From positions 43,375-107,374 of the forward strand of contig CACPDC010000004.1 of NCBI GenBank assembly GCA_902632595.1: a stretch of DNA of 64,000 nt, given 5' to 3'. A program made the translations under genes and the position numbers. The DNA is from an uncultured SAR116 cluster alpha proteobacterium (GTDB lineage: Bacteria; Pseudomonadota; Alphaproteobacteria; Puniceispirillales; Puniceispirillaceae). Shown one piece after another: positions 1-64,000 of the stretch (positions within the stretch are counted from its first letter, which is position 1; each line of letters opens with the position of its first letter). The notes below the pieces were generated by a model. That model searched no databases and had not been told where the DNA came from. It saw nothing but the letters and a program-made list of their open reading frames with translations.

Positions 1-264
1 TGGGTAAAGTTCCAAAACTGCCTCTGCTAGGATGTGCGCACAATCATGCCTAATTAACTCTAAGCAATAATCATCTTTCTTTGTAATTAATCGAATTTCA
101 CTATCTTCATCTATTATTCTATTGATATCCCAATGATTTCCATTAACAACAGCTGAAAGAGCTGCCTTTTCAAGACCAGGGCCTATATCTGCTGCAATTT
201 GACCCGCTGTTACAGGGCCATCATAGTGCCGCTCGGACCCATCTGGGAGAGCAATTTTCGGCAT
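1..264 (-). CDS. thrS: Threonine--tRNA ligase, N-terminal fragment (runs off left edge)
   Basis: Not in the ORF track because it is cut by the window edge; I translated it by hand. The 88 visible codons start at an ATG (positions 264-262) preceded by a good AAGGAAAAAG ribosome binding site. The product begins MPKIALPDGSERHYDGPVTA, which matches the TGS domain that opens ThrS. It then reaches RHDCAHILAEAV, the start of the second additional (editing) domain, whose conserved form is RHSxAHxLAxA. ThrS charges tRNA-Thr and edits mischarged Ser-tRNA in the cytoplasm. The catalytic and anticodon-binding domains lie outside the window. The glycosyltransferase gene upstream is on the same strand, about 50 bases away. 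Confidence 0.9.
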   Translation of the reverse strand, partial: MPKIALPDGSERHYDGPVTAGQIAADIGPGLEKAALSAVVNGNHWDINRIIDEDSEIRLITKKDDYCLELIRHDCAHILAEAVLELYP

Positions 265-315
265 AAACTTTTTCCTTATTTAAATACACTGAATACTTGT
301 CAGAATTTAACTTGA

Positions 316-1503
316 TCACTTCCCTAAAACAAGTGGAGAAAATCCCTTTTCAAGAAGAAGCTCTCTATAAATATCCAGAGTAGATTTTGTCATCTTTTTT
401 ATGCTAAAACGTCGTTTTACATTAGATTGAGCTAATTTTGACAAATTATCTCTTTCTGAGCCAGATATACCTAATGCTTTTTCGAGAGATAGCGCTAAAC
501 TAGCGACATCATTTGGCTTTGCGAGCCATCCAGTTTTTTCATTTAAAATAGTTTCCTTAGCACCACCATGTTCAAATGCAACAACTGGTCTCCCCATTGC
601 TTGTGCCTCTATAGCAATTCTACCAAACGGTTCTGGATAAACTGAGGGCATTACAACTACGTCGGCCAACATTAATGCAGCTGGCATATCTCGTGTTGAG
701 CGAGCAATACGTACATTCGCACCAAGACCTAATTCCACCGATTTTTTCTCCAAAATCTCAACGAATCTGGTATTAGCGTCACCCGCTCCTAATAATACAA
801 TTGCCACATCTAGATGTTCTAATTTAGAGATTGCATGCAACAACATAATATGTCCTTTCCAACTAGTAGGACGCGCAGGCAACATAACTACAGGTAGGTC
901 ATCCGGCAAACCAATTCTCTCTGCCTCATTGATTATACGTTGTTGTGTGACATTTTTTGGATCAAAAATTGAGAGGTCAACTCCTCTATGAATCACGTTT
1001 AAAGATAAACTTTCTACTAGTTTTGGAAACTGATATTCAATTACAGATTTCGTGTATTCTGATATTGCAATTATTTCGTCAGCGTAAAGCATTTGTTTGT
1101 TATAAGCGCGTTTAAAAAGGTTTGTTGCCTCAAACTTACCATGAATAGTAGCAACAGTTGGAATAGACAAAGATTTTGCTACCGGTAAACTAATCCATGC
1201 TGGCGCTCTCGAGCGTACATGCACTATGTCGACATTCTCCCCTAAAAAAATTTTGCGCAACCTAGGTTTTATCAACATCCAAGAGACCGGATTCTTTTGA
1301 TTTACGGGCAAATTGATATGTTTTGCACCTACACGTTTCAGTTGAGATTCTAACATACCACCTGAACTAATGACAATCGGCCTCCAGCCAATATCGCTGA
1401 TCGCTTGTGCGGTCTCAACAGTTCCTCTCTCAACACCACCATTGTGTAGTGCTGGGATTATTTGTGCAATTACAGGTCTAACCAAATTTGTTTTTTGTGA
1501 CAT
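316..1503 (-). CDS. Glycosyltransferase family 4 protein
   Basis: A 395-residue protein with the two-Rossmann GT-B layout of GT4 enzymes. The N-terminal half opens with AQIIPALHNGGVERGT, the glycine-rich acceptor-side loop. The C-terminal half carries the nucleotide-sugar site, with LPARPTSWKGH near the middle and PEPFGRIAIEAQAMGRPVVA (about residues 285-310), the E-x7-E retaining-GT signature. No signal peptide or membrane span is visible, so it should act at the cytoplasmic face. It probably adds a sugar to a lipid-linked or lipopolysaccharide-core acceptor; donor and acceptor cannot be read from sequence. It lies just upstream of thrS on the same strand and is divergent from the hydrolase at 1651. 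Confidence 0.85.
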   Translation of the reverse strand: MSQKTNLVRPVIAQIIPALHNGGVERGTVETAQAISDIGWRPIVISSGGMLESQLKRVGAKHINLPVNQKNPVSWMLIKPRLRKIFLGENVDIVHVRSRAPAWISLPVAKSLSIPTVATIHGKFEATNLFKRAYNKQMLYADEIIAISEYTKSVIEYQFPKLVESLSLNVIHRGVDLSIFDPKNVTQQRIINEAERIGLPDDLPVVMLPARPTSWKGHIMLLHAISKLEHLDVAIVLLGAGDANTRFVEILEKKSVELGLGANVRIARSTRDMPAALMLADVVVMPSVYPEPFGRIAIEAQAMGRPVVAFEHGGAKETILNEKTGWLAKPNDVASLALSLEKALGISGSERDNLSKLAQSNVKRRFSIKKMTKSTLDIYRELLLEKGFSPLVLGK

Positions 1504-1650
1504 ATTAAGATAAGTTTCTTTTTATAAAAGTTGGAAAGACAGTTATTGCTCGAACACTTTTAAGCTTAGTTAATAATTTAGGCAATAAGTAAGTCAAAGA
1601 AAACTTTGAGCAAATACTTTAAATATGTACCAATTTAAAAAGCGTTGATT

Positions 1651-2433
1651 ATGCAGACAAATAAATTACCGAAAATTAAATTTTTACCCACGAAACGAGG
1701 ATATAGGCTTGCTTATCAGGTTCATAGATCAAAACAACCTCAAAATAAAAAAAGTGGAATATTATTTCTACATGGTCACGGCTCCGACATGTTTGGGAGT
1801 AAAGCAGAAGTAATGATGGATTGGGCCATTCAGAAAGATGTGGATTTTACAAGATTCGATTTATTTGGGCACGGGCAAACTGGAGGGGATATAATGACAG
1901 CCACAGTAGGCCAATGGATAAACGACACATGTGATATTTTTGATAATTTGTTAGACAAAAAACAAATATTAGTTGGTTCATCTCTTGGTGGGTGGCTTAT
2001 GTTATCTCTGTGCAAATATCGTTCTGAAAAGATAGATAGCCTAGTCGGCATAGCAGCAGCACCTGATTTTACAAAGGGTCTTATCTGGGAAACGCTAGAT
2101 AAATTAGAGCAAGAAAGATTTCATACTCAAGGCTACTTAACAATAGCTAACCCTTACGGTGAAGCAGATGTAATCTACCCGTATCGACTTATTGAGGAAG
2201 CAGAAAATCACTTGGTATTGGAGCACCCTATTGAATTCCATGGAAGGGTGATTTTACACCACGGATTATGTGACGCTGAAGTGCCATGGCAAACATCAAT
2301 CGAAATAGCAAAAAAATTACGTTCCAATAAGGTTGAGATACACCTAGATAAATCAGCAAATCATCGATACTCTAATACAGAACAGTTAAATGCCCTTCTT
2401 CAAAGCCTGGAAGAACTTACTTCTATAAAATGA
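1651..2433 (+). CDS. Alpha/beta hydrolase
   Basis: About 260 residues with the alpha/beta-hydrolase fold. The oxyanion region is FLHGHGSDM and the nucleophile elbow is GSSLGGW (GxSxG). The acid is probably in GLCDAEVPW and the histidine in ANHRYSN near the C-terminus, so the triad looks complete. There is no signal peptide, so it is probably a cytoplasmic esterase, thioesterase or acyl-peptidase-like enzyme; the substrate is unknown. The ORF track begins at a TTG two codons upstream (1645); I prefer the ATG at 1651. The gene faces away from the glycosyltransferase and converges on the GST gene. Confidence 0.8.
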   Translation: MQTNKLPKIKFLPTKRGYRLAYQVHRSKQPQNKKSGILFLHGHGSDMFGSKAEVMMDWAIQKDVDFTRFDLFGHGQTGGDIMTATVGQWINDTCDIFDNLLDKKQILVGSSLGGWLMLSLCKYRSEKIDSLVGIAAAPDFTKGLIWETLDKLEQERFHTQGYLTIANPYGEADVIYPYRLIEEAENHLVLEHPIEFHGRVILHHGLCDAEVPWQTSIEIAKKLRSNKVEIHLDKSANHRYSNTEQLNALLQSLEELTSIK

Positions 2434-2506
2434 AACATCGAAAATTTATTAATATTAAAAACCTAAAACAAATCTTTAATCGCGTTTTTTTTCACAATAT
2501 ATAGAT

Positions 2507-3184
2507 TCAAAAATCTAACAATGAATAGTGAGCCGAAGGTGCAACACCTGTTAATTGATCACTTAACAAATCCCTAAAATTGGGGCGTGACTTAATCTTC
2601 ATATACCATGACGCTGCCGAAGGATATTTGTCCCATTGAACATCGCCAAAATAATCTAATATAGAGATTTGAGCTGCAGCAGAAAAATCAGCAAGCGATA
2701 GCTGAGCACCAACAAGACAGCTATTTTGCTCCGTTAACCAATTAAGATAGCCAAGGTGCACTTGTGCATTCGAAAGTCCTGTTCGGATGTTAAATGAGGA
2801 AGCATCTGTGCCACTCTCAAAACGCTTTATGACCCTTTCGTGTAATAAAGGCAAACCCACTTCATAATAAAATTTATCATCAAACCAGTCTAGCAAACGT
2901 CTTATCTCAGCACGTTGAACGCTTGAACCTGGAAGCAACCTAGAATCAGGCCTCGTCTCTTCAATCCATTCACTAATTGCTCTCGAACCAGATATTACAA
3001 TTTCGTCGTTGTATTGAAAAACGGGTAATGAGCCCGCAGGATTAATAGCCAAAAATTCTTCATCTCGTTGCCACGGAAGATGATGGACTAACTCAAAATC
3101 ATATTGGTATTCCGCAAGCTGAAGACGGATAAACCTGCTTGCCGGTGATAATGGAAAATGATGTAATTGAGGCCTAAAGTTCAT
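2507..3184 (-). CDS. Glutathione S-transferase family protein
   Basis: 225 residues with an N-terminal thioredoxin-like domain (SPASRFIRLQLAEYQYD, then NPAGSLPVFQ, where the cis-proline loop VPVL/LPVF is expected, then SGSRAISEWIEE, the glutathione-contacting Ser-Arg pair). An all-helical domain follows, with the N-capping motif SLADFSAAAQISILDYFG. This is the layout of cytosolic GSTs from proteobacteria. It probably conjugates or reduces small electrophiles; the exact substrate class cannot be told. It lies downstream of the GNAT gene on the same strand, about 40 bases apart, so the two may be co-transcribed. Confidence 0.85.
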   Translation of the reverse strand: MNFRPQLHHFPLSPASRFIRLQLAEYQYDFELVHHLPWQRDEEFLAINPAGSLPVFQYNDEIVISGSRAISEWIEETRPDSRLLPGSSVQRAEIRRLLDWFDDKFYYEVGLPLLHERVIKRFESGTDASSFNIRTGLSNAQVHLGYLNWLTEQNSCLVGAQLSLADFSAAAQISILDYFGDVQWDKYPSAASWYMKIKSRPNFRDLLSDQLTGVAPSAHYSLLDF

Positions 3185-3226
3185 GTGATAAATCTGTCTG
3201 ATTTAATTTCAAATAAAGATATATTT

Positions 3227-3745
3227 TCAACAAATATCTGGCAAGGTAGTTAATGGTTTGTTACTGACTTTTTCTAAATACAGATCTCGCAAATTAATAT
3301 ATTGCAGTCTTTGCCTCTCGATAGAACCTGGCCAAAGCAAATTTTCTGGAACAGGTTTGAACCCAAATTTTGGGAAAAAATAAGGTTCTCCTGAGACAAG
3401 GCAAAAATTCCAACCACTATTTTTGATCATCTTTAGAGAAGAGGTTATTAATAGTGAACCAATACCTTTTCCTTTTAAGTGATCTCTCACTACCAAAGGA
3501 CCCAAGAGAAGTGAGTTATATTCAGCAATCTTTATTGGCCAATATTGTAAGCTTGCTACTATTTCTTCATGATGCAAGTGAAAAGTATCTAAAACTATCA
3601 ATCCAAGTTTTTCTATGGGTTTTGATTTTCGAAATTTCCAGACCGACCGGTCTAAATAGTCATGTCCAAATTCCTCTATTATCATTTGATGCACAGATTG
3701 TTTGTCTTTGGGGAGATAAGACCTTAATTTGTAACGATCTGACAT
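3227..3745 (-). CDS. GNAT family N-acetyltransferase
   Basis: 172 residues with the GNAT acetyl-CoA binding motif RDHLKGKGIGSLLITSSL (Q/R-x-x-G-x-G/A) near the middle. It is followed by the SGEPYFFPKFGFKPV segment typical of the YhbS-like subgroup of predicted acetyltransferases. The substrate is unknown; members of this subgroup acetylate small amines or protein N-termini. It is the first gene of a likely two-gene unit with the downstream GST. Confidence 0.82.
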   Translation of the reverse strand: MSDRYKLRSYLPKDKQSVHQMIIEEFGHDYLDRSVWKFRKSKPIEKLGLIVLDTFHLHHEEIVASLQYWPIKIAEYNSLLLGPLVVRDHLKGKGIGSLLITSSLKMIKNSGWNFCLVSGEPYFFPKFGFKPVPENLLWPGSIERQRLQYINLRDLYLEKVSNKPLTTLPDIC

Positions 3746-4060
3746 AATTATTGTAACTTTTTTATTCCTAGGTTAGTTCTCATGATTAAAGACAAATTGA
3801 AACTTTACCTCTAACAAAATTTTCTAATCTTGCTATTTTTTCGTGCAATGAATTTCTATTGAACTGAAAAATCGCATTAAAAGAAAAATCTTAATATAAA
3901 TGATTTAAATTATTTTATTGAAACTATAGAAAGATAATGGGTTATGTTCAAGAATTTCAGTAAAAGCAGGACTTTAATTGAAGTTTATGTTTAAAAAAGC
4001 CTCAGTATAATTAACTCAGGACCAAAAAGGCCAAAAATTTACTTATGATGGGTATTATTG
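3746..4060. other. Divergent AT-rich spacer between the GNAT gene and uppP
   Basis: About 315 bases without a convincing ORF. It must hold promoters for both flanking genes, which diverge. The sequence is very AT-rich, so many -10-like hexamers occur by chance and I do not choose one. No hairpin with a T-run or riboswitch-like fold was recognised. Confidence 0.5.
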
Positions 4061-4909
4061 ATGGACATTAAATTAGATGAATTTTTACAAATTAGCATAA
4101 TAGCCATAATTCAAGGTTTTACTGAATTTTTACCTATTTCATCTTCTGGCCATTTGATTTTGATATCTGAAATTGGTGATTTTAGTAAAAAAGGTATTGA
4201 AATCGAAGTTGCTGCACACATTGGTTCTTTGTTTGCTGTGATTTTTTACTTCAGAAGGATAGTTTTTAGACTATCCAAAACAATATTTTCTAACTTTGCC
4301 AGTTTGTTAGGAAATAATTTCAGAGATATTGGAGACAAGAAAAAATACGAAGATGCAAATCTCGTTAGGTGCTTAATCGTTGGATGTCTTCCCATATTAG
4401 TAATTGGATTTTTAATTGTACAAACAAATATTTCAATACTTCGTCTATTGATAACGATTGGAATTGGTAATTTATTCTTTGCATTGATTTTATTTCACGC
4501 AGATAGGATTGGTAGCTCCTCCAAAACTCTTTCTGGCATAAACGTTAAAGATGCCTTAATTATTGGTTTTTTTCAGATTTTTGCATTAATTCCTGGTTCT
4601 TCGCGAAGTGGTGTCACAATATCCATGGCAAGATACCTAGGTTATGACAGAACAAGCGCAACTGAGTATTCTTTACTCTCTGGTATACCTGTGATAACCG
4701 CAGCTGGGGTTTTACAAATTATTAAAATTGTTTTATCAGATGTAACTTATAACATAGCGCCAATTATACTTGTTTGCGTTCTTTCGTTTGTTGTAGCCTT
4801 AAGTTCAATACGCTTTTTATTATTGTGGGTTGAAAAAACCGATTTCAAGGTTTTCGTAATATATCGGTTAATTTTGGGGATATTTCTAATAGGCTTGGCC
4901 ATATTATAA
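4061..4909 (+). CDS. uppP: Undecaprenyl-diphosphate phosphatase (UppP/BacA family)
   Basis: An integral membrane protein of about 282 residues with seven or eight hydrophobic segments. Both family signatures are present: GFTEFLPISSSGHL near the N-terminus (about residues 20-33), with the catalytic glutamate and serines, and PGSSRSGVTISMARYLG (about residues 178-194), with the catalytic arginine. UppP dephosphorylates undecaprenyl diphosphate so the lipid carrier can be reused for peptidoglycan and O-antigen synthesis. The track starts at a TTG one codon upstream; I prefer the ATG at 4061. The gene converges on the diflavin reductase with about 60 bases between them. Confidence 0.93.
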   Translation: MDIKLDEFLQISIIAIIQGFTEFLPISSSGHLILISEIGDFSKKGIEIEVAAHIGSLFAVIFYFRRIVFRLSKTIFSNFASLLGNNFRDIGDKKKYEDANLVRCLIVGCLPILVIGFLIVQTNISILRLLITIGIGNLFFALILFHADRIGSSSKTLSGINVKDALIIGFFQIFALIPGSSRSGVTISMARYLGYDRTSATEYSLLSGIPVITAAGVLQIIKIVLSDVTYNIAPIILVCVLSFVVALSSIRFLLLWVEKTDFKVFVIYRLILGIFLIGLAIL

Positions 4910-4971
4910 TTGGCTGATTTTTCACACTAATTATTTAAATATTCAATGATATTTTCATCACACTAGCTGAA

Positions 4972-6726
4972 TTAATAAACGTCCCGTAAATACCTTTTCT
5001 CTTTTTTTAGCAAATTTATATAATCGGTTGTCTGATCATCTGTAAAGCTACCTTGATGCTTTATAACCTCAAAAAGTGCTCTATCAACATCCTTAGCCAT
5101 TTTAGAGGCGTCTCCGCACACGTAGAAATGTCCGCCCTCTTCCAAACACTTAAAAAGTGAATAACTATTTTCCAGCATTCTATTTTGGACATAAATCTTT
5201 TCCTTCTGGTCTCTAGAGAATGCTAAGTCAAGACGTGTTAAAAGACCGGTGTTACTCATTTGGCCAAGTTCTTGCTCATAAAGGAAGTCGTATTTTCTAT
5301 GTTGATCGCCAAAGAACAGCCAATTCATTCCCTTCGCGCCACGCTCTTCTCTTTCCTGTAAAAAAGCTCTAAAGGGAGCAATTCCTGTTCCTGGACCAAC
5401 CATAACCATAGGCACACTATCATCTTTAGGCACTCGGAAATTTTTATTTGGCAATAGGAAAACCCCATTGGCTGTTTCACCAGAGTTCTGATCAGCAAGA
5501 AAGGTAGAGGCAACACCATTATGTATTCTATCGTCATACGTCCATCTCACTGCCGCTACGGTTAGATGGATCTCTTCTGGGAAGGATTTGAAGCTAGATG
5601 AAATAGAATAAGCTCTGTGTTGTAACGGTCTGAGAAGTTTAATAAATTGTTCAGGTGAAAAATGAAAATCCTTTAATAACTTTAATAAGTCTAAGGTATC
5701 CAGTCCCCAAAGGAATGTGTCTAGCGTCTCTTTGTTTGCAACAGCGGAACTAAGACCAGTGTTTGACGCATGTCTCTCTACCTCATAAATCAAGTCCTTA
5801 GAGGGTGTCATTATTTCATATTTTGTGCTCAAAAGACCTGACAAGCTTTCATCTGTACCTTCCAGTGAATAGTCTTGATTTACTCCTAAAATTTTTATGA
5901 TTTCTTCAACAAGATAAGATGAATTGACCGGCATAATACCTAGTGAGTCACCAGCTTCATACGTGATCCCGCTGTTGGCTATATTTACACCAATATGTCT
6001 GATTTCTTTCGCCGATCCCGGGGCAGATAAAAGCCGATTTTCCTTTAAATAAGTTTGATATGGATTTTTTCTGTTCCAACTAGGTGGTGCCTCATCAATG
6101 TTTTCTTTTCCATTCGAGGAAGAATTCATTTTAGAAGTTTCATTTAAAGAGGTTCCTATATCTGGAATGGCTAAATCCAACCAATTAGCAGCAGGCTCTT
6201 CAAAATCTACATCGCAATCTATCCTACTACTAGTTCTCATAGCGCCTAATTGTTCAAGCCTTGTATCAATTAATTTTCCAGCTTGGCAAAATTCATCGTA
6301 ACTAGTATCACCCAATGCCAAAACACCGAAAGAAAGCCCCTCCAATCTAGGTGCCGACTCTGATACTAAGGAATCCCAAAATATTCCGGCATTATCGGGC
6401 ATTTCCCCTTCGCCATAAGTTGACACGATAATAATAGCATTTTCAACATTTGCTAAATATTCCATATCGATAGAATCTAGTTCACGTACGTTTGCCGAAT
6501 ATCCTCTCGTCTTTGCTAAAGTAGCCGCATCGTTCGCAAGTCCCTCAGCATTTCCGGTTTGCGTTCCGAATAAGATTTCCAAAGTCTTTAAATTGTTAGC
6601 GTTATGTACGCTTTCACTGCTAGAATTGCTCCAATCGCTGGACTTAAGCCCAGCGACAAAACCATCTAACCAAGCTCTCTGGTTTTCGTTGAACGGGGCA
6701 TCAGTGGGTATATTTAGAGATTTCAT
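4972..6726 (-). CDS. Diflavin reductase (CysJ-like sulfite reductase flavoprotein)
   Basis: A three-domain NADPH-FAD-FMN reductase. The N-terminal flavodoxin domain shows LFGTQTGNAEGLA, STYGEGEMPD and LGDTSYDEFC. The FAD-binding ferredoxin-reductase-like domain has RAYSISSS. The NADPH domain has GPGTGIAPFRAFLQERE and FFGDQHRKYDF, and the protein ends in the CysJ-like KRYLRDVY. It moves hydride from NADPH through FAD to FMN and on to a one-electron acceptor. The known CysJ partner is the CysI hemoprotein, but no cysI is in the window. Instead the gene overlaps the 3' end of gltB. The ORF track starts at 6792; I prefer the ATG at 6726 because MKSLNIPTDAPF leads directly into the NENQRAWLDGFVAGL segment seen in relatives. 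This leaves a 26-base overlap. It may serve GltB; see findings. Confidence 0.85.
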   Translation of the reverse strand: MKSLNIPTDAPFNENQRAWLDGFVAGLKSSDWSNSSSESVHNANNLKTLEILFGTQTGNAEGLANDAATLAKTRGYSANVRELDSIDMEYLANVENAIIIVSTYGEGEMPDNAGIFWDSLVSESAPRLEGLSFGVLALGDTSYDEFCQAGKLIDTRLEQLGAMRTSSRIDCDVDFEEPAANWLDLAIPDIGTSLNETSKMNSSSNGKENIDEAPPSWNRKNPYQTYLKENRLLSAPGSAKEIRHIGVNIANSGITYEAGDSLGIMPVNSSYLVEEIIKILGVNQDYSLEGTDESLSGLLSTKYEIMTPSKDLIYEVERHASNTGLSSAVANKETLDTFLWGLDTLDLLKLLKDFHFSPEQFIKLLRPLQHRAYSISSSFKSFPEEIHLTVAAVRWTYDDRIHNGVASTFLADQNSGETANGVFLLPNKNFRVPKDDSVPMVMVGPGTGIAPFRAFLQEREERGAKGMNWLFFGDQHRKYDFLYEQELGQMSNTGLLTRLDLAFSRDQKEKIYVQNRMLENSYSLFKCLEEGGHFYVCGDASKMAKDVDRALFEVIKHQGSFTDDQTTDYINLLKKEKRYLRDVY

Positions 6727-9700
6727 TACTTCTGTCCATAAAAACTGTCTGGCTAAGTTCTGCCAAAGTTGACTTGGCAAATAATTCATCAAAGCTTGGT
6801 ATAGAACCTAACGCATTTACATTTTTTTGATTTTGATAGATAATCCAAGAATACGTCGCTGGACTTTCCATGCTAATAACATTTCTCAATGCCAAAGCTT
6901 GTTTAAAATCTGTTAATCTTTTATTCGCCACCAGAATAGCAATTTCTTCGTCTGTGTAATCTGCTAACGCCTCTTTTGCATACTTAGACAACTCTGTCAT
7001 AAGACTAAAATCTTCTGTCATTATAAGATTTTTGGTTAGCTGATCACTGATATTTCCATTCCAAATATTTTTTGATTTTTTTAATATAATTTTCTGAGCC
7101 ATATCCAAAACTGTGTAGGAATTTAACAGCTCTGCCATGGATTTTTTACTTTCTTTATTTTCAGAAGGAATAGCACCACCATTAACTGGGGAATTGAGTT
7201 TCCATGCAGATTTGATCTTTTTTACCTGATGATTAGCAAGGGCAATGGCTAATTCCTCTGTTATCTCTTTTCTCGATTTTGAGGACAGTATCTCCTCATA
7301 ATCTTGATACTGCAGGAGAGCTTTTGGCATTACCCACCATATTTTTTCTTTAATTTTGTCCCAATCTTGAATTATTTTTTTCGCTTTAGATGATTTAGTT
7401 GCTAAATAATGCCATTCAAGCATTTGTTTTACAGCATGTTCATGCACTGCCTCTGAAGTCTCTCCTTGACCAATTTTACCTAAAATTACAGAGTCGTGAC
7501 TAACAAATTGCTCAAATATGTTTTCTGGATCATATTGGTAAGCAAAACCACCCGACATACCGTTACCGAAACCCTTGGAAAATCCTCCAATATTCAGAAT
7601 TGCGCCGTTGGTCATATACTCCGCGCAAAACTCACCAACCCCTTCAACAACCGCGGTAGCACCTGAGTTTCGTACTGCAAACCTGTCACCAGCTTGCCCC
7701 TCAATAAAAGTTTTTCCACCAGATGCACCAAATAAGGTGAAGTTTCCAACGAGAACGTTATCTCCATAGTGCTTACCGCCACCTGCGGGCGATTTTACGA
7801 TAATTTTTCCGCCACACGCTCCTTTGCCTACACCGTCATTGCATGTTCCCGTGTGTTCAAAAACCATACCATCATTACAAAAAGCTCCAAAGCTTTGGCC
7901 GGCAGAACCCTGTGTTGCTATTTTTACGCTCTCATAATCTAAAAAACAACGTCCACGATTATCGGTTACAATGCTCCCAGATTTCATTTTTTTCCCGTAG
8001 TTTAGTATACGTTCTATGTCGATTGATAATTGTCCGCCAACAGATTTATTTCGATTATTGAGCGGAGTGTTCGGCTTCAATATAATTTCGGTTTCGTCAG
8101 AACGAAGAAAATTCTCGACTTGACCAAGCAAAAAATCATCAACCGAATAATCGCGTGGCATATATTTAGGTTTTTTTACTTTTTCTGCTTCAACTCTAGT
8201 TAACATCTCTCTAAGGTTTAAATGACCTATCGAAGCTGGATGATCTAAAAGATGCAAAAGGTCAGACCTACCTCTGGCTTCTTCTAAGTTCTTAAAACCA
8301 AGCATAGCTAGAATCTCCCTTACCTCGTGAGCGATATTAAGAAGATACTGTGCCAAAGCTCTTGGGTCTCCGCTAAAGGTTTCCGCGTTTGTTGTTAAAC
8401 CTGCCGGACACTTAATATTACAATTCTTTGCCATGACACATTTAAGCATCATGAGCGCTGTTGTCCCAAATTCAAAACTATCCGCGCCCAATAGAGATGC
8501 CTTAATTATATCTAATCCGGTTTGCATGGCGCCGGAACTTCGCAGAACAACCTTCTCGCGAAGCCCATTATGGCATAAAGCTTGGTGAACTTCCGCTATA
8601 CCGATTTCCGCTGCTCTTCCAGTATATTTAAGAGATGTGACGGCAGCGGCCCCAGTTCCTCCCGTATTACCTGCAACATTAATTACATCAGCTCCAGCTT
8701 TAGCAACGCCCACTGCGATGGTTCCTATGCCCTCGGAACTTACCAACTTTACTATAACTCTAACACGAGCGGCCTTCGCGTCATGAATCAATTGGGCTAA
8801 GTCTTCTATCGAATAAGTATCATGATGAGGGGGAGGAGATATTAGCTCCACTCCTGGCGTGCCTCCTCTCGCAGCAGCGATTTCTACTGTTACTTTTGCA
8901 GCCGGTAATTGCCCACCTTCTCCCGGTTTTGCTCCCTGCCCAATCTTTATTTCAATTTCCTCTAGTTTAGGGTCTGCTAAATAACCAGCCCAAACGCCAA
9001 ACCTGCCTGAGGCAAACTGCTTAATCCTACTAGCACGAATTGTTCCATAACGGCTGATGTGTTCCCCACCTTCACCAGAGTTTGACATTCCGCCTACCAT
9101 ATTTGTGCCATGAGCAACAGCTTCGTGAGCAGATGCTACAAGGGCCCCATGAGACATTGCCCCTGACGCAATTTTTTTCGTTATTTCTGAAGCAGGTTGA
9201 ACCATATCAATCTCAATAGATGATGGTGCTCCACGAAGTCTTTCCAAATAATCTTTAGCGAATCCAGCAGCTGTAATATTTAATGAACGACTAGAAACAA
9301 AGTGACCCTTAATATCTTCATTAAAACGGTCAATCAGAGTTTGTGCTAGTATATCCAACCTTCCTAAGTCATAAGCCAAAGGACCTGTTAAATTTAGGTT
9401 AAAATTATCTTCAGATACTTTAACACAGGTCAAACCCCGTATGACAAAATCGTTATTACCCGCTCGATTAAAAAGCATCATTTCGCGCTTAATGTCTTCG
9501 TATGTAGTCATGTAAGTGATATCAGCTGGTAGTGATAGAATGTCCCGCAAAGCAGCAGGTCTGTTCATTCTTTCTTCAAAAATATCAAGTGAAAACTTTC
9601 TATATGCGGAGGTAATTTCAAAGTTATCAATCACGGATTCATCGAGCTCTTCAAAACTAGTATTAATATATCCATTTTCGTCTATGTCGAAAGCATCTTT

Positions 9701-12220
9701 CATCTGATTGAGGGTCATAACACTGAACGGGTTTACCTCACCATCCAGGATATTATTTTGTTTATCAGAAAATTTAATTTCTTCTTCCGTTAAATCTACG
9801 AAGCCTCGAACTGCAGCTGTACCGAAAGAATGACCGGCACCCTCAGACCGCTCTTTAAATAATCCAAGAATAGGTATGTCATTCGATGTTTGTATTTTCT
9901 TCGAATATGAGTGCCAATCCGCGGCTGATTGCGAAATAGTCCGAAATCGTACTCCTCCCACAGGTGTTTTCATATTTGGGAGCATGCGAGATAGAACTGG
10001 ATCATTAGTGTCAAGAAAATTTGGTTCAAAAAATTCTCCCCCTATGTAACTCTCTGCCGTACAAAGACCAACCTTCCCCATTGTTTTCATTAACGCTTTT
10101 TCACCAGCTTTCCGAAAACGCTGAAAAGCTTCAGTGGCCTTTTCATCTCCAAACAGCTCTTCCGCTCTCAATCTTACCGAGATCGGATAAACGGCTGAGG
10201 CCCCAAAGCCTAAAGCACATGCTATGTGATGTGATGACACAATTTGGCCGCTCTCTGCTATGACCGAAACCTTGAGTCTTAGTCCATCCGCGATTAACTT
10301 TTGATTAATTGCCGATATTACTAAAATTAGCGGGATTGATGCAAACTTTTTGGACATACCTCTGTCTGATAGTATGGCTATACCGCCCTTTTTTTGAGCA
10401 AAATTAGCGACGTTGTCGCAAACATTATCAATGGCTCTAAGTAAATTATCTTCGTTAATTTCAACATTATCAGGCTCTGGCTCATAGAGAATATCGAATG
10501 TCTCACACGGCGTAAATTTTTGCTCTCTTATTTTTAAAATTTCGGACATTTTTAGAATTGGACTATCCAAAATTATTTGCTTTGATCTAGATTTTCCATT
10601 ATGCGGCTTCTCACCCAAGGAAACTCTTAGAGTCATTCCATCGGCTTCTCTGATTGAATCTAATGGTGGGTTTGTCACTTGAGCAAACCTTTGACTAAAA
10701 TATTTTGCTATACCACCTTCAACATCCGAAAGCGCATTTATAGCGTTCCCGTAACCCATAGCCGACACTTTTTCGGAACCATAATTAAGCATGGGATCTA
10801 GCAAAAATTTAAAACTTTCTTGATTATGAGAATACGCAACGTATCTAGCATTCAACTCAAGATCACCATCATAAGATGAAGCTGCCACCTCTGGTTTAAC
10901 TTTTGGTTCAGGAAGACTTTTAATTTTAACGCTAAGGTTTGACAGTAGTTTCTGATAGTCCACTCGACTGGCTAAATTTTCTAGCGTTTCATTTGTTCGA
11001 AAGGTTTTCTTTAGACCATGGTCGTAGTAAATCATACCACCAGCCTCAACTCGACCACGACTTATTATTTTTTCGGGATCAAAATATATCTGTCCAGCTT
11101 CTGAAGTAACCGCAAGAAACTCAGCCGTCTCTACGCTTCTCAGCGGTCTCAAACCTAATCTATCTAATCTAGCACCTATTATTTTACCATCCCCAAATAT
11201 AAGTGCCGCTGGGCCATCATTCTTTTCCTCAAATAACGAAAAATATTCAAGCATAGCTTTTACTGGTTTACTGATGTTTTTGTCATTCTCCCAGGCAGGT
11301 GGCATCATTGACACAACAGCAGTAACTAAATCTAAATTTTCTTCAAAAACTCTTGAATTAAGTGTTTGATCCAATCTACAGGAGTCGGATTGGCCCTTGG
11401 GTCTTATAATTTGATTATTTCTTGCAAGTGCTATAGCTGTTTCAGACAAACGATTTTTTTTATCCGTATTCAACTCACCATTATGCGCCATCAATCTAAA
11501 AGGTTGCGCCATCGTGGGGTGTGGGTCAGTATTTGTGGAAAACCTCGTGTGAAAATAAAGAGAATGAACCTCGTGTTCTGGATCATTAAGATCATTGAAG
11601 TAAGGTATCAATTCCCAAGAGTTCAATCTTCCTTTTAACACTTGAAGCTTTGATGATAAAGATAATGGATAAAAACCCTCCAAACTCAGGTCTTGGTAAG
11701 CACGGGCTTCTATCATTAACATACTTTTGTAAATTTCAGAATCGAAATTATATGTTTCGTGTTTACGGTCTGGCCGCAAAAATATCCATTGTTTTATAGG
11801 AAGTTGATATTTTTGTGCTCTCTTATCAAGCTTTTCCATATTCACGGGAACTGTTCGCTGCAAAAGGACTTTAAAATCAAATTTATTGAATGTTTGTTTA
11901 ATAATTTCATTTGCACGATTATGCTGTTTTTTGTCATTTGGAAAGAAAAAATTACCAACCCCGAATTTTCCTGTTTTTAATTTGGAGTCTGTTAGTTTTG
12001 AAAAAAATGATTCAGAGAGGTCAATTGATACGCCTGCGCCATCACCTACACCCTCTGCCGACATACCTCCCCGATGAGGAACTGCGCATAACGCTTCATT
12101 ACCCAGTTTCAGAATTTCGTGAGTTTGATTACCGTCTTTCCTTGTAAGAAAACCAACACCGCAAGCGCTGTGCTCTAAATTGGGATCATACAAACCAAGG
12201 TGCCTTCTAAGTTTTTTCAA
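6701..12220 (-). CDS. gltB: Glutamate synthase large subunit (GltB-type) with C-terminal extension
   Basis: 1,839 residues, about 300 longer than usual GltB. Start is a TTG with GGGAG upstream. The class II glutamine amidotransferase domain opens with the nucleophile Cys20 (HSACGVGF) after a short propeptide. It is followed by the central domain and the FMN barrel (RFGVWAGY, KPGEGGQLP, AGNTGGTGAAAV). The 3Fe-4S cysteines lie in KCVMAKNCNIKCPAG, and the GxGxG beta-helix follows (GKGACGGKI, GGMSGGFAY region). About 190 residues beyond the usual end (from roughly KSRKEITEEL) match nothing I know. The enzyme makes two glutamates from glutamine plus 2-oxoglutarate. Normal bacterial partners are GltD (NADPH) or ferredoxin. 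No gltD is nearby; a diflavin reductase gene overlaps the 3' end instead. The cluster cysteine spacing (C-x5-C-x3-C) is one residue tighter than the usual C-x5-C-x4-C. Confidence 0.9.
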   Translation of the reverse strand: MKKLRRHLGLYDPNLEHSACGVGFLTRKDGNQTHEILKLGNEALCAVPHRGGMSAEGVGDGAGVSIDLSESFFSKLTDSKLKTGKFGVGNFFFPNDKKQHNRANEIIKQTFNKFDFKVLLQRTVPVNMEKLDKRAQKYQLPIKQWIFLRPDRKHETYNFDSEIYKSMLMIEARAYQDLSLEGFYPLSLSSKLQVLKGRLNSWELIPYFNDLNDPEHEVHSLYFHTRFSTNTDPHPTMAQPFRLMAHNGELNTDKKNRLSETAIALARNNQIIRPKGQSDSCRLDQTLNSRVFEENLDLVTAVVSMMPPAWENDKNISKPVKAMLEYFSLFEEKNDGPAALIFGDGKIIGARLDRLGLRPLRSVETAEFLAVTSEAGQIYFDPEKIISRGRVEAGGMIYYDHGLKKTFRTNETLENLASRVDYQKLLSNLSVKIKSLPEPKVKPEVAASSYDGDLELNARYVAYSHNQESFKFLLDPMLNYGSEKVSAMGYGNAINALSDVEGGIAKYFSQRFAQVTNPPLDSIREADGMTLRVSLGEKPHNGKSRSKQIILDSPILKMSEILKIREQKFTPCETFDILYEPEPDNVEINEDNLLRAIDNVCDNVANFAQKKGGIAILSDRGMSKKFASIPLILVISAINQKLIADGLRLKVSVIAESGQIVSSHHIACALGFGASAVYPISVRLRAEELFGDEKATEAFQRFRKAGEKALMKTMGKVGLCTAESYIGGEFFEPNFLDTNDPVLSRMLPNMKTPVGGVRFRTISQSAADWHSYSKKIQTSNDIPILGLFKERSEGAGHSFGTAAVRGFVDLTEEEIKFSDKQNNILDGEVNPFSVMTLNQMKDAFDIDENGYINTSFEELDESVIDNFEITSAYRKFSLDIFEERMNRPAALRDILSLPADITYMTTYEDIKREMMLFNRAGNNDFVIRGLTCVKVSEDNFNLNLTGPLAYDLGRLDILAQTLIDRFNEDIKGHFVSSRSLNITAAGFAKDYLERLRGAPSSIEIDMVQPASEITKKIASGAMSHGALVASAHEAVAHGTNMVGGMSNSGEGGEHISRYGTIRASRIKQFASGRFGVWAGYLADPKLEEIEIKIGQGAKPGEGGQLPAAKVTVEIAAARGGTPGVELISPPPHHDTYSIEDLAQLIHDAKAARVRVIVKLVSSEGIGTIAVGVAKAGADVINVAGNTGGTGAAAVTSLKYTGRAAEIGIAEVHQALCHNGLREKVVLRSSGAMQTGLDIIKASLLGADSFEFGTTALMMLKCVMAKNCNIKCPAGLTTNAETFSGDPRALAQYLLNIAHEVREILAMLGFKNLEEARGRSDLLHLLDHPASIGHLNLREMLTRVEAEKVKKPKYMPRDYSVDDFLLGQVENFLRSDETEIILKPNTPLNNRNKSVGGQLSIDIERILNYGKKMKSGSIVTDNRGRCFLDYESVKIATQGSAGQSFGAFCNDGMVFEHTGTCNDGVGKGACGGKIIVKSPAGGGKHYGDNVLVGNFTLFGASGGKTFIEGQAGDRFAVRNSGATAVVEGVGEFCAEYMTNGAILNIGGFSKGFGNGMSGGFAYQYDPENIFEQFVSHDSVILGKIGQGETSEAVHEHAVKQMLEWHYLATKSSKAKKIIQDWDKIKEKIWWVMPKALLQYQDYEEILSSKSRKEITEELAIALANHQVKKIKSAWKLNSPVNGGAIPSENKESKKSMAELLNSYTVLDMAQKIILKKSKNIWNGNISDQLTKNLIMTEDFSLMTELSKYAKEALADYTDEEIAILVANKRLTDFKQALALRNVISMESPATYSWIIYQNQKNVNALGSIPSFDELFAKSTLAELSQTVFMDRSNEISKYTH

Positions 12221-12578
12221 AGAATATAACTCCCAAAGTAAATAACAAACATCTGAGTAATTGAAGAAAAAAATGGACGATTTTTGTCTGCTTTAATTTC
12301 AATTAATACAGATATAATTCAGTCTCAAATAGAGCAATTATGATTGAACCCAAAATCTTTCACCAGCAGATTTATTTCATTCAATTCCAAACAGCATGTT
12401 ACAAAAAACGTGCCACTTAGGTCAGTATGTATTACCTTTTTTTATAAATTTCAAGTTTAAAAATTAAAAATTTTTTAAAAATATATAGAAAGGTGAATTA
12501 ATATGGAGTTATTGACACACAACTTACTGATAAAACGAGATTTGTTATATTAAGTATCTTCCTAAGGCAGTTTTTAAC
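12221..12578. other. Spacer upstream of gltB
   Basis: About 358 bases between the gltB start and the stop of the NDUFA9-like gene, both on the minus strand. It should contain the gltB promoter. It is AT-rich with long T and A runs near 12430-12490. A 16-codon plus-strand ORF (around 12503) has a fair ribosome binding site but no downstream plus-strand gene; I do not call it. No riboswitch or clear operator was recognised. Confidence 0.45.
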
Positions 12579-13526
12579 TCATGACCGCGCAAATTTTCCA
12601 CCTTGTCGGTAACAATTTAAATAAATTGGGACATGCGCTTCTATTGGTTGAGGGGTGATACTTAAAGATGTAATATTTGCCATATTATCACTAACCACGT
12701 TATTCGTATTCAACATACGGAGCTGGTCAATGGTAATTGGAGGATTTGGAAGGATAGACATTAAACCTGCAGGAATTTTCATTGCAACTAGTGGCACAGG
12801 AAGCAACATTCTTTTTTTATCAATAACGTTGAGTATGTAAGTCAAAAGCTCTTCAAAAGTGTAGATGGTAGGTCCTCCTAGCTCATAAATCTGTCCATCT
12901 GTTTGCTTATTGGCCAGACAATATAAAATCGCATCAGCAACGTCACCCACAAAGACAGGCTGAAACTTAGTTTTTCCTCCACCTAAAAGAGGTAATGCCG
13001 GCACCACCATAGCCATTTTGGCAAATCTATCAAAAAATCCATCACCTGGCCCAAACACTATTGATGGTCTTAAAATAGTGCTGTTAGGAGAAGAACGCAG
13101 CAAGTTTCTTTCACCCTCGGCTTTAGTTTTTTGATATATGCTATTCGAATTTAAGTCAGCCCCAATAGCAGATATGTGAACTATCTTTTTGGTATTTAAC
13201 CTTTTGGCTATACAGGAAATTCTTTGTGGCAATTCAGCCTGTGCATTTTCAAAATTTTGTTTTCCTGACGGATGAAAAATTCCAATTAAATTTACAACGT
13301 AATCCGCGGAGAACATAACTCTTTCTAAATCAGAGTCTTGCAATGCGTCTCCCGACATTATTGTTATCTGACCAACATCCCCCATTGGTTTAAGGTTTTT
13401 GGCACGTACAGCATTTCTGGTCAAAACTGTTATGCGAGTGCCTGCACGGGCTAATTTTTCAACAAGCGCCCGTCCGATAAAACCAGAGCCTCCAATTAAA
13501 CAAACGGTTCTATTTTTCAATTGCAT
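12579..13526 (-). CDS. NDUFA9-like NAD(P)-binding protein (complex I-associated, atypical SDR)
   Basis: About 315 residues. The Rossmann motif VCLIGGSGFIGRALVEKLA is at the N-terminus, followed by TRNAVRAKNL, MSGDALQDSDL and VVNLIGIF, the pattern of the atypical short-chain dehydrogenases that include the mitochondrial complex I subunit NDUFA9. Alphaproteobacteria commonly carry such a gene. Suggested roles are complex I assembly or quinone-related redox chemistry, but bacterial function is not settled. I start at the internal ATG (13526), which has GGAA upstream, instead of the 13541 ATG. The gene is transcribed away from the copper chaperone gene. Confidence 0.8.
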   Translation of the reverse strand: MQLKNRTVCLIGGSGFIGRALVEKLARAGTRITVLTRNAVRAKNLKPMGDVGQITIMSGDALQDSDLERVMFSADYVVNLIGIFHPSGKQNFENAQAELPQRISCIAKRLNTKKIVHISAIGADLNSNSIYQKTKAEGERNLLRSSPNSTILRPSIVFGPGDGFFDRFAKMAMVVPALPLLGGGKTKFQPVFVGDVADAILYCLANKQTDGQIYELGGPTIYTFEELLTYILNVIDKKRMLLPVPLVAMKIPAGLMSILPNPPITIDQLRMLNTNNVVSDNMANITSLSITPQPIEAHVPIYLNCYRQGGKFARS

Positions 13527-13897
13527 GAATATTTCCATCAAAATAATTTTACAGATTATATAACAATATATCGTCCAGCATATAAGGTCATATAAGATAT
13601 AACCAGATAAATTCTAGATTTCTGCAACTACTTTTTTTTCGTACCCTGATCTTTAGAATATCTTCTCATTTTAAAGGGATTTTAGAAATAATATGTAAAA
13701 TTATTTTATTGAGCTCATTATTAATTTAAGGTGCCAATCAATAAAGTTGCGCCTAACCTTGAATTAGATGATTTTTAATTTTAAGAATAAAAAACAAATA
13801 AAGTGTCAAAATTGTTTTACAAAGAAAAATTTAAAAGGTTCAATACATCGAATTACATATTTTTTTACCACGCAAATCTCTAGGATAGGTATTTCCA
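13527..13897. other. Divergent AT-rich spacer (NDUFA9-like / PCu(A)C genes)
   Basis: About 370 bases, including the possible longer start of the NDUFA9-like gene. It must hold promoters for both divergent genes. An overlapping 67-codon plus-strand ORF in the track (13768-13971) lacks family resemblance and clashes with the chaperone gene. Nothing else is recognisable. Confidence 0.4.
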
Positions 13898-14380
13898 TTG
13901 CGCACTCTTTTTATATTTTTTTTGGCTTTATTCATTTCACTTATGCAATCCGCAAATGCCCAAAAGGTTGAGTTTGGTGAACTAGTTATTTCCAATGCTT
14001 GGATTAGAAATACTCCTGCTAACCATCATTTGACCGCTGGTTATCTTAAGATTGAAAATGTCGGAGATATGGATGATAAATTAATTGACGTATCCAGCTC
14101 AATTGCTGAAGAAGTTGAGATTCACCAGATAATAATGGAAAATGAAATAATAAAAATGCGTCCTTTAAAAGACGGATTGACAATCCGCGCTGGAGACATT
14201 GTTCACCTAAAACCAGGTAGCGTACACCTTATGTTTCTGAGACTAAAGAAACTAATTTTACCTACCGAACTTTACGAAATAAACTTAACATTTCTTAACG
14301 CTGGTAAATTGACAGTCAAGGCTTTAGTTAAATCTGGCCCAATTAGCGCGATGCAGCATCAAAATGAGCATAAGCATTAA
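13898..14380 (+). CDS. Periplasmic copper chaperone PCu(A)C
   Basis: 160 residues starting at TTG, with AGGATAGG placed well upstream as ribosome binding site. A Sec signal peptide (MRTLFIFFLALFISLMQSANA, cleavage after ANA) leads to a DUF461 cupredoxin-like domain. The copper ligands appear as the HQIIM / KMRPL / HLM set: a histidine, a methionine ten residues later, then a C-terminal His-x-Met. The C-terminus is His-rich (HQNEHKH). PCu(A)C delivers Cu(I) to the CuA or CuB site of cytochrome c oxidase in the periplasm. There is no adjacent sco or cox gene. Confidence 0.88.
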   Translation: MRTLFIFFLALFISLMQSANAQKVEFGELVISNAWIRNTPANHHLTAGYLKIENVGDMDDKLIDVSSSIAEEVEIHQIIMENEIIKMRPLKDGLTIRAGDIVHLKPGSVHLMFLRLKKLILPTELYEINLTFLNAGKLTVKALVKSGPISAMQHQNEHKH

Positions 14381-14541
14381 TTTATAAGGAGCTTTTAAGC
14401 CCTCTTACCCAAGGTTTATTAAAAATATACTTATGCAAAATTTAGTAAAGTTTTTAGGGGTTCGCGAGAGTGATTTTATCTGGTATCAAACGGGTATACT
14501 TAAGACAAATAATTTTCGATAATTTTATAAAGGGGCGCAAT

Positions 14542-15540
14542 ATGACCATGAGGGTAGCAATTAATGGTTTTGGAAGGATTGGAAGAAATATATTAAGAGC
14601 TCATATTGAAAAGCCTCGTGAAAATATTGAAGTGGTTGCTGTTAATACTGTCCCATCTATTGTCGATTCCGCTTATCTTTTGGAGTTTGATTCTGTTCAT
14701 GGCAGATTGCCAATACCCGTCCAAACTGAAGATAATATGATGTATGTTGGAAATAATAAAATACAATTTTTAAGTGAACGTAATCCAGATGATCTTGATT
14801 GGGGTTCGGTCGGCGTGGATGTAGTAATGGAATGTACAGGTATTTTTACCGATGCAAAAAAAGCAGCAATACATATAAGTAGAGGTGCTAAAAAAGTGCT
14901 TGTTTCGGCTCCATCTACTGGAGCCGATTTAACTGTAGTATTCGGAGTGAATCAGAACCTTATTTCATCTGAGCAAAAAATAATTTCAAATGCTTCGTGT
15001 ACGACGAATTGTCTTGCTCCGATAGCCTACATTCTTAGTAAGTCATGTGGAATTAAACAAGGTTTCATGACAACAATTCATAGCTACACAGGTGACCAAC
15101 GTATACTGGACACAGAACATAATGATTTGTACCGCTCTCGTGCTGCCGCATTGAACATGATTCCGACCACTACAGGAGCAGCCAAGGCAGTTGGGCTTGT
15201 ATTACCAGAGTTGAACGGTAAACTTGATGGAGTAGCTATACGTGTTCCCACACCCAATGTATCCGCCGTAGATTTCGTTTTCGAGCCATCGAGACAAATA
15301 TCTGCAGAGGAAATCAACCAATTAATTGTTAATGCCGCTAAGGAAGAGTTGAAAGGAGTTTTAGATTTTACAGACCGAGAATTAGTATCAACAGATTTCA
15401 ATCATCATCCCGCATCTTCGATAGTACATCTTGATCAAACCAAGGTTTTGAAAGACGGTATGACTCGTATTTTTAGCTGGTATGATAACGAATGGGGTTT
15501 CTCAAATAGAATGCTAGACACTGTATCCTGTATGATTTAA
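14542..15540 (+). CDS. gap: Glyceraldehyde-3-phosphate dehydrogenase, type I
   Basis: 332 residues from the ATG at 14542, which follows AAAGGGGC. The track's upstream 24 codons are not GAPDH-like. The N-terminal NAD-binding motif is AINGFGRIGRN. The catalytic cysteine is in NASCTTNCL, the phosphate site is in YTGDQRILDTEH, and the usual TTTGAAKAVG and WYDNEWGFSNRM motifs are present. It interconverts glyceraldehyde-3-phosphate and 1,3-bisphosphoglycerate. No other glycolytic or Calvin-cycle gene is adjacent. A strong hairpin terminator follows the stop. Confidence 0.92.
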   Translation: MTMRVAINGFGRIGRNILRAHIEKPRENIEVVAVNTVPSIVDSAYLLEFDSVHGRLPIPVQTEDNMMYVGNNKIQFLSERNPDDLDWGSVGVDVVMECTGIFTDAKKAAIHISRGAKKVLVSAPSTGADLTVVFGVNQNLISSEQKIISNASCTTNCLAPIAYILSKSCGIKQGFMTTIHSYTGDQRILDTEHNDLYRSRAAALNMIPTTTGAAKAVGLVLPELNGKLDGVAIRVPTPNVSAVDFVFEPSRQISAEEINQLIVNAAKEELKGVLDFTDRELVSTDFNHHPASSIVHLDQTKVLKDGMTRIFSWYDNEWGFSNRMLDTVSCMI

Positions 15541-15567
15541 TGAAATTTAATCTTTCAAGGAATGAAT

Positions 15568-15596
15568 AAACGGCTTGGTTATACCAAGCCGTTTTT
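15568..15596. terminator. Hairpin terminator between convergent gap and katG
   Basis: A perfect 12-bp inverted repeat (AAACGGCTTGGT / ACCAAGCCGTTT) with a 3-base loop, followed by a T-run on the plus strand and preceded by A residues. It lies 27 bases after the gap stop and 20 bases before the katG stop, so it probably terminates gap and perhaps katG as well. Confidence 0.9.
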
Positions 15597-15615
15597 AATA
15601 AATAACATTTATCAT

Positions 15616-17757
<2,142 letters not shown>

Positions 17758-17873
17758 TTATCTCCCAAACTACTTCAACCTATAAGGATATCATAATTAT
17801 TTGTTTTTATTTTGTTATAAATTGATAAAAAACAGTTATAAAGTTTATTTAAAGAATGTTCTCTGTCAATTGA

Positions 17874-17890
17874 TTTAGAATGATTTTAAA
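17874..17890. promoter_or_regulatory. Candidate Irr-box (ICE) upstream of katG
   Basis: TTTAGAATGATTTTAAA is an inverted repeat of two 7-base arms around TGA. It differs at one base from the ICE consensus TTTAGAA-N3-TTCTAAA reported for alphaproteobacterial Irr. It sits about 120 bases upstream of katG and downstream of the irr-like gene. A second short palindrome, AGAA-TG-TTCT, lies at 17853-17862. In such AT-rich DNA a chance match is possible, but the context favours a real site. Confidence 0.5.
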
Positions 17891-17963
17891 GTATTTTTGT
17901 TATCATATCATGAAAATTGGATGAGACCAAAAGCTCTGAAATTATTCTCAGTGCGGGAAACTA

Positions 17964-18374
17964 TCATCTTTGTGGCTTGACCCTTATAGTTAACTCCATT
18001 GATTCGGTTTCAAATCCATCAGGAAGTTTTGGCAGTCCTGCAATTGAAATTGTTGAATCGTCAATGTCCATCAACTCTCCTGTATCAACATTTAAGAAAT
18101 GATGATGGTAAGATAAATTTGTGTCGAAAATAATTACATCTCTCACCACATGAACTTTTTTAAGTAGGCCTACCTTATGAAATTGATTCAGACAATTGTA
18201 AACTGTGGCAAGCGCCATTTTTTGACCTTGTTTCTGTATCGTAAGATATAAACTCTCTGCGCTAACGTGAGTGTGATTAGGCCCAAATAGCAATCTTCCC
18301 ACGAGAACCCGTTGTCTAGTCGGTCTCAACCCAGCTTTTTGTAGCAATTTGATGATTTCTTGTTTATTCAACAT
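17964..18374 (-). CDS. irr: Fur-family regulator, Irr-like
   Basis: 136 residues. The N-terminal winged-helix carries GLRPTRQRVLVGRLLFG and ALATVYNCLNQF, the DNA-recognition helix region. The metal/heme region has the HHHF motif (SYHHHFLNVDTGELMDID), typical of Irr and related PerR-type proteins. The C-terminal CxxC pairs of classical zinc-binding Fur are absent. Irr regulates heme and iron genes in response to heme. The GLRPTRQR and HHHF pattern favours Irr over Fur, Mur or PerR, but PerR function cannot be excluded given the neighbouring katG. Confidence 0.75.
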   Translation of the reverse strand: MLNKQEIIKLLQKAGLRPTRQRVLVGRLLFGPNHTHVSAESLYLTIQKQGQKMALATVYNCLNQFHKVGLLKKVHVVRDVIIFDTNLSYHHHFLNVDTGELMDIDDSTISIAGLPKLPDGFETESMELTIRVKPQR

Positions 18375-18530
18375 AGGCCCAACATGCTGATTTTGACTTT
18401 GCAGTTTTGATTGGAAGTATTTATTTTGTCAAGATATTCTTCATGTTTCCTTTAGTAAGCATGACTTTTACGATAGCATGTAATATAAGCAACGAAAATC
18501 CATAAATTAAACTTGGAGTAGGCAGGACAT

Positions 18531-19121
18531 ATGAATGCGATTATTTCTTTTTTAAAGCAGCGTCGATCTGTTATGATTCGAAAACTTGAACCTCATCCTT
18601 TGCCAGAGACCGATCTCCTATCCATCCTCGAATGTGGATCCAGAGTTCCAGACCATGGGATGCTGTCACCATGGAAAATCATCGTAATTGCTGGTGATCA
18701 AAGGAAAAAACTTGGCCAATCTTGCCTAAGATCCGAATTTGCAAAGCTCAACCCTGAAGCAACAGATGCAATGCTTGAATTTGAAGAAAAAAGGTTTGAA
18801 CAAGCATCCGTTGTTCTATGTGTCATTTCAAAGCCAGTAGACCATCATAAGATTCCAAAATGGGAAATGCATTTATCTGCAGGCGCTGTTTGTCAGAACT
18901 TACTCATAGCCTCACTTGCACTTGGTTATGGGGCGCAATGGGTAACACATTGGTATTCGTACAACGAAAAAATGTTGCAAACACTAGGCGGCGATCCTGC
19001 TACTGACAAAATAGCAGGTTTCATCTATATTGGAAAAAAAACAATCGAGCCAAATGAACGAAATCGACCAAACATCTCAAAAGTTATAGTGAGATATGGT
19101 GAAAAACACGAGGAAGGTTAA
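18531..19121 (+). CDS. Nitroreductase family protein (FMN-dependent)
   Basis: 196 residues, YdjA-like compact nitroreductase. The N-terminal RRSVMIRKLEP (FMN-phosphate contact), PDHGMLSPWKIIVI and GAVCQNLLIASLALGYGAQW motifs are the family pattern. These dimeric flavoproteins use NAD(P)H to reduce nitro compounds or quinones; the physiological substrate is unknown. The gene is divergent from irr and is followed 8 bases later by the RNase D gene, so the two are likely co-transcribed. Confidence 0.85.
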   Translation: MNAIISFLKQRRSVMIRKLEPHPLPETDLLSILECGSRVPDHGMLSPWKIIVIAGDQRKKLGQSCLRSEFAKLNPEATDAMLEFEEKRFEQASVVLCVISKPVDHHKIPKWEMHLSAGAVCQNLLIASLALGYGAQWVTHWYSYNEKMLQTLGGDPATDKIAGFIYIGKKTIEPNERNRPNISKVIVRYGEKHEEG

Positions 19122-19129
19122 TAAAGTAA

Positions 19130-19741
19130 ATGAAGATATTTCTCTATGAACATGACCTTCCAAACAATTTAAACCTTGGAGAATCAGTTGCAATAGATAC
19201 AGAAACACGCGGACTTAATATAAACAGAGACAGACTATGCCTAGTCCAATTATCTGATGGTAATGGGGATGCCCACCTGGTCCAAATTTGTGCCCGAAAA
19301 CAAAAAAGTCCGAATCTTGAAGCACTGCTTAAAGATGATAAAGTTGAAAAGCTATTTCATTTTGCTAGATTTGACCTAGCGGTTCTCACACGGAATTTGT
19401 GCCCAGTTTTTGGTCCTGTTTATTGCACTAAAATTGCCTCGAAATTAGCAAGGACATATTCCGATCGTCATGGGCTCAAAGAGCTATGTTCTGAATTACT
19501 CTCTGTCGAATTATCAAAACAACAACAGTCAACGGACTGGGGAGCCGAAGTTTTGACTGAAGCTCAAAAAAAGTATGCTGCTAGCGATGTTCTATTTTTG
19601 CATAAGTTGAAAGAAAAATTGAATGAGCAACTCGACAGAGAAGGTAAGTTAGAAATCGCAAATCGTTGTTTCGATTTTTTAACTCATAGAGTTTCACTTG
19701 ACTTGCTAGGTTACCAAGAATTAGATATTTTCCACCACTAA
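19130..19741 (+). CDS. rnd: Ribonuclease D, short form (3'-5' exonuclease)
   Basis: 203 residues containing only the DEDD exonuclease domain. The motifs are AIDTETRGL (Exo I), FHFARFDLAVL (Exo II) and KYAASDVLFLHKL (Exo III, with the Tyr typical of DEDDy). The HRDC domains of E. coli RNase D are absent, as in most alphaproteobacterial short forms. It trims tRNA 3' ends in the family's known role. It precedes lptC by about 80 bases, an arrangement common in alphaproteobacteria. Confidence 0.88.
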   Translation: MKIFLYEHDLPNNLNLGESVAIDTETRGLNINRDRLCLVQLSDGNGDAHLVQICARKQKSPNLEALLKDDKVEKLFHFARFDLAVLTRNLCPVFGPVYCTKIASKLARTYSDRHGLKELCSELLSVELSKQQQSTDWGAEVLTEAQKKYAASDVLFLHKLKEKLNEQLDREGKLEIANRCFDFLTHRVSLDLLGYQELDIFHH

Positions 19742-19819
19742 TTTTCATTTAAACAGGATTAATTTGTCGCTCTTAGACAAGCCTTTTTACTTCCAGAAAA
19801 TTGGAAAGAGTAAGTTAAA

Positions 19820-20506
19820 ATGACAGAGTACAATAGGGGTGGAAGTAATTTTGGTGGCGAACCTGAGGGTAAAGAACTTTTCGCAAAAAACTTAGCTAAA
19901 CTTTCAAAAACGAAAGTTGAAGTTAATACAAAAAAACGAGATTTAAAGCGCTCATACCTATTATTATTTCCATTTGTCTTTTTGAGCATTAGTGTAATCT
20001 TGTGGTTAAATTTTGCTGAGCAAAGCGGAAATATTGAACTAAATATAAAAGAGATTTCAGAAAATGAGCAAAATAATACAGAAATGACAGGTGCTAGGTT
20101 TTCTAGCAGAACTAGCGATGGTGAAAATTTTGAAATAAACGCAGAACGCGCTATTGATAACACACCAGAGCAAGGACTTATTTACCTCTCTAATCCAGAC
20201 GGAACAATTTGGACAAAAAGTGGTAATATGATCAAGATTAATTCATTGGAAGCTATTCTCGACCAGTCAAGGGAATTAACTATATTTGAAGGGAATGTTA
20301 AAATACAGCAAACCATTCCAAAGGCGGAAATCAACGCTTCTATTTTGTCAGTGGATTTGATCAATAAACTTTATCAGAGTGATAAGCCAGTTATCGTTTC
20401 TTCTGAGAATGTTAAAATTAGTGGTAAAGATTTAAGGGTGAATGGAAAAAATGGGATTATCTCTTTTGGTGGTTACGCCAAACTAATTTTTTTTAAAGAC
20501 AAATAA
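19820..20506 (+). CDS. lptC: LPS export protein LptC
   Basis: 228 residues. A basic N-terminal cytoplasmic tail (KKRDLKRS) leads to a single transmembrane segment (YLLLFPFVFLSISVILWL, about residues 50-68). A periplasmic beta-jellyroll region follows, with the repeated strands expected of LptC (LEAILDQSRELTIFEGNVKI). LptC links the inner-membrane LptBFG exporter to the LptA bridge. Sequence conservation in this family is low; the call rests on topology and on the following lptA-lptB genes. Confidence 0.85.
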   Translation: MTEYNRGGSNFGGEPEGKELFAKNLAKLSKTKVEVNTKKRDLKRSYLLLFPFVFLSISVILWLNFAEQSGNIELNIKEISENEQNNTEMTGARFSSRTSDGENFEINAERAIDNTPEQGLIYLSNPDGTIWTKSGNMIKINSLEAILDQSRELTIFEGNVKIQQTIPKAEINASILSVDLINKLYQSDKPVIVSSENVKISGKDLRVNGKNGIISFGGYAKLIFFKDK

Positions 20507-20527
20507 GTGAGAATATAGGTGCTGCTC

Positions 20528-21307
20528 ATGAACTCAGAAGTAAAATACGTAAAAACATTGAAAAAATACATTCTGGGAATTTTCTTGTGCTTATTCTCGC
20601 TAAATTTAGCATTGGCTGAAAATCTTGAAATAGAGGCAACCGGCTTTCTTGAGTGGAATCAAGAGGGCAAATCATATAAAGCTATTGGAAATGCTATCGC
20701 TTCTCAAGGTACACGTTCTTTGAAAGCCGATGAGATAATGGCTTTTTATGAAAGTGAGGAAAATCGAGATATTATTAGGATAGAAGCGGAAGGTGGTGTA
20801 AGTTTCACTGATAGCATTAATTCTGGTTATTCTGATAAACTATCATATGATATGGATACGCAAATAGTTTCACTTTCCGGAGATAATAGTCGTTTTAGGT
20901 CAAACCAATTTGTAGCTGATGCCGCAAAATTAATACGATTTAATGAGACAACTGGTGAATTGTTACTTCAAAAAGATGCCATGATTTTGATTACAGGCAA
21001 CAGAAGGATTGAAGCCCAGCAAATAGAGATATTGCTTACGGAAGGTGGTGAAGTGAGCATAATAAAAGCTCTCACAACTGTAAAATTAACAGAGAACTCT
21101 GGAAGAATTGCTCTGGCAAACGAAGCATTTTATGATGCTGAAACCGGAGAAATGAACCTTATTGAAGCTGTTCAGATAATCGATGGAAAAAATCAGTTGC
21201 AAGGCGATAAAGCCATTATCAATATGGAAACAGGGTATAGCAAGATTTTTGCTGGTGAAAAAAATACTCGTGTGTCAGGCAAATTGATACTTGGTACATC
21301 AAATTAA
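20528..21307 (+). CDS. lptA: LPS transport periplasmic protein LptA (OstA-like)
   Basis: About 259 residues with a signal peptide (YILGIFLCLFSLNLALA, cleavage before EN). An OstA/LptA beta-jellyroll follows, seen in FLEWNQEGKSYKAIGNAIAS, LKADEIMAFY and GDNSRFRSNQFVADAAKL. It is longer than E. coli LptA (185 residues), and the C-terminal part repeats the same strand pattern. LptA bridges the periplasm between LptC and LptD. The track begins at a GTG three codons upstream; I choose the ATG at 20528, which has AGGT seven bases before it. Confidence 0.87.
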   Translation: MNSEVKYVKTLKKYILGIFLCLFSLNLALAENLEIEATGFLEWNQEGKSYKAIGNAIASQGTRSLKADEIMAFYESEENRDIIRIEAEGGVSFTDSINSGYSDKLSYDMDTQIVSLSGDNSRFRSNQFVADAAKLIRFNETTGELLLQKDAMILITGNRRIEAQQIEILLTEGGEVSIIKALTTVKLTENSGRIALANEAFYDAETGEMNLIEAVQIIDGKNQLQGDKAIINMETGYSKIFAGEKNTRVSGKLILGTSN

Positions 21308-21377
21308 TTGCATATATTTCTAATTTTTTCTATGTTTGCAAAACTAACCAGGTCAACATATTATTTCGGGCATTTAA

Positions 21378-22166
21378 ATGACAATCCAAAAAAATGTAGA
21401 AAATTCTGATAGCTGGTCAAGCCACCTAAAATTAGTTGAGGGTAAGATTGGTCTGATTGCTGACGGAATCGGGAAATACATAAATAAAAGACGAGTTGTT
21501 CGCAATGTAAATTTTGGCGTTCAGCGCGGAGAAGCTATCGGTTTACTTGGACCAAATGGTGCCGGTAAAACTACCACGTTTTATATGTTGTGTGGTCTCC
21601 TTTCTGCGGATGAGGGCCGTGTTTTTTTAGATGGACTTGAGATAACTAATTCACCTATGTTTTATCGTGCAAGACTCGGACTTGGCTATTTACCTCAGGA
21701 GTCAAGCGTGTTTAGAGGCTTGAGTGTAGCCCAAAATATTAGGTCAGTATTAGAGTTTGTAGAGAATGACAAAGATGTCCGTGATGGTATGCTTGAGGAG
21801 TTAATGACAGAGTTCAGCATAACTCATTTACGTAATACAGCGGCAATAAATCTATCTGGTGGAGAAAGACGAAGGCTTGAAATAGCGCGTGCACTAGCAG
21901 CAAAACCGACATTTCTCTTACTTGACGAACCCTTAGCTGGAATTGACCCCATCGCAGTGGGAGAAGTGAGAGACCTTATAACCCACCTTAAGGAAAGCGG
22001 TTTAGGCGTTCTGATTACCGACCATAATGTCAGGGAAGCATTGGAAATCGTTGACAAAGCCTATATTTTGCATGATGGAGCGATATTAATGGAAGGCTCA
22101 CCAGAACAAATCGTTAACCACCAAGGTGTTCGTGATGTATATCTGGGCAAACGCTTCAGCTTTTAA
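21378..22166 (+). CDS. lptB: LPS export ABC transporter ATP-binding protein LptB
   Basis: 262 residues. Walker A is GPNGAGKTTTF, the signature is NLSGGERRRLEIARA, Walker B is TFLLLDEPLAGIDP and the switch histidine is in LITDHNVRE. The length and the LAGIDP form match LptB. It energises extraction of lipopolysaccharide from the inner membrane with LptF and LptG, which are not in the window. The rpoN-hpf-ptsN genes that often follow lptB in alphaproteobacteria are absent here. Confidence 0.95.
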   Translation: MTIQKNVENSDSWSSHLKLVEGKIGLIADGIGKYINKRRVVRNVNFGVQRGEAIGLLGPNGAGKTTTFYMLCGLLSADEGRVFLDGLEITNSPMFYRARLGLGYLPQESSVFRGLSVAQNIRSVLEFVENDKDVRDGMLEELMTEFSITHLRNTAAINLSGGERRRLEIARALAAKPTFLLLDEPLAGIDPIAVGEVRDLITHLKESGLGVLITDHNVREALEIVDKAYILHDGAILMEGSPEQIVNHQGVRDVYLGKRFSF

Positions 22167-22268
22167 TTTTTTTTATTTCAACGAGTACATGTTATTTGAT
22201 AATACTGATACGAATAAGCACTCTAACTAACTTTCGCTTTTTTATACTGAAATGGTTTTAGCGATAAT

Positions 22269-22646
22269 TTATTCAGTTGGCCCCCCTGCATCTTTCCAGT
22301 CGGAAAAACCTCCAACATTTGAAACCCTTTTGTAACCCATTTCTACTAAAGTTTTACCTGTCAAAGCTGCCATTCCACCTGCTCCACAAACAAGTACGAT
22401 GTCAGCATCTTTTTGAAGTGCTTTATTGTGAAATTTTGTTTGCGAGTCCGCTGCAAACTCAATAAATCCTCTCGGGATGTGTATAGCACCCTGAATTGTA
22501 CCAGTTTCTTTAACCTCTAAGCCATCACGCACATCTACAAAAAGAGATGTACCTTTTTTATGTTTTTCTATTCCAATTTTCACATCGATTCTTGGAACAA
22601 TTTTATTGGCTGCTTCAAGTTCTGAACTAGAAGTTTTCATTTTCAA
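22269..22646 (-). CDS. Rhodanese-like domain protein
   Basis: A single 125-residue rhodanese domain. Family motifs are LFVDVRDGLEVKETGTIQGAIHIPRG, followed by the active-site loop VCGAGGMAALTGKTL with a catalytic Cys, and VGGFSDWKDAG at the end. The loop CGAGGMA has no Arg at the usual place, so its sulfur acceptor is unclear. It is cytoplasmic and may act in sulfur transfer or as a persulfide carrier. It converges on lptB. Confidence 0.85.
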   Translation of the reverse strand: MKMKTSSSELEAANKIVPRIDVKIGIEKHKKGTSLFVDVRDGLEVKETGTIQGAIHIPRGFIEFAADSQTKFHNKALQKDADIVLVCGAGGMAALTGKTLVEMGYKRVSNVGGFSDWKDAGGPTE

Positions 22647-22810
22647 TTCCTTTCATTGAGCTTACAAATAGATTTAGAACATAAAAATTTCGTCATTCTC
22701 AAAACATTTTTTTTAACCGCTTACTTAAAACTTTACTAAAACTTAGAAGTTATGAAAGCACTAGGTTGGTTAAAACACCCAAGTCCAAATCTAGTGTTCA
22801 TCTCTGTTAA

Positions 22811-22886
<76 letters not shown>

Positions 22887-22940
22887 GATATACTTATACT
22901 TGTGTAAGGGAAAGTGGATGACGATGTCAACTGCATCTCA

Positions 22941-23390
22941 TTATTCTTCTTCTTCCTCTCTCGAGCTTATATCTGCATCATCCTCCCCATCGATCTCGTC
23001 GTCTTCCATATCTCCTGATAAATCATCTATAAATTCTTCATCATCTTCAAACCCAGAAGTAGCTGTCTGTTCTTCGTCATCCTCACTCACTTGGATGAAA
23101 CTATCTTCGTCTGTTGGAAGTCCGTCATCTTCGACATTTTCCATCTCTGGCTCTAGATCTTCCGCATCAAGCAGGGATTCATCTTGAAAATCATCCTCAC
23201 CCTTTTCATTTTTTGCTACCTCGACAATAGCTGATTTAGAAGAAACTCTTCCTTTACGACTTTTTAAGAGCTGCTCCGGATCAAATTCTATTCCACAATT
23301 TGGACATATGATGGGAGACTTAAAAAAATCATAAAATTTTGTACCACAACTACCGCAGCGTCGTTTAACACCCAATTCAATCTCATTCAT
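22941..23390 (-). CDS. TIGR02300 family protein (zinc-ribbon plus acidic tail)
   Basis: About 149 residues. The N-terminus has two CxxC pairs (RRCGSCGTKFYD and IICPNCGIEFDPE), the hallmark of TIGR02300, a family seen mainly in alphaproteobacteria. The rest is a very acidic, low-complexity tail rich in Glu and Asp. The function is unknown; the zinc ribbon suggests nucleic-acid or protein contact. The start is the ATG at 23390 with AAGGA upstream rather than the track's TTG. It is divergent from aroA and has tRNA-Ala downstream. Confidence 0.88.
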   Translation of the reverse strand: MNEIELGVKRRCGSCGTKFYDFFKSPIICPNCGIEFDPEQLLKSRKGRVSSKSAIVEVAKNEKGEDDFQDESLLDAEDLEPEMENVEDDGLPTDEDSFIQVSEDDEEQTATSGFEDDEEFIDDLSGDMEDDEIDGEDDADISSREEEEE

Positions 23391-23680
23391 ATTCAATCCT
23401 TGATTCTAATTTTTTTTACCATCGCGAATAACACAATAAAGGGTCAATATGTCAAAGTAAATTTTCATAAAACAAAAAAAACATCTGAGATAGCGACATT
23501 CATGACTAAATTTTGTACTCTTCACAATCTCTAAATAAGAAATTAACGATAAAATGAGTTTTACCCAGAAAAATTTCCAGTGAAAACACTTTTAAATCTG
23601 GAAAATATTTAGTGATTATGGGAAAAATACGTATGGATGAAAATAGCTTGGCCAAATTGGGATTTATGAAGGTATAAGGC

Positions 23681-25027
23681 ATGGACTCACTCTCATCTGA
23701 AGCAATTTTCGGTATAAAAGGAACTTGCATAATTGCGGGGGACAAATCGATTTCGCACAGAGCACTCATGTTTAGCTCTATCGCAGAGGGCTCTACTTTA
23801 ATCTCAGGTTTGCTAAAAAGTAAGGATATTTTTTCTACGCTAAATGCCCTAAGGGCACTTGGTGTCAATATAGTTACGCAAGATGAAGATGTGTTCAGAG
23901 TCGACGGGGTAGGCATGCATGGCCTCAAAACACCTGATAAATTCCTAGACCTTGGAAACTCAGGCACTGGAGTTAGGCTCTTGATGGGGTTGGTCGGCTC
24001 TCAACAAATCACGGCCACCTTTACCGGAGATGAGTCACTTTCCAAAAGACCAATGCGCAGAATTACAAAACCATTAAGTGAAATGGGTGTTCAAATTAAG
24101 GATAACGGAAAAGGATTATTACCTATCACTATAACTGGACGCTCAAGTCCTCTTCCATTGGAATACAATTCGCCTTTTGCATCAGCACAAATAAAATCAG
24201 CCATTTTACTCACTGGACTAAATGCTCGGGGGTTAACAAGTGTTTCAGAACCCAGTAAATCACGTGATCATACAGAGCGCTTACTCAGTCATTTTGGCGT
24301 ATTTGTAGATGCAGAGAGAGATATAAACGGTTTTTACAAAGCCAGTTTAATGGGCGGCGCTAAATTAAAAGCGAAAAATATAACTGTTCCTCGCGATCCC
24401 TCATCTGCTGCTTTTTTTATCGTAGCAGCATTAATTACAAAAAATAGCTTTATCACCATGCCAAACATTGGAATAAATCCTCAAAGGACAGGTTTACTCA
24501 CAACTCTTCAAGAAATGGGTGGTAATATCGAATTTACAAATTTACGAAAAATTGGTGGCGAGGAAGTTGCCGATATACAAGTTTCATCAAGCTCCCTTAT
24601 CGGCATTGATGTGCCCGCGGAAAGAGCTCCCTCCATGATTGATGAATACCCTATTTTAACCATTGCGGCCGCTATGGCATCTGGCTCTACATCAATGAAT
24701 AATATTGGTGAGTTAAGACATAAAGAAGCAGACAGAATAGCAGTCATGACCAAGGGCTTAAGGATGGCGGGTGTCACGGTTGACGAGACCGATACAAGCA
24801 TGTGTGTGCACGGAATAGGAGATAAAGATGGTTTTTCTCGAATAAAAGGAGGTTTTCGTATTTCTTCTGAGCATGATCACAGAATAGCTATGTCCTTTCT
24901 CACTCTTGGCTTAGTAAGTGAGAAAAAAATTATTGTTGACGGTGTTTCCACCATAGATACTAGCTTTCCTGGTTTCGTTGAGACCATGAACAAACATGGT
25001 GCTTGTATAAATAAGGAAAAAAATTGA
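23681..25027 (+). CDS. aroA: 3-phosphoshikimate 1-carboxyvinyltransferase (EPSP synthase)
   Basis: 448 residues. The substrate-binding motifs are GDKSISHRALM near the N-terminus, LGNSGTGVRLLMG and LSKRPMRRI. The last two match the class II (CP4-like) form rather than E. coli-type class I. At the position where CP4 has Ala within the GNxxT motif this protein has Gly. It transfers an enolpyruvyl group from PEP to shikimate-3-phosphate. The order aroA-cmk-rpsA-ihfB is typical of alphaproteobacteria. Confidence 0.95.
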   Translation: MDSLSSEAIFGIKGTCIIAGDKSISHRALMFSSIAEGSTLISGLLKSKDIFSTLNALRALGVNIVTQDEDVFRVDGVGMHGLKTPDKFLDLGNSGTGVRLLMGLVGSQQITATFTGDESLSKRPMRRITKPLSEMGVQIKDNGKGLLPITITGRSSPLPLEYNSPFASAQIKSAILLTGLNARGLTSVSEPSKSRDHTERLLSHFGVFVDAERDINGFYKASLMGGAKLKAKNITVPRDPSSAAFFIVAALITKNSFITMPNIGINPQRTGLLTTLQEMGGNIEFTNLRKIGGEEVADIQVSSSSLIGIDVPAERAPSMIDEYPILTIAAAMASGSTSMNNIGELRHKEADRIAVMTKGLRMAGVTVDETDTSMCVHGIGDKDGFSRIKGGFRISSEHDHRIAMSFLTLGLVSEKKIIVDGVSTIDTSFPGFVETMNKHGACINKEKN

Positions 25028-25085
25028 CATGCGAACATTTAATTATTTAAACGCTCATCTTCAATTCCTTTGAAATAGATCAAAA

Positions 25086-25745
25086 ATGAAAATAGCAATT
25101 GATGGAACAGCAGCTTCGGGAAAAGGCACATTAGCTAGAAGCTTAGCGAAAAAATTAGGGTTTGATTATTTAGATACCGGTCTTCTCTACCGTTCGGTAG
25201 CGCTTAATGCAAAAAAACAAGGCATAACAGATTTTGAGCTCGATGTTGAGAAAGACATCAGCTCTAATACTAATATGAGCAAACTAAATAGAATAGCTAG
25301 TTTATTAAAACTGCCATTGATAGACGAGCCCGATTTGAGGGAACAAGAAATTTCACTATTAGCCGCAAAAATTGCGAACCTGCCAAAAGTAAGGAATATA
25401 TTATTAGAAAAACAGAGATTATTTGCAAACCAACCACCTTCTAAGATGGGTGTGGTTTTGGATGGTAGAGACATTGGCACTGTTATTATTCCAGAGGCTA
25501 ATTTTAAATTTTTCATTGATGCGAAGCCAGAGATTCGCGCTAAAAGAAGGTATGCTGAGTTAAAAAAATTAAACAAAGCAGTTTCAGAACAGTCTATTCT
25601 TGATGATATTAATAAGCGGGATACATCAGACTGGACAAGACAAACAGCACCTTTGAAACGTCTACCAAACGCATTTTTTATTGATAGTACATCATTAAAT
25701 GCAGATGAAGTCTTGCAAATTGCTTTAAATTACATTAATGGCTAG
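25086..25745 (+). CDS. cmk: Cytidylate kinase
   Basis: 219 residues. The P-loop is IDGTAASGKGTLA and the CMP-binding region includes YLDTGLLYRSVAL and LDGRDIGTVIIPEA. The lid region is KRRYAELKK. It phosphorylates CMP and dCMP with ATP in the cytoplasm. It lies 58 bases after aroA and about 190 bases before rpsA. Confidence 0.95.
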   Translation: MKIAIDGTAASGKGTLARSLAKKLGFDYLDTGLLYRSVALNAKKQGITDFELDVEKDISSNTNMSKLNRIASLLKLPLIDEPDLREQEISLLAAKIANLPKVRNILLEKQRLFANQPPSKMGVVLDGRDIGTVIIPEANFKFFIDAKPEIRAKRRYAELKKLNKAVSEQSILDDINKRDTSDWTRQTAPLKRLPNAFFIDSTSLNADEVLQIALNYING

Positions 25746-25827
25746 TTCTCGTTGCTAGGCATTAATCTAAACGATGTCTTTCTTTTTAAATTTTAACTGC
25801 TGGAATTTTAGTTTGCTATTTGAAAAA

Positions 25828-25867
25828 TATCTGCTTCGAAAATAAGACGAAGAGGTTTAGACAGATA
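25828..25867 (+). promoter_or_regulatory. Candidate structured 5' leader of rpsA
   Basis: A two-part hairpin lies 70-110 bases before the rpsA start. The outer stem is TATCTG/CAGATA, the inner stem CTTCG/CGAAG, with a 9-base apical loop and a 9-base bulge on the 3' side. Ribosomal protein S1 represses its own synthesis in E. coli through structured leader RNA; a similar role here is inference. It is not a terminator, as no T-run follows. Confidence 0.35.
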
Positions 25868-25937
25868 AAATCTTGAAACCAGCCAAGAAAATAAAAAGGT
25901 TCTATTCCTAAAAAATAGCAATCCACGGAGATTTTTA

Positions 25938-27653
25938 TTGTCAAACCAAAAAGATGACGAACGTTTACTCGTAAATGAGAATTTTGCTGATTTGCTCGCC
26001 GAGAGTTTTTCAGAGAGTACAACGATTGAAGGTAGTGTTGTAAAGGGGACAATTATTGCAATTGAAGCAGAAAATGCTATAATTGATGTCGGATTAAAAT
26101 CTGAAGGTCGGATCCCACTAAAGGAATTTACCGCCCCAGGCCAAGACCCTGAATTACAAATTGGCGATAACGTAGAAGTCTACGTTGAGCGCATGGAAGA
26201 TAAAGACGGACAAGCACTTTTAAGTCGAGAGAAAGCTCGTCGAGAAGAAGCTTGGGTTATTTTGGAACGTGCTTTTGAAGCACAAGAGCGCGTGACCGGG
26301 GTAATTTTTGGAAGAGTAAAGGGTGGGTTCACCGTTGACTTATCAGGAGCAACTGCTTTCCTACCTGGGAGCCAAGTTGATATTCGACCAATTAATGACG
26401 TGAATGCACTAATGGGTGCCCCACAACCTTTCCAGATATTAAAAATCGATAGACGGCGAGGAAATATAGTGGTTTCGAGAAGGGCTGTGTTGGAAGAATC
26501 ACGGGCAGAAGCACGCACTGAATTAGTGTCAAATTTAGTTGAAGGCCAAGTATTGAAGGGCGTGGTTAAAAATATCACCGATTACGGGGCGTTTGTAGAT
26601 TTAGGTGGTGTAGATGGTCTACTTCACGTAACAGACATAGCATGGCGCAGAATAAACCACCCATCTGAAGCACTTACAGTGGGACAAACAGTTGATGTTC
26701 AAGTGATAAGGTTCAATGAGGAAACACAACGAATATCTTTAGGAATGAAGCAGCTTCAAAGTGACCCATGGGAAAATGCTGTAGAGAAATTTAAAACTGG
26801 TCTTCGTCTGAACGGAAGAGTGACGAACATCACTGATTATGGAGCATTCGTAGAATTAGATGACGGTGTTGAAGGACTTGTACACGTGTCTGAAATGAGC
26901 TGGACAAAAAAGAATGTGCACCCTGGAAAAATCGTATCTACCAGTCAAGAAGTTGAAGTGGTCGTTTTGGATGTTGATTTGACAAAACGCCGTATTTCAC
27001 TTGGTCTTAAGCAAGCTACAGATAATCCTTGGAAAGATTTTGAAACCAATAACAACGTCGGAGATATAATCGAGGGTGAAATAAACAACATCACTGAATT
27101 CGGATTGTTTGTGGGTTTAACAGAAGAGATTGATGGTCTTATTCATCTATCCGATATATCATGGTCATCTTCAAGTGAAGAAGTCCTGGAAGGGTTCAGT
27201 AAAGGGGATAAGGTTAAAGCCAAAGTCCTGGATATTGACTTAGAAAAAGAGCGTATTTCTCTAGGAATCAAGCAACTGACAAGTAATCCGGCTACTGACG
27301 CCGCTGAGAAGATACGTAAAGGTGATGCCGTAACATGTATTATTACAGCCTTAACTGAACAAGGGCTCGAAGTACGAGTCGGTGATACACTCTCCGGTTT
27401 CATTAAGCGAGGTGACCTTGCTAGAGACAGATCAGAGCAACGAGTAGAACGTTTTGCAATTGACGAGAAGGTTGATGCTTTGATTACACAAATAGACAGT
27501 AAAAACAATAAATTAACACTATCTATTAAAGCGCGCGAGTTGGCAGAAGAAAAGAAAGCAATGGCGGAATATGGCTCATCAGATAGCGGCGCGAGCCTCG
27601 GAGATATCCTCGGCGCAGCTTTAGCAAAAAAAGATGATGCAGACTCTGAATGA
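25938..27653 (+). CDS. rpsA: 30S ribosomal protein S1
   Basis: 571 residues with six S1 (OB-fold) repeats, recognisable by VDGLLHVTDIAW, VEGLVHVSEMSW and IDGLIHLSDISW and by the repeated ITDYGAFV strand. S1 binds mRNA on the 30S subunit and helps initiation on structured or weak-SD messages. The start is TTG preceded by GGAG at good spacing. An intrinsic terminator follows about 40 bases after the stop. Confidence 0.97.
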   Translation: MSNQKDDERLLVNENFADLLAESFSESTTIEGSVVKGTIIAIEAENAIIDVGLKSEGRIPLKEFTAPGQDPELQIGDNVEVYVERMEDKDGQALLSREKARREEAWVILERAFEAQERVTGVIFGRVKGGFTVDLSGATAFLPGSQVDIRPINDVNALMGAPQPFQILKIDRRRGNIVVSRRAVLEESRAEARTELVSNLVEGQVLKGVVKNITDYGAFVDLGGVDGLLHVTDIAWRRINHPSEALTVGQTVDVQVIRFNEETQRISLGMKQLQSDPWENAVEKFKTGLRLNGRVTNITDYGAFVELDDGVEGLVHVSEMSWTKKNVHPGKIVSTSQEVEVVVLDVDLTKRRISLGLKQATDNPWKDFETNNNVGDIIEGEINNITEFGLFVGLTEEIDGLIHLSDISWSSSSEEVLEGFSKGDKVKAKVLDIDLEKERISLGIKQLTSNPATDAAEKIRKGDAVTCIITALTEQGLEVRVGDTLSGFIKRGDLARDRSEQRVERFAIDEKVDALITQIDSKNNKLTLSIKARELAEEKKAMAEYGSSDSGASLGDILGAALAKKDDADSE

Positions 27654-27688
27654 CAAGCGGGATTTTAACTTTTATAAAAAAAATTAAA

Positions 27689-27717
27689 AAATCTCACTTT
27701 AAGTGAGGTTTTTTTTG
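27689..27717 (+). terminator. Rho-independent terminator after rpsA
   Basis: A hairpin with arms AATCTCACT / AGTGAGGTT and loop TTA, followed by a T8-9 run, 36 bases after the rpsA stop codon. It separates rpsA from ihfB, which then needs its own promoter. Confidence 0.9.
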
Positions 27718-27841
27718 CCATTTATAAAAAGCTCAAGTACGATTTTGAAGTTAGTCGTAATTTAGGCGTAATTGATGCATCTAAAAGATTTGAATAATTA
27801 TAAAGTAAATTTTCTATTTAATATAAAAAGGTTAATAGACC

Positions 27842-28120
27842 ATGACCAAGTCTGAATTGATAAATATGTTAGCAGCAGAAAATCCAGAATTGTATCATAA
27901 AGATATAGAACGAATTGTTAATACTATTTTTGAGACTATAAGTGCTTCTCTTGAAAATGGTGATCGTATCGAGCTACGAGGATTTGGTGCATTTTCTGTC
28001 AGAGAACATGGCGCGCGTAAAGGCAGAAATCCGCGCACAGGAGAACCTGTGGACGTTGCAAGAAAAAATGTTCCATATTTCAAAATGGGTAAAGGAATGC
28101 GTGAGAGATTAAATAAGTAA
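27842..28120 (+). CDS. ihfB: Integration host factor subunit beta
   Basis: 92 residues, the standard HU/IHF length. The DNA-intercalating arm is seen in [24 protein letters not shown], and the [15 protein letters not shown] strand is also typical. The protein bends DNA as a heterodimer with IhfA, which is not in the window. The position after rpsA and the sequence [10 protein letters not shown] favour IhfB over HU. Confidence 0.95.
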
Positions 28121-28179
28121 CCTTATGATTTTTATCTATCACAATTTTTAATTCATTCACAAAATTGCATATATCACTT

Positions 28180-28512
28180 ATGGCTAACTTTTTTCATTTT
28201 ATCTCAAAACTGTTTTGGTTAATTTTATTTGTTTTATTTGGTATTATTATCGCCATTTTTGTAGGGTCTAATACACAAACAATAACTCTTTATTTTTGGC
28301 CAATTCCTGAGCAAATAAGAATTGTAATATGGTTGGCTATTCTATTAGCGTTTTGTTCAGGATTAGTTTTAGGTGCATTTGTTATTTGGCTTAATTCTAT
28401 TTTCTTTCAAAGAAACACTAGGCAGAAAATAAAGCAGGATCAAATTAATACTTATAATAGGGGAAAAAATGAAACAGAACAATATCTCGTATTTGAAAAG
28501 TCAGACAAATGA
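28180..28512 (+). CDS. LapA-domain (DUF1049) inner-membrane protein
   Basis: About 110 residues from the ATG at 28180; the track's TTG start adds five unlikely codons. Two hydrophobic segments (LFWLILFVLFGIIIAIFVG and VIWLAILLAFCSGLVLGAFV) flank the short NTQTITLYFWP motif typical of LapA/YciS. In E. coli LapA works with LapB in regulating LpxC and LPS assembly. No lapB follows. The position after ihfB is common. Confidence 0.8.
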   Translation: MANFFHFISKLFWLILFVLFGIIIAIFVGSNTQTITLYFWPIPEQIRIVIWLAILLAFCSGLVLGAFVIWLNSIFFQRNTRQKIKQDQINTYNRGKNETEQYLVFEKSDK

Positions 28513-28562
28513 TCTTTTTCGAATAACGAGAAGGTCTATAAGAAGTCTTAAGAATATACTCT

Positions 28563-29222
28563 ATGTCCTCTGATATAAAAGTAAAAATTTGTGGGTTGAA
28601 AACACCATCTGATATCGATTTTTGTATTGCGGCTAACGCAGATTTTATTGGTTTAGTTTTTTTTGAAAAATCGCCACGGCATTTAACCTACGCTAAAGCA
28701 AATGAATTATCGGATTATTACACCAACAAATACGCAGACTCTAAATTGAAAAAGGTAGCCTTATGCGTTAATCCATCAAATAGCGAATTAAACCAAATAA
28801 TTGATGCAACAAAAGCGGACTATATACAACTACATGGAGACGAATCACCATTGAGAGTGGAAGAAATAAGACAAAAATATGGGCTCCCAACAATTAAAGC
28901 CATTCGGGTAAAAACAGAACTAGATATAAAAAAGAGTCAAAAGTACAACAATAATACAGATTGGTTGTTATTTGATGCTGCCTCTTCTGCCAACTTGCCG
29001 CCAGGCGGGAATGGGGAGAGTTTTAAGTGGTCTCTTCTTTCCAATTTTGAGAGCAAGTTACCTTGGATGTTAGCCGGTGGGCTTCACCCGCATAATGTTG
29101 CTATCGCCATCGCTGAAACTAAACCCAATGCTGTTGACGTTTCTTCTGGAGTTGAGATTAAAGCAGGTGAAAAAGACCCTTTGCTTGTATCATCCTTTGT
29201 ACAGTCAGCAAAAATGATCTAA
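28563..29222 (+). CDS. trpF: Phosphoribosylanthranilate isomerase
   Basis: 219 residues, TIM barrel. The catalytic Cys is in KICGLKTPSDI and the catalytic Asp is in LFDAASSANLPPGGNGESF. LAGGLHPHNV and VDVSSGVEIKAGEKDP bind phosphate. It catalyses the Amadori rearrangement in tryptophan synthesis. It begins the trpF-trpB-trpA run. Confidence 0.95.
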   Translation: MSSDIKVKICGLKTPSDIDFCIAANADFIGLVFFEKSPRHLTYAKANELSDYYTNKYADSKLKKVALCVNPSNSELNQIIDATKADYIQLHGDESPLRVEEIRQKYGLPTIKAIRVKTELDIKKSQKYNNNTDWLLFDAASSANLPPGGNGESFKWSLLSNFESKLPWMLAGGLHPHNVAIAIAETKPNAVDVSSGVEIKAGEKDPLLVSSFVQSAKMI

Positions 29223-29298
29223 TCTATTTTAGATAGAAACGAACAGGAAATGTTGTATTCGCCCTTCAATAATTGATAATAAAGAGGTAATTTTTGTA

Positions 29299-30522
29299 AT
29301 GAATGAAACGCAGCCTAACTCATTTAAAACAATGCCAGATGAAAATGGCCGTTTTGGCATTCATGGAGGTCGATTCGTCGCAGAAACACTGATGCCTCTA
29401 ATATTAAAAGTTGAAACTGCATATAAAGAGGTAAAAACGGATCCTGATTTTTATGCAGAACTGCTGTATTTCCAGAAACATTATATAGGCAGACCATCTC
29501 CTTTATACTTTGCTGAACGCCTAACTGAATATTATGGCGGAGCGAAGTTATACTTAAAAAGGGACGAGCTAAATCACACAGGTGCCCACAAGATTAATAA
29601 TGTGATTGGTCAGGCACTACTCGCAAAAAAGATGGGAAAAACAAAAATCATTGCTGAAACAGGGGCTGGGCAACATGGAGTAGCAACCGCTACAGCATGC
29701 GCATTATTTAATCTTGAATGCGAGGTTTTCATGGGGGCTGAGGATGTGAAACGTCAAAAGCCAAATGTGGATAGGATGCGTCTATTAGGGGCTACCGTAA
29801 ATCCTGTTACCTCTGGTACATCTACATTGAAAGACGCAATGAACGAGGCACTTCGTTATTGGGTGGCTCATCCAGATACCCATTTTTACATTATTGGCAC
29901 AGTTGCAGGCCCGCATCCCTATCCTGAAATGGTTCGAGACTTCCAGTCCGTTATTGGAAAAGAAGCAAAAGAGCAATTATTCGAAGCTGAGGGGCGATTA
30001 CCAGACGCGCTAATCGCTTGTATTGGCGGTGGCTCAAACGCGCTTGGACTATTTCACCCATTTCTAGATGATGCTGATGTTACTATTTATGGCGTTGAAG
30101 CTGCTGGTCTAGGAATCGATAGCGGGATGCATGCAGCTAGCCTTACCGGCGGAACACCGGGTATTTTACATGGCAATCGAACCTATTTATTACAAAATGA
30201 TGATGGACAAATAGTAGATGCTCATTCTATATCAGCCGGTCTTGATTATCCCGGCATTGGGCCAGAGCATTCCTGGCTTCATGATATTGGACGTGTTAAT
30301 TATGTAAGTGCGACAGATGAAGAGGCATTGGTTCAGTTTCAGTTATGCTCTAGGCTAGAAGGGATAATCCCTGCTCTTGAGCCGTCACATGCACTCGCAT
30401 ATGCAGCAAAACAATTACCCTTAATGGATAAAGAACAAGTTGTAATCCTCAATATGTGCGGTCGCGGGGATAAAGACCTTGAAGCAGTACTGCCGAAGCT
30501 GGATGAGCGCGGACTATTATAA
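29299..30522 (+). CDS. trpB: Tryptophan synthase beta chain
   Basis: 407 residues. The PLP lysine is in [16 protein letters not shown], with [12 protein letters not shown], the phosphate loop GGGSNALG and the monovalent-cation region following. It condenses indole (channelled from TrpA) with serine. The Shine-Dalgarno AAAGAGG precedes the ATG. The trpA start lies 31 bases past the trpB stop. Confidence 0.97.
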
Positions 30523-30553
30523 GAAACTTCAAATAAAGGTCGAAGCAAAAAAA

Positions 30554-31381
30554 ATGAGCAAAAGGTTAGCCGCAAGCTTTTTAAAGGCAAAGCAAGAGAA
30601 TAGGGGCATTTTAGGTGTTTTTGTGTCTGCAGGAGACCCAGATACCAATACCAGCACGAAAATATTAGATAGTCTGGTCGCAGCTGGCGCGGATATGATA
30701 GAACTTGGAATGCCATTTTCTGATCCAATGGCAGATGGCCCTGCTATTCAAGCAGCAAGCCTACGTGCTATAAAATCAGGTATGACCCTAAAAGGTAGTC
30801 TTGAAATTGCGTCCAAATTCCGTGAAAAACATACCAATATTCCTTTGGTTTTAATGGGGTATTTCAACCCTATTTATCGATATGGTGTTGAGCGATTTGT
30901 CAAAGATGCGCAGGCTGCTGGTACAGATGGTCTTATCATTGTAGATCTTCCACCTGAAGAGGATGCAGAGCTTCGTGATCTGAGCCAAAATTCAGAACTG
31001 GATTTTATCAGACTAATCACACCAACAACACTTGGAGATAGATTGCCTTTCGTTTTGGAAAAAGCAGCTGGTTTTATTTATTATGTTTCAATAGCAGGTA
31101 TCACTGGCACAAAATCTGCTCAACTCGAATCTATTTCTAGCGCTGTAAATAAAATAAAGCAAGTTAGCGATTTGCCTGTTGTAACTGGTTTTGGTATCAG
31201 AACTGCAGAACAAGCAGCACATGTTGCCTCACTAGGGGATGGCGCTATTGTGGGGTCCGCAATAGTGGAGATTATAGCAGAATGCGATGCGCAGAATTTA
31301 TCAGCTGAGAACACTGCCAGAAAAGTGAGTGATTTTACTAAATTGCTCGCAGATGCAATATCTGCCCATAAGCCTGAATAA
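30554..31381 (+). CDS. trpA: Tryptophan synthase alpha chain
   Basis: About 275 residues from the ATG at 30554. The track's earlier start runs inside trpB and adds 25 residues not seen in the family. The catalytic Glu is in IELGMPFSDPMADGPAIQ and the Asp in GLIIVDLPPEE. YYVSIAGITGTK and TGFGIRTAEQA complete the phosphate site. It cleaves indole-3-glycerol phosphate to indole for TrpB. Confidence 0.95.
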   Translation: MSKRLAASFLKAKQENRGILGVFVSAGDPDTNTSTKILDSLVAAGADMIELGMPFSDPMADGPAIQAASLRAIKSGMTLKGSLEIASKFREKHTNIPLVLMGYFNPIYRYGVERFVKDAQAAGTDGLIIVDLPPEEDAELRDLSQNSELDFIRLITPTTLGDRLPFVLEKAAGFIYYVSIAGITGTKSAQLESISSAVNKIKQVSDLPVVTGFGIRTAEQAAHVASLGDGAIVGSAIVEIIAECDAQNLSAENTARKVSDFTKLLADAISAHKPE

Positions 31382-31447
31382 AAAATTATTCAAACCATTA
31401 TAACTTGTGGATAATAAGAAAATAGCAGAATAATAACTATAAAATAT

Positions 31448-32740
31448 ATGAAAGAGATGCGTATGCTATCAGAAAGCCTTGATAGGCTTGCACTTCTTCA
31501 CCCAAAGCTTATTGACCTGGGGCTAGATCGAACCTATCGACTACTTAAAAAGGCTGGAAGTCCGCACCTGAACCTGCCGCCTATATTTCATATAGCTGGA
31601 ACTAATGGGAAAGGATCTGTCAGTGCATATCTATTTGCTATTACCAAGCAACTTGGGCTTAAGACGCATTGTTATACCTCGCCACATTTATGTAGATTCA
31701 ATGAGCGAATTCGAATTGCAAACAACCTAATCGATGATGAAGCGCTTTTGCGCGTTTTGGATGAGGTAGAGAAGCTTAATCAGAATACGCCTATTACATT
31801 TTATGAGATCACAACGGTTGCTGCATTTATGGCATTTGCGAAAACACCTGCAGATCTGCTTATTTTGGAAACTGGCCTTGGTGGTAGGCTAGACTCAACA
31901 AATGTAATCAAAAATCCATTAGCGTCTATTATTACGCCTATTGCACTAGATCATGAGCATTTTCTGGGCACTGAGCTCACACAAATAGCAGGTGAAAAAG
32001 CAGGTATAATCAAAAAAAATGTGCCTGTAATTAGTGCCTCTCAAACAAAGGAAGTTGAGCAAACTCTCCGCGAAAAAGCAAGAGAGATGGACACACCCAT
32101 TTTTTTTGAAGGGGCTGATTTCATCTGGGAGCAAATAGGCACAGGAGATGTAAGACTAGAATGCGACGATAAGGTTTTTACCCTACCAAAACCTTCGCTA
32201 GTAGGACACCATCAAATACAGAATGCAGCCCTTGCAGCTGCATCCATAATCTATAGTGATTACCTCACTCCTTTGGATGATAGATTATTTTCTGGTATCG
32301 GGTTCGCAAAATGGCCTGGACGGGTGCAATTCATCAATCAGGGTAAATTACTCAATTACCGTGGTGCAAGACCAATATGGATTGATGGAGCGCATAATTC
32401 GCACGGTGCAACGGCTCTTGCTGCGTCTCTCGCGCAAATTACGAATGAGAAATGGACACTAATTGTGGGCATGCTAAACACACGAAAACCAGTTGACATT
32501 ATTATACCCTTAAAAAACCTTATCAGCGAGATATTTACCATAACTATACCGGGACAGTCAGCAAGCCTATCAGCCGAAGAGCTATCAGATAATTGTCAGG
32601 ATTTAGGTATTAAAGCGAACGCAAAATTAAGCCTCGGTGCAGCACTCTCTGCTTCAAGTGACAGCGAATTTGTGGTAATTTGTGGCTCTTTATATCTTGC
32701 GGGGCACGCATTACTATTAAATGATACACTGCCAGAATAA
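31448..32740 (+). CDS. folC: Dihydrofolate / folylpolyglutamate synthase
   Basis: 430 residues. The P-loop is IAGTNGKGSVSAYL, followed by TSPHLCRFNERIRI and LETGLGGRLDSTNV, all Mur-ligase-family FolC motifs. The C-terminal ligase domain has WIDGAHNSHGA. It adds glutamate to dihydropteroate and folates. An alternative ATG at 31463 with AGAG upstream could be the true start. In most alphaproteobacteria accD sits between trpA and folC; here the gap is only 66 bases. Confidence 0.93.
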   Translation: MKEMRMLSESLDRLALLHPKLIDLGLDRTYRLLKKAGSPHLNLPPIFHIAGTNGKGSVSAYLFAITKQLGLKTHCYTSPHLCRFNERIRIANNLIDDEALLRVLDEVEKLNQNTPITFYEITTVAAFMAFAKTPADLLILETGLGGRLDSTNVIKNPLASIITPIALDHEHFLGTELTQIAGEKAGIIKKNVPVISASQTKEVEQTLREKAREMDTPIFFEGADFIWEQIGTGDVRLECDDKVFTLPKPSLVGHHQIQNAALAAASIIYSDYLTPLDDRLFSGIGFAKWPGRVQFINQGKLLNYRGARPIWIDGAHNSHGATALAASLAQITNEKWTLIVGMLNTRKPVDIIIPLKNLISEIFTITIPGQSASLSAEELSDNCQDLGIKANAKLSLGAALSASSDSEFVVICGSLYLAGHALLLNDTLPE

Positions 32741-32788
32741 AATTTGGTTAAACGCAGCCTATCCCAACTAATGATACGCTGCAGAGGA

Positions 32789-33109
32789 TTATAAGTTTTC
32801 CTTCACCCATTGCTCTAGCTGGGATTTTGGTAATGCGCCAATTTTCTCAGCTACAACTTCTCCATTCTTAAACATTAATAAGGTTGGAATTCCCCGCACC
32901 CCATAGCTTTGCGGAGTTAGTGGATTATCATCAATATTTACCTTAACAATATCAACTTGACCTTCAAGTGAATTTGAAATCTCTTCCAGTGCAGGGCTTA
33001 TAGCGCGGCAAGGCCCACACCATTCCGCCCAAAAATCCACAACTATAGGTCCAGTTGCTTTTATGACATCGGTGTCAAAATTAGAGTCGCTTGAGTTTTT
33101 AGTAGCCAT
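32789..33109 (-). CDS. trxA: Thioredoxin
   Basis: 106 residues with the active-site WCGPC motif (FWAEWCGPCRAISP), the cis-proline loop GIPTLLMF and KNGEVVAEKIGA. It is a standard cytoplasmic disulfide reductase, reduced by thioredoxin reductase. It follows addA on the same strand with about 75 bases between them, the usual alphaproteobacterial order. Confidence 0.96.
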   Translation of the reverse strand: MATKNSSDSNFDTDVIKATGPIVVDFWAEWCGPCRAISPALEEISNSLEGQVDIVKVNIDDNPLTPQSYGVRGIPTLLMFKNGEVVAEKIGALPKSQLEQWVKENL

Positions 33110-33184
33110 GCTAATTCCTTTATGCTTAGAAAAATTGTTATTAGATAGTAATAAAAGTATCCATTGGTAAATAGTTTTTTTTAT

Positions 33185-36100
33185 TTATTTTTCGTCATTA
33201 AATATTTTTGAGTTTTTCATGTTATTGAGATAAGCATTCAATTGCTCATTTAAAAGAGGCACGATTTCTGCTGATTGTGTCCAAATAAGAAAACTATGAA
33301 ATGACCTGCGTGGATAGAGCTGTGTTAGCAAGCCCATATAAAGCGCCATTTGACGGAAATAAGCATCAGGCAGGCTAGCAGAAGGCCGACCAGTTTTGAA
33401 ATCTGCTAGTTTGATATAGCTATCAGTGACAATCAATCTATCTATCTGCCCAGATATCTCCAGCTCACCAATTTTGCCAATTATAGCTGCTTCTGCTAAT
33501 GACTCTTTTGAAAACAAATCTTTGCATTCCTGATGATGAAGGATATCTGATACTTCACCAAACAGCTTTGTTACTTCCTCTTCAGATAGTTCTGGCATTT
33601 GTTTTTTTATATATCGAATAGCTGATGTTGCCTGATCAGATTCATTTTGTAAAGGAAGCCTCTGAAGTAATGTATGAATTAATTTTCCCCGCTCAAGGGC
33701 TTTAAGCTGGCCCATTTTGTGTGGCGCTATATGTTGCTTATCTGATTGCCATTCAGACGGGCGAATAATTGCATCTTTTGTCTTGGAATATGGATCAGGT
33801 AGGTCATCATACCAATTTGGAACAGCCGTTATTATTTGCTTCTGATCTATTGATATCTTGTCCAGTTTTTGGGTTTTTGTTGATGGGGCAAATTGAAGCT
33901 TCAATATACCATCAATATCAACAGTTTCTGGATTACTAGATATAGTGTCCTTCAACAATTCATACCAGCTATTTTTCATAACCCGCCGTGATGGTGCTTC
34001 CCATCCAGCAATGATGAGAGCCTGTTCCGCTCGCGTTAGAGCGACATATAATAAGCGGTCATCTTCTCTTTTGATTTTTTCTTTTTCTACATTTCTAATC
34101 TCTTTAATAAAAGAAGGTGCAAAATTGCTATTCTCCGTCCAGTAAACCCATTCTTGGGAGAATGTAAGCGGTTCTGACGGTGTTTTAGCAGTTAGCATAT
34201 CGGGTAAATAAATTATAGGCGCTTCAAGCCCCTTGGAGCCGTGTATTGTTAGCAACCTTACCTGAGGGTGCGCGGTAGCGGTATTATCGCGCTTTAATAT
34301 TCCTTGGCTATCTCTGAAAGATCTTAAAAATTGGCTTAGCTCCAGATTTCCTGCTTTTTCAAAAGCTAGAATTTCTTGCAAGAAACCGTTAAAGCTCTCA
34401 ATAACACCTATTCCGAGACGCTTAATAAACGCCTCAATTAATCTGTCTCCTATTAAAATCTGATTAAAAAAGCAAAATACATCCTGTGTTCCAGAACGGG
34501 ATCGCCATTCCACTAATTTGCGGCATGCCAATCCCTTACTACATTTAGAGTTTTCATATTCTTTTAATCTGCTAAACAAAGAGGCTTTTCCTCTTGCGAT
34601 TGCTAGTTCCTGTAAATCCTCCTCCTGTAATTCCAGTAAGGGTGACTTTAAGATACTAGCAAGTTGCAAATCATCATCGGGCGACAGACAAACATCAGCT
34701 AGCGCAAGCAAATCCTGAATTTCTATTTGATTTTGCAGTATAATACGATCTGGAGGTGAAACAGATATTCTTGCTGAAATCAGTGCCGCTCTCAAATTTG
34801 CTAAAAATGAATCTCTCTTTCGAACTAAAATCATAATATCGTTTGGGCGCACAGGTCTGCCCAATATATTATCTGACCCAGACTTTAAAATTGCTTTAAT
34901 GTGCAGGGCTATTCTTTCTGCTAAAATAACCTCTGCAGTTTCAATCTGCTCGATTTCTACAGGCATAAATGGAGACTTTAGCGGTTTTTCCTGCGATTCC
35001 ACCACTGGCCATAGTTCTACCGACCCAGAAAGGCTGGTCCAATGCAGACCGTGCGGCACATATTTATCCCCCACTCCGATAATGCGTTCATCTTGCATAA
35101 CCGCATCCACAAATGAAAGTATAGATGCTGAAGAGCGATAAGATTTCAACAGACTTACTTGCTTAAATGGTTTTCTATATTGGTCTGCCTGCTCTTTAAT
35201 TTCCGCTTGCTTTGCAATAAACACGTTTGGATCCGCATTCTGAAAACTATATATTGACTGTTTATAATCCCCAACAGCAAAAAAAGTCCTTGGCAGTGGC
35301 TCTTCATCTTCTGATTCAAAAAACTCTGACAAAAGGTTGGAAATCACAGCCCATTGCATTGGGCTAGTGTCCTGCGCCTCGTCAACCAAGACATGTTGGA
35401 TCGCCGTTTCTAGCTTCCATCTGACCCAAGCATGAATTTGCTGTTTTTGAAGCAACTGATTTGTAAAGAATATCAAATCGTCAAAATCTAGAACGCCGCG
35501 GCTAAATTTTTGGTGTTGAAAGGATTGATATAATTCTGCTGCAAGCGATAATATATGAAAACTTAATTCTCCTGTATAAGCGCCATTTTGGACTTGCATA
35601 TACTCTAAAATTAAGCTTTGAGCCTCAGATATATGACCATCTAATTCAGGATAAAGCTCTCTTAATGCTTTGTTACCGAGCCGTTTTTTTGGATTGCCAC
35701 CACTAAAGAAAACATCAACCAATAATGAAAATTCTGCTTCTGCTTGCAGTGGCAAGAGGTCTGCCCAGCGTTTGATTTTAAGTGCTGCTTCTTTATCATT
35801 TTTTCCGCCACCATTGAGCGCATCAGCAATTTTCTGAAATGGTAGTTGTTTTATCTGAGCCATCATAGATAATTTTTCAGAGGAAAAATCAGCCATTGAT
35901 TTACATCCAATTTGCATTTTTAAATGTTTTTTAAAACGCACCGCAGACGAAGGATCAGTTACGAATTTTTCAATTATATCCCGTTTTTGCAATATCTGAA
36001 TGAGATACTCACCTAATGTCTTCTCATCTGTAATTTTAGCCAAAAAACGTAACTTATGTTTAGTATGACTTGCGGGAGTTGCAAATAATTCAAGCAGATG

Positions 36101-36553
36101 CTGCTGTAATATCTCATTTGATTCAGTTTCTGTAATTAAATCAAATCCAGGAGGCACACCCGCCTCTATTGGAAACCGAGATAATATTGTTTGACAAAAT
36201 GAATGTATTGTCTCAATTCTAGGGCCATCTTCGTTATCTAATATCTGCGCGAATAGCTGCCTCGAAATCAAAATTTTTTCCTGGCTCGGATTAGGCTCAC
36301 TCATTTCGGTCAGGTCTGATATAAGTTCACTTTCACTACATACAGCCCATCTTGAAAGCGTATTTTGCAGTCGCTGTTGCATCTCTGCTGCAGCCGCTTT
36401 GGTGTAGGTCACACATAATATGCTGTCTGGCTTCACACCATTTAGTAAAAGGCGGAAAACACGGTGGGTAAGCGCTCTTGTTTTTCCAGTGCCTGCATTG
36501 GCAGAAACAAAAACAGATAATTTCGGGTCAGATGCAAGGCTAGGATTATCCAT
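33185..36553 (-). CDS. addA: Double-strand break repair helicase-nuclease AddA
   Basis: About 1,122 residues. The UvrD-like helicase domain begins with Walker A SANAGTGKTRALTHR and has DFDDLIFFT, VDEAQDTSPMQW (Walker B), GDYKQSIYSFQNADP and RLLTIHGSKGLEAP plus RLLYVALTRAEQALI. The RecB-type nuclease is at the C-terminus (ISGQIDRLIV, KLADFKTGRP). AddAB resects double-strand breaks for RecA loading. The start lies among three ATG codons that overlap the end of addB by 8-14 bases, implying translational coupling. Confidence 0.95.
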   Translation of the reverse strand: MDNPSLASDPKLSVFVSANAGTGKTRALTHRVFRLLLNGVKPDSILCVTYTKAAAAEMQQRLQNTLSRWAVCSESELISDLTEMSEPNPSQEKILISRQLFAQILDNEDGPRIETIHSFCQTILSRFPIEAGVPPGFDLITETESNEILQQHLLELFATPASHTKHKLRFLAKITDEKTLGEYLIQILQKRDIIEKFVTDPSSAVRFKKHLKMQIGCKSMADFSSEKLSMMAQIKQLPFQKIADALNGGGKNDKEAALKIKRWADLLPLQAEAEFSLLVDVFFSGGNPKKRLGNKALRELYPELDGHISEAQSLILEYMQVQNGAYTGELSFHILSLAAELYQSFQHQKFSRGVLDFDDLIFFTNQLLQKQQIHAWVRWKLETAIQHVLVDEAQDTSPMQWAVISNLLSEFFESEDEEPLPRTFFAVGDYKQSIYSFQNADPNVFIAKQAEIKEQADQYRKPFKQVSLLKSYRSSASILSFVDAVMQDERIIGVGDKYVPHGLHWTSLSGSVELWPVVESQEKPLKSPFMPVEIEQIETAEVILAERIALHIKAILKSGSDNILGRPVRPNDIMILVRKRDSFLANLRAALISARISVSPPDRIILQNQIEIQDLLALADVCLSPDDDLQLASILKSPLLELQEEDLQELAIARGKASLFSRLKEYENSKCSKGLACRKLVEWRSRSGTQDVFCFFNQILIGDRLIEAFIKRLGIGVIESFNGFLQEILAFEKAGNLELSQFLRSFRDSQGILKRDNTATAHPQVRLLTIHGSKGLEAPIIYLPDMLTAKTPSEPLTFSQEWVYWTENSNFAPSFIKEIRNVEKEKIKREDDRLLYVALTRAEQALIIAGWEAPSRRVMKNSWYELLKDTISSNPETVDIDGILKLQFAPSTKTQKLDKISIDQKQIITAVPNWYDDLPDPYSKTKDAIIRPSEWQSDKQHIAPHKMGQLKALERGKLIHTLLQRLPLQNESDQATSAIRYIKKQMPELSEEEVTKLFGEVSDILHHQECKDLFSKESLAEAAIIGKIGELEISGQIDRLIVTDSYIKLADFKTGRPSASLPDAYFRQMALYMGLLTQLYPRRSFHSFLIWTQSAEIVPLLNEQLNAYLNNMKNSKIFNDEK

Positions 36554-39551
36554 CATCATTCACGTCAAACGCTCTCCATTCCTTTATTCTAGCAAGGTGC
36601 CTTACTTGCGAGAATTTTGGCCGTTGAGTAAAATTTGGTTCCGATAAATATGGGTGCTCTTCATTCTCAAATGTCTGAAATAACTCAAACAATCGGTCAA
36701 AAATAATAGAGACGTCAAAATCATCCGGTGTTACATCTTTAATTTTGGCAGGTGTTGTTACCCCACCTTTTAACTGCCAGTAAAAAAGCTCTATACTCTG
36801 TGCTGCCTTATCAGATAAATTATAGCCCCCTTTTGAGAGGATTGCCGCCTCAACAAGAAGCTGCACTGCCACTCCTGAACTTACTGCTAGCTTAGACGGT
36901 AGATTGCCAGATTTGTAATCAATTATCTGATAATTATTACCCTGATACAGCTCTATTCTATCTGCTCTTGCCGTAACAAGAATTAAACGCTTACCAATCG
37001 ATAGCTCAATCCTTCCTTCTTTTTCTGCAACCACCTTAAAGTGCTTATCGCGTCTTCTGCCTTCTTCCTCTAGAAACCAACTCAAAATTAGGGAAATTTT
37101 TTGCCTCCAGAAAAGGTCAACATAGGCAATATTGGTCCATTTCGATAAATGCGCATTTGCAATTTCATATAGTTTTTCCTCTGCATTTTTAGGTAATTTC
37201 CCAGTCGGATAACACTTTGAAAATTCTGCAATAACATCATGAATAAGAGACCCTCTCAGGGCAACAGATGGTGGCTCATCAATAGGAGCTTTCTGTTTAA
37301 TTTTTAGTATTTTCTTAACATAAAACCCATAAGGGTCTGTAATCCATTGATCAAAATCAGTTGCTGAAATTTGACATGGCCTTTGTGCAATGGCTGGTTT
37401 TGGCTCTGGCCGCGCGATCGGTTTTACAATATCTGGTATTTTACGTGCATTTACAGCCTCCATCCAGCCAGGTATCTGTTTATCAAGGTAGGATGATAGC
37501 CCAGCTGCCGCCACCACTGCATCTAATCGTGCAAGCCACCTCGATATTTGGGTCGGGGATCCATCTGTAACAACAGAGCGCGTTATCATAACTTCAGGTG
37601 ATGCTGCTGCCATCATAAAATCATGTGCTGACAGTGCTATGCGCCAATGCCTGTCAGGCAAACCTAATTGGGTTCGTGATGCGTTATTAATCCACATATC
37701 TCTTTGAGTAAATGGCGGCCATATCCCCTCATTTAACCCTCCGAGTATTACAGTATCGGCTTGTTGCATCCTTGCTTCGATTGTACCCAGAATTTTAAGT
37801 CTTGGATGCTGATTAAAAGGGGTTCTTACCACCAGTTCTTGACATAGCACACTAAAGGTATTGTGAAATTCAGATGCTGCTATTGGATAGCTCTTTCCAA
37901 AGCGTACCATATCAGTTAAAAGTTCAAGCAACACTGTTCCTGCAAAACCTGAGTAAATATGAAGGGGAACATCACTTTGTATATCATTCATGTCAGAATC
38001 AGAATCTATACTATTTTCTGGCGATGCACCTAAATTTTGCGCTGTCTGCATGAGAGCCATAGTAAGAGTATAGAGCGATGGATTAATCGCCTTAAAAGCA
38101 TCCCGCAAAGGGGTAAATGCTGGCAATAAACAGGTCTGCCAAAAATCCCTTAATTTTGGTGTTTGTGCCGTTAATAAAGTCCAGCTCTCCCATTTTTTTT
38201 GCGGTAGCGGGCCTCTTAAGATTTGCTCCTCAAATAAATTTGCCAAATGGGTAAATTCAGCTCTTGGCAATCCAGCAGTTAAGAATGGATGTTTGAATAA
38301 TGCTCTCAGAGCGTGAGGGGATGCATCTTCTTGCACTACGCGTATGATTAACAACAGAAATCTTGCGGGACTGGATAATATAAGTGAGCTACCGGCAGAA
38401 TCATCTACTAGAATATTCCATCTTATCAATGATGCTTGTACTTTTCGTGCCAGCATTCTATCTGGGGTGACGAGCATAGCTGTTTTATTCGGGGTTTCGA
38501 GTGTCTGCCGCATTAATCCAGCAATTAACTCAGCCTCCTGAAAGGAGTCTGTAACTGACATTACTCTCAATCCTTGAAGGCTGGATGGTGATAATTCGCT
38601 CTGGTCAACGGCAAGCCTTCTCCACTGCGATGTTCTACTCGCAGGCCTCATCAACTCCCGCAGCAGTATCTGACGGGCGCGCACTGATTTCTTTTGCATG
38701 TGTTCAGTTACATGCCAATAACTTACTTCAGATAACGGCAGTTCAAACTCAACCATTGAAAGAGCTATTTGATGTAATGGGTGAACTGGGTCTTGTTCAA
38801 TAGCACGCCAGTCAGTTTCTTCAATATCCAGCTCAATACCAGGGAAAACTACAGCCCCCATAGGTAATTGAGAAATTACTTTCATAAAGGCTCTAGTCAT
38901 TGGAAAGGACCCTGTTGAGCCTGCTAAAATTATAGGTGTTTTTGGGGGATGACTAGACCAGAAATTCAGCTGGGCTTGCAGTAATTGTTGTTGACGTGCT
39001 ACTGGGTCTATTTGCCCACGTTCAGCAAGTATATAAGGCCAGTAATCAAATAATATGGTTAAAAATTTTAAAATTTCTTGCCAATGAATTGATAATTCAT
39101 CTGGCAAAACATCTTTTATAGCTGATAAGGGGGTACCAGCACGCTGCATCTGGTCAATGAGCATGCACAGGCTTGATGCTAATTTCATTGCAGGCGCAGG
39201 TGCCATTCGCCGCCCGCCAATTGGAAAATGCTGTATTTGCGATGCAATAAGACATTGTCTTTCAAACCCATTAATTGCCTCGTCCAATTCAAGCCCCTCA
39301 ATAGCGATGTTTAGAGCAACCTCTTCATCTGGCTCACCTACCGCAAATATTTTTGGCAGTAATAGAGGCCCCTGTTTCTGATGCTTTGAAAATGCTTCCT
39401 TTATAGAAGAAATAGCTCTTCTGCTTGGAAGATACAGCTCTATCCTAGCCAGTTGTTCTGGTTCTGGAAATTTATCTAAAATTCCAGTAACAAGATTAGC
39501 AGCGAAAGCCTGCGAAGCTGGGATAGTGTAAAATCCGGATTTTATCATCAA
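36546..39551 (-). CDS. addB: Double-strand break repair protein AddB
   Basis: 1,001 residues, the usual alphaproteobacterial AddB length. The helicase-like N-terminal region carries degenerate motifs (AGSTGSFPMTRAFM where an ATP loop would be). The RecB-type nuclease near the C-terminus has LRGSLIHDVIAEF, VTARADRIELYQG and IIDYKSGNLPSKL. The partner AddA is encoded immediately downstream. The gene starts 55 bases after tsaE; the amgK and murU genes common between them are missing. Confidence 0.93.
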   Translation of the reverse strand: MMIKSGFYTIPASQAFAANLVTGILDKFPEPEQLARIELYLPSRRAISSIKEAFSKHQKQGPLLLPKIFAVGEPDEEVALNIAIEGLELDEAINGFERQCLIASQIQHFPIGGRRMAPAPAMKLASSLCMLIDQMQRAGTPLSAIKDVLPDELSIHWQEILKFLTILFDYWPYILAERGQIDPVARQQQLLQAQLNFWSSHPPKTPIILAGSTGSFPMTRAFMKVISQLPMGAVVFPGIELDIEETDWRAIEQDPVHPLHQIALSMVEFELPLSEVSYWHVTEHMQKKSVRARQILLRELMRPASRTSQWRRLAVDQSELSPSSLQGLRVMSVTDSFQEAELIAGLMRQTLETPNKTAMLVTPDRMLARKVQASLIRWNILVDDSAGSSLILSSPARFLLLIIRVVQEDASPHALRALFKHPFLTAGLPRAEFTHLANLFEEQILRGPLPQKKWESWTLLTAQTPKLRDFWQTCLLPAFTPLRDAFKAINPSLYTLTMALMQTAQNLGASPENSIDSDSDMNDIQSDVPLHIYSGFAGTVLLELLTDMVRFGKSYPIAASEFHNTFSVLCQELVVRTPFNQHPRLKILGTIEARMQQADTVILGGLNEGIWPPFTQRDMWINNASRTQLGLPDRHWRIALSAHDFMMAAASPEVMITRSVVTDGSPTQISRWLARLDAVVAAAGLSSYLDKQIPGWMEAVNARKIPDIVKPIARPEPKPAIAQRPCQISATDFDQWITDPYGFYVKKILKIKQKAPIDEPPSVALRGSLIHDVIAEFSKCYPTGKLPKNAEEKLYEIANAHLSKWTNIAYVDLFWRQKISLILSWFLEEEGRRRDKHFKVVAEKEGRIELSIGKRLILVTARADRIELYQGNNYQIIDYKSGNLPSKLAVSSGVAVQLLVEAAILSKGGYNLSDKAAQSIELFYWQLKGGVTTPAKIKDVTPDDFDVSIIFDRLFELFQTFENEEHPYLSEPNFTQRPKFSQVRHLARIKEWRAFDVNDDG

Positions 39552-39606
39552 TTTGATAATAACTCAGATAAGATTTAATGGCAGTATTTTTTATCGGCGT
39601 GTTAAA

Positions 39607-40086
39607 TTATCCGTACAACCCGTCAAAGGAAGTCATGATTGGATTAGAGGTTTTAATGGTAATCATACGCTGGTTAGACAGGCTGCTACTATTTCTATCT
39701 TGGAAATCCAACTGAATATATATGCTGTGGGAAGGAATAATTTGCTCTATTAGTTCTGGCCATTCTATAATGCAACAATTATCGATTAGTGCCTCTTCAA
39801 TGCCAATCTCTAGAACCTCTTGCAAGCTATTTAAGCGGTAAAGATCAACATGCCATAATTCGACATTAGAATTCGACTCATAACTTTGAACAAGATTATA
39901 TGTAGGACTTGGAATATCGGTATTAACATTGCAAGATTGACTTATAATAGCACGAGCAAGTGTAGTTTTCCCGACTCCTAGGTTTCCAGAGAGACTAAAA
40001 ACAACACCAGCGTTTACATAATCAGCAAGCTTAACACCAAGCTTTTTAAAGGAGTCCTCATCTAAACAGGGAAGAGTCCAATCCAT
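39607..40086 (-). CDS. tsaE: tRNA threonylcarbamoyladenosine biosynthesis ATPase TsaE
   Basis: 159 residues. Walker A is LSGNLGVGKTTLARAI, and SPTYNLVQSYE and WHVDLYRL are diagnostic of TsaE. It supports TsaB/TsaD in making t6A37 on ANN-decoding tRNAs. It lies just downstream of ahcY (14 bases) on the same strand. Confidence 0.95.
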   Translation of the reverse strand: MDWTLPCLDEDSFKKLGVKLADYVNAGVVFSLSGNLGVGKTTLARAIISQSCNVNTDIPSPTYNLVQSYESNSNVELWHVDLYRLNSLQEVLEIGIEEALIDNCCIIEWPELIEQIIPSHSIYIQLDFQDRNSSSLSNQRMITIKTSNPIMTSFDGLYG

Positions 40087-40100
40087 GACTTAATCCAGTT

Positions 40101-41492
40101 TTAATACCTATATTCTTCTGATTTAAATGGACCCTGCTGCTCAACACCAATATATTTAGCTTGGTCTTCTCTCAATTCGGTTAGTTTAGCTCCAATTTTA
40201 TCAAGATGGAGCGCAGCTACTTTTTCGTCAAGATGCCTCGGTAAAGTGTAAACTTTATTTTTATATTTATTGTTATCTTGCCACAATTCGATCTGAGCTA
40301 ACACCTGATTTGTAAACGAAGCAGACATAACAAATGACGGATGGCCTGTGGCGCACCCAAGATTAACAAGTCGTCCTTTTGCAAGCAAAATCATTCTCTT
40401 GCCGTCTGGAAATTCAATCTCATCTACCTGAGGTTTGATTTCATTCCACACATAATTTGAAAGAGAAGATACCTGAATTTCATTATCAAAATGGCCGATG
40501 TTACAAACAATTGCTCGATCCTTCATATCTCGCATATGGTCAAGTGTTATTACGTCTTTGTTTCCGGTAGCAGTCACAAAAATATCGGCCTTTGCTGCGA
40601 CCTCATCCAATTGTACAACTTCATATCCTTCCATAGCCGCCTGCAAGGCACATATTGGGTCAATTTCGGTTACCATCACACGAGCACCACCTTGACGCAA
40701 CGAAGCAGCAGAACCCTTTCCTACATCGCCAAAACCACACACCACAGCAACTTTTCCAGCAAGCATTACATCTGTTGCTCTTCTAATTCCGTCCACAAGG
40801 GATTCTCGCACGCCATAAAGATTATCAAATTTCGACTTTGTAACAGAATCATTAACATTAATCGCCGGAAATGGTAATTTTCCCTGTTCTGCTAATTGAT
40901 AAAGACGAAGAACACCTGTTGTTGTTTCTTCTGAAACTCCTTTTATGGCATCACGCTGACGAATAAACCAACCAGGACTAGACCTATGTCTTGTTAGGAT
41001 TTGCTGCTTTAAAAAAATTTCCTCTTCTGACGAAGGTTCTTTAAGAATTTCTTCGCCTGCCTCAAGATTAGCACCAAGCAAAATATACATGGTTGCATCA
41101 CCACCATCATCAAGTATCATATTTGCAGATTCACCTTCAGGCCAGTCAAAAATCTTATCCACATATGCCCAATATTCTTCCAATGTCTCGCCTTTTTTAG
41201 CAAATACAGGTACACCTGTTTTTGCTATCGTAGCAGCAGCATGATCTTGAGTTGAAAAAATATTACAAGAGGACCAGCGAACTTCTGCGCCTAAAGCGGT
41301 TAAAGTTTCAATCAATACAGCGGTCTGCATTGTCATATGGAGACAACCAGCCACGCGCGCACCCAACAGTGGCTTCTCACTTCCAAATTCCTCTTTCAAA
41401 GCAATCAAGCCAGGCATTTCACTTTCAGCAATTGAGAGCTCTTTTCGGCCCCAATCAGCTAAATTTATATCGGCAACAATATAATCTTCCAT
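40101..41492 (-). CDS. ahcY: Adenosylhomocysteinase
   Basis: 463 residues. The substrate domain shows [10 protein letters not shown] and [16 protein letters not shown], and the NAD domain shows [12 protein letters not shown]. The C-terminus ends in SEEYRY, the usual -YKPxHYRY-type tail. It hydrolyses S-adenosylhomocysteine to adenosine and homocysteine. I examined the 159-base leader and did not recognise an SAH or SAM-II riboswitch. Confidence 0.97.
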
Positions 41493-41651
41493 TTACTCAA
41501 ATCCATCTGATAATTTTAGTAGGTGTAATAGCAAATTAAGTTAAATAACGATACAATTTTTTACATATAATTTCAAAAAACAAAGGAATATTTATGAACA
41601 TGAAAAAATATATATTATTTACAAAAGAACATAGGAAGAGGCCTAATATTC

Positions 41652-42536
41652 TCATAATTCTAGATGTTCAAGGACATGTTTAATTTTTCTGTTTTTAGCC
41701 CATGATGCAAGATACTCAGCAGATGTTACTGATCTATGCCTTCCACCTGTGCAACCAAAAGCAACTCCTAATTGTGGCTTGCCTGTTTTTTGCAATACTG
41801 GCAAAATTAATTCTATAATTTGTTTGACGTTCCGCATAAAAGGCTCAAACCCCTCATCCCCTTGAATAAAATTCTGCACTCCCTCATGCATTCCAGTAAG
41901 TTTTCTTAATTCCTCTTTCCAGTGAGGGTTGGCAAGAAATCTTGTGTCAAATACATAATCCGCAGTTTCCGGAATACCTTTGCGGAAAGAAAAACTTAAA
42001 ATGGTTAAAGGCACTGGATTTAGAGCTGGTAACCCCAGTCGCGAAAGCAAAATGGCTTTAAATGCAGATGGGTCTGAACCAGTCGAATCTAAAATAATAT
42101 CAGCAAATTCGTCAATTCCTTTCATTGCTGCAAAATCAGTTTCTATTGCCTCATTTAAATTTACCTCTTTAACAAGTGGGTGATGTCGTCTTGTGGTCTG
42201 ATACCTTCTAATTATTTCAGAAGGACGGGCATGTATGTATATAATCTGACATGCCTCCTTGAATTTAGACTTTAAATTCTGGATTAGCCCTTTAACTACC
42301 TTCTTCTCAAACCCAGTTGTTCGCATATCAATTGCAAGCGCAATCCGTCGCTTTGCAGTTTCCACCTCTAATGCAATGTATTGATCAATTAAAGATAATG
42401 GAAGATTATCAACGGCAGAAAAACCTGCATCCTCAAGTGCATTTAATGCTGTTGATTTGCCTGCTCCTGATGGTCCTATTACTATAGAAATCCTGACATT
42501 AGTAATATCTTTATTATTTTGCACCGCAGCTTCCAT
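41652..42536 (-). CDS. rapZ: RNase adapter protein RapZ
   Basis: 294 residues. Walker A is IGPSGAGKSTALNAL and the RapZ C-terminal motif GVAFGCTGGRHRSVTSAEYLA is present. RapZ binds nucleotides and, in E. coli, directs RNase E to GlmZ; its role in alphaproteobacteria is less clear. It normally sits with hprK, PTS-EIIA and HPr genes; none is present here. It lies 86 bases downstream of the histidine kinase gene on the same strand. Confidence 0.93.
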   Translation of the reverse strand: MEAAVQNNKDITNVRISIVIGPSGAGKSTALNALEDAGFSAVDNLPLSLIDQYIALEVETAKRRIALAIDMRTTGFEKKVVKGLIQNLKSKFKEACQIIYIHARPSEIIRRYQTTRRHHPLVKEVNLNEAIETDFAAMKGIDEFADIILDSTGSDPSAFKAILLSRLGLPALNPVPLTILSFSFRKGIPETADYVFDTRFLANPHWKEELRKLTGMHEGVQNFIQGDEGFEPFMRNVKQIIELILPVLQKTGKPQLGVAFGCTGGRHRSVTSAEYLASWAKNRKIKHVLEHLEL

Positions 42537-42622
42537 AAATTATTATCTCTATGTAGGTTCAGACTTGCTAATCAGTTTAAACAAATCACCCGCCTAATCT
42601 AAAAAATAAAATTCTTTCAAAG

Positions 42623-44239
42623 TTACTCGGGATTGGCAATAGGCAATTCAAGAAAGAAAATAGCACCCTTTTTCTCACTATTACCAGCGTATAGTTTACC
42701 ACCATGCGCTTCAGCTATTTGCCTTGCGATAGATAATCCCAAGCCTGAATGATGACCGAATGCCTCATTATTAGGGCGCTGAGAGTAAAATCGATTGAAA
42801 ATCGTATCGAGGTTCGCTTCAGGAATACCATCACCATTATCTTGGATTGAAAAGCAAAGTTTTTTTGCATTTTTTCCTATAAAATCCAGCTTTATTTCAA
42901 TATCTTTTTCTTTAGGATTAAAACTAATGGCATTCACGAGTAAGTTATCAAGAATTTGGATAATTCTATCAGTATGTATATTTGTATAAAAATTTTTTAT
43001 AGTTTTGCTTTTTAATGGTGGTCTCCAAATAAGTTGAGATTTAGGGTATCTGTCTCTCATCATTAAAACCCAACTGTCCACCAGAGCGCAGAAATCAACC
43101 GTATCTCTCTTAGTTCCCGCTAATTCCGCCTCTACTCTGCTAGCTTGTGATATGTCACTTATCAACCGATCCAACCTTGTTACATCCTCTAGAATCACAC
43201 TCATTAAAGCTTTTTGCTGTCTTTGATTTTTGATCCTCGAAATAGTTTCTGCAGCTGATCTGAGTGACGTTAGTGGATTTTTTAACTCATGCGCAACATC
43301 GGCTGCAAATCCTGCGGTAGCCTGTATTCTCTCTTGCAAATCGTTAGTCATTTCTTGAAGCGCCTTTGAAAGCTCTCCTATTTCATCATTCCTTTCTGGC
43401 AGTTTCTCCAGCTTTATTGATTTATCTTGCGCTCTTGCAATTTGTCTTGCGGATGTAGCTAATTTTACTATTGGTCGTGTGATAGACCGTGATAAATATA
43501 AGCCTAATATGACTGTGAATAAAAAGAGCGCGCATAACAACAAAACAAATGCCCATTGTACTTTTGCTATTTCTGCTTCGATAGCAGCGCCATTTTTAGT
43601 GAGCAATAATGCTCCTCTTACAACGCGAACCTCTTGAATGGGCAACGCGACACCAAGCACAAGTTGCCCTGAAGATGTACGCCAACTCATACTAACTTTT
43701 TGGCCCATCATAGCTGTTTTTAAAGCTGGCAATTGGCTGACAGAAATTAGCTTACGATCTGGGATCTTGGGAAGTTCCTCAACACCATTTACAAAATTGC
43801 TAAACTTAGAAATAGAAACTATGATTTTGTGTTTAATTTTGATTAGTAAAGAAGTCTGCAATTTTACAGACATCTCGACTAATGAGTCTGATATTTGATT
43901 GTTAGCAGTATCTGCCATAATTTTCCCAGAAGGTTGATATATTCTTGCTCTCAAAGAAGTCCCGTAACCAACCAAAGGGAGAATGTGGCGCAATGAGGAT
44001 TTAGCTAGGCCTAACTTCGAACTATCTCGGCTATTTGTATTATTAAGACTATCAGCATTTGCAAGAGCAAGCGAACGAGCAAGTGTCTCCCCTTGCCGTT
44101 TTAGAGCACTCAATTCAGCGTCTATTAAAACAATCCGATATCTGTCAACTGCTAGTATACCAATAAAAAAAAGAATTAAAGGCAAAAGCATTATAAGTAA
44201 GATACGAATAGATAGAGGACTTATCCGATGATTTAACAT
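42623..44239 (-). CDS. chvG: ChvG-type sensor histidine kinase
   Basis: 538 residues. Transmembrane segments are near the N-terminus (IRILLIMLLPLILFFIGIL) and about residue 235 (WAFVLLLCALFLFTVILGLY), bounding a periplasmic sensor region. HAMP and the phosphoacceptor helix (AADVAHELKNPLTSLRSA, His at about residue 320) follow. The ATPase domain has DNLLVNAISFN, DNGDGIPEANLD and GLGLSIARQIAEAHGG. It senses envelope or acid stress in characterised relatives. It follows chvI and precedes rapZ, as in other alphaproteobacteria but without hprK. Confidence 0.9.
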   Translation of the reverse strand: MLNHRISPLSIRILLIMLLPLILFFIGILAVDRYRIVLIDAELSALKRQGETLARSLALANADSLNNTNSRDSSKLGLAKSSLRHILPLVGYGTSLRARIYQPSGKIMADTANNQISDSLVEMSVKLQTSLLIKIKHKIIVSISKFSNFVNGVEELPKIPDRKLISVSQLPALKTAMMGQKVSMSWRTSSGQLVLGVALPIQEVRVVRGALLLTKNGAAIEAEIAKVQWAFVLLLCALFLFTVILGLYLSRSITRPIVKLATSARQIARAQDKSIKLEKLPERNDEIGELSKALQEMTNDLQERIQATAGFAADVAHELKNPLTSLRSAAETISRIKNQRQQKALMSVILEDVTRLDRLISDISQASRVEAELAGTKRDTVDFCALVDSWVLMMRDRYPKSQLIWRPPLKSKTIKNFYTNIHTDRIIQILDNLLVNAISFNPKEKDIEIKLDFIGKNAKKLCFSIQDNGDGIPEANLDTIFNRFYSQRPNNEAFGHHSGLGLSIARQIAEAHGGKLYAGNSEKKGAIFFLELPIANPE

Positions 44240-44319
44240 TCTATAGCAGCACCAAAACTTTTAGCCAGCTAATATTTGCTTGTCTATTAACTTTTAGTAA
44301 TAAATTGAGAAACGAAATA

Positions 44320-45015
44320 CTAATCATTGCTATAACGATATCCGATACCATACAAAGTTTCGATTTGGTCAAAATCTGGATCAATTACGCGAAACTTTCG
44401 ACGAAGCCTCTTTATGTGACTATCTATAGTTCTGTCATCCAAAAAAACTGATTCGCCATAAGCTGCATCCATTAATTGGTCTCTACTTTTCACATGACCA
44501 GGTCTGACTATGAGAGCCTTTATCATTAAAAACTCTGTTACTGTCAATTTTACAACTTGCTGCTTCCATTTACATAAGTGTCTATCCGGATCCAAAACCA
44601 AATCACCATGTTTTATTTTATCTTCTATTCTGTCTTTATTATCCTCTTGCAATCTACCGCGTCTTAGCACAGCTTTTATTCTGGCTATTAATAGCCTTTG
44701 TGAGAATGGTTTAGTTATATAATCGTCTGCCCCAATACCTAAACCCAATGCCTCATCTAATTCGTCGTCTTTACTTGTAAGAAAGATTACAGGCATATCA
44801 ATTTTTTGACGCAATTTTTGTAAAAGTTCTACACCATCCATCCGAGGCATCTTGATGTCTAAAATCCCTAAATCAACTGGTCTTTTAAGAATTCCATAAA
44901 GAGCCTGTTCTCCATCAAAATAACAATCTACCTCGTAGCCCTCTTGCTCAAGCATAACCGAAACCGATGCAATAATGTTTTGATCATCATCCACAAGAGC
45001 AATCTTATTGCCCAT
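44320..45015 (-). CDS. chvI: ChvI-type response regulator
   Basis: 231 residues, OmpR family. The receiver domain has [10 protein letters not shown], the phosphoacceptor Asp53 in [12 protein letters not shown] and the conserved FLTSKDDE. The winged-helix output domain has [28 protein letters not shown] and [11 protein letters not shown]. It is the cognate partner of ChvG directly downstream (80-base gap). Confidence 0.92.
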
Positions 45016-45182
45016 TTAGAACTCCTCTTTAATTACGTATATTTAAGCTTAAAACATATTCTTACTTTACATAATAAAAAATTAATATTAACGAAAACGC
45101 GGCATTTAAAAGGCAAGATTAAGGCGCAAAATAATAAAAAGAGATTATTAATTTATTTCATCTATAAGATAAAAAGACTGAC

Positions 45183-48059
45183 TCAATGTGCTTTTGCCCA
45201 ACTATCCGCAATACCTCCATCAACAATAATCGGAACATCAAGAGATAAAATTGGTTTGTGAGCTGACTCCATCGTAGATTTAATAGCTTGGAAAGCAATT
45301 TCGACTTCTTCGTTAGGCGCCTCAAAAATTAATTCATCATGCACTTGCAGAAGCATTTTTGTTTTTATTTTCAATTCACTGATAACGTCAGGCATTTTAA
45401 TCATCGCTCTTTTTATGATATCTGCTGCACTACCTTGAATAGGGGCGTTTATTGCTTGTCGTTCAGCAAAACCACGAACAGCAGCGTTAGATGACTTAAT
45501 ATTGGAAATATAAATTCGTCTCCCAAAAAGGGTTTCAACAAACCCTTTATCTCGAGCAACTTGTTTCATTTGTTCCATGTAATCTCGTATACCAGGGAAC
45601 CTGGCAAAATAAGCTTTTATATAATCTCTCGCATCTCCCTGTGATATCCCGAGTTGCCGAGCGAGACCGAACCCAGAAATACCATATATTATCCCAAAAT
45701 TTATCGCCTTTGCTCTCCTTCTGGTTTCGCTATCTAATTTATCAATGGGGATTTCGAAAACCTCTGCTGCTGTTTGGGCATGAATATCAATGTCATTTCG
45801 AAACGCTTCAAGCATACTTTTCTCTTTGGCGATATGCGCAACTAACCTTAACTCTATCTGAGAATAATCAGCTGAAATAATCTTCGACCCAGTTTCCGCA
45901 ATAAAAGCTGTCCTTATAGACCTTCCTTCTTCAGTCCTTATTGGAATGTTCTGTAAATTTGGGTCAGAGGATGATAAGCGACCAGTCAAAGCTCCAACCA
46001 TGGAATAAGAGGTATGTACTCTTCCAGTCCGAGAATTTACGCTCTCAAGTAAGGCGTCCGTATATGTTGATTTTAATTTTGCCAATTGTCTAAATTCCAA
46101 TACTTTTTGTGCCAATTCTATACCATTCGAGGCCATTTCTTCTAAAATATCTGCGTTTGTGGACCACGCACCCGTTTTGGACTTTTTACCGCCTTCAAAT
46201 CGAAATTTTTCAAATAATATTTCACCCAACTGCTTTGGAGATGCGATATTAAATTCCTCTTCAGCAAGAAAATATATTTCCTTTTCTAATTGGATAATTT
46301 TGCCTGCAAAATCATTTGACAGTCGTCTTAGAATATTAGCATCTACAACAACGCCGTGTTTTTCCATTTCGGATAAAACTTGAATTAGTGGCCGCTCAAG
46401 TCGATTGTAAACTGCAGCCATCCTCTCCTTTACAAGTCTTGGTTTTAATAACATCCATAATCTTAATGTGATGTCGGCGTCTTCTGCTGCATAATTACAA
46501 GCATTCGAAGGTGAAATTAGAGCAAATGAAACTTGCTTACTTCCTTTTCCGCAAACATCCTCATATTTAATTGTCTGATGCGAAAGCCAATAATTAGCTA
46601 AATAATCTAATCCATGACGCTCTACTCTTCCGGCATCTAAAACATAAGATAAACACATAGTGTCATCCAAAGGAAAAATAGTTATTCCTCCGTTTCTTTC
46701 TTGGCTCAAAACATGAGCGTCATATTTAAGATTATGACCAACTTTTAAAATGGTAGGATCTTCAAGCATCTTTTTTAATAAGGCTATTGCGGTTGCAAAA
46801 TGAACTTGCTCATAAGTTGTTTCCTGATTTTTTGGCGTCTCCATGAAATCAAGATTTTCTTGTTTGGTTTTTTGATCCAGTGGAGAATGTTGAAGTGGTA
46901 TATAGCATGCTTGTCCAGGAGCAACGGCCAGTGCAACACCAACCAAATCGGCAGCCGCAGCGTTAAGGGAGGTTGTTTCTGTATCGATAGCAACAAATCC
47001 TTTGTTCTCTGCCATTTCACACCACCGTTCAAGATGTTTAATATTTAGAATGAGCTCATAGGATGTTTGGTCAATTTGTAATGTTTCTAGACCCCTCTTC
47101 GCTGTTTGGGTGTTCGACTTTTTATCATCTATTTCTATTTTTAAATTATCTTTCCTGTGCGAATGGATCGGGTAATTTGTTAATTTTTGTTCAGATATTC
47201 CGAGAGATGTAGATAAACTCTTAAATTGCTGTTCCAAAAGAAATAATTGTAATTTTTCATAATCTAAACTCTGAACAACAAGTCCGCTTATCTCTTCATT
47301 CACTGGGACATCAGTGCAAAGTTGGACTAACTTGAATGAAATACGCGCCTGTTCAGCGAATTTAATTAAATTATCTCGCCTTTTTGGTTGCTTAATACTA
47401 TCAGCATTTGACAAAAGCTTCTCGATACTACCAAACTGGTTGATGAGTTCTGCTGCTGTTTTTACCCCTATACCCGGTACACCAGGTACATTGTCAGAGC
47501 TATCACCGGCTAAGGCTTGTACATCTACTACCTTATTTGGCAGAACACCAAATTTTTGCTTAACTTCCTCATCTCCAATCAAAGTATTTTTTATCGGATC
47601 CAATAGTTTCACATGATGATTTACAAGTTGCATTAGATCCTTATCAGAAGAAACAACAAGACAATCCTGACCCTTTTTTGAGGCCAGTTTTGCAAATGTG
47701 GCTATAACATCATCAGCTTCATATCCATGCACTTCAAATGATGGTAAATTGAGTGCTTCGGTTGCTTGTCTTACCAAAGTAAACTGTGGAACCAACTCAT
47801 CTGGTGGTTCACTTCGATTTGCTTTGTAATCAGAATAAATCTCATTCCTAAAAGTTTTTCTCCCAGCGTCAAATATCACCGCCATATATTCTGGACTCAA
47901 ATCAGCAACAAGCTTCAACAACATTTTTGTAAAGCCAAACACTGCATTTACAGGTGTCCCATCATCTCGATACATGGGTGGTAAAGCATGATACGCTCTA
48001 AATATATAGCCAGAACCATCAACTAGTACGAGCCTGTCAGATTTTTGTTTGTTTTTCAT
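45183..48059 (-). CDS. polA: DNA polymerase I
   Basis: 958 residues with all three domains. The 5'-3' exonuclease comes first (LVDGSGYIFRAYHALP, VQALAGDSSDNVPGVPGIG). The 3'-5' proofreading domain is intact (VAIDTETTSL, VGHNLKYDAHVL, NYAAEDADITL). The family A polymerase has SADYSQIELRLVAHI, RRRAKAINFGIIYGISGFGL and LLQVHDELIFEAP. It acts in Okazaki-fragment maturation and repair. The neighbouring zinc-finger gene ends 5 bases upstream. Confidence 0.97.
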   Translation of the reverse strand: MKNKQKSDRLVLVDGSGYIFRAYHALPPMYRDDGTPVNAVFGFTKMLLKLVADLSPEYMAVIFDAGRKTFRNEIYSDYKANRSEPPDELVPQFTLVRQATEALNLPSFEVHGYEADDVIATFAKLASKKGQDCLVVSSDKDLMQLVNHHVKLLDPIKNTLIGDEEVKQKFGVLPNKVVDVQALAGDSSDNVPGVPGIGVKTAAELINQFGSIEKLLSNADSIKQPKRRDNLIKFAEQARISFKLVQLCTDVPVNEEISGLVVQSLDYEKLQLFLLEQQFKSLSTSLGISEQKLTNYPIHSHRKDNLKIEIDDKKSNTQTAKRGLETLQIDQTSYELILNIKHLERWCEMAENKGFVAIDTETTSLNAAAADLVGVALAVAPGQACYIPLQHSPLDQKTKQENLDFMETPKNQETTYEQVHFATAIALLKKMLEDPTILKVGHNLKYDAHVLSQERNGGITIFPLDDTMCLSYVLDAGRVERHGLDYLANYWLSHQTIKYEDVCGKGSKQVSFALISPSNACNYAAEDADITLRLWMLLKPRLVKERMAAVYNRLERPLIQVLSEMEKHGVVVDANILRRLSNDFAGKIIQLEKEIYFLAEEEFNIASPKQLGEILFEKFRFEGGKKSKTGAWSTNADILEEMASNGIELAQKVLEFRQLAKLKSTYTDALLESVNSRTGRVHTSYSMVGALTGRLSSSDPNLQNIPIRTEEGRSIRTAFIAETGSKIISADYSQIELRLVAHIAKEKSMLEAFRNDIDIHAQTAAEVFEIPIDKLDSETRRRAKAINFGIIYGISGFGLARQLGISQGDARDYIKAYFARFPGIRDYMEQMKQVARDKGFVETLFGRRIYISNIKSSNAAVRGFAERQAINAPIQGSAADIIKRAMIKMPDVISELKIKTKMLLQVHDELIFEAPNEEVEIAFQAIKSTMESAHKPILSLDVPIIVDGGIADSWAKAH

Positions 48060-48064
48060 TCTTT

Positions 48065-48253
48065 TTATTTTATTTCAAATTTTTTTGAGCAATAAGGACA
48101 AACTACCGTTCCGTCTTTTCCATAGGTTAACCAGATTTGTGGATGCCCAAGCGGACCGCCACCGCCATTACAGGAGACTCTCCTAGCTATTTGGTTATGC
48201 CCTTGAACACGTGTATTTTTTTCTGGTTTTAACAAAAGATCTTTCCTTCTCAT
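48065..48253 (-). CDS. CHCC zinc-finger protein (NDUFS6-like)
   Basis: 62 residues. The zf-CHCC arrangement is visible: a Cys and His in SCNGGGGPLGHPQIWL and a CxxC pair in VVCPYCSKKFEIK. This is the zinc domain of the mitochondrial complex I subunit NDUFS6, found as a free protein in alphaproteobacteria. It is probably an accessory subunit of complex I. It overlaps no other gene and lies upstream of polA on the same strand. Confidence 0.88.
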   Translation of the reverse strand: MRRKDLLLKPEKNTRVQGHNQIARRVSCNGGGGPLGHPQIWLTYGKDGTVVCPYCSKKFEIK

Positions 48254-48500
48254 GAATTTAGCGATGATATTTCAAAAAAAACCATTACTTTTAGTAACCT
48301 TTTTCATTTTAAATATCATACAAATGTCTTTTTATTACAACTATCAGACAACCATGCAATTTTTAAATTGTTTTTGTAGTTGTCTGTGCTTACCTAAAAT
48401 CAATAAAAGCAAGAAAAAACCGATTTCCCTACTTGACTATATTTAAATAATACAAAAAAACTAGCCAACTGAACTTGTTATGTTAATATAAGTGTTTTTA

Positions 48501-49466
48501 ATGACTTCGCATCCCCAAAAATTCTTAAATGCTCCTAATGATGATGTAGCGATTCGTGTCAATGGTTTATCGAAAATCTATAAGGCACAAGGCTTATCAA
48601 ATCAAAAGAATGCTTTAAATGATATAAATCTTGAAATTCCTGCGGGGTGCATTTTTGGGCTACTGGGACCAAATGGTGCCGGGAAATCTACTTTAATTAA
48701 CATTCTTGCTGGAACAGTTATGAAGTCCTCTGGTGCTGTCACAGTATGGGGAGAAGACCTTGATAAAAATCCTCGACAGTGCAGAGCTAATATCGGAATT
48801 GTTCCACAAGAATTGAATATCGATGTGTTTCTTACACCCTATGAGTCACTCGAATTTACTGCTGGGATGTATAATATTCCACGCCATGAACGAAAAACTA
48901 AAGCGATTCTTGAGATGGTTGGACTTACAGAACAAAGTCATGCCTATGCACGCACTCTTTCGGGTGGAATGCGCCGAAGAATGCTTGTGGCAAAAGCCAT
49001 GGTACATTCCCCACCTATACTAATATTAGATGAGCCAACTGCAGGGGTCGATGTAGCTCTACGGCAAAAACTTTGGGAAAATGTACGTAATCTAAATGAT
49101 GCAGGTGTCACGATCGTCCTTACAACCCACTACTTAGAAGAAGCAGAGGAGCTTTGTGACCATGTTGCCATCTTGAATTATGGTGAAGTTATGATTAGCA
49201 AGACTAAATCAGACCTACTAAAATCAGCTGGCCGTAAAGACATAAACGTAACGATCCCACAAAATCAAAAGAGACAGCCTATGCCTGCTGCGATAAAGGC
49301 GCTAAACCCGATTCTTACAACCAGCGGCTTCATAATTAGGTTTAATCCAGAGGAAACAAGCTCTGGAGAAATCTTGAAAACGATAGGGAATGCTGGGTTT
49401 CAAATAATAGATGTTAGTACCTACCAACCTGACCTAGAAGATATTTTTCTTGACCTTACAAAGTAA
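48501..49466 (+). CDS. ABC-2 type transporter ATP-binding protein (no permease nearby)
   Basis: About 321 residues. Walker A is GPNGAGKSTLINIL, the signature TLSGGMRRRMLVAKA, Walker B LILDEPTAGVDV and the switch His in TTHYLEEAEELC. The tail of about 90 residues (ending LEDIFLDLTK) is typical of the NodI/DrrA-like exporter ATPases. Such ATPases normally pair with an ABC-2 permease, but the next feature is a tRNA. The start is the ATG at 48501, not the track's GTG. Substrate unknown. Confidence 0.85.
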   Translation: MTSHPQKFLNAPNDDVAIRVNGLSKIYKAQGLSNQKNALNDINLEIPAGCIFGLLGPNGAGKSTLINILAGTVMKSSGAVTVWGEDLDKNPRQCRANIGIVPQELNIDVFLTPYESLEFTAGMYNIPRHERKTKAILEMVGLTEQSHAYARTLSGGMRRRMLVAKAMVHSPPILILDEPTAGVDVALRQKLWENVRNLNDAGVTIVLTTHYLEEAEELCDHVAILNYGEVMISKTKSDLLKSAGRKDINVTIPQNQKRQPMPAAIKALNPILTTSGFIIRFNPEETSSGEILKTIGNAGFQIIDVSTYQPDLEDIFLDLTK

Positions 49467-49572
49467 TTAACACTTTTATTTTACTTCTAGATTATAATGC
49501 CGATTGTTATCACCATGGCAAACAAAATTGGCTACTACCACTAATAAAAAAGTAGTATGCTTTTGAAAGTAA

Positions 49573-49649
<77 letters not shown>

Positions 49650-49779
49650 TTCGTTTCAATAACTACGCTGGTTTTTCTCCGTCTTCTTTGAGCATATTTG
49701 TCCAATGATGCTCGAAGCAGGACGAGTGTAGGCATCTTTAAGAAAGCTGACCAACCGATAGGAATAGCTGTTATATGTA

Positions 49780-49935
49780 ATGGCTAGCCTAACCAAACCA
49801 AAACATTCGTTCTCAAATCGGATGCCTAACAATAAGGCCGGAGAAACTGTGTCTAAACTATATGACTATTATACACGCAAACAGATTGTAGAGATCAGCA
49901 AAATATTTTATAAACGTAAAGTCCCCCTGCTCTAG
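49780..49935 (+). pseudogene. Possible C-terminal remnant of a sulfotransferase-like gene
   Basis: A 51-codon ORF, not in the track, reading NKAGETVSKLYDYYTRKQIV then EISKIFYKRK before a TAG. The Tyr-Tyr-x3-Lys-x2-Val-x2-Ile pattern resembles the end of carbohydrate sulfotransferases, but the final Asp/Phe-Gly-Tyr is missing. It sits between tRNA-Arg and the desaturase gene. The resemblance is weak; it could be chance or an unrelated small protein. Confidence 0.2.
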
Positions 49936-49968
49936 GTGTCGCCATGAAATTGATATAGCATTAATGAT

Positions 49969-50922
49969 ATGACTTATGACGATGTAAGAGACAGAAATTT
50001 GTTATCTCCTAATTATCGTGATGTTTTGCGATCACTGTCGAGGGATGAAAAACGCCGCTTAATGACGCTAACCAACCATCACGGTCTCCTTTGGCTCTTT
50101 GCACATTTTGCGGTGATAACGGGGATGGCATGGGCAAATTTTTCTTACACCGGCTTTTTTGGATTGTTGGCGATTGTGGGTCAAGGTATAGGATTATGTT
50201 TTCTTTTTTGTGCAATGCATGAGTCTGGGCATGGCACTGCCTTTAGATCCAAAATCCTCAATAAGCTAGTTACATCATTTACGGGATTACTTTTATTTTT
50301 AGGTCCTCTCTGGTTTCAGTCTTTTCATGCTGCCCATCACCGCCACACCCACGATCCTGCACTTGATCCAGAACTTGCTACTTCAAAGCCAAAAACTTGG
50401 GGACAATATCTTTTTTACCTCACTGGTATAATGATATGGATCTCAAACCTCCGAGCATTGTTATTAAACGCATTAAGAACCCCATCGGACTCTTTCATTC
50501 CTTCATCATCAAGACCCGGAATTAAGAAAGAAGCGCGGCTTATGCTTCTCACCTATATTGTTATCTTTACAGCAGGATTTGTTTTAGCACCTTATTATAT
50601 TTTTCAGTTTTGGCTTTTACCAATTCTGTTAGGCCAACCTTTCCTTAGGTTATTTTTGTTAGCGGAACATGCAGGGTGCCCACATGACCCAGATATGCTG
50701 AAGAACAGTCGAACTACCCGCACCAATCCCGTTGTATTATTCCTATCATGGAACATGCCTTATCACACCGCACATCACAGCTTTCCAGCCGTACCATTTC
50801 ATCAACTGCCGAAGTTTCATCAGCACATCGCTCAACACACAGCTGTAACAGCAGATGGATATTCCGCGTTTCATCGCCAGTATGCGAAGCATCAGCTTAA
50901 TGCTAAAATTTCATCTTTATAA
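49969..50922 (+). CDS. Membrane fatty acid desaturase
   Basis: 317 residues. The three di-iron histidine clusters are present: HESGHG, HAAHHRHTH and HTAHHSFP, spaced over several hydrophobic segments (WLFAHFAVITGMAWANF, IVIFTAGFVLAPYYIF). It should use O2 to introduce a double bond or hydroxyl into an acyl chain at the inner membrane. The substrate and regiospecificity cannot be read; carotenoid hydroxylases or ketolases share this fold. It is the only intact gene between tRNA-Arg and the partial tRNA copy, so it may have been acquired with the islet. No redox partner is adjacent. Confidence 0.85.
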   Translation: MTYDDVRDRNLLSPNYRDVLRSLSRDEKRRLMTLTNHHGLLWLFAHFAVITGMAWANFSYTGFFGLLAIVGQGIGLCFLFCAMHESGHGTAFRSKILNKLVTSFTGLLLFLGPLWFQSFHAAHHRHTHDPALDPELATSKPKTWGQYLFYLTGIMIWISNLRALLLNALRTPSDSFIPSSSRPGIKKEARLMLLTYIVIFTAGFVLAPYYIFQFWLLPILLGQPFLRLFLLAEHAGCPHDPDMLKNSRTTRTNPVVLFLSWNMPYHTAHHSFPAVPFHQLPKFHQHIAQHTAVTADGYSAFHRQYAKHQLNAKISSL

Positions 50923-51073
50923 AGACATTACTAATTTATTACTTCACTAACAAATCCATTACTCACATAAATAAATGTCTTGTGTAATCACGCACTTCAC
51001 CAGCTGTAATAGTAATATTATATTGTCACGATGATTAAAAAAGTCTAAACTGAACAATTAATAAGTTCATAGG

Positions 51074-51120
51074 CCTCCGAAGGCAGAGGTCAGAGGTGAA
51101 AATAGTCTATAATACGCCAT
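51074..51120 (+). repeat. Partial, decayed duplicate of the tRNA-Arg 3' half
   Basis: The first 24 bases (CCTCCGAAGGCAGAGGTCAG and four more) are identical to tRNA-Arg positions 49604-49627. The copy then aligns without gaps to the tRNA 3' end: about 7 of the next 17 bases match, and the final CGCCAT is identical. A displaced tRNA 3' part is the usual remnant of site-specific integration into a tRNA gene (an att site). No integrase is present in the intervening 1.4 kb. Confidence 0.65.
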
Positions 51121-51297
51121 ATTGTGTAATATTTAAGGTCTATTGTAATTATGCAATAAATCACTTCATTTAAGAAGCCGATCTGATTAAGTAAAGGTTC
51201 ATTTTGATAGGAAGTACAAATAACATAGGTAAATCTCGGAATGTTCAAATAAGTGTATCAGATTAGAAAAGTTCTACTTTAAACTAAAAATTTTTTT

Positions 51298-51387
51298 GGA
51301 GAGGTGGCAGAGTGGTTGAATGTGGCGGTCTCGAAAACCGTTGTACGTGCAAGCGTACCGAGGGTTCGAATCCCTCTCTCTCCGCCA
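51298..51387 (+). tRNA. tRNA-Ser (anticodon CGA)
   Basis: A 90-base class II tRNA starting GGAGAGGTGGCAGAGTGGTT, with a long variable arm (GTACGTGCAAGCGTAC hairpin) and encoded CCA. The anticodon stem is GCGGT/ACCGT with loop CTCGAAA, giving CGA (serine). Confidence 0.95.
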
Positions 51388-51872
51388 GAACCGCTTACCT
51401 ATATTGTGTCAGAATAGACCAAATTATATCATAAGTATCTGGTAATATTGTATTTTACCTCTGAAAAAAGGTCTGGCGGCAGATGGCTAATAAAATTTCA
51501 CTATGATTAATAGTCCAGAAAAAATGAGAGACCAAGATGTTTACTCTATAATTTTTTTTTCAGATAAAAGACAAGAAAGCTCATTCTGAACCCAAACTTT
51601 TTATCAAAACATTAATAACGAAAGGTCCAATCACTCGCTTTTTACGTGTAAAATACTGATTATATTTGATTTTATTAAAAAAGTAAATATTTCTTATGAA
51701 ATTAATCCCTCTTTTTTAAATTAAGATACTTTTAGTATTTTTATCAATTTTTTCAATTTGTTAGATAATTTTTTAATTATTTTGATTATGAAAAATCTAA
51801 AATAGTTCTTATTTATTTCTTTTATCTAGTGGTTTAAAATTATTTTATTAAGATTGAAAAGGCGGTTTAAAA
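51388..51872. other. AT-rich gene-free spacer after tRNA-Ser
   Basis: About 485 bases with no credible ORF. It is even more AT-rich than the surroundings, with homopolymer runs around 51550 and 51660-51800. It presumably contains the promoter of the methyltransferase gene. No repeat or att-like copy of tRNA-Ser was found. Confidence 0.45.
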
Positions 51873-52511
51873 GTGCGCTGTACGGTTTGTTATTCTAATA
51901 AAACCAAAATATATGCAGAGATAAAAACAAAAAAATATTGGGAATGTCTCTTCTGTTTTGCGAAATTTCTTGATAGCTCCGATCTCTTATGTGAAGAAGA
52001 TGAATATGCCCATTACTGCACACATCAAAATAAGATAGATGACCCTAATTACCGCAAGTTTCTGTCTAAACTTTCTATACCCCTTAAATGTAATTTGACC
52101 AGCCACAGGATAGGTCTTGATTACGGTTGTGGCCCCGGACCTGCGCTTGCTGTAATGCTAGAAGAAGATGGATTTCAAATGTGCAAATATGACCCCTTCT
52201 TTTTTCCTAATAAAAAGATATTTTCGAAAAAATTTGATTTTATAACGTGTAGCGAAACAGTTGAACATTTTTATAATCCGAACGCTGAATTTGTAATGCT
52301 TGATAAGATACTCAATCCAACAGGTATCATTGCGATTATGACAAATATAATAACTGATGATTTGAATTTCGAAAATTGGTATTATCACCAAGATCCCACC
52401 CACGTTGTTTTCTATACTATGACTACTTTTAAGATTATCGCTCAACAAAGAGGTTGGGAAGTAAAGTTCCCAGCTACCAATGTAGTACTCTTTCGAAAAT
52501 CAAAATTTTGA
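51873..52511 (+). CDS. Zinc-ribbon class I SAM-dependent methyltransferase
   Basis: 212 residues with a GTG start and AAGG upstream. An N-terminal Cys-rich ribbon (MRCTVC and WECLFC) precedes a Rossmann methyltransferase domain. Motif I is GLDYGCGPGPAL and motif II the TCSETVEHF region. HQDPTHVVFYTMTTF near the C-terminus resembles sugar and lipid methyltransferases of surface-polysaccharide islands. The target is unknown. It lies alone in an AT-rich region beside tRNA-Ser and may be acquired. Confidence 0.75.
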   Translation: MRCTVCYSNKTKIYAEIKTKKYWECLFCFAKFLDSSDLLCEEDEYAHYCTHQNKIDDPNYRKFLSKLSIPLKCNLTSHRIGLDYGCGPGPALAVMLEEDGFQMCKYDPFFFPNKKIFSKKFDFITCSETVEHFYNPNAEFVMLDKILNPTGIIAIMTNIITDDLNFENWYYHQDPTHVVFYTMTTFKIIAQQRGWEVKFPATNVVLFRKSKF

Positions 52512-52710
52512 AGTATTAGAATAAAAATTCTCATTCACAATTTGCAAAAAAATTTTTAAGTGAATTGGTTCAAATAAAGATAGATAAGTAAACAGGAGAT
52601 ATATACCTTGTGTCTTTTCACCTGATGGAAATATTGGGATTTAAATAAGAAACGATTTGTATCGGCAAGAAAAACATGACTAGAATTGAATCGGATATAT
52701 TCATAAAAAG

Positions 52711-52760
52711 CTTTCTGGGGGAAAGTAGGCAAAGGGGTGGTTTTCGAACTGCCCTTTTTT
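52711..52760 (+). terminator. Tandem hairpins ending in a T-run (terminator, possible small-RNA end)
   Basis: A short hairpin, CTTTC-TGGGG-GAAAG, is followed by a second with a TTCG loop (AAAGGG.TGGTT / AACTGCCCTTT, one G bulge and two G-T pairs) and then six T residues. It lies about 200 bases after the methyltransferase stop. It may end that transcript or an unannotated small RNA in 52560-52760. Confidence 0.55.
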
Positions 52761-52790
52761 GTGAAACCATTTTTGCGTCACATATATTAA

Positions 52791-52821
52791 TTCAGTACTT
52801 ATATGAGGTGCTCATACTGAA
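52791..52821. repeat. Interrupted inverted repeat
   Basis: TTCAGTA ... TACTGAA with an inner TGAG-GTG-CTCA hairpin and a six-base 5' bulge. It could be a small RNA structure or an operator. It lies about 460 bases before the ABC operon. No function is known. Confidence 0.3.
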
Positions 52822-52948
52822 CACTTAAAATGTATTAGGGCGGTTGAGATATTCATCCCCCGTCAAAATCAAATTTCTGCTTAAAATTTAAAAGAGCATT
52901 TAGATTCCAAAAATATGAACAATTACAAAAATAAAAACGGTTAAAATA

Positions 52949-53143
52949 TTATACCTGTATTTTCGAGGCGCAATTTGTGCATAGCAACTCACCTGTTTCC
53001 AATATTTTCGTATAGAATGGTGGGTTATATTGAACCTGCAATTCGTCATCACAGCCATCACACCCGTATGTATTGTATTGATGGTATGTTCTGCCATCGT
53101 ATATTGTAGCTGTACCCATAATAATTTGAATTTGTTTTTTCAT
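52949..53143 (-). CDS. Small CxxC / CxxC protein (hypothetical)
   Basis: 64 residues with two CxxC pairs (YGCDGCDDELQVQ and LLCTNCASKIQV) about 27 residues apart, suggesting one zinc site. The N-terminus (MKKQIQIIMGTATIYDG) is not a clear signal peptide. The paired CxxC spacing and aromatic residues between them look like a real protein, but the ribosome binding site is weak and the neighbourhood is poor in genes. I do not recognise a named family. Confidence 0.45.
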   Translation of the reverse strand: MKKQIQIIMGTATIYDGRTYHQYNTYGCDGCDDELQVQYNPPFYTKILETGELLCTNCASKIQV

Positions 53144-53282
53144 AGTTCACAACGTTTAACAGTAAAAATTAAATTGAAGGGATTAATTAACATAACTATC
53201 TGCTAAATAGAAAAATTTATTTCACTTTCTGTCTCGGTTTGTTTCTTAGTGCAAAAAAACACTCTCATAGTACTATTGCAAA

Positions 53283-54875
53283 ATGAATGAAAATAAAGTC
53301 TCATCCAATAGGAACAATCAAATAAAAATTAAAGTATGCATGATTAAAAAACCTTTGTTATTAGAAAGTCGCAATATAACCAAATCATTTGGCTCTTTCA
53401 TAGCAAATGACCAAATAAATTTTGATATTTTCGAGGGTGAAATACACGGATTGCTCGGAGAAAACGGGGCCGGTAAATCGACTTTTGTAAAAATGGTTTA
53501 TGGCCTATTAGAACCAAGTGAAGGCGCCTTCTTCTGGAATTCAAAAAAAATATCTATCAAAGGACCACAGGAAGCGAGAAATATTGGCATTGGTATGGTA
53601 TTTCAACATTTTACGTTATTTCCAACGTTAACCGTGATTGAAAATATACAACTAGCACTGAGTGAAAAAATCTCCTCACCAGAATTACGAGAAACAATTA
53701 TCAAAAAATCGGCAGAATTTGGTATCACAGTTGATCCAGATATTTATGTTCGTGATCTTTCGGTTGGAGAGCAGCAACGCGTAGAGGTCTTAAGGTGCCT
53801 TCTTCAAAACCCAAAATTATTGATTATGGATGAACCAACTTCAGTTTTGACTCCGCAGGAAAGCGAACAACTTTTTAGAGTACTAAAAAAACTCTCTAAG
53901 ACTGGGTGTTCGATTCTGTTCATATCTCACAAGCTAAGAGAGGTAAAGGAATTGACGCAGCGGGCTACTATTCTCCGAAGAGGTTGCGTTATAGATACTG
54001 TGGCGAGCTCTGAGGTTTCCACAGAGCAACTCGCAAAGATGATGGTTGGGAGCGACCCTCAGAACGTAAAGCCAAAATCTGTTGTGAATAGCGATGATTA
54101 TCTGGTTAGGATATCCGGATTAAACAGGCCTGCAGATAATCCATTTGCAGCCCCGCTTGAAGATATTAGTCTGTCTGTCAAAGCCGGTCAAATAATCGGT
54201 GTGGCAGGAATTGCGGGAAATGGCCAAAGCGAACTGATGGAAGCACTCACTGGAGAGTGGCGCTCAACTGCAACCGTAGATGTTTTTAATGCTTTTGGAA
54301 CTGACATTAGAAACTACAGCGCGCATGAAAGACGTCAACTTGGAATTGGTTTTCTGCCTGAAGAACGGCATGGTCACTCTGCTGTAACCAACATGAAACT
54401 TACTGAAAATACTCTTTTAACCCACCACAATAATCCTGTAATACAAAAATTTGCCATAGTTCAGAACGAAACGCTTGAAAATCTAACTGATGAAATTGTT
54501 CATAATTTTGATGTAAGAACCCCCTTTCAAAACCCATTAGCAAGCTCTCTATCTGGAGGAAATTTGCAAAAGTTCGTAGTCGGAAGAGAGATTATTAAAA
54601 AACCTCGCGTTTTTTTTGTTGCTCAGCCAACTTGGGGTGTTGATATTGGTGCCACAAAATTTATCCGAAATGCTTTGATAGATCTTGCTAATAACGGTTG
54701 TGGAATTATAGTAATTTCACAAGATTTAGAGGAATTGTTCGAACTCTCTGATGAAATTTGCGTATTATTTAGGGGCAAACTCTCCGAGAGCATGCCGCTA
54801 AAAGAGCTTGACTCAGAAAAAATTGGCATGCTGATGGGTGGAGAATTTTCACCTCATTTCCAACGAGGACAATAA
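53283..54875 (+). CDS. Nucleoside/purine ABC transporter ATP-binding protein (two NBDs)
   Basis: 530 residues with two fused ATPase domains, as in RbsA/YufO-type importers. The first has GENGAGKSTFVKM, DLSVGEQQRVEVL and LLIMDEPTSVLTP. The second has GNGQSELMEAL, SLSGGNLQKFVVGRE and VFFVAQPTWGVD, where Gln replaces the usual catalytic Glu, as often in this family. It powers the two permeases encoded next. The true start could be ATG 53340 (MIKKPLLLESRN). The BMP gene downstream indicates nucleoside or purine uptake. Confidence 0.88.
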   Translation: MNENKVSSNRNNQIKIKVCMIKKPLLLESRNITKSFGSFIANDQINFDIFEGEIHGLLGENGAGKSTFVKMVYGLLEPSEGAFFWNSKKISIKGPQEARNIGIGMVFQHFTLFPTLTVIENIQLALSEKISSPELRETIIKKSAEFGITVDPDIYVRDLSVGEQQRVEVLRCLLQNPKLLIMDEPTSVLTPQESEQLFRVLKKLSKTGCSILFISHKLREVKELTQRATILRRGCVIDTVASSEVSTEQLAKMMVGSDPQNVKPKSVVNSDDYLVRISGLNRPADNPFAAPLEDISLSVKAGQIIGVAGIAGNGQSELMEALTGEWRSTATVDVFNAFGTDIRNYSAHERRQLGIGFLPEERHGHSAVTNMKLTENTLLTHHNNPVIQKFAIVQNETLENLTDEIVHNFDVRTPFQNPLASSLSGGNLQKFVVGREIIKKPRVFFVAQPTWGVDIGATKFIRNALIDLANNGCGIIVISQDLEELFELSDEICVLFRGKLSESMPLKELDSEKIGMLMGGEFSPHFQRGQ

Positions 54876-54878
54876 TTC

Positions 54879-55973
54879 ATGTTTTATTTGGTGCCTAGGA
54901 ACGAAATACCCCTTAGCTTTAGGATAACCATCCCAATAATATCTGTAGTTTTAACAATTATCTGCGGTTTTTTTATTTTTAGTGTTTTAGGCTACGAACC
55001 TGATAAGGCACTTTATCATTTTTTTATATCTCCTCTTTCTCGTGTAGATAAAATAGCAGATCTATTTGTAAAAGCTTGTCCATTAATGATAATAGGTACG
55101 GGTCTGGTACTCTGTTTCAGGGCAAATATCTGGAACATTGGAGCTGAGGGACAGTTAATCATGGGAGCTATTTTTGCGGGCGCGCTCGCACTCTACTTTC
55201 CAAACACTCAATCTATTTGGTTATTACCTTTTATGGCTATTTTAGCATTTTTAGGCGGTGCTTTCTGGGCATTAATTCCCGCACTCCTAAAGATAAAACT
55301 TCGGACGAATGAGATTTTGGTAACACTAATGCTAACTTATGTAGCTAGTTTGTTCTTAGATTGGTTAGTCAGAGGGCCGTGGCGGAGCCCAACATCATTT
55401 GGATTTCCATTAACAGCATATTATCCTGATGTTGGTTTAATATCTAAGATTTACTTTCCAGGAATTGGATATATCAGTCAACTTCATTGGGGCGTCATTA
55501 TGGCTATTTTAATATGTCTATTTTGCTGGTTTACTATGGAGAAAACAATCTTTGGCTTCCAATTTAAACTCATTGGAGATAGTCCTAAGGCCCTCCGTTT
55601 TTCTGGCTTCAATGAATCAAACACAACTTTATCAATATTTATCATTTCAGGAGGGCTCGCGGGGTTAGCAGGTATGATAGAAGTATCTGCAAATATTGGT
55701 CAGCTGCAACCAAACATCTCCTTTGGCTATGGCTTTACAGCGATTATCGTTGCCTTTCTCGCTCGCTTGAACCCTGCTGCTGTTATTATATCAGCTTTAT
55801 TGATCGCTTTAATTGAAGTAGGAGGAGATTCCGCTCAAATTGCTTTGGCTATTCCAAAAGTTGTAACTGGAGTATTTAAGGGGATACTATTATTTTTCCT
55901 TTTAGCAGGCGAAACATTAACAAAATATGAGATCAAATATAATTTTAACTTGCAAAGTAAAACCAATGATTGA
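54879..55973 (+). CDS. Nucleoside-type ABC transporter permease 1
   Basis: 364 residues with about ten hydrophobic segments. Family features include FRANIWNIGAEGQLIMGA and RTNEILVTLMLTYVA, typical of the BMP-type (BPD_transp_2) permeases. It starts four bases after the ATPase stop with GAGG upstream and overlaps the next permease by eight bases, so the genes are coupled. Confidence 0.9.
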   Translation: MFYLVPRNEIPLSFRITIPIISVVLTIICGFFIFSVLGYEPDKALYHFFISPLSRVDKIADLFVKACPLMIIGTGLVLCFRANIWNIGAEGQLIMGAIFAGALALYFPNTQSIWLLPFMAILAFLGGAFWALIPALLKIKLRTNEILVTLMLTYVASLFLDWLVRGPWRSPTSFGFPLTAYYPDVGLISKIYFPGIGYISQLHWGVIMAILICLFCWFTMEKTIFGFQFKLIGDSPKALRFSGFNESNTTLSIFIISGGLAGLAGMIEVSANIGQLQPNISFGYGFTAIIVAFLARLNPAAVIISALLIALIEVGGDSAQIALAIPKVVTGVFKGILLFFLLAGETLTKYEIKYNFNLQSKTND

Positions 55974-56874
55974 TGCACTCATCCTGACTATTCTCATGAC
56001 GTCGGTGCCTTTAATTCTAGCTGCTACTGGTGAACTAGTTGTCGAACGAAGTGGTGTTTTAAATCTTGGTCTTGAGGGTATGATGCTTATGGGAGCAGTA
56101 TCTGCTTTTGCTCTAACATATACTTCTGGAAGTTTGCTCGTTGGGTTGCTGGCAGGTGTTATTTCTGGCTGCCTCACAGCAGCAATTTTCGGCTTCTTTG
56201 TATTGGGGTTAGCCACAAATCAGGTCGCTACTGGTCTGGCATTGACAATTTTTGGAACGGGTCTGTCCGGATTAATTGGCTCTGATTTTGTAGGCAAAGC
56301 GGTTACGGGTCTGCCAATACTATTTCCAGAGTCCTTCAGTAATATTCCATTCATAGGAGTGTTTTTTGCTCTGGATATTATTGCCTACCTATCAGTTTTA
56401 ATTGTATTTATCGTATGGATATTTCTATTTAAAACTAAATATGGTTTGATTCTTCGGGCTTCAGGAATAAGCCATACCAGCTCACATTCCCTAGGTTACA
56501 AAGTTTTGACGGTAAGATGGTGCGCTGTTTTATTTGGTGGTATGATGGCTGGCCTAGCAGGCGCATATCTGCCATTAATGTTAACACCTCACTGGTCTGA
56601 GGGTATGACAAGCGGGCGCGGTTGGATCGCTCTAGCCCTTGTTGTTTTTGCATCTTGGATGCCATCTAGAATTATTTATGGAGCAGTATTGTTTGGTGCA
56701 ATCACTATAATGCAGCTGGCAGGTCAAGCTCGAGGTTGGACTATTCCACCTCAGTTTTTGTCATCTTTACCTTATATTGCTACCATTTTTGTACTTGTTT
56801 TAATTTCTAGCAGGGGATCAGCAAAATATTTGGCACCATCCGATTTAACCCGACCTTTTATTGCTTCAAAATAA
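55966..56874 (+). CDS. Nucleoside-type ABC transporter permease 2
   Basis: About 302 residues from the ATG at 55966, overlapping the upstream stop (ATGATTGA). The earlier track start is not family-like. It carries ERSGVLNLGLEGMMLMGA and VATGLALTIFGTGLSG, the second-permease signature of BMP-type importers. It forms the membrane channel with permease 1. Confidence 0.9.
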   Translation: MIDALILTILMTSVPLILAATGELVVERSGVLNLGLEGMMLMGAVSAFALTYTSGSLLVGLLAGVISGCLTAAIFGFFVLGLATNQVATGLALTIFGTGLSGLIGSDFVGKAVTGLPILFPESFSNIPFIGVFFALDIIAYLSVLIVFIVWIFLFKTKYGLILRASGISHTSSHSLGYKVLTVRWCAVLFGGMMAGLAGAYLPLMLTPHWSEGMTSGRGWIALALVVFASWMPSRIIYGAVLFGAITIMQLAGQARGWTIPPQFLSSLPYIATIFVLVLISSRGSAKYLAPSDLTRPFIASK

Positions 56875-57002
56875 TCGGAAAAATATGTATCGATCTGAAT
56901 ATTAAGCAATATTACGAAAGTATATTTTAATTGATTTACCGACTGGCTTTTTTTTCTTATTATGAGGTAAAATATAATCTTTATTAACTCGAGGTTTAAA
57001 TA

Positions 57003-58124
57003 ATGAAAAATAATAGATTTATAGTATTAGCTGGATTATTAGCGATAGTTGCTGTCGTTTACTATTTTGCTACAAACGTTGATCAAGTAGACGAAGAAGA
57101 TGCAAAAATGAAAGTTGCTTTTGTCTATCTTACTAATCCCGGTGACCATGGATGGACATATGCTCATGAAGTAGGTCGCTTGCAAGTTCAAGAACACTTT
57201 GGCGACAAGGTTGAGACATCATATGTTGAAAATGTGCCAGAGGGACCAGACGCAACTCGTGTAATTCGTGAGCTTGCGCAAAACGGTAATGATATGATTT
57301 TCACCACTTCCTTTGGATACATGGAACCAACTCTGAAAGTTGCTAAAGAATTTCCAAACATCAAATTTGATCACATCACCGGTTATATGCGTGCTGAAAA
57401 TATGGCTACCGGTAACATCCGTTTTTATGAAGGACGATATGTTCAGGGAGTAGTTGCAGGGCTAACGACTAAATCAAACAAAATTGGCTATGTAGCAGCA
57501 TTTCCGATCCCAGAAGTTATTCAAGGTATAAATTCGTTTGCTCAGGGATTAAAAAGTGTAAATAAAGACGCAACCATTTCAGTTGTCTGGGCAAATACTT
57601 GGTACGACCCAGTAAAAGAAGGTGATGCAGCGAAAGTATTAATTGCAGAAGGTGCTGATGTGTTAGCACAACACACTGATAGTCCATCAATGTTACAAAC
57701 TGCAGAAAAGGCGGGTGTACATGGCTTTGGACAATCTTCAGATATGCATGAATTTGCGCCGAGCGCTCAGCTATTTGCCTCCGTAAATAACTGGGGTCCC
57801 TATTACATTGCTCAGATTGAAAAAGCTATGGATGGCTCTTGGACCACAGGTGAAGGGCCAGACCATTGGGCAGGAAACACTTGGAAGGGACTGAGCGACG
57901 ACTTTCTTGTTTTGAGTGATTTTAAAAATATGCCCTCTAGTGTGGCCAAAGCAGCGCAAGATGCCCGAGATGGGATTGCAGACGGAAGTATTAATATTTT
58001 TTCTGGACCAATGATGGATAACGAAGGCAACCAAATACTTGCTAGCGGTGAGGTTCTAGATGATGCAGGTCTTTGGGCCATGAATTACTATGTCGATGGA
58101 GTAATTGGCAAAATCCCAAATTAA
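57003..58124 (+). CDS. BMP-family substrate-binding protein (nucleoside/purine ABC transporter)
   Basis: 373 residues. The N-terminal hydrophobic stretch (RFIVLAGLLAIVAVVYYFAT) is followed by a PnrA/BMP fold with VAFVYLTNPGDHGWTY, TTSFGYMEPTL, IGYVAAFPIPEVI and AQHTDSPSML. Unlike many relatives there is no lipobox Cys, and no obvious AxA site, so it may stay membrane-anchored. Relatives bind purine nucleosides or bases. It comes last in the transporter group, 128 bases after the permease, with its own strong ribosome binding site (CGAGG). Confidence 0.9.
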   Translation: MKNNRFIVLAGLLAIVAVVYYFATNVDQVDEEDAKMKVAFVYLTNPGDHGWTYAHEVGRLQVQEHFGDKVETSYVENVPEGPDATRVIRELAQNGNDMIFTTSFGYMEPTLKVAKEFPNIKFDHITGYMRAENMATGNIRFYEGRYVQGVVAGLTTKSNKIGYVAAFPIPEVIQGINSFAQGLKSVNKDATISVVWANTWYDPVKEGDAAKVLIAEGADVLAQHTDSPSMLQTAEKAGVHGFGQSSDMHEFAPSAQLFASVNNWGPYYIAQIEKAMDGSWTTGEGPDHWAGNTWKGLSDDFLVLSDFKNMPSSVAKAAQDARDGIADGSINIFSGPMMDNEGNQILASGEVLDDAGLWAMNYYVDGVIGKIPN

Positions 58125-58135
58125 AATTAAAACAT

Positions 58136-58170
58136 TTTTCGGAGGAGAAAAAACTTTTTTCCTCCGAAAG
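58136..58170 (+). other. Strong intercistronic hairpin after the BMP gene
   Basis: A continuous 16-bp stem (TTTTCGGAGGAGAAAA paired with TTTTTTCCTCCGAAAG, with G-U pairs) around a three-base loop. The 3' side is not followed by a T-run, so it is not a classical terminator on the plus strand. It could protect the BMP mRNA 3' end so binding protein is made in excess over the deaminase, or cause partial termination. Confidence 0.6.
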
Positions 58171-58191
58171 ATTGTGGAATGAAATAAGTTC

Positions 58192-59547
58192 ATGCCAACA
58201 TTACTGTTAAAAAACGCTGCCATAATTGCGACTATGAATGATGCCAATGAGGAACTAAATGGCCAGTCAATTTTTTGTGAAAACGGCATAATTAAGAAAG
58301 TTGGCCCCCTCAGCGCCCTGCCAAACAAAGCCGACAAAATTATTGAATTATCAGATTCGATTGTTATCCCAGGTATGGTCAACACCCATCATCACCTTTT
58401 CCAAAATTTAACGAGAGTTGTTCCAAACGCCCAAAATGAAAGCCTTTTTGGCTGGCTTACAACACTATACCCTATTTGGCGTGGATTAGGGCCAAAGCAC
58501 ATTTATATTTCGTCAGCTGTCGGATTAGCTGAGCTCGTGTTGTCAGGATGTACAACATCAACAGACCACCAATACTTATTTCCCGGAGGCTCCAGACTGG
58601 ATGATTCGATAGAAGCAGCAATTGATGTTGGCATTAGATTTCATCCAACGAGAGGGTCTATGAGCATTGGAGAATCAAAAGGCGGATTGCCACCTGATGA
58701 GCTAACGGAAGATGAACAAGATATTTTAGATGACTGCGAACGGGTAATATCACAGTTTCATGATGATAGTACAAATTCTATGATCAAAATAGGTCTTGCT
58801 CCCTGTTCTCCATTTTCTGTTAGCAATGATTTAATGATTCAAACGGCTTTGCTTGCCAGAGAAAATAATCTTAACATACATACGCATCTGGCAGAGAATT
58901 ATGAAGATATTGAATATTCACTAGCTAAGTTTAGCATGAGACCAGGTGAATATGCAGAAAGTCTCGGTTGGTTAGGAGATGACGTTTGGCACGCTCATTG
59001 TGTTCAACTAGATAGTGATGAGTTGAAGTTGTTCGGAAAAACAAATACTGGGATAGCTCACTGTCCATCTTCAAATATGCGACTGGCAAGCGGTATCGCA
59101 CCATTGCTTGAGATGTTTGAGCATAATGTAAGAGTTGGTCTTGGTGTTGATGGCTCTTCCTCTAACGATAGCGGACACATGTTAAATGAAGCACGGCAAG
59201 CGATGTTGCTTCAAAGAGTAAAACATGGCGCATCAGCCATAACAGCCAGACAAATCCTAAGAACAGCAACAAGGGGGGGTGCAGAAGTATTAAGACAGAA
59301 AAATATAGGTCAAATTGCACCCGGATTCTCTGCTGATATGGCTATTTATGATATGCACGCAGTTGATCTTGCAGGCACTCAATGCGACCCACTCGCTGGG
59401 TTAGTTTTCTGTGGGCCAATAAAAACCAAACATACGATTATCAATGGTTGCTTAGTGGTTGAAGATGGTCACCTTACAACAATTAATTTAAACTCTATTC
59501 TGCGGGAACACCAAAAACTATCGATAGACCTGATTAACTCTGCTTAA
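58192..59547 (+). CDS. 8-oxoguanine deaminase (amidohydrolase superfamily)
   Basis: 451 residues. Metal-binding motifs are GMVNTHHHLFQNLTR, HTHLAEN, WHAHCVQL and GLGVDGSSSNDSG. The sequence NTHHHLFQ and the SLFGWLTTLYPIW segment match the characterised 8-oxoguanine deaminases rather than guanine or cytosine deaminase. It converts 8-oxoguanine to urate. Context fits: purine transporter upstream, xanthine dehydrogenase convergent downstream. A general aminohydrolase of another substituted purine remains possible. Confidence 0.82.
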   Translation: MPTLLLKNAAIIATMNDANEELNGQSIFCENGIIKKVGPLSALPNKADKIIELSDSIVIPGMVNTHHHLFQNLTRVVPNAQNESLFGWLTTLYPIWRGLGPKHIYISSAVGLAELVLSGCTTSTDHQYLFPGGSRLDDSIEAAIDVGIRFHPTRGSMSIGESKGGLPPDELTEDEQDILDDCERVISQFHDDSTNSMIKIGLAPCSPFSVSNDLMIQTALLARENNLNIHTHLAENYEDIEYSLAKFSMRPGEYAESLGWLGDDVWHAHCVQLDSDELKLFGKTNTGIAHCPSSNMRLASGIAPLLEMFEHNVRVGLGVDGSSSNDSGHMLNEARQAMLLQRVKHGASAITARQILRTATRGGAEVLRQKNIGQIAPGFSADMAIYDMHAVDLAGTQCDPLAGLVFCGPIKTKHTIINGCLVVEDGHLTTINLNSILREHQKLSIDLINSA

Positions 59548-59556
59548 GTACTTGGA

Positions 59557-60468
59557 TCACAGCGTCCAATTAGATATCTGTCCTGCTACTGAGAGTGCTA
59601 TTCTAAATGGCTCGTCCCCTGCAATCTCTTCCAAGCCAATAGGACAGATTATTTTTTCAATGTCACTCAATAAAAAACCCGCTTTAACAAGTTGTGTTTT
59701 AAACCTAGCCTTTTTTGTTTTCGAGCCAATTACCCCTAATTTATAAAATCCATTTTCCATAAGCAAAGATTGTATAATGGCTAAATCCAGTGCGTGTGAG
59801 TGTGTAAGTATAAGATGTATACCACCATCTGGGAAATTCTTCGTTAAACGAGTGGGATCTTTCGCCCAAATAGCATTAACATCATCATCTATTGTGTCAG
59901 GAAAACGTTCCCTCGCAATATCTATCCAGTAACGATTCAATGGTAAGGGTTTCGTTGAGAACATAATTTCTCGCCCCGTGTGGCCAGCACCCCAAATAAA
60001 TAAATTTGTTTTTGCCTCAATCATCTGTTCTTTAAAAAATTTTTTTTCATCTAAAGATTTGCTTTCAACTTCCTCATAAGGGAAATTATATGTATAAAGT
60101 TCATGAATCAAACTACGAGCCCCTCTTAATTTCTTGATTCTTGCCATATCGGAAAAGTGAAAATATTCAATAAGGGCACTAACACTTCCACCACAACACT
60201 GACCGAGAGATGGTCCAAGTGCAAATCGCCTTACTTCACGTCCAAATTTTTTCAAAGAAGTAAGACGGTCACGACAAATAGAAATTATTTGATATTCAAG
60301 CTGTCCACCGCCGATGGTTCCAAATATATGATTTTCTGTTACAAACATTTGCGAGTGAGCTTTTCGGGGTGCTGAACCCTTTGTAGACATAATAACCACT
60401 CTCGCCACCATATTGTAAATGGAGAGTTTTTCTATTATCTGTTCAATTTTTGAGTTCGTTTCACCCAT
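59557..60468 (-). CDS. xdhC: Xanthine dehydrogenase accessory protein XdhC
   Basis: 303 residues. The N-terminal XdhC domain contains FGTIGGGQLEYQII and GQCCGGSV, and the Rossmann domain contains LFIWGAGHTGREI. XdhC inserts the sulfurated molybdenum cofactor into XdhB. It follows xdhB by 9 bases and converges on the deaminase gene with a 9-base gap. Confidence 0.93.
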   Translation of the reverse strand: MGETNSKIEQIIEKLSIYNMVARVVIMSTKGSAPRKAHSQMFVTENHIFGTIGGGQLEYQIISICRDRLTSLKKFGREVRRFALGPSLGQCCGGSVSALIEYFHFSDMARIKKLRGARSLIHELYTYNFPYEEVESKSLDEKKFFKEQMIEAKTNLFIWGAGHTGREIMFSTKPLPLNRYWIDIARERFPDTIDDDVNAIWAKDPTRLTKNFPDGGIHLILTHSHALDLAIIQSLLMENGFYKLGVIGSKTKKARFKTQLVKAGFLLSDIEKIICPIGLEEIAGDEPFRIALSVAGQISNWTL

Positions 60469-60477
60469 GTTTTTTAA

Positions 60478-62781
60478 CTATTCCTGCAACGATCCCCTTT
60501 GTTTAAAATATAATTGCTCGGCGGTGGCCGGACTATCAAGGCTCGGATATTCTTTATTAATGGATGCAAGCGCATGCGAAAAAGCAAAAAACACGCTCAT
60601 TGCAAGCATAAACGGCGGCTCACCAACTGCCTTTGAGCGATTAATTGTTTCTTCAAGATTACCATCGCTCTTATAGAAATCAACATTCCACTCAATCGGT
60701 GAGTCCGAGCAAGCTGGAATTTTATAAGTCGCAGGGGAATGTGTCATTAAGGTACCATCACTTCCATAAACCAACTCCTCCATACTTAACCAACCAAGAC
60801 CTTGAACAAACCCACCTTCAATTTGTCCTTTATCTATTGCTGGATTAATAGACCGACCGACATCATGTAATATATCAACACGAATAACTCTGTTTTCACC
60901 TGTCAATGTGTCAAGCACAACTTCACTAACAGCTGCGCCATAGACAAAATAGTAAAATGGTCTTCCTTTTCCCTTTTCTGCATCCCAGTAAATATCTGGT
61001 GTTTTATAAAAGCCTGTGGAAGATAGGGAGACACGCCCCATCCAACATTGCTCGGCAGCTTGCGAAAATGTCATTTTTTCTTCCCCAGATATAATTATCT
61101 TTCCGCTTGAGAAAACAACATCAGAAATGTCACACTGATATAGCTGACTAAGATAAGCGGTCATTCTATCTTTGATTTGAGATGCTGCCACATAAGCTGC
61201 CATTCCATTTAAGTCTGTTCCCGATGAAGCAGCCGTAGCGGAAGTATTTGGCACTTTGTTTGTATCTGTAGCACTAATTTTTACGCTTTGTGACGAAATT
61301 CCAAATGTATCAGCTACAATCTTTCGTACCTTCGTAAATAAACCTTGTCCCATCTCAGTACCACCATGATTCAAATACACAGAACCATCAGAATATAAAT
61401 TAACCAGTGCGCCAGCTTGATTGAGCATGGTTTTATTAAATGAAATGCCAAATTTTACAGGAGTTATTGCGATCCCTCTTTTTATGGCATCAGATGTTTT
61501 ATTTAATTTATTTATTTCTTTTCTTCGATTTTGATAATTAGACGATTTTTCTAACTTAGCTATGAGATCATTAATTACACAGTCTCTTACATTCTGACCG
61601 TAAGGTGTTTCTTGCTCTTGCTGACTTGATTTTTGCCGGTCTGCATAGAAGTTTCGCTTTCTTAACATCAAAGGGTCTAACTTCAAAAAATGAGCAATTT
61701 CGTCAATAATACGTTCCATCACTAACATACCTTGAGGACCCCCAAAACCTCTGAAAGCAGTATTTGATGGTGTATTTGTTTTATACAAATTTGCAATGAA
61801 TTGAACATTCGGTATGTAATAGCAATTTTCAGAATGCATCAGTGCTCGTTCTGCAATCGCCCCTGATAAATCCATAGACATTCCACATCGCATATCATGT
61901 TGTATACGCAATGCCTCAATTATACCATTTTTGTCAAACCCAACCTTGTAAGTAGAAACAAAATCATGCCTTTTCCCAGTTATTCTCATATCATCATCAC
62001 GATCATAAACCAGTTTACAAGGTCTTCCAGTTTTTTGAGCAGCAATTGCAACAATACAAGCTGGTAGATTAGCCTGACTTTCTTTGCCCCCAAATGCGCC
62101 ACCCATGCGTCTTACCTCTACAGATACGTTGTGAAATGGCAGACACAAAACATTAGCAACTTTATGCTGAATTTCGGATGGATGTTGAGATGACACAAAT
62201 ATTTGAATTTCTCTATTTTCTCTTGGTACTGCAAGAGCAACTTGACCCTCGAGATAAAAATGCTCCTGCCCACCAATAGAAATCTCACCGTCAATAAAGT
62301 GAGCACAATTTTCTATAGCCGCAGCAAAGTTACCTCTTAAAACTTCCTTGGGAGGGCAGAGTAGAGATTTTTCATTTCTTGCTTGGTCCAATGTTATGAT
62401 AGGTGGTATTTCTGAATAGGTAATTTTAGCCTTTTTTATTGCTATTTTTGCAACTTCCAATGACTCAGCAATTACACCAAAAATTACCTGCCCATTATAA
62501 TACACGTCACCTTCAGCAAAAATAGGGTCATCGCCAAATATCGGACTAGCATCATTCACGCCTTTAATGTCATCTGCTGTAATAGCATCAATAATACCCG
62601 GTATTTTTTTTACCTCATCTAACTCCATCTTAGTAATTTTGCCATTTGCAATCGTACTTAAACCAAGCAATATATGTAAACAATTAGACGGAACAGGAAT
62701 GTCATCTACATAGACGGCGCGACCAGTTACGTGCAATTTAGCACTATCATGAAATTCTTCTTTGAGACTACTTTTATACAT
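60478..62781 (-). CDS. xdhB: Xanthine dehydrogenase molybdopterin-binding subunit
   Basis: 767 residues. Molybdopterin contacts include GGAFGGKESQ, TAFRGFGGPQG (substrate Arg) and HGGTEMGQGLFTK. The catalytic Glu is in KAVGEPPFM. It oxidises hypoxanthine and xanthine to urate, passing electrons to XdhA. It overlaps the end of xdhA by 8 bases. Confidence 0.95.
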   Translation of the reverse strand: MYKSSLKEEFHDSAKLHVTGRAVYVDDIPVPSNCLHILLGLSTIANGKITKMELDEVKKIPGIIDAITADDIKGVNDASPIFGDDPIFAEGDVYYNGQVIFGVIAESLEVAKIAIKKAKITYSEIPPIITLDQARNEKSLLCPPKEVLRGNFAAAIENCAHFIDGEISIGGQEHFYLEGQVALAVPRENREIQIFVSSQHPSEIQHKVANVLCLPFHNVSVEVRRMGGAFGGKESQANLPACIVAIAAQKTGRPCKLVYDRDDDMRITGKRHDFVSTYKVGFDKNGIIEALRIQHDMRCGMSMDLSGAIAERALMHSENCYYIPNVQFIANLYKTNTPSNTAFRGFGGPQGMLVMERIIDEIAHFLKLDPLMLRKRNFYADRQKSSQQEQETPYGQNVRDCVINDLIAKLEKSSNYQNRRKEINKLNKTSDAIKRGIAITPVKFGISFNKTMLNQAGALVNLYSDGSVYLNHGGTEMGQGLFTKVRKIVADTFGISSQSVKISATDTNKVPNTSATAASSGTDLNGMAAYVAASQIKDRMTAYLSQLYQCDISDVVFSSGKIIISGEEKMTFSQAAEQCWMGRVSLSSTGFYKTPDIYWDAEKGKGRPFYYFVYGAAVSEVVLDTLTGENRVIRVDILHDVGRSINPAIDKGQIEGGFVQGLGWLSMEELVYGSDGTLMTHSPATYKIPACSDSPIEWNVDFYKSDGNLEETINRSKAVGEPPFMLAMSVFFAFSHALASINKEYPSLDSPATAEQLYFKQRGSLQE

Positions 62782-64000
62782 TTTGTCGATTATTACTTAC
62801 CGATTTGTTTACCACACTCTTAATTGCTGCACCGGCTAAATAGCTAGTTGGTTTCCCCGCCATCTTTTCACATGCTTTGAAAAACAGATTGAATGCCATA
62901 TCATACCGATACTCTCTGCTAGCCCTGACATCTGTAATTGGTTGAAAATCCTTTTCAATTGCTTTTTTACAATCATCAAACGGAAGATTTTCTATGTCCT
63001 TACCAATTAAAAGTTTAGTTAAATTAGAAGCTTTTTTTGGAATGCCTGACATACCACCATAGGCAATTTGAGCTTTTTCAATAAGCCCGTCATCACTTAT
63101 TGACAAAAGAAATGCGCCCATCACAGCTGATATATCTTGGTCAAATCTCCTAGAAACTTTATAGCATTGAAATTTGTGATTTTTTTGTAACTTTGGTACA
63201 TGAACAGATTCAACAAATTCACCTTTCTTTAAGTCCTGTTTACCGTAAGCAATAAAGAATGCGTGGATAGGGATTACTCTTTTATTACCCATATAATTGA
63301 GTTTCAGCGATGCGCCTAGAGCAATAAATGCAGGTGAAATATCAGCTATCGGAGAACCATTTGCAATATTACCAACAACTGTTCCACTTGCTCTAACTTG
63401 CTCAGATCCGAAACGTCTCCATAATTCAGACAATGCCTCAAAATGAGGTCCAAGTTTTTGCATTGCGACCTCATGAGATACAGATGCACCAATTTCAAAT
63501 CCATCAGGATTTTCATTCAAAAAATTTAGTTCTCTTACATTTCCAAGATATAAAAAATGTTTTATTTCCATATGCTTCTTTGTAACCCAGAGACCAATAT
63601 CGGTAGCGCCTGACAAAATTAAAGGAGTTTTTTGTTCAAGAATTTCACTAACCCTTTTTATATTTTTGGGAGAGTCAAATCTAAATTGGCTTTGTCGGTT
63701 TTTTAAATTTATGGACAATGAGTCATTTTTTAGACTTTGTATCACAAATTCTTCTTCTTCTTTAAGATAAACAGTATCACGCTCTTCTTCAGTTATTTTG
63801 TCAATGTAGGCTGCAGCTCTTTTTATTGGACGGTAGCCTGTACATCGACATAAATTACCTGCAAATAAATCATCAATATTTTCTGATTCAAGTTTTTGGT
63901 TTTTACACCACGCTGAATATAGGGACATCACAAAACCTGGCGTACAAAATCCACATTGTGAAGCGTGGTTTTCGACGAAGGCGGCTTGAACTGGGTGCAA
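62774..64000 (-). CDS. xdhA: Xanthine dehydrogenase small subunit (partial; N-terminus beyond right edge)
   Basis: The visible 408 codons hold the second 2Fe-2S domain (ENHASQCGFCTPGFVMSLY and NLCRCTGYRP) and the FAD domain (LSGATDIGLWVTK, GTVVGNIANGSPIAD). The first 2Fe-2S domain and the start codon are outside the window; the first Met of the track is not the real start. XdhA carries electrons from the Mo site to NAD+. Confidence 0.93.
   Translation of the reverse strand: MHPVQAAFVENHASQCGFCTPGFVMSLYSAWCKNQKLESENIDDLFAGNLCRCTGYRPIKRAAAYIDKITEEERDTVYLKEEEEFVIQSLKNDSLSINLKNRQSQFRFDSPKNIKRVSEILEQKTPLILSGATDIGLWVTKKHMEIKHFLYLGNVRELNFLNENPDGFEIGASVSHEVAMQKLGPHFEALSELWRRFGSEQVRASGTVVGNIANGSPIADISPAFIALGASLKLNYMGNKRVIPIHAFFIAYGKQDLKKGEFVESVHVPKLQKNHKFQCYKVSRRFDQDISAVMGAFLLSISDDGLIEKAQIAYGGMSGIPKKASNLTKLLIGKDIENLPFDDCKKAIEKDFQPITDVRASREYRYDMAFNLFFKACEKMAGKPTSYLAGAAIKSVVNKSVSNNRQNV

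Follow-up and report, generated by a model that had tools for sequence, protein, structure and literature searches.

The window, that is, the whole stretch of 64,000 nucleotides analyzed here, derives from a SAR116-type genome assembly that is 73% complete, and it contains a gene for a long form of the glutamate synthase (GOGAT) large subunit, designated gltB-L, followed by a gene for a diflavin reductase (Table 1). The open reading frames and the Pfam domains bear out the preliminary description of a gltB overlapping a complete diflavin reductase gene on the same strand; the overlap is now set at 26 nt, counted from the ATG at 6726 (MKSLNIPTDAPF...), which is the start kept in the relatives, and it would reach 92 nt only if the TTG at 6792 were used. 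The neighbours of the pair are housekeeping genes, coding for a glycosyltransferase, a hydrolase, a GST, an acetyltransferase, BacA, an epimerase, PCu(A)C, GAPDH and a peroxidase, and, in agreement with the same description, none of these neighbours encodes GltD, CysI or a ferredoxin. In the public annotation the two proteins appear as 'glutamate synthase-related protein' and 'sulfite reductase subunit alpha'.

Table 1. Genes and protein features at the gltB-L/diflavin locus, in coordinates of the window.
Feature	Position	Strand	Basis
gltB-L, glutamate synthase large subunit, long form, 1839 aa	6701..12220	(-)	ORF call, Pfam, PRK11750
Diflavin reductase, 584 aa from conserved ATG	4972..6726	(-)	ORF call, Pfam, start kept in relatives
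Diflavin reductase ORF, 606 aa from TTG	4972..6792	(-)	ORF call
Cys20, counterpart of catalytic Cys1 of mature GltB	12161..12163	(-)	Alignment with Azospirillum GltB
Family-specific inserts, start of synthase domain, residues ~813-995	9236..9784	(-)	Alignment
[3Fe-4S] loop CVMAKNCNIKC	8408..8440	(-)	Alignment; family signature
Family-specific C-terminal extension, residues ~1640-1839 (~200 aa)	6704..7303	(-)	Alignment; AlphaFold
Flavodoxin-like FMN domain	6205..6576	(-)	PF00258, E=6e-29
FAD- and NADPH-binding domains, SRDQKEKIYVQ motif	5083..6075	(-)	PF00667, PF00175; alignment to CysJ 6efv
bacA, undecaprenyl-diphosphate phosphatase	4058..4909	(+)	Pfam; congener comparison
NAD-dependent epimerase-like gene, left flank of replaced block	12579..13541	(-)	Pfam; 72-76% identity in congeners
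GST-like and acetyltransferase-like genes, right flank of replaced block	2507..3745	(-)	Congener synteny

The Pfam domains of GltB-L (GATase_2, Glu_syn_central, Glu_synthase and GXGXG) follow the canonical order, and the protein passes the PRK11750 model with 1050 bits (cut-off 1047). The position of the catalytic cysteine is invariant in the alignment, in 19/19 long and 9/9 canonical GltBs, and the NGE oxyanion motif and Met479 are retained relative to the Azospirillum and SAR116 canonical GltBs; Met479 of canonical GltB has been proposed to lie between the cluster and FMN (PMC8097209), and its surroundings change from G-S-M-G in the canonical proteins to S-A-M-G in GltB-L. The three cluster cysteines are also retained, in a Cys-x5-Cys-x3-Cys spacing instead of the canonical Cys-x5-Cys-x4-Cys, and the loop signature CVMAKNCN[IVL][KR]CPA recurs in 86 of 87 long GltBs. 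Lysines before, inside and after this loop (K,K,K) occur in 72 of 76 long GltBs, at positions where canonical GltBs carry mostly G,R,T.

Two segments of the synthase domain, residues ~813-869 and ~898-995, are mostly without counterpart in canonical GltB, and for this insert a single-chain AlphaFold model gives a confident alpha/beta fold, with no sequence match in Pfam or the PDB and no significant fold match in the PDB. The C-terminal extension is predicted by AlphaFold to form a helical bundle; comparison with Pfam and PDB sequences gave nothing past the end of the GltB beta-helix, and the best matches in a fold search with the C-terminal half were all GOGATs and FMN-barrel enzymes. A phage origin of the extension was also considered and rejected, with no match found in a phage search. 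The ferredoxin loop is absent from the GltB-L alignment, in which Synechocystis residues ~915-933 have no counterpart and the insert sits elsewhere. As judged from these alignments, GltB-L belongs to a separate family of long GltBs, marked by an insert, a C-terminal domain and a cluster-loop signature of their own, a result that goes beyond the preliminary description.

The reductase comprises Flavodoxin_1, FAD_binding_1 and NAD_binding_1 domains, the first of them strongly acidic, and its nearest solved relative is CysJ of NADPH-sulfite reductase (6EFV), with which it shares the FMN/FAD/NADPH order, an N-terminal segment before the flavodoxin domain and the C-terminal RDVY (RYLRDVY in the alignment). 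It differs from CysJ in having a GOGAT as partner and no CysI, in its identity of ~35-39% to CysI-linked CysJ and in belonging to a separate clade. The protein fails the CysJ equivalog cut-offs (TIGR01931, 594 of 668 bits; PRK10953, 461 of 838) and passes that of the broader PRK06214 model, 'sulfite reductase subunit alpha' (444 of 432).

The distribution of the pair was surveyed in ~85,000 species, one genome each, with a seed alignment made from the GltB-L C-terminal extension alone, the reductase never being used. The survey yielded 79 loci in Alpha-, Beta- and Gammaproteobacteria, Mycobacteriales, Verrucomicrobiales (Verrucomicrobia) and Planctomycetaceae (Planctomycetes), and a diflavin gene lies directly downstream on the same strand in all of them (79/79), a pairing that far exceeds chance. 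Five matches with identities down to 48% came from a further set of 399 Pseudomonadota genomes and all five are paired, although one of them (G802) agrees with Methylobacillus genome G460 in its coordinates and has probably been counted already; the conserved gltB-diflavin order to which the preliminary description had looked is therefore present in both samples. The GltB and diflavin tree distances are strongly correlated (Mantel r=0.915; no value above 0.24 in 2000 shuffles), and, since the Mantel test ignores shared ancestry, this value shows co-inheritance rather than adaptation; eight pairs of strongly supported branches conflict between the two trees.

The host genome contains one GltB match in total, and in its 73% complete assembly, searched one protein family at a time, neither a Fer4_20/GltD nor a siroheme reductase (NIR_SIR) domain was found. 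The same pair is present in the congener G002 (90% complete), with 95% and 91% identity and with no other GOGAT, GltD or NIR_SIR detected in that assembly, and a further locus, L088, is near-identical to that of the window. In the three other congeners examined here (G004, G006 and G009), a canonical gltD-gltB occupies the same locus between shared epimerase, acetyltransferase, GST, hydrolase and glycosyltransferase genes, indicating that gltDB was exchanged in place within one genus. The loss of gltD from its known syntenic position guards against assembly incompleteness as the cause of its absence, and a gltD elsewhere, which the preliminary description had named as evidence against its own reading, was found neither in the host nor in G002. 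The bacA gene was probably exchanged together with the GOGAT genes, because its identity to the congener bacA at the same locus (39-43%) is below that of the flanking genes (48-80%). In the SAR116 family f4, a ~375-aa flavodoxin-less FAD/NADPH reductase and a LysR gene are located just upstream of canonical gltBD (L059 4694-6759, L060 and L061); this reductase, present in 9/9 f4 genomes searched, falls inside the GOGAT-diflavin clade, the LysR is 65% identical to the LysR beside the complete pair in G057, and both genes are probably left over from a GltB-L/diflavin system that was displaced.

Comparison of the canonical GltB and GltD content in 39 genomes with the pair identified eight without canonical GltB, namely L089 (a SAR116 congener), L099, L111, L157, L164, two Methylobacillus isolates and Pantoea sp. 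A4, and none of these eight has a GltD match better than E~1e-9. The long GltB is likewise the only GOGAT large subunit in G634, G819 and G659 (each rated 100% complete; G659 in a single contig), as established by the GltB search alone. No GDH domain was detected in the L099 genome (99% complete as G164) or the L157 genome, so that in these two, which have no canonical GOGAT either, the pair is the only recognized route from ammonia to glutamate; the host of the window carries a GDH-family gene. The other examined genomes with the pair also have a canonical GOGAT, and where canonical GltBD is kept, as in many genomes, the pair is an alternative enzyme; in L191 (G534, 4174-15000), gltB-gltD and gltB-L-diflavin are arranged one after the other on the same strand. 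These data bear on the possibility that GltB-L, rather than being a glutamate synthase, is a reductive amidotransferase of related type with another 2-oxo acid as its substrate, a reading for which the distinct family with insert and extension and the altered residues beside Met479 and in the cluster loop may be adduced; it is nevertheless improbable, given that GltB-L is the sole GOGAT in several genomes, two of them lacking GDH, that the glutaminase, FMN/synthase and cluster residues are kept, and that the exact position of gltDB is occupied.

Even less probable is the alternative put forward in the preliminary description, by which the adjacency to gltB is accidental and the reductase acts as CysJ for a sulfite reductase (or, as also considered here, a nitrite reductase) encoded elsewhere. 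The solved structure closest to the reductase and its public annotation would agree with such a role, against which stand the invariable adjacency to gltB-L, the score below the TIGR01931 cut-off and the lack of any NIR_SIR protein in the host, congener and G057 genomes, all of them with the pair. The diflavin tree points in the same direction, since the GltB-linked set is separate from the CysI-, NirA- and nitrate-reductase-linked diflavins, although its base is not fully resolved and Mycobacterium second copies and two glutamine-synthetase-associated diflavins adjoin the GOGAT set; a linkage to cysI among relatives, which would have spoken for the accidental pairing, never occurs within the reductase's own clade, and the CysI-linked diflavins are placed outside. 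On plasmids, the nine diflavin records with at least 50% identity are all beside a long GltB and the remainder do not exceed 46%, those opened among the latter being CysJ with CysI, NirA-linked, fused to nitrate reductase or adjacent to glutamine-synthetase-like genes. Similarly remote is the chance that GltB-L is reduced in the cell by ferredoxin or flavodoxin, with the diflavin protein confined to re-reducing or repairing it. In favour of this, diflavin reductases can serve as reactivators, as in the case of methionine synthase reductase, and GltB-L without GltD resembles Fd-GOGAT, but the strict 1:1 adjacency and the co-evolution are better suited to a stoichiometric subunit, and the alignments contain no ferredoxin loop.

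The sequences show a pair that is invariably kept together across phyla, is co-inherited, has taken the place of gltDB at its locus and keeps the catalytic residues, and GltB-L and the diflavin reductase very probably constitute a two-subunit NADPH-dependent glutamate synthase of new architecture; the role of dedicated GltB partner that had been proposed for the reductase is supported by the genomic evidence on each point that the preliminary description had named. We infer that the two proteins would form a physical complex in which NADPH drives glutamate formation and the reductase docks on the cluster loop. Electrons would pass from NADPH to FAD and FMN in the diflavin subunit, and from there to the [3Fe-4S] cluster and FMN of GltB-L and on to 2-iminoglutarate, formed from 2-oxoglutarate and ammonia, the latter freed from glutamine and passed through the interior of GltB-L. 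In this scheme the diflavin protein would fill the role of GltD, and with GltD its FAD and its two [4Fe-4S] clusters are missing; the acidic flavodoxin domain of the reductase may dock on the basic cluster loop, aided by the insert, the C-terminal helical domain, or both, and the K,K,K loop and the acidity of this FMN domain fit such an arrangement at the cluster.

The electron donors described for GOGAT are GltD, ferredoxin, or the eukaryotic fused NADH form (PMC8097209), and no description of the gltB-L/diflavin pairing was found in the open-access PMC full text. With GltB-GltD (Azospirillum 6S6X, Bacillus 7MFM), the pair shares the four domains, Cys1, Met479, the FMN site, the three cluster cysteines and NADPH as the presumed donor; it departs from that enzyme in a small subunit of the flavodoxin-FAD-NADPH diflavin type, which has no iron-sulfur clusters, in the length of GltB-L (1839 aa vs ~1480-1520), in the C-x5-C-x3-C loop and in the insert and C-terminal domain. 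As in Fd-GOGAT (Synechocystis 1LLW/1OFD), there is no GltD and a one-electron carrier is expected to feed the [3Fe-4S] cluster directly, whereas the dedicated NADPH-reducible donor encoded next door, the insert, the C-terminal domain and the missing ferredoxin loop set GltB-L apart. A further parallel is given by the diflavin-fused nitrate reductase and the NirA-linked diflavins, where an assimilatory enzyme has likewise acquired a CysJ-type reductase as an NADPH donor of its own; the enzyme served there is a nitrate or nitrite/sulfite reductase, joined to the diflavin by fusion or by pairing, and these diflavins lie outside the GOGAT-diflavin clade.

A connection of the GltB-L/diflavin loci with iron, which the preliminary description did not include, emerges from the gene neighbourhoods. 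Neighbour clustering places a HemS/ChuX-domain gene near the pair in 33/83 loci, from Rhodobacterales, Rhizobiales, Mycobacteriales and Verrucomicrobiales, and a heme, siderophore or TonB/FecIR gene is near the pair in 41/83, compared with 2/15 controls (generic ABC ATPase matches only), both counts overstating the number of separate events because related loci are not independent. The HemS/ChuX-domain protein, of ~300 aa and adjoining the pair in, for instance, L091 (12450-13412), may belong to the module as its third member. Among 21 actinobacterial loci, 11 carry an IdeR-like box upstream of gltB-L (e.g. TTAGGCTAGGCTAAGCT), at a distance of 75-170 nt from the start, with 12 sites in 5,250 upstream positions vs 4 in 428,868 positions elsewhere in the same loci, and the motif emerged again when palindromes were sought de novo (13.6 bits, vs 8.0-8.3 for shuffles). 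In non-actinobacteria, the region before gltB-L shows no enrichment of Fur, Irr/ICE or related boxes, and de novo palindromes outside Mycobacteriales scored barely above shuffles, with no convincing motif. The window locus has neither an adjoining iron gene nor a recognizable iron box, and an iron role in its organism would therefore be an extrapolation.

Canonical GltBD, with one [3Fe-4S] and two [4Fe-4S] clusters (PMC8097209), is repressed under iron shortage in Caulobacter (PMC3751524), and the iron-sparing response of Bacillus takes in the iron-containing glutamate synthase (PMC9938188). By computation, canonical GltBD holds 11 Fe per protomer and the diflavin version is expected to hold 3. 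The frequent location of the pair beside iron- and heme-uptake genes and the replacement of GltD by a two-flavin reductase suggest an iron-saving enzyme, and the pair is probably an iron-sparing NADPH-GOGAT with 3 Fe instead of 11, whose expression is probably tied to iron shortage in many lineages. A wider reading, to which we give slightly better than even chances as a whole, is that of a widespread and so far unrecognized third GOGAT class, iron-sparing and induced by iron starvation, in which FMN would replace the two [4Fe-4S] clusters of GltD and induction would proceed via IdeR in Mycobacteriales and heme/siderophore clusters elsewhere; this class would assume the assimilation of ammonia when GltBD is shut down, and would be the sole GOGAT in lineages of the iron-poor ocean such as SAR116.

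GOGAT stands at the centre of nitrogen assimilation, and a donor subunit that carries flavins only would define a new class of it; if so, the annotation 'sulfite reductase subunit alpha' would need correction in many genomes, and an iron-rich hub enzyme would prove exchangeable for a form that needs about a quarter of the iron. The question of how glutamate is supplied while the iron-sparing response lowers GltBD becomes testable with this pair. In the Paracoccus (L171) and Paenarthrobacter (L177) plasmids, CysJ-like diflavins are located beside glutamine-synthetase-like and aldehyde dehydrogenase genes, with a P450 nearby in L177, and these gene sets may represent another private partner of this reductase type.

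Follow-up and report, generated by a model that had tools for sequence, protein, structure and literature searches.

The stretch of DNA analysed here (64,000 nt, hereafter the window) is part of a 1.68 Mb genome, 73% complete, of an alphaproteobacterium of the SAR116 cluster (Puniceispirillales). Its irr and katG genes run in the same direction on the minus strand, and the 209-nt gap between them holds a predicted Irr box (Table 1). The katG product scores above the cut-offs of both catalase-peroxidase models. Divergent from irr, at 18531-19121, lies a nitroreductase-like gene (92 bits to PRK10828, under its cut-off) that takes the place held by fabA in many relatives.

Table 1. Features of the irr-katG region, in window coordinates.
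Feature	Position	Strand	Basis
irr, Fur-superfamily regulator placed in the Irr branch, 136 aa	17964..18374	-	Model scores, class-wide score gap, key residues
Predicted Irr box (ICE), TTTAAAATCATTCTAAA on the katG strand	17874..17890	-	One mismatch to consensus; kept in the order
Predicted -35 of the katG promoter, TTGACA, 4 nt downstream of the box	17864..17869	-	Sequence; 4-5 nt spacing in most relatives
Second dyad, AGAATGTTCT, between -35 and -10, considered non-functional as an Irr box	17853..17862	.	Imperfect; no relative with the same
Predicted -10, TAAACT, 16-nt spacer	17842..17847	-	Sequence and position versus relatives
katG, catalase-peroxidase, 712 aa, presumed target	15616..17754	-	PRK15061 1146 bits, TIGR00198 1040 bits

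On the plus strand the box reads TTTAGAATGATTTTAAA, one mismatch from the ICE consensus TTTAGAANNNTTCTAAA, and the katG ATG at 17754 (-) follows 119 nt downstream of its near edge. The original prediction of an Irr box one base off the consensus, about 120 bases upstream of katG and between it and an Irr-like gene, is thus borne out in both sequence and position. A box with at most one mismatch arose in 24 of 20,000 dinucleotide shuffles of the irr-katG gap (P ~0.0012); looser matches (≤3 mismatches) occurred across the whole window at chance level, 16 against 14.7 expected. Of the two predicted promoter hexamers, the -10 is the less certain.

Against NCBIfam models, the regulator scores 145.1 bits to IrrA (cut-off 150) and 133.7 bits to Irr (cut-off 170); the Irr models are its best matches over Fur, PerR, and Zur, with the Fur and PerR models at ≤62 bits. 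An identity as PerR was rejected on these values, the PerR cut-offs being 180-250. Across the class, Irr-branch hits separate from other Fur-family hits by a score gap, and the other member of the order in the class sample (G018) likewise falls short of the cut-off, at 141, so the order's Irr looks divergent. The His cluster takes the HHH form in the window protein; across the order, 48 of 51 proteins have HHH and three have HxH, and the Cys-Pro heme regulatory motif (HRM) is absent from all 51 as well as from the window protein. The neighbour of irr is fabA in many alphaproteobacteria outside SAR116, as well as in further genera of SAR116, and this shared position suggests the same gene. The Irr protein tree, from which we draw no conclusion, contains one clade of 48 order proteins, with weak support, and three proteins of family f3 stand apart from it. 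Model scores and the His cluster place the window protein, as judged from sequence, in the Irr branch.

We searched 61 genomes of the order, 55 of which have an Irr protein match (in some, Fur paralogues only). When Irr and KatG positions were compared by hand, irr lay directly upstream of katG on the same strand in 50 of the 51 genomes with both; in the sole exception (G037), katG is ~228 kb away and is preceded by a two-mismatch box. Alignment of the gaps revealed one conserved island, in which the box TTTARAAYSRTTCTAAA is followed after 4 or 5 nt by TTGAC and then, across a spacer of ~17, by a -10 rich in AT. Footprinting of the gap in relatives, proposed as a check on the original prediction, was strongly positive: a box with ≤2 mismatches is present in 35 of 43 distinct irr-katG gaps, the window's included, against 0.24 expected. 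Among 53 distinct katG upstream regions, 44 have a box at ≤2 mismatches and 48 at ≤3; in these 48, the distance from the box to TTGA is 4 nt in 37, 5 nt in five, and 2 nt in two, and four have no TTGA within 13 nt after the box.

Conservation across the order indicates that the box is not a chance match. Coincidence in AT-rich intergenic DNA would fit the chance-level count of loose matches in the window, as well as a total of one-mismatch matches in the genome itself that is not above the reversed control. It fits poorly with a position in the promoter that is constant over four families, with recurrence so far beyond expectation in gaps of which most has diverged, and with boxes that occur before katG in GC-rich genomes too, and we consider it very improbable. 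The consensus match at a promoter, together with conservation in relatives, assigns the element, as a predicted site, to the ICE/Irr box class.

The protein that binds this box is probably Irr. Alternatively, the box could be a real operator of another regulator (Fur L001 or an unrecognised protein), with irr a mere neighbour: Fur-family boxes resemble each other, and Magnetospirillum gryphiswaldense Fur binds the katG promoter (PMC3251581). The near-invariant irr-katG linkage and the fit of the motif to the Irr consensus argue against such an operator, as do the remaining two Fur-family genes of the genome, which resemble Fur and Zur and are unlinked to katG, and we regard it as improbable.

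A second palindrome, AGAATGTTCT, had also been reported beside the box. The text is present, but it has 4-bp arms around a 2-nt centre and is not perfect. The AGAA-NN-TTCT dyad occurs in no other gap of the set, being confined to this species, and we rejected it as an Irr box, since it is species-specific and its centre (2 nt versus 3 in the ICE) is out of register. No general second box emerged in SAR116, where observed counts were about equal to expectation.

A strict pattern applied to the 61 genomes gave 32 listed matches, mostly in irr-katG gaps, and none in the reversed control; the remainder comprise a petA/hemF promoter, a site ahead of irr in G059, and isolated sites such as G007 C20 and G057 C17. 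In the window's genome, the sole exact match to the relaxed pattern is the one at katG. The one-mismatch sites inspected there lie inside genes or by genes without an evident heme or iron role (three low-complexity sites were judged from reading the sequence only), and a wider Irr regulon in this genome was rejected. Among eight genomes of the family that are at least 96% complete, seven have matches, with katG promoters accounting for seven places and four others looking isolated, among them one just ahead of an mntR-like gene.

A genome-wide scan for the motif near heme genes, also suggested at the outset, succeeded in part: such a site exists in family f4 and none was found in the window's genome. 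Five genomes of genus g14 (L055, L059, L077, L078, and L079, site 1501-1517) carry the f4 site, a perfect match to the strict pattern between the divergent genes petA (Rieske protein) and hemF (coproporphyrinogen oxidase); an ICE before petA/hemF is absent from the window's genus. For Irr autoregulation, no box was found before irr in the window (best match, five mismatches); elsewhere, besides G059, L024 has a one-mismatch box before irr. The site by the mntR-like gene is in G016 (L261 1501-1517): a one-mismatch box, 11 nt ahead of an ORF resembling, by eye, the manganese regulator MntR. In G007 (L068 1501-1517), a gene for an ABC-transporter ATPase is preceded at ~130 nt by a perfect match to the strict pattern; searches of this genome, which is 61% complete, turned up neither irr nor katG. 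Because strong sites are few, Irr in SAR116 may be a nearly dedicated katG switch, with weaker sites possible. The window's genome is 73% complete, so further Irr targets or an OxyR could be missing from it.

The original prediction set control by iron or heme against the use of OxyR in many bacteria, a contrast that the wider sample upholds. No OxyR-grade protein was found in the 61 SAR116 genomes (best hit 111 bits; 64 bits in the window's own incomplete genome); in other alphaproteobacteria, top OxyR-type hits score 168-292 bits (next hits no higher than 138) and often lie beside katG in divergent orientation. An Irr-branch protein is present in 70 other alphaproteobacteria, 32 of which have katG, and katG stands directly beside irr only in G168. 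In this genome, from another family, katG, irr, and a gene for rubrerythrin follow one another (L206 1148-4471), and its box TTTGGAATTATTCTAAT lies upstream of katG, 3 nt before TTGACG.

For 35 katG genes outside the order, we compared box occurrence (≤3 mismatches) among OxyR classes, with OxyR status assigned by score alone and in a sample that ignores phylogeny: boxes precede 7 of 10 katG genes where there is no OxyR, 4 of 13 where OxyR is elsewhere, and 1 of 12 where it is adjacent (chance expectations 0.3, 0.06, and 0.10, respectively). The difference between the first and last classes (Fisher P = 0.006) serves as a guide only, the classes having been chosen once the first 20 promoters had been seen. 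Since this class control shows boxes elsewhere, we abandoned the view that they precede katG in SAR116 only. Within SAR116, Irr seems to fill the role of OxyR at katG.

Taken together, we think it probable that the box is an operator for the neighbouring Irr, at which apo-Irr represses katG and from which heme or peroxide relieves it. Where heme or iron is poor, apo-Irr would occupy TTTAAAATCATTCTAAA just upstream of the -35 hexamer, so that katG would be kept low and heme spared; where heme is plentiful, or where peroxide inactivates heme-loaded Irr, the site would be vacated and katG expressed. The dependence of katG control on iron or heme is presumed from membership in the Irr family and the His cluster, and heme or peroxide as the signal is borrowed from Irr proteins studied elsewhere. 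In those, apo-Irr binds the ICE and heme removes it, with ICE position setting repression versus activation (PMC7762939). In B. japonicum, Irr is degraded with heme and on H2O2 exposure (PMC4902296), and the HRM and His cluster drive the heme-dependent degradation (PMC4700492); R. sphaeroides Irr has no HRM, yet binds heme, and its deletion raises peroxide resistance (PMC3413700). Since SAR116 Irr is without the HRM, its release step may differ from that of B. japonicum.

Repression as the sign of control is moderately supported, and we rate it clearly above activation. Most boxes in SAR116 sit immediately upstream of the -35, a geometry that alone fits either sign. Irr could bind the same box and activate katG at low heme from just upstream of the -35: the near-constant -35 spacing of most SAR116 boxes is what an activator would need, and direct activation by Irr is known (PMC7762939). 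In family f3, however, the box overlaps the katG -10, and in several other alphaproteobacteria it likewise covers the -10/start region, a location poorly suited to an activator. The katG promoter region holds a pair of Irr-type boxes in four genomes (L232, L241, L242, and L123), again at odds with activation, and making more of a heme enzyme at heme scarcity, and less of it after peroxide destroys Irr, would make poor physiological sense. We therefore view activation as unlikely; the f3 arrangement and the two-box promoters favour repression by Irr. The paired boxes flank the -35 in some of the four genomes.

The Irr/ICE systems of Rhizobiales and Rhodobacterales (B. japonicum bfr and mbfA; R. 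sphaeroides mbfA and ccpA) share with this locus an Irr-branch regulator with a His cluster, an ICE-type box at the promoter, and a target that serves in oxidative-stress defence and is itself a heme or iron protein (PMC3413700, PMC4902296). Unlike in those systems, irr in SAR116 is fixed beside its presumed target across the order and strong sites are scarce, whereas the characterised regulons are for the most part broader (B. japonicum) or lack katG (R. sphaeroides, two predicted sites; PMC3413700). Actinobacterial furA-katG/CatR and Bacillus PerR similarly involve a Fur-superfamily regulator beside or controlling a catalase gene and operate along broadly similar lines, but the window protein is of the Irr branch (145 bits versus ≤62 for PerR) and has a His cluster for heme. 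In the OxyR-katG pairs of other alphaproteobacteria, seen in several genomes of the class sample, a neighbouring regulator gene likewise controls katG, but OxyR belongs to the LysR family.

According to PMC2464607, Rodionov et al. had already predicted Irr sites ahead of catalase-peroxidase genes in other alphaproteobacteria in 2006, so on that account the Irr-katG link itself is not wholly new. The passage of PMC2464607 on these sites mentions no irr-katG linkage, -35 spacing, or negative association with an adjacent OxyR. The literature searched, which excluded most subscription journals, yielded no report of the order-wide irr linkage, the fixed geometry, the lack of an OxyR-grade protein, or the inverse relation to an adjacent OxyR.

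Tentatively, SAR116 Irr may have narrowed from a global iron regulator to a near-single-target, locally encoded heme/peroxide switch for katG that replaces OxyR, with alphaproteobacterial katG wired to either OxyR or Irr through repeated swaps; we regard this broader scenario as possible, short of probable. SAR116 bacteria abound in the sunlit ocean, where the water is often poor in iron. If katG follows heme status, and not a thiol peroxide sensor, peroxide defence in SAR116 would depend directly on iron supply. The rarity of boxes where OxyR is adjacent offers a testable explanation for how bacteria exchange the sensor that governs a conserved defence enzyme.
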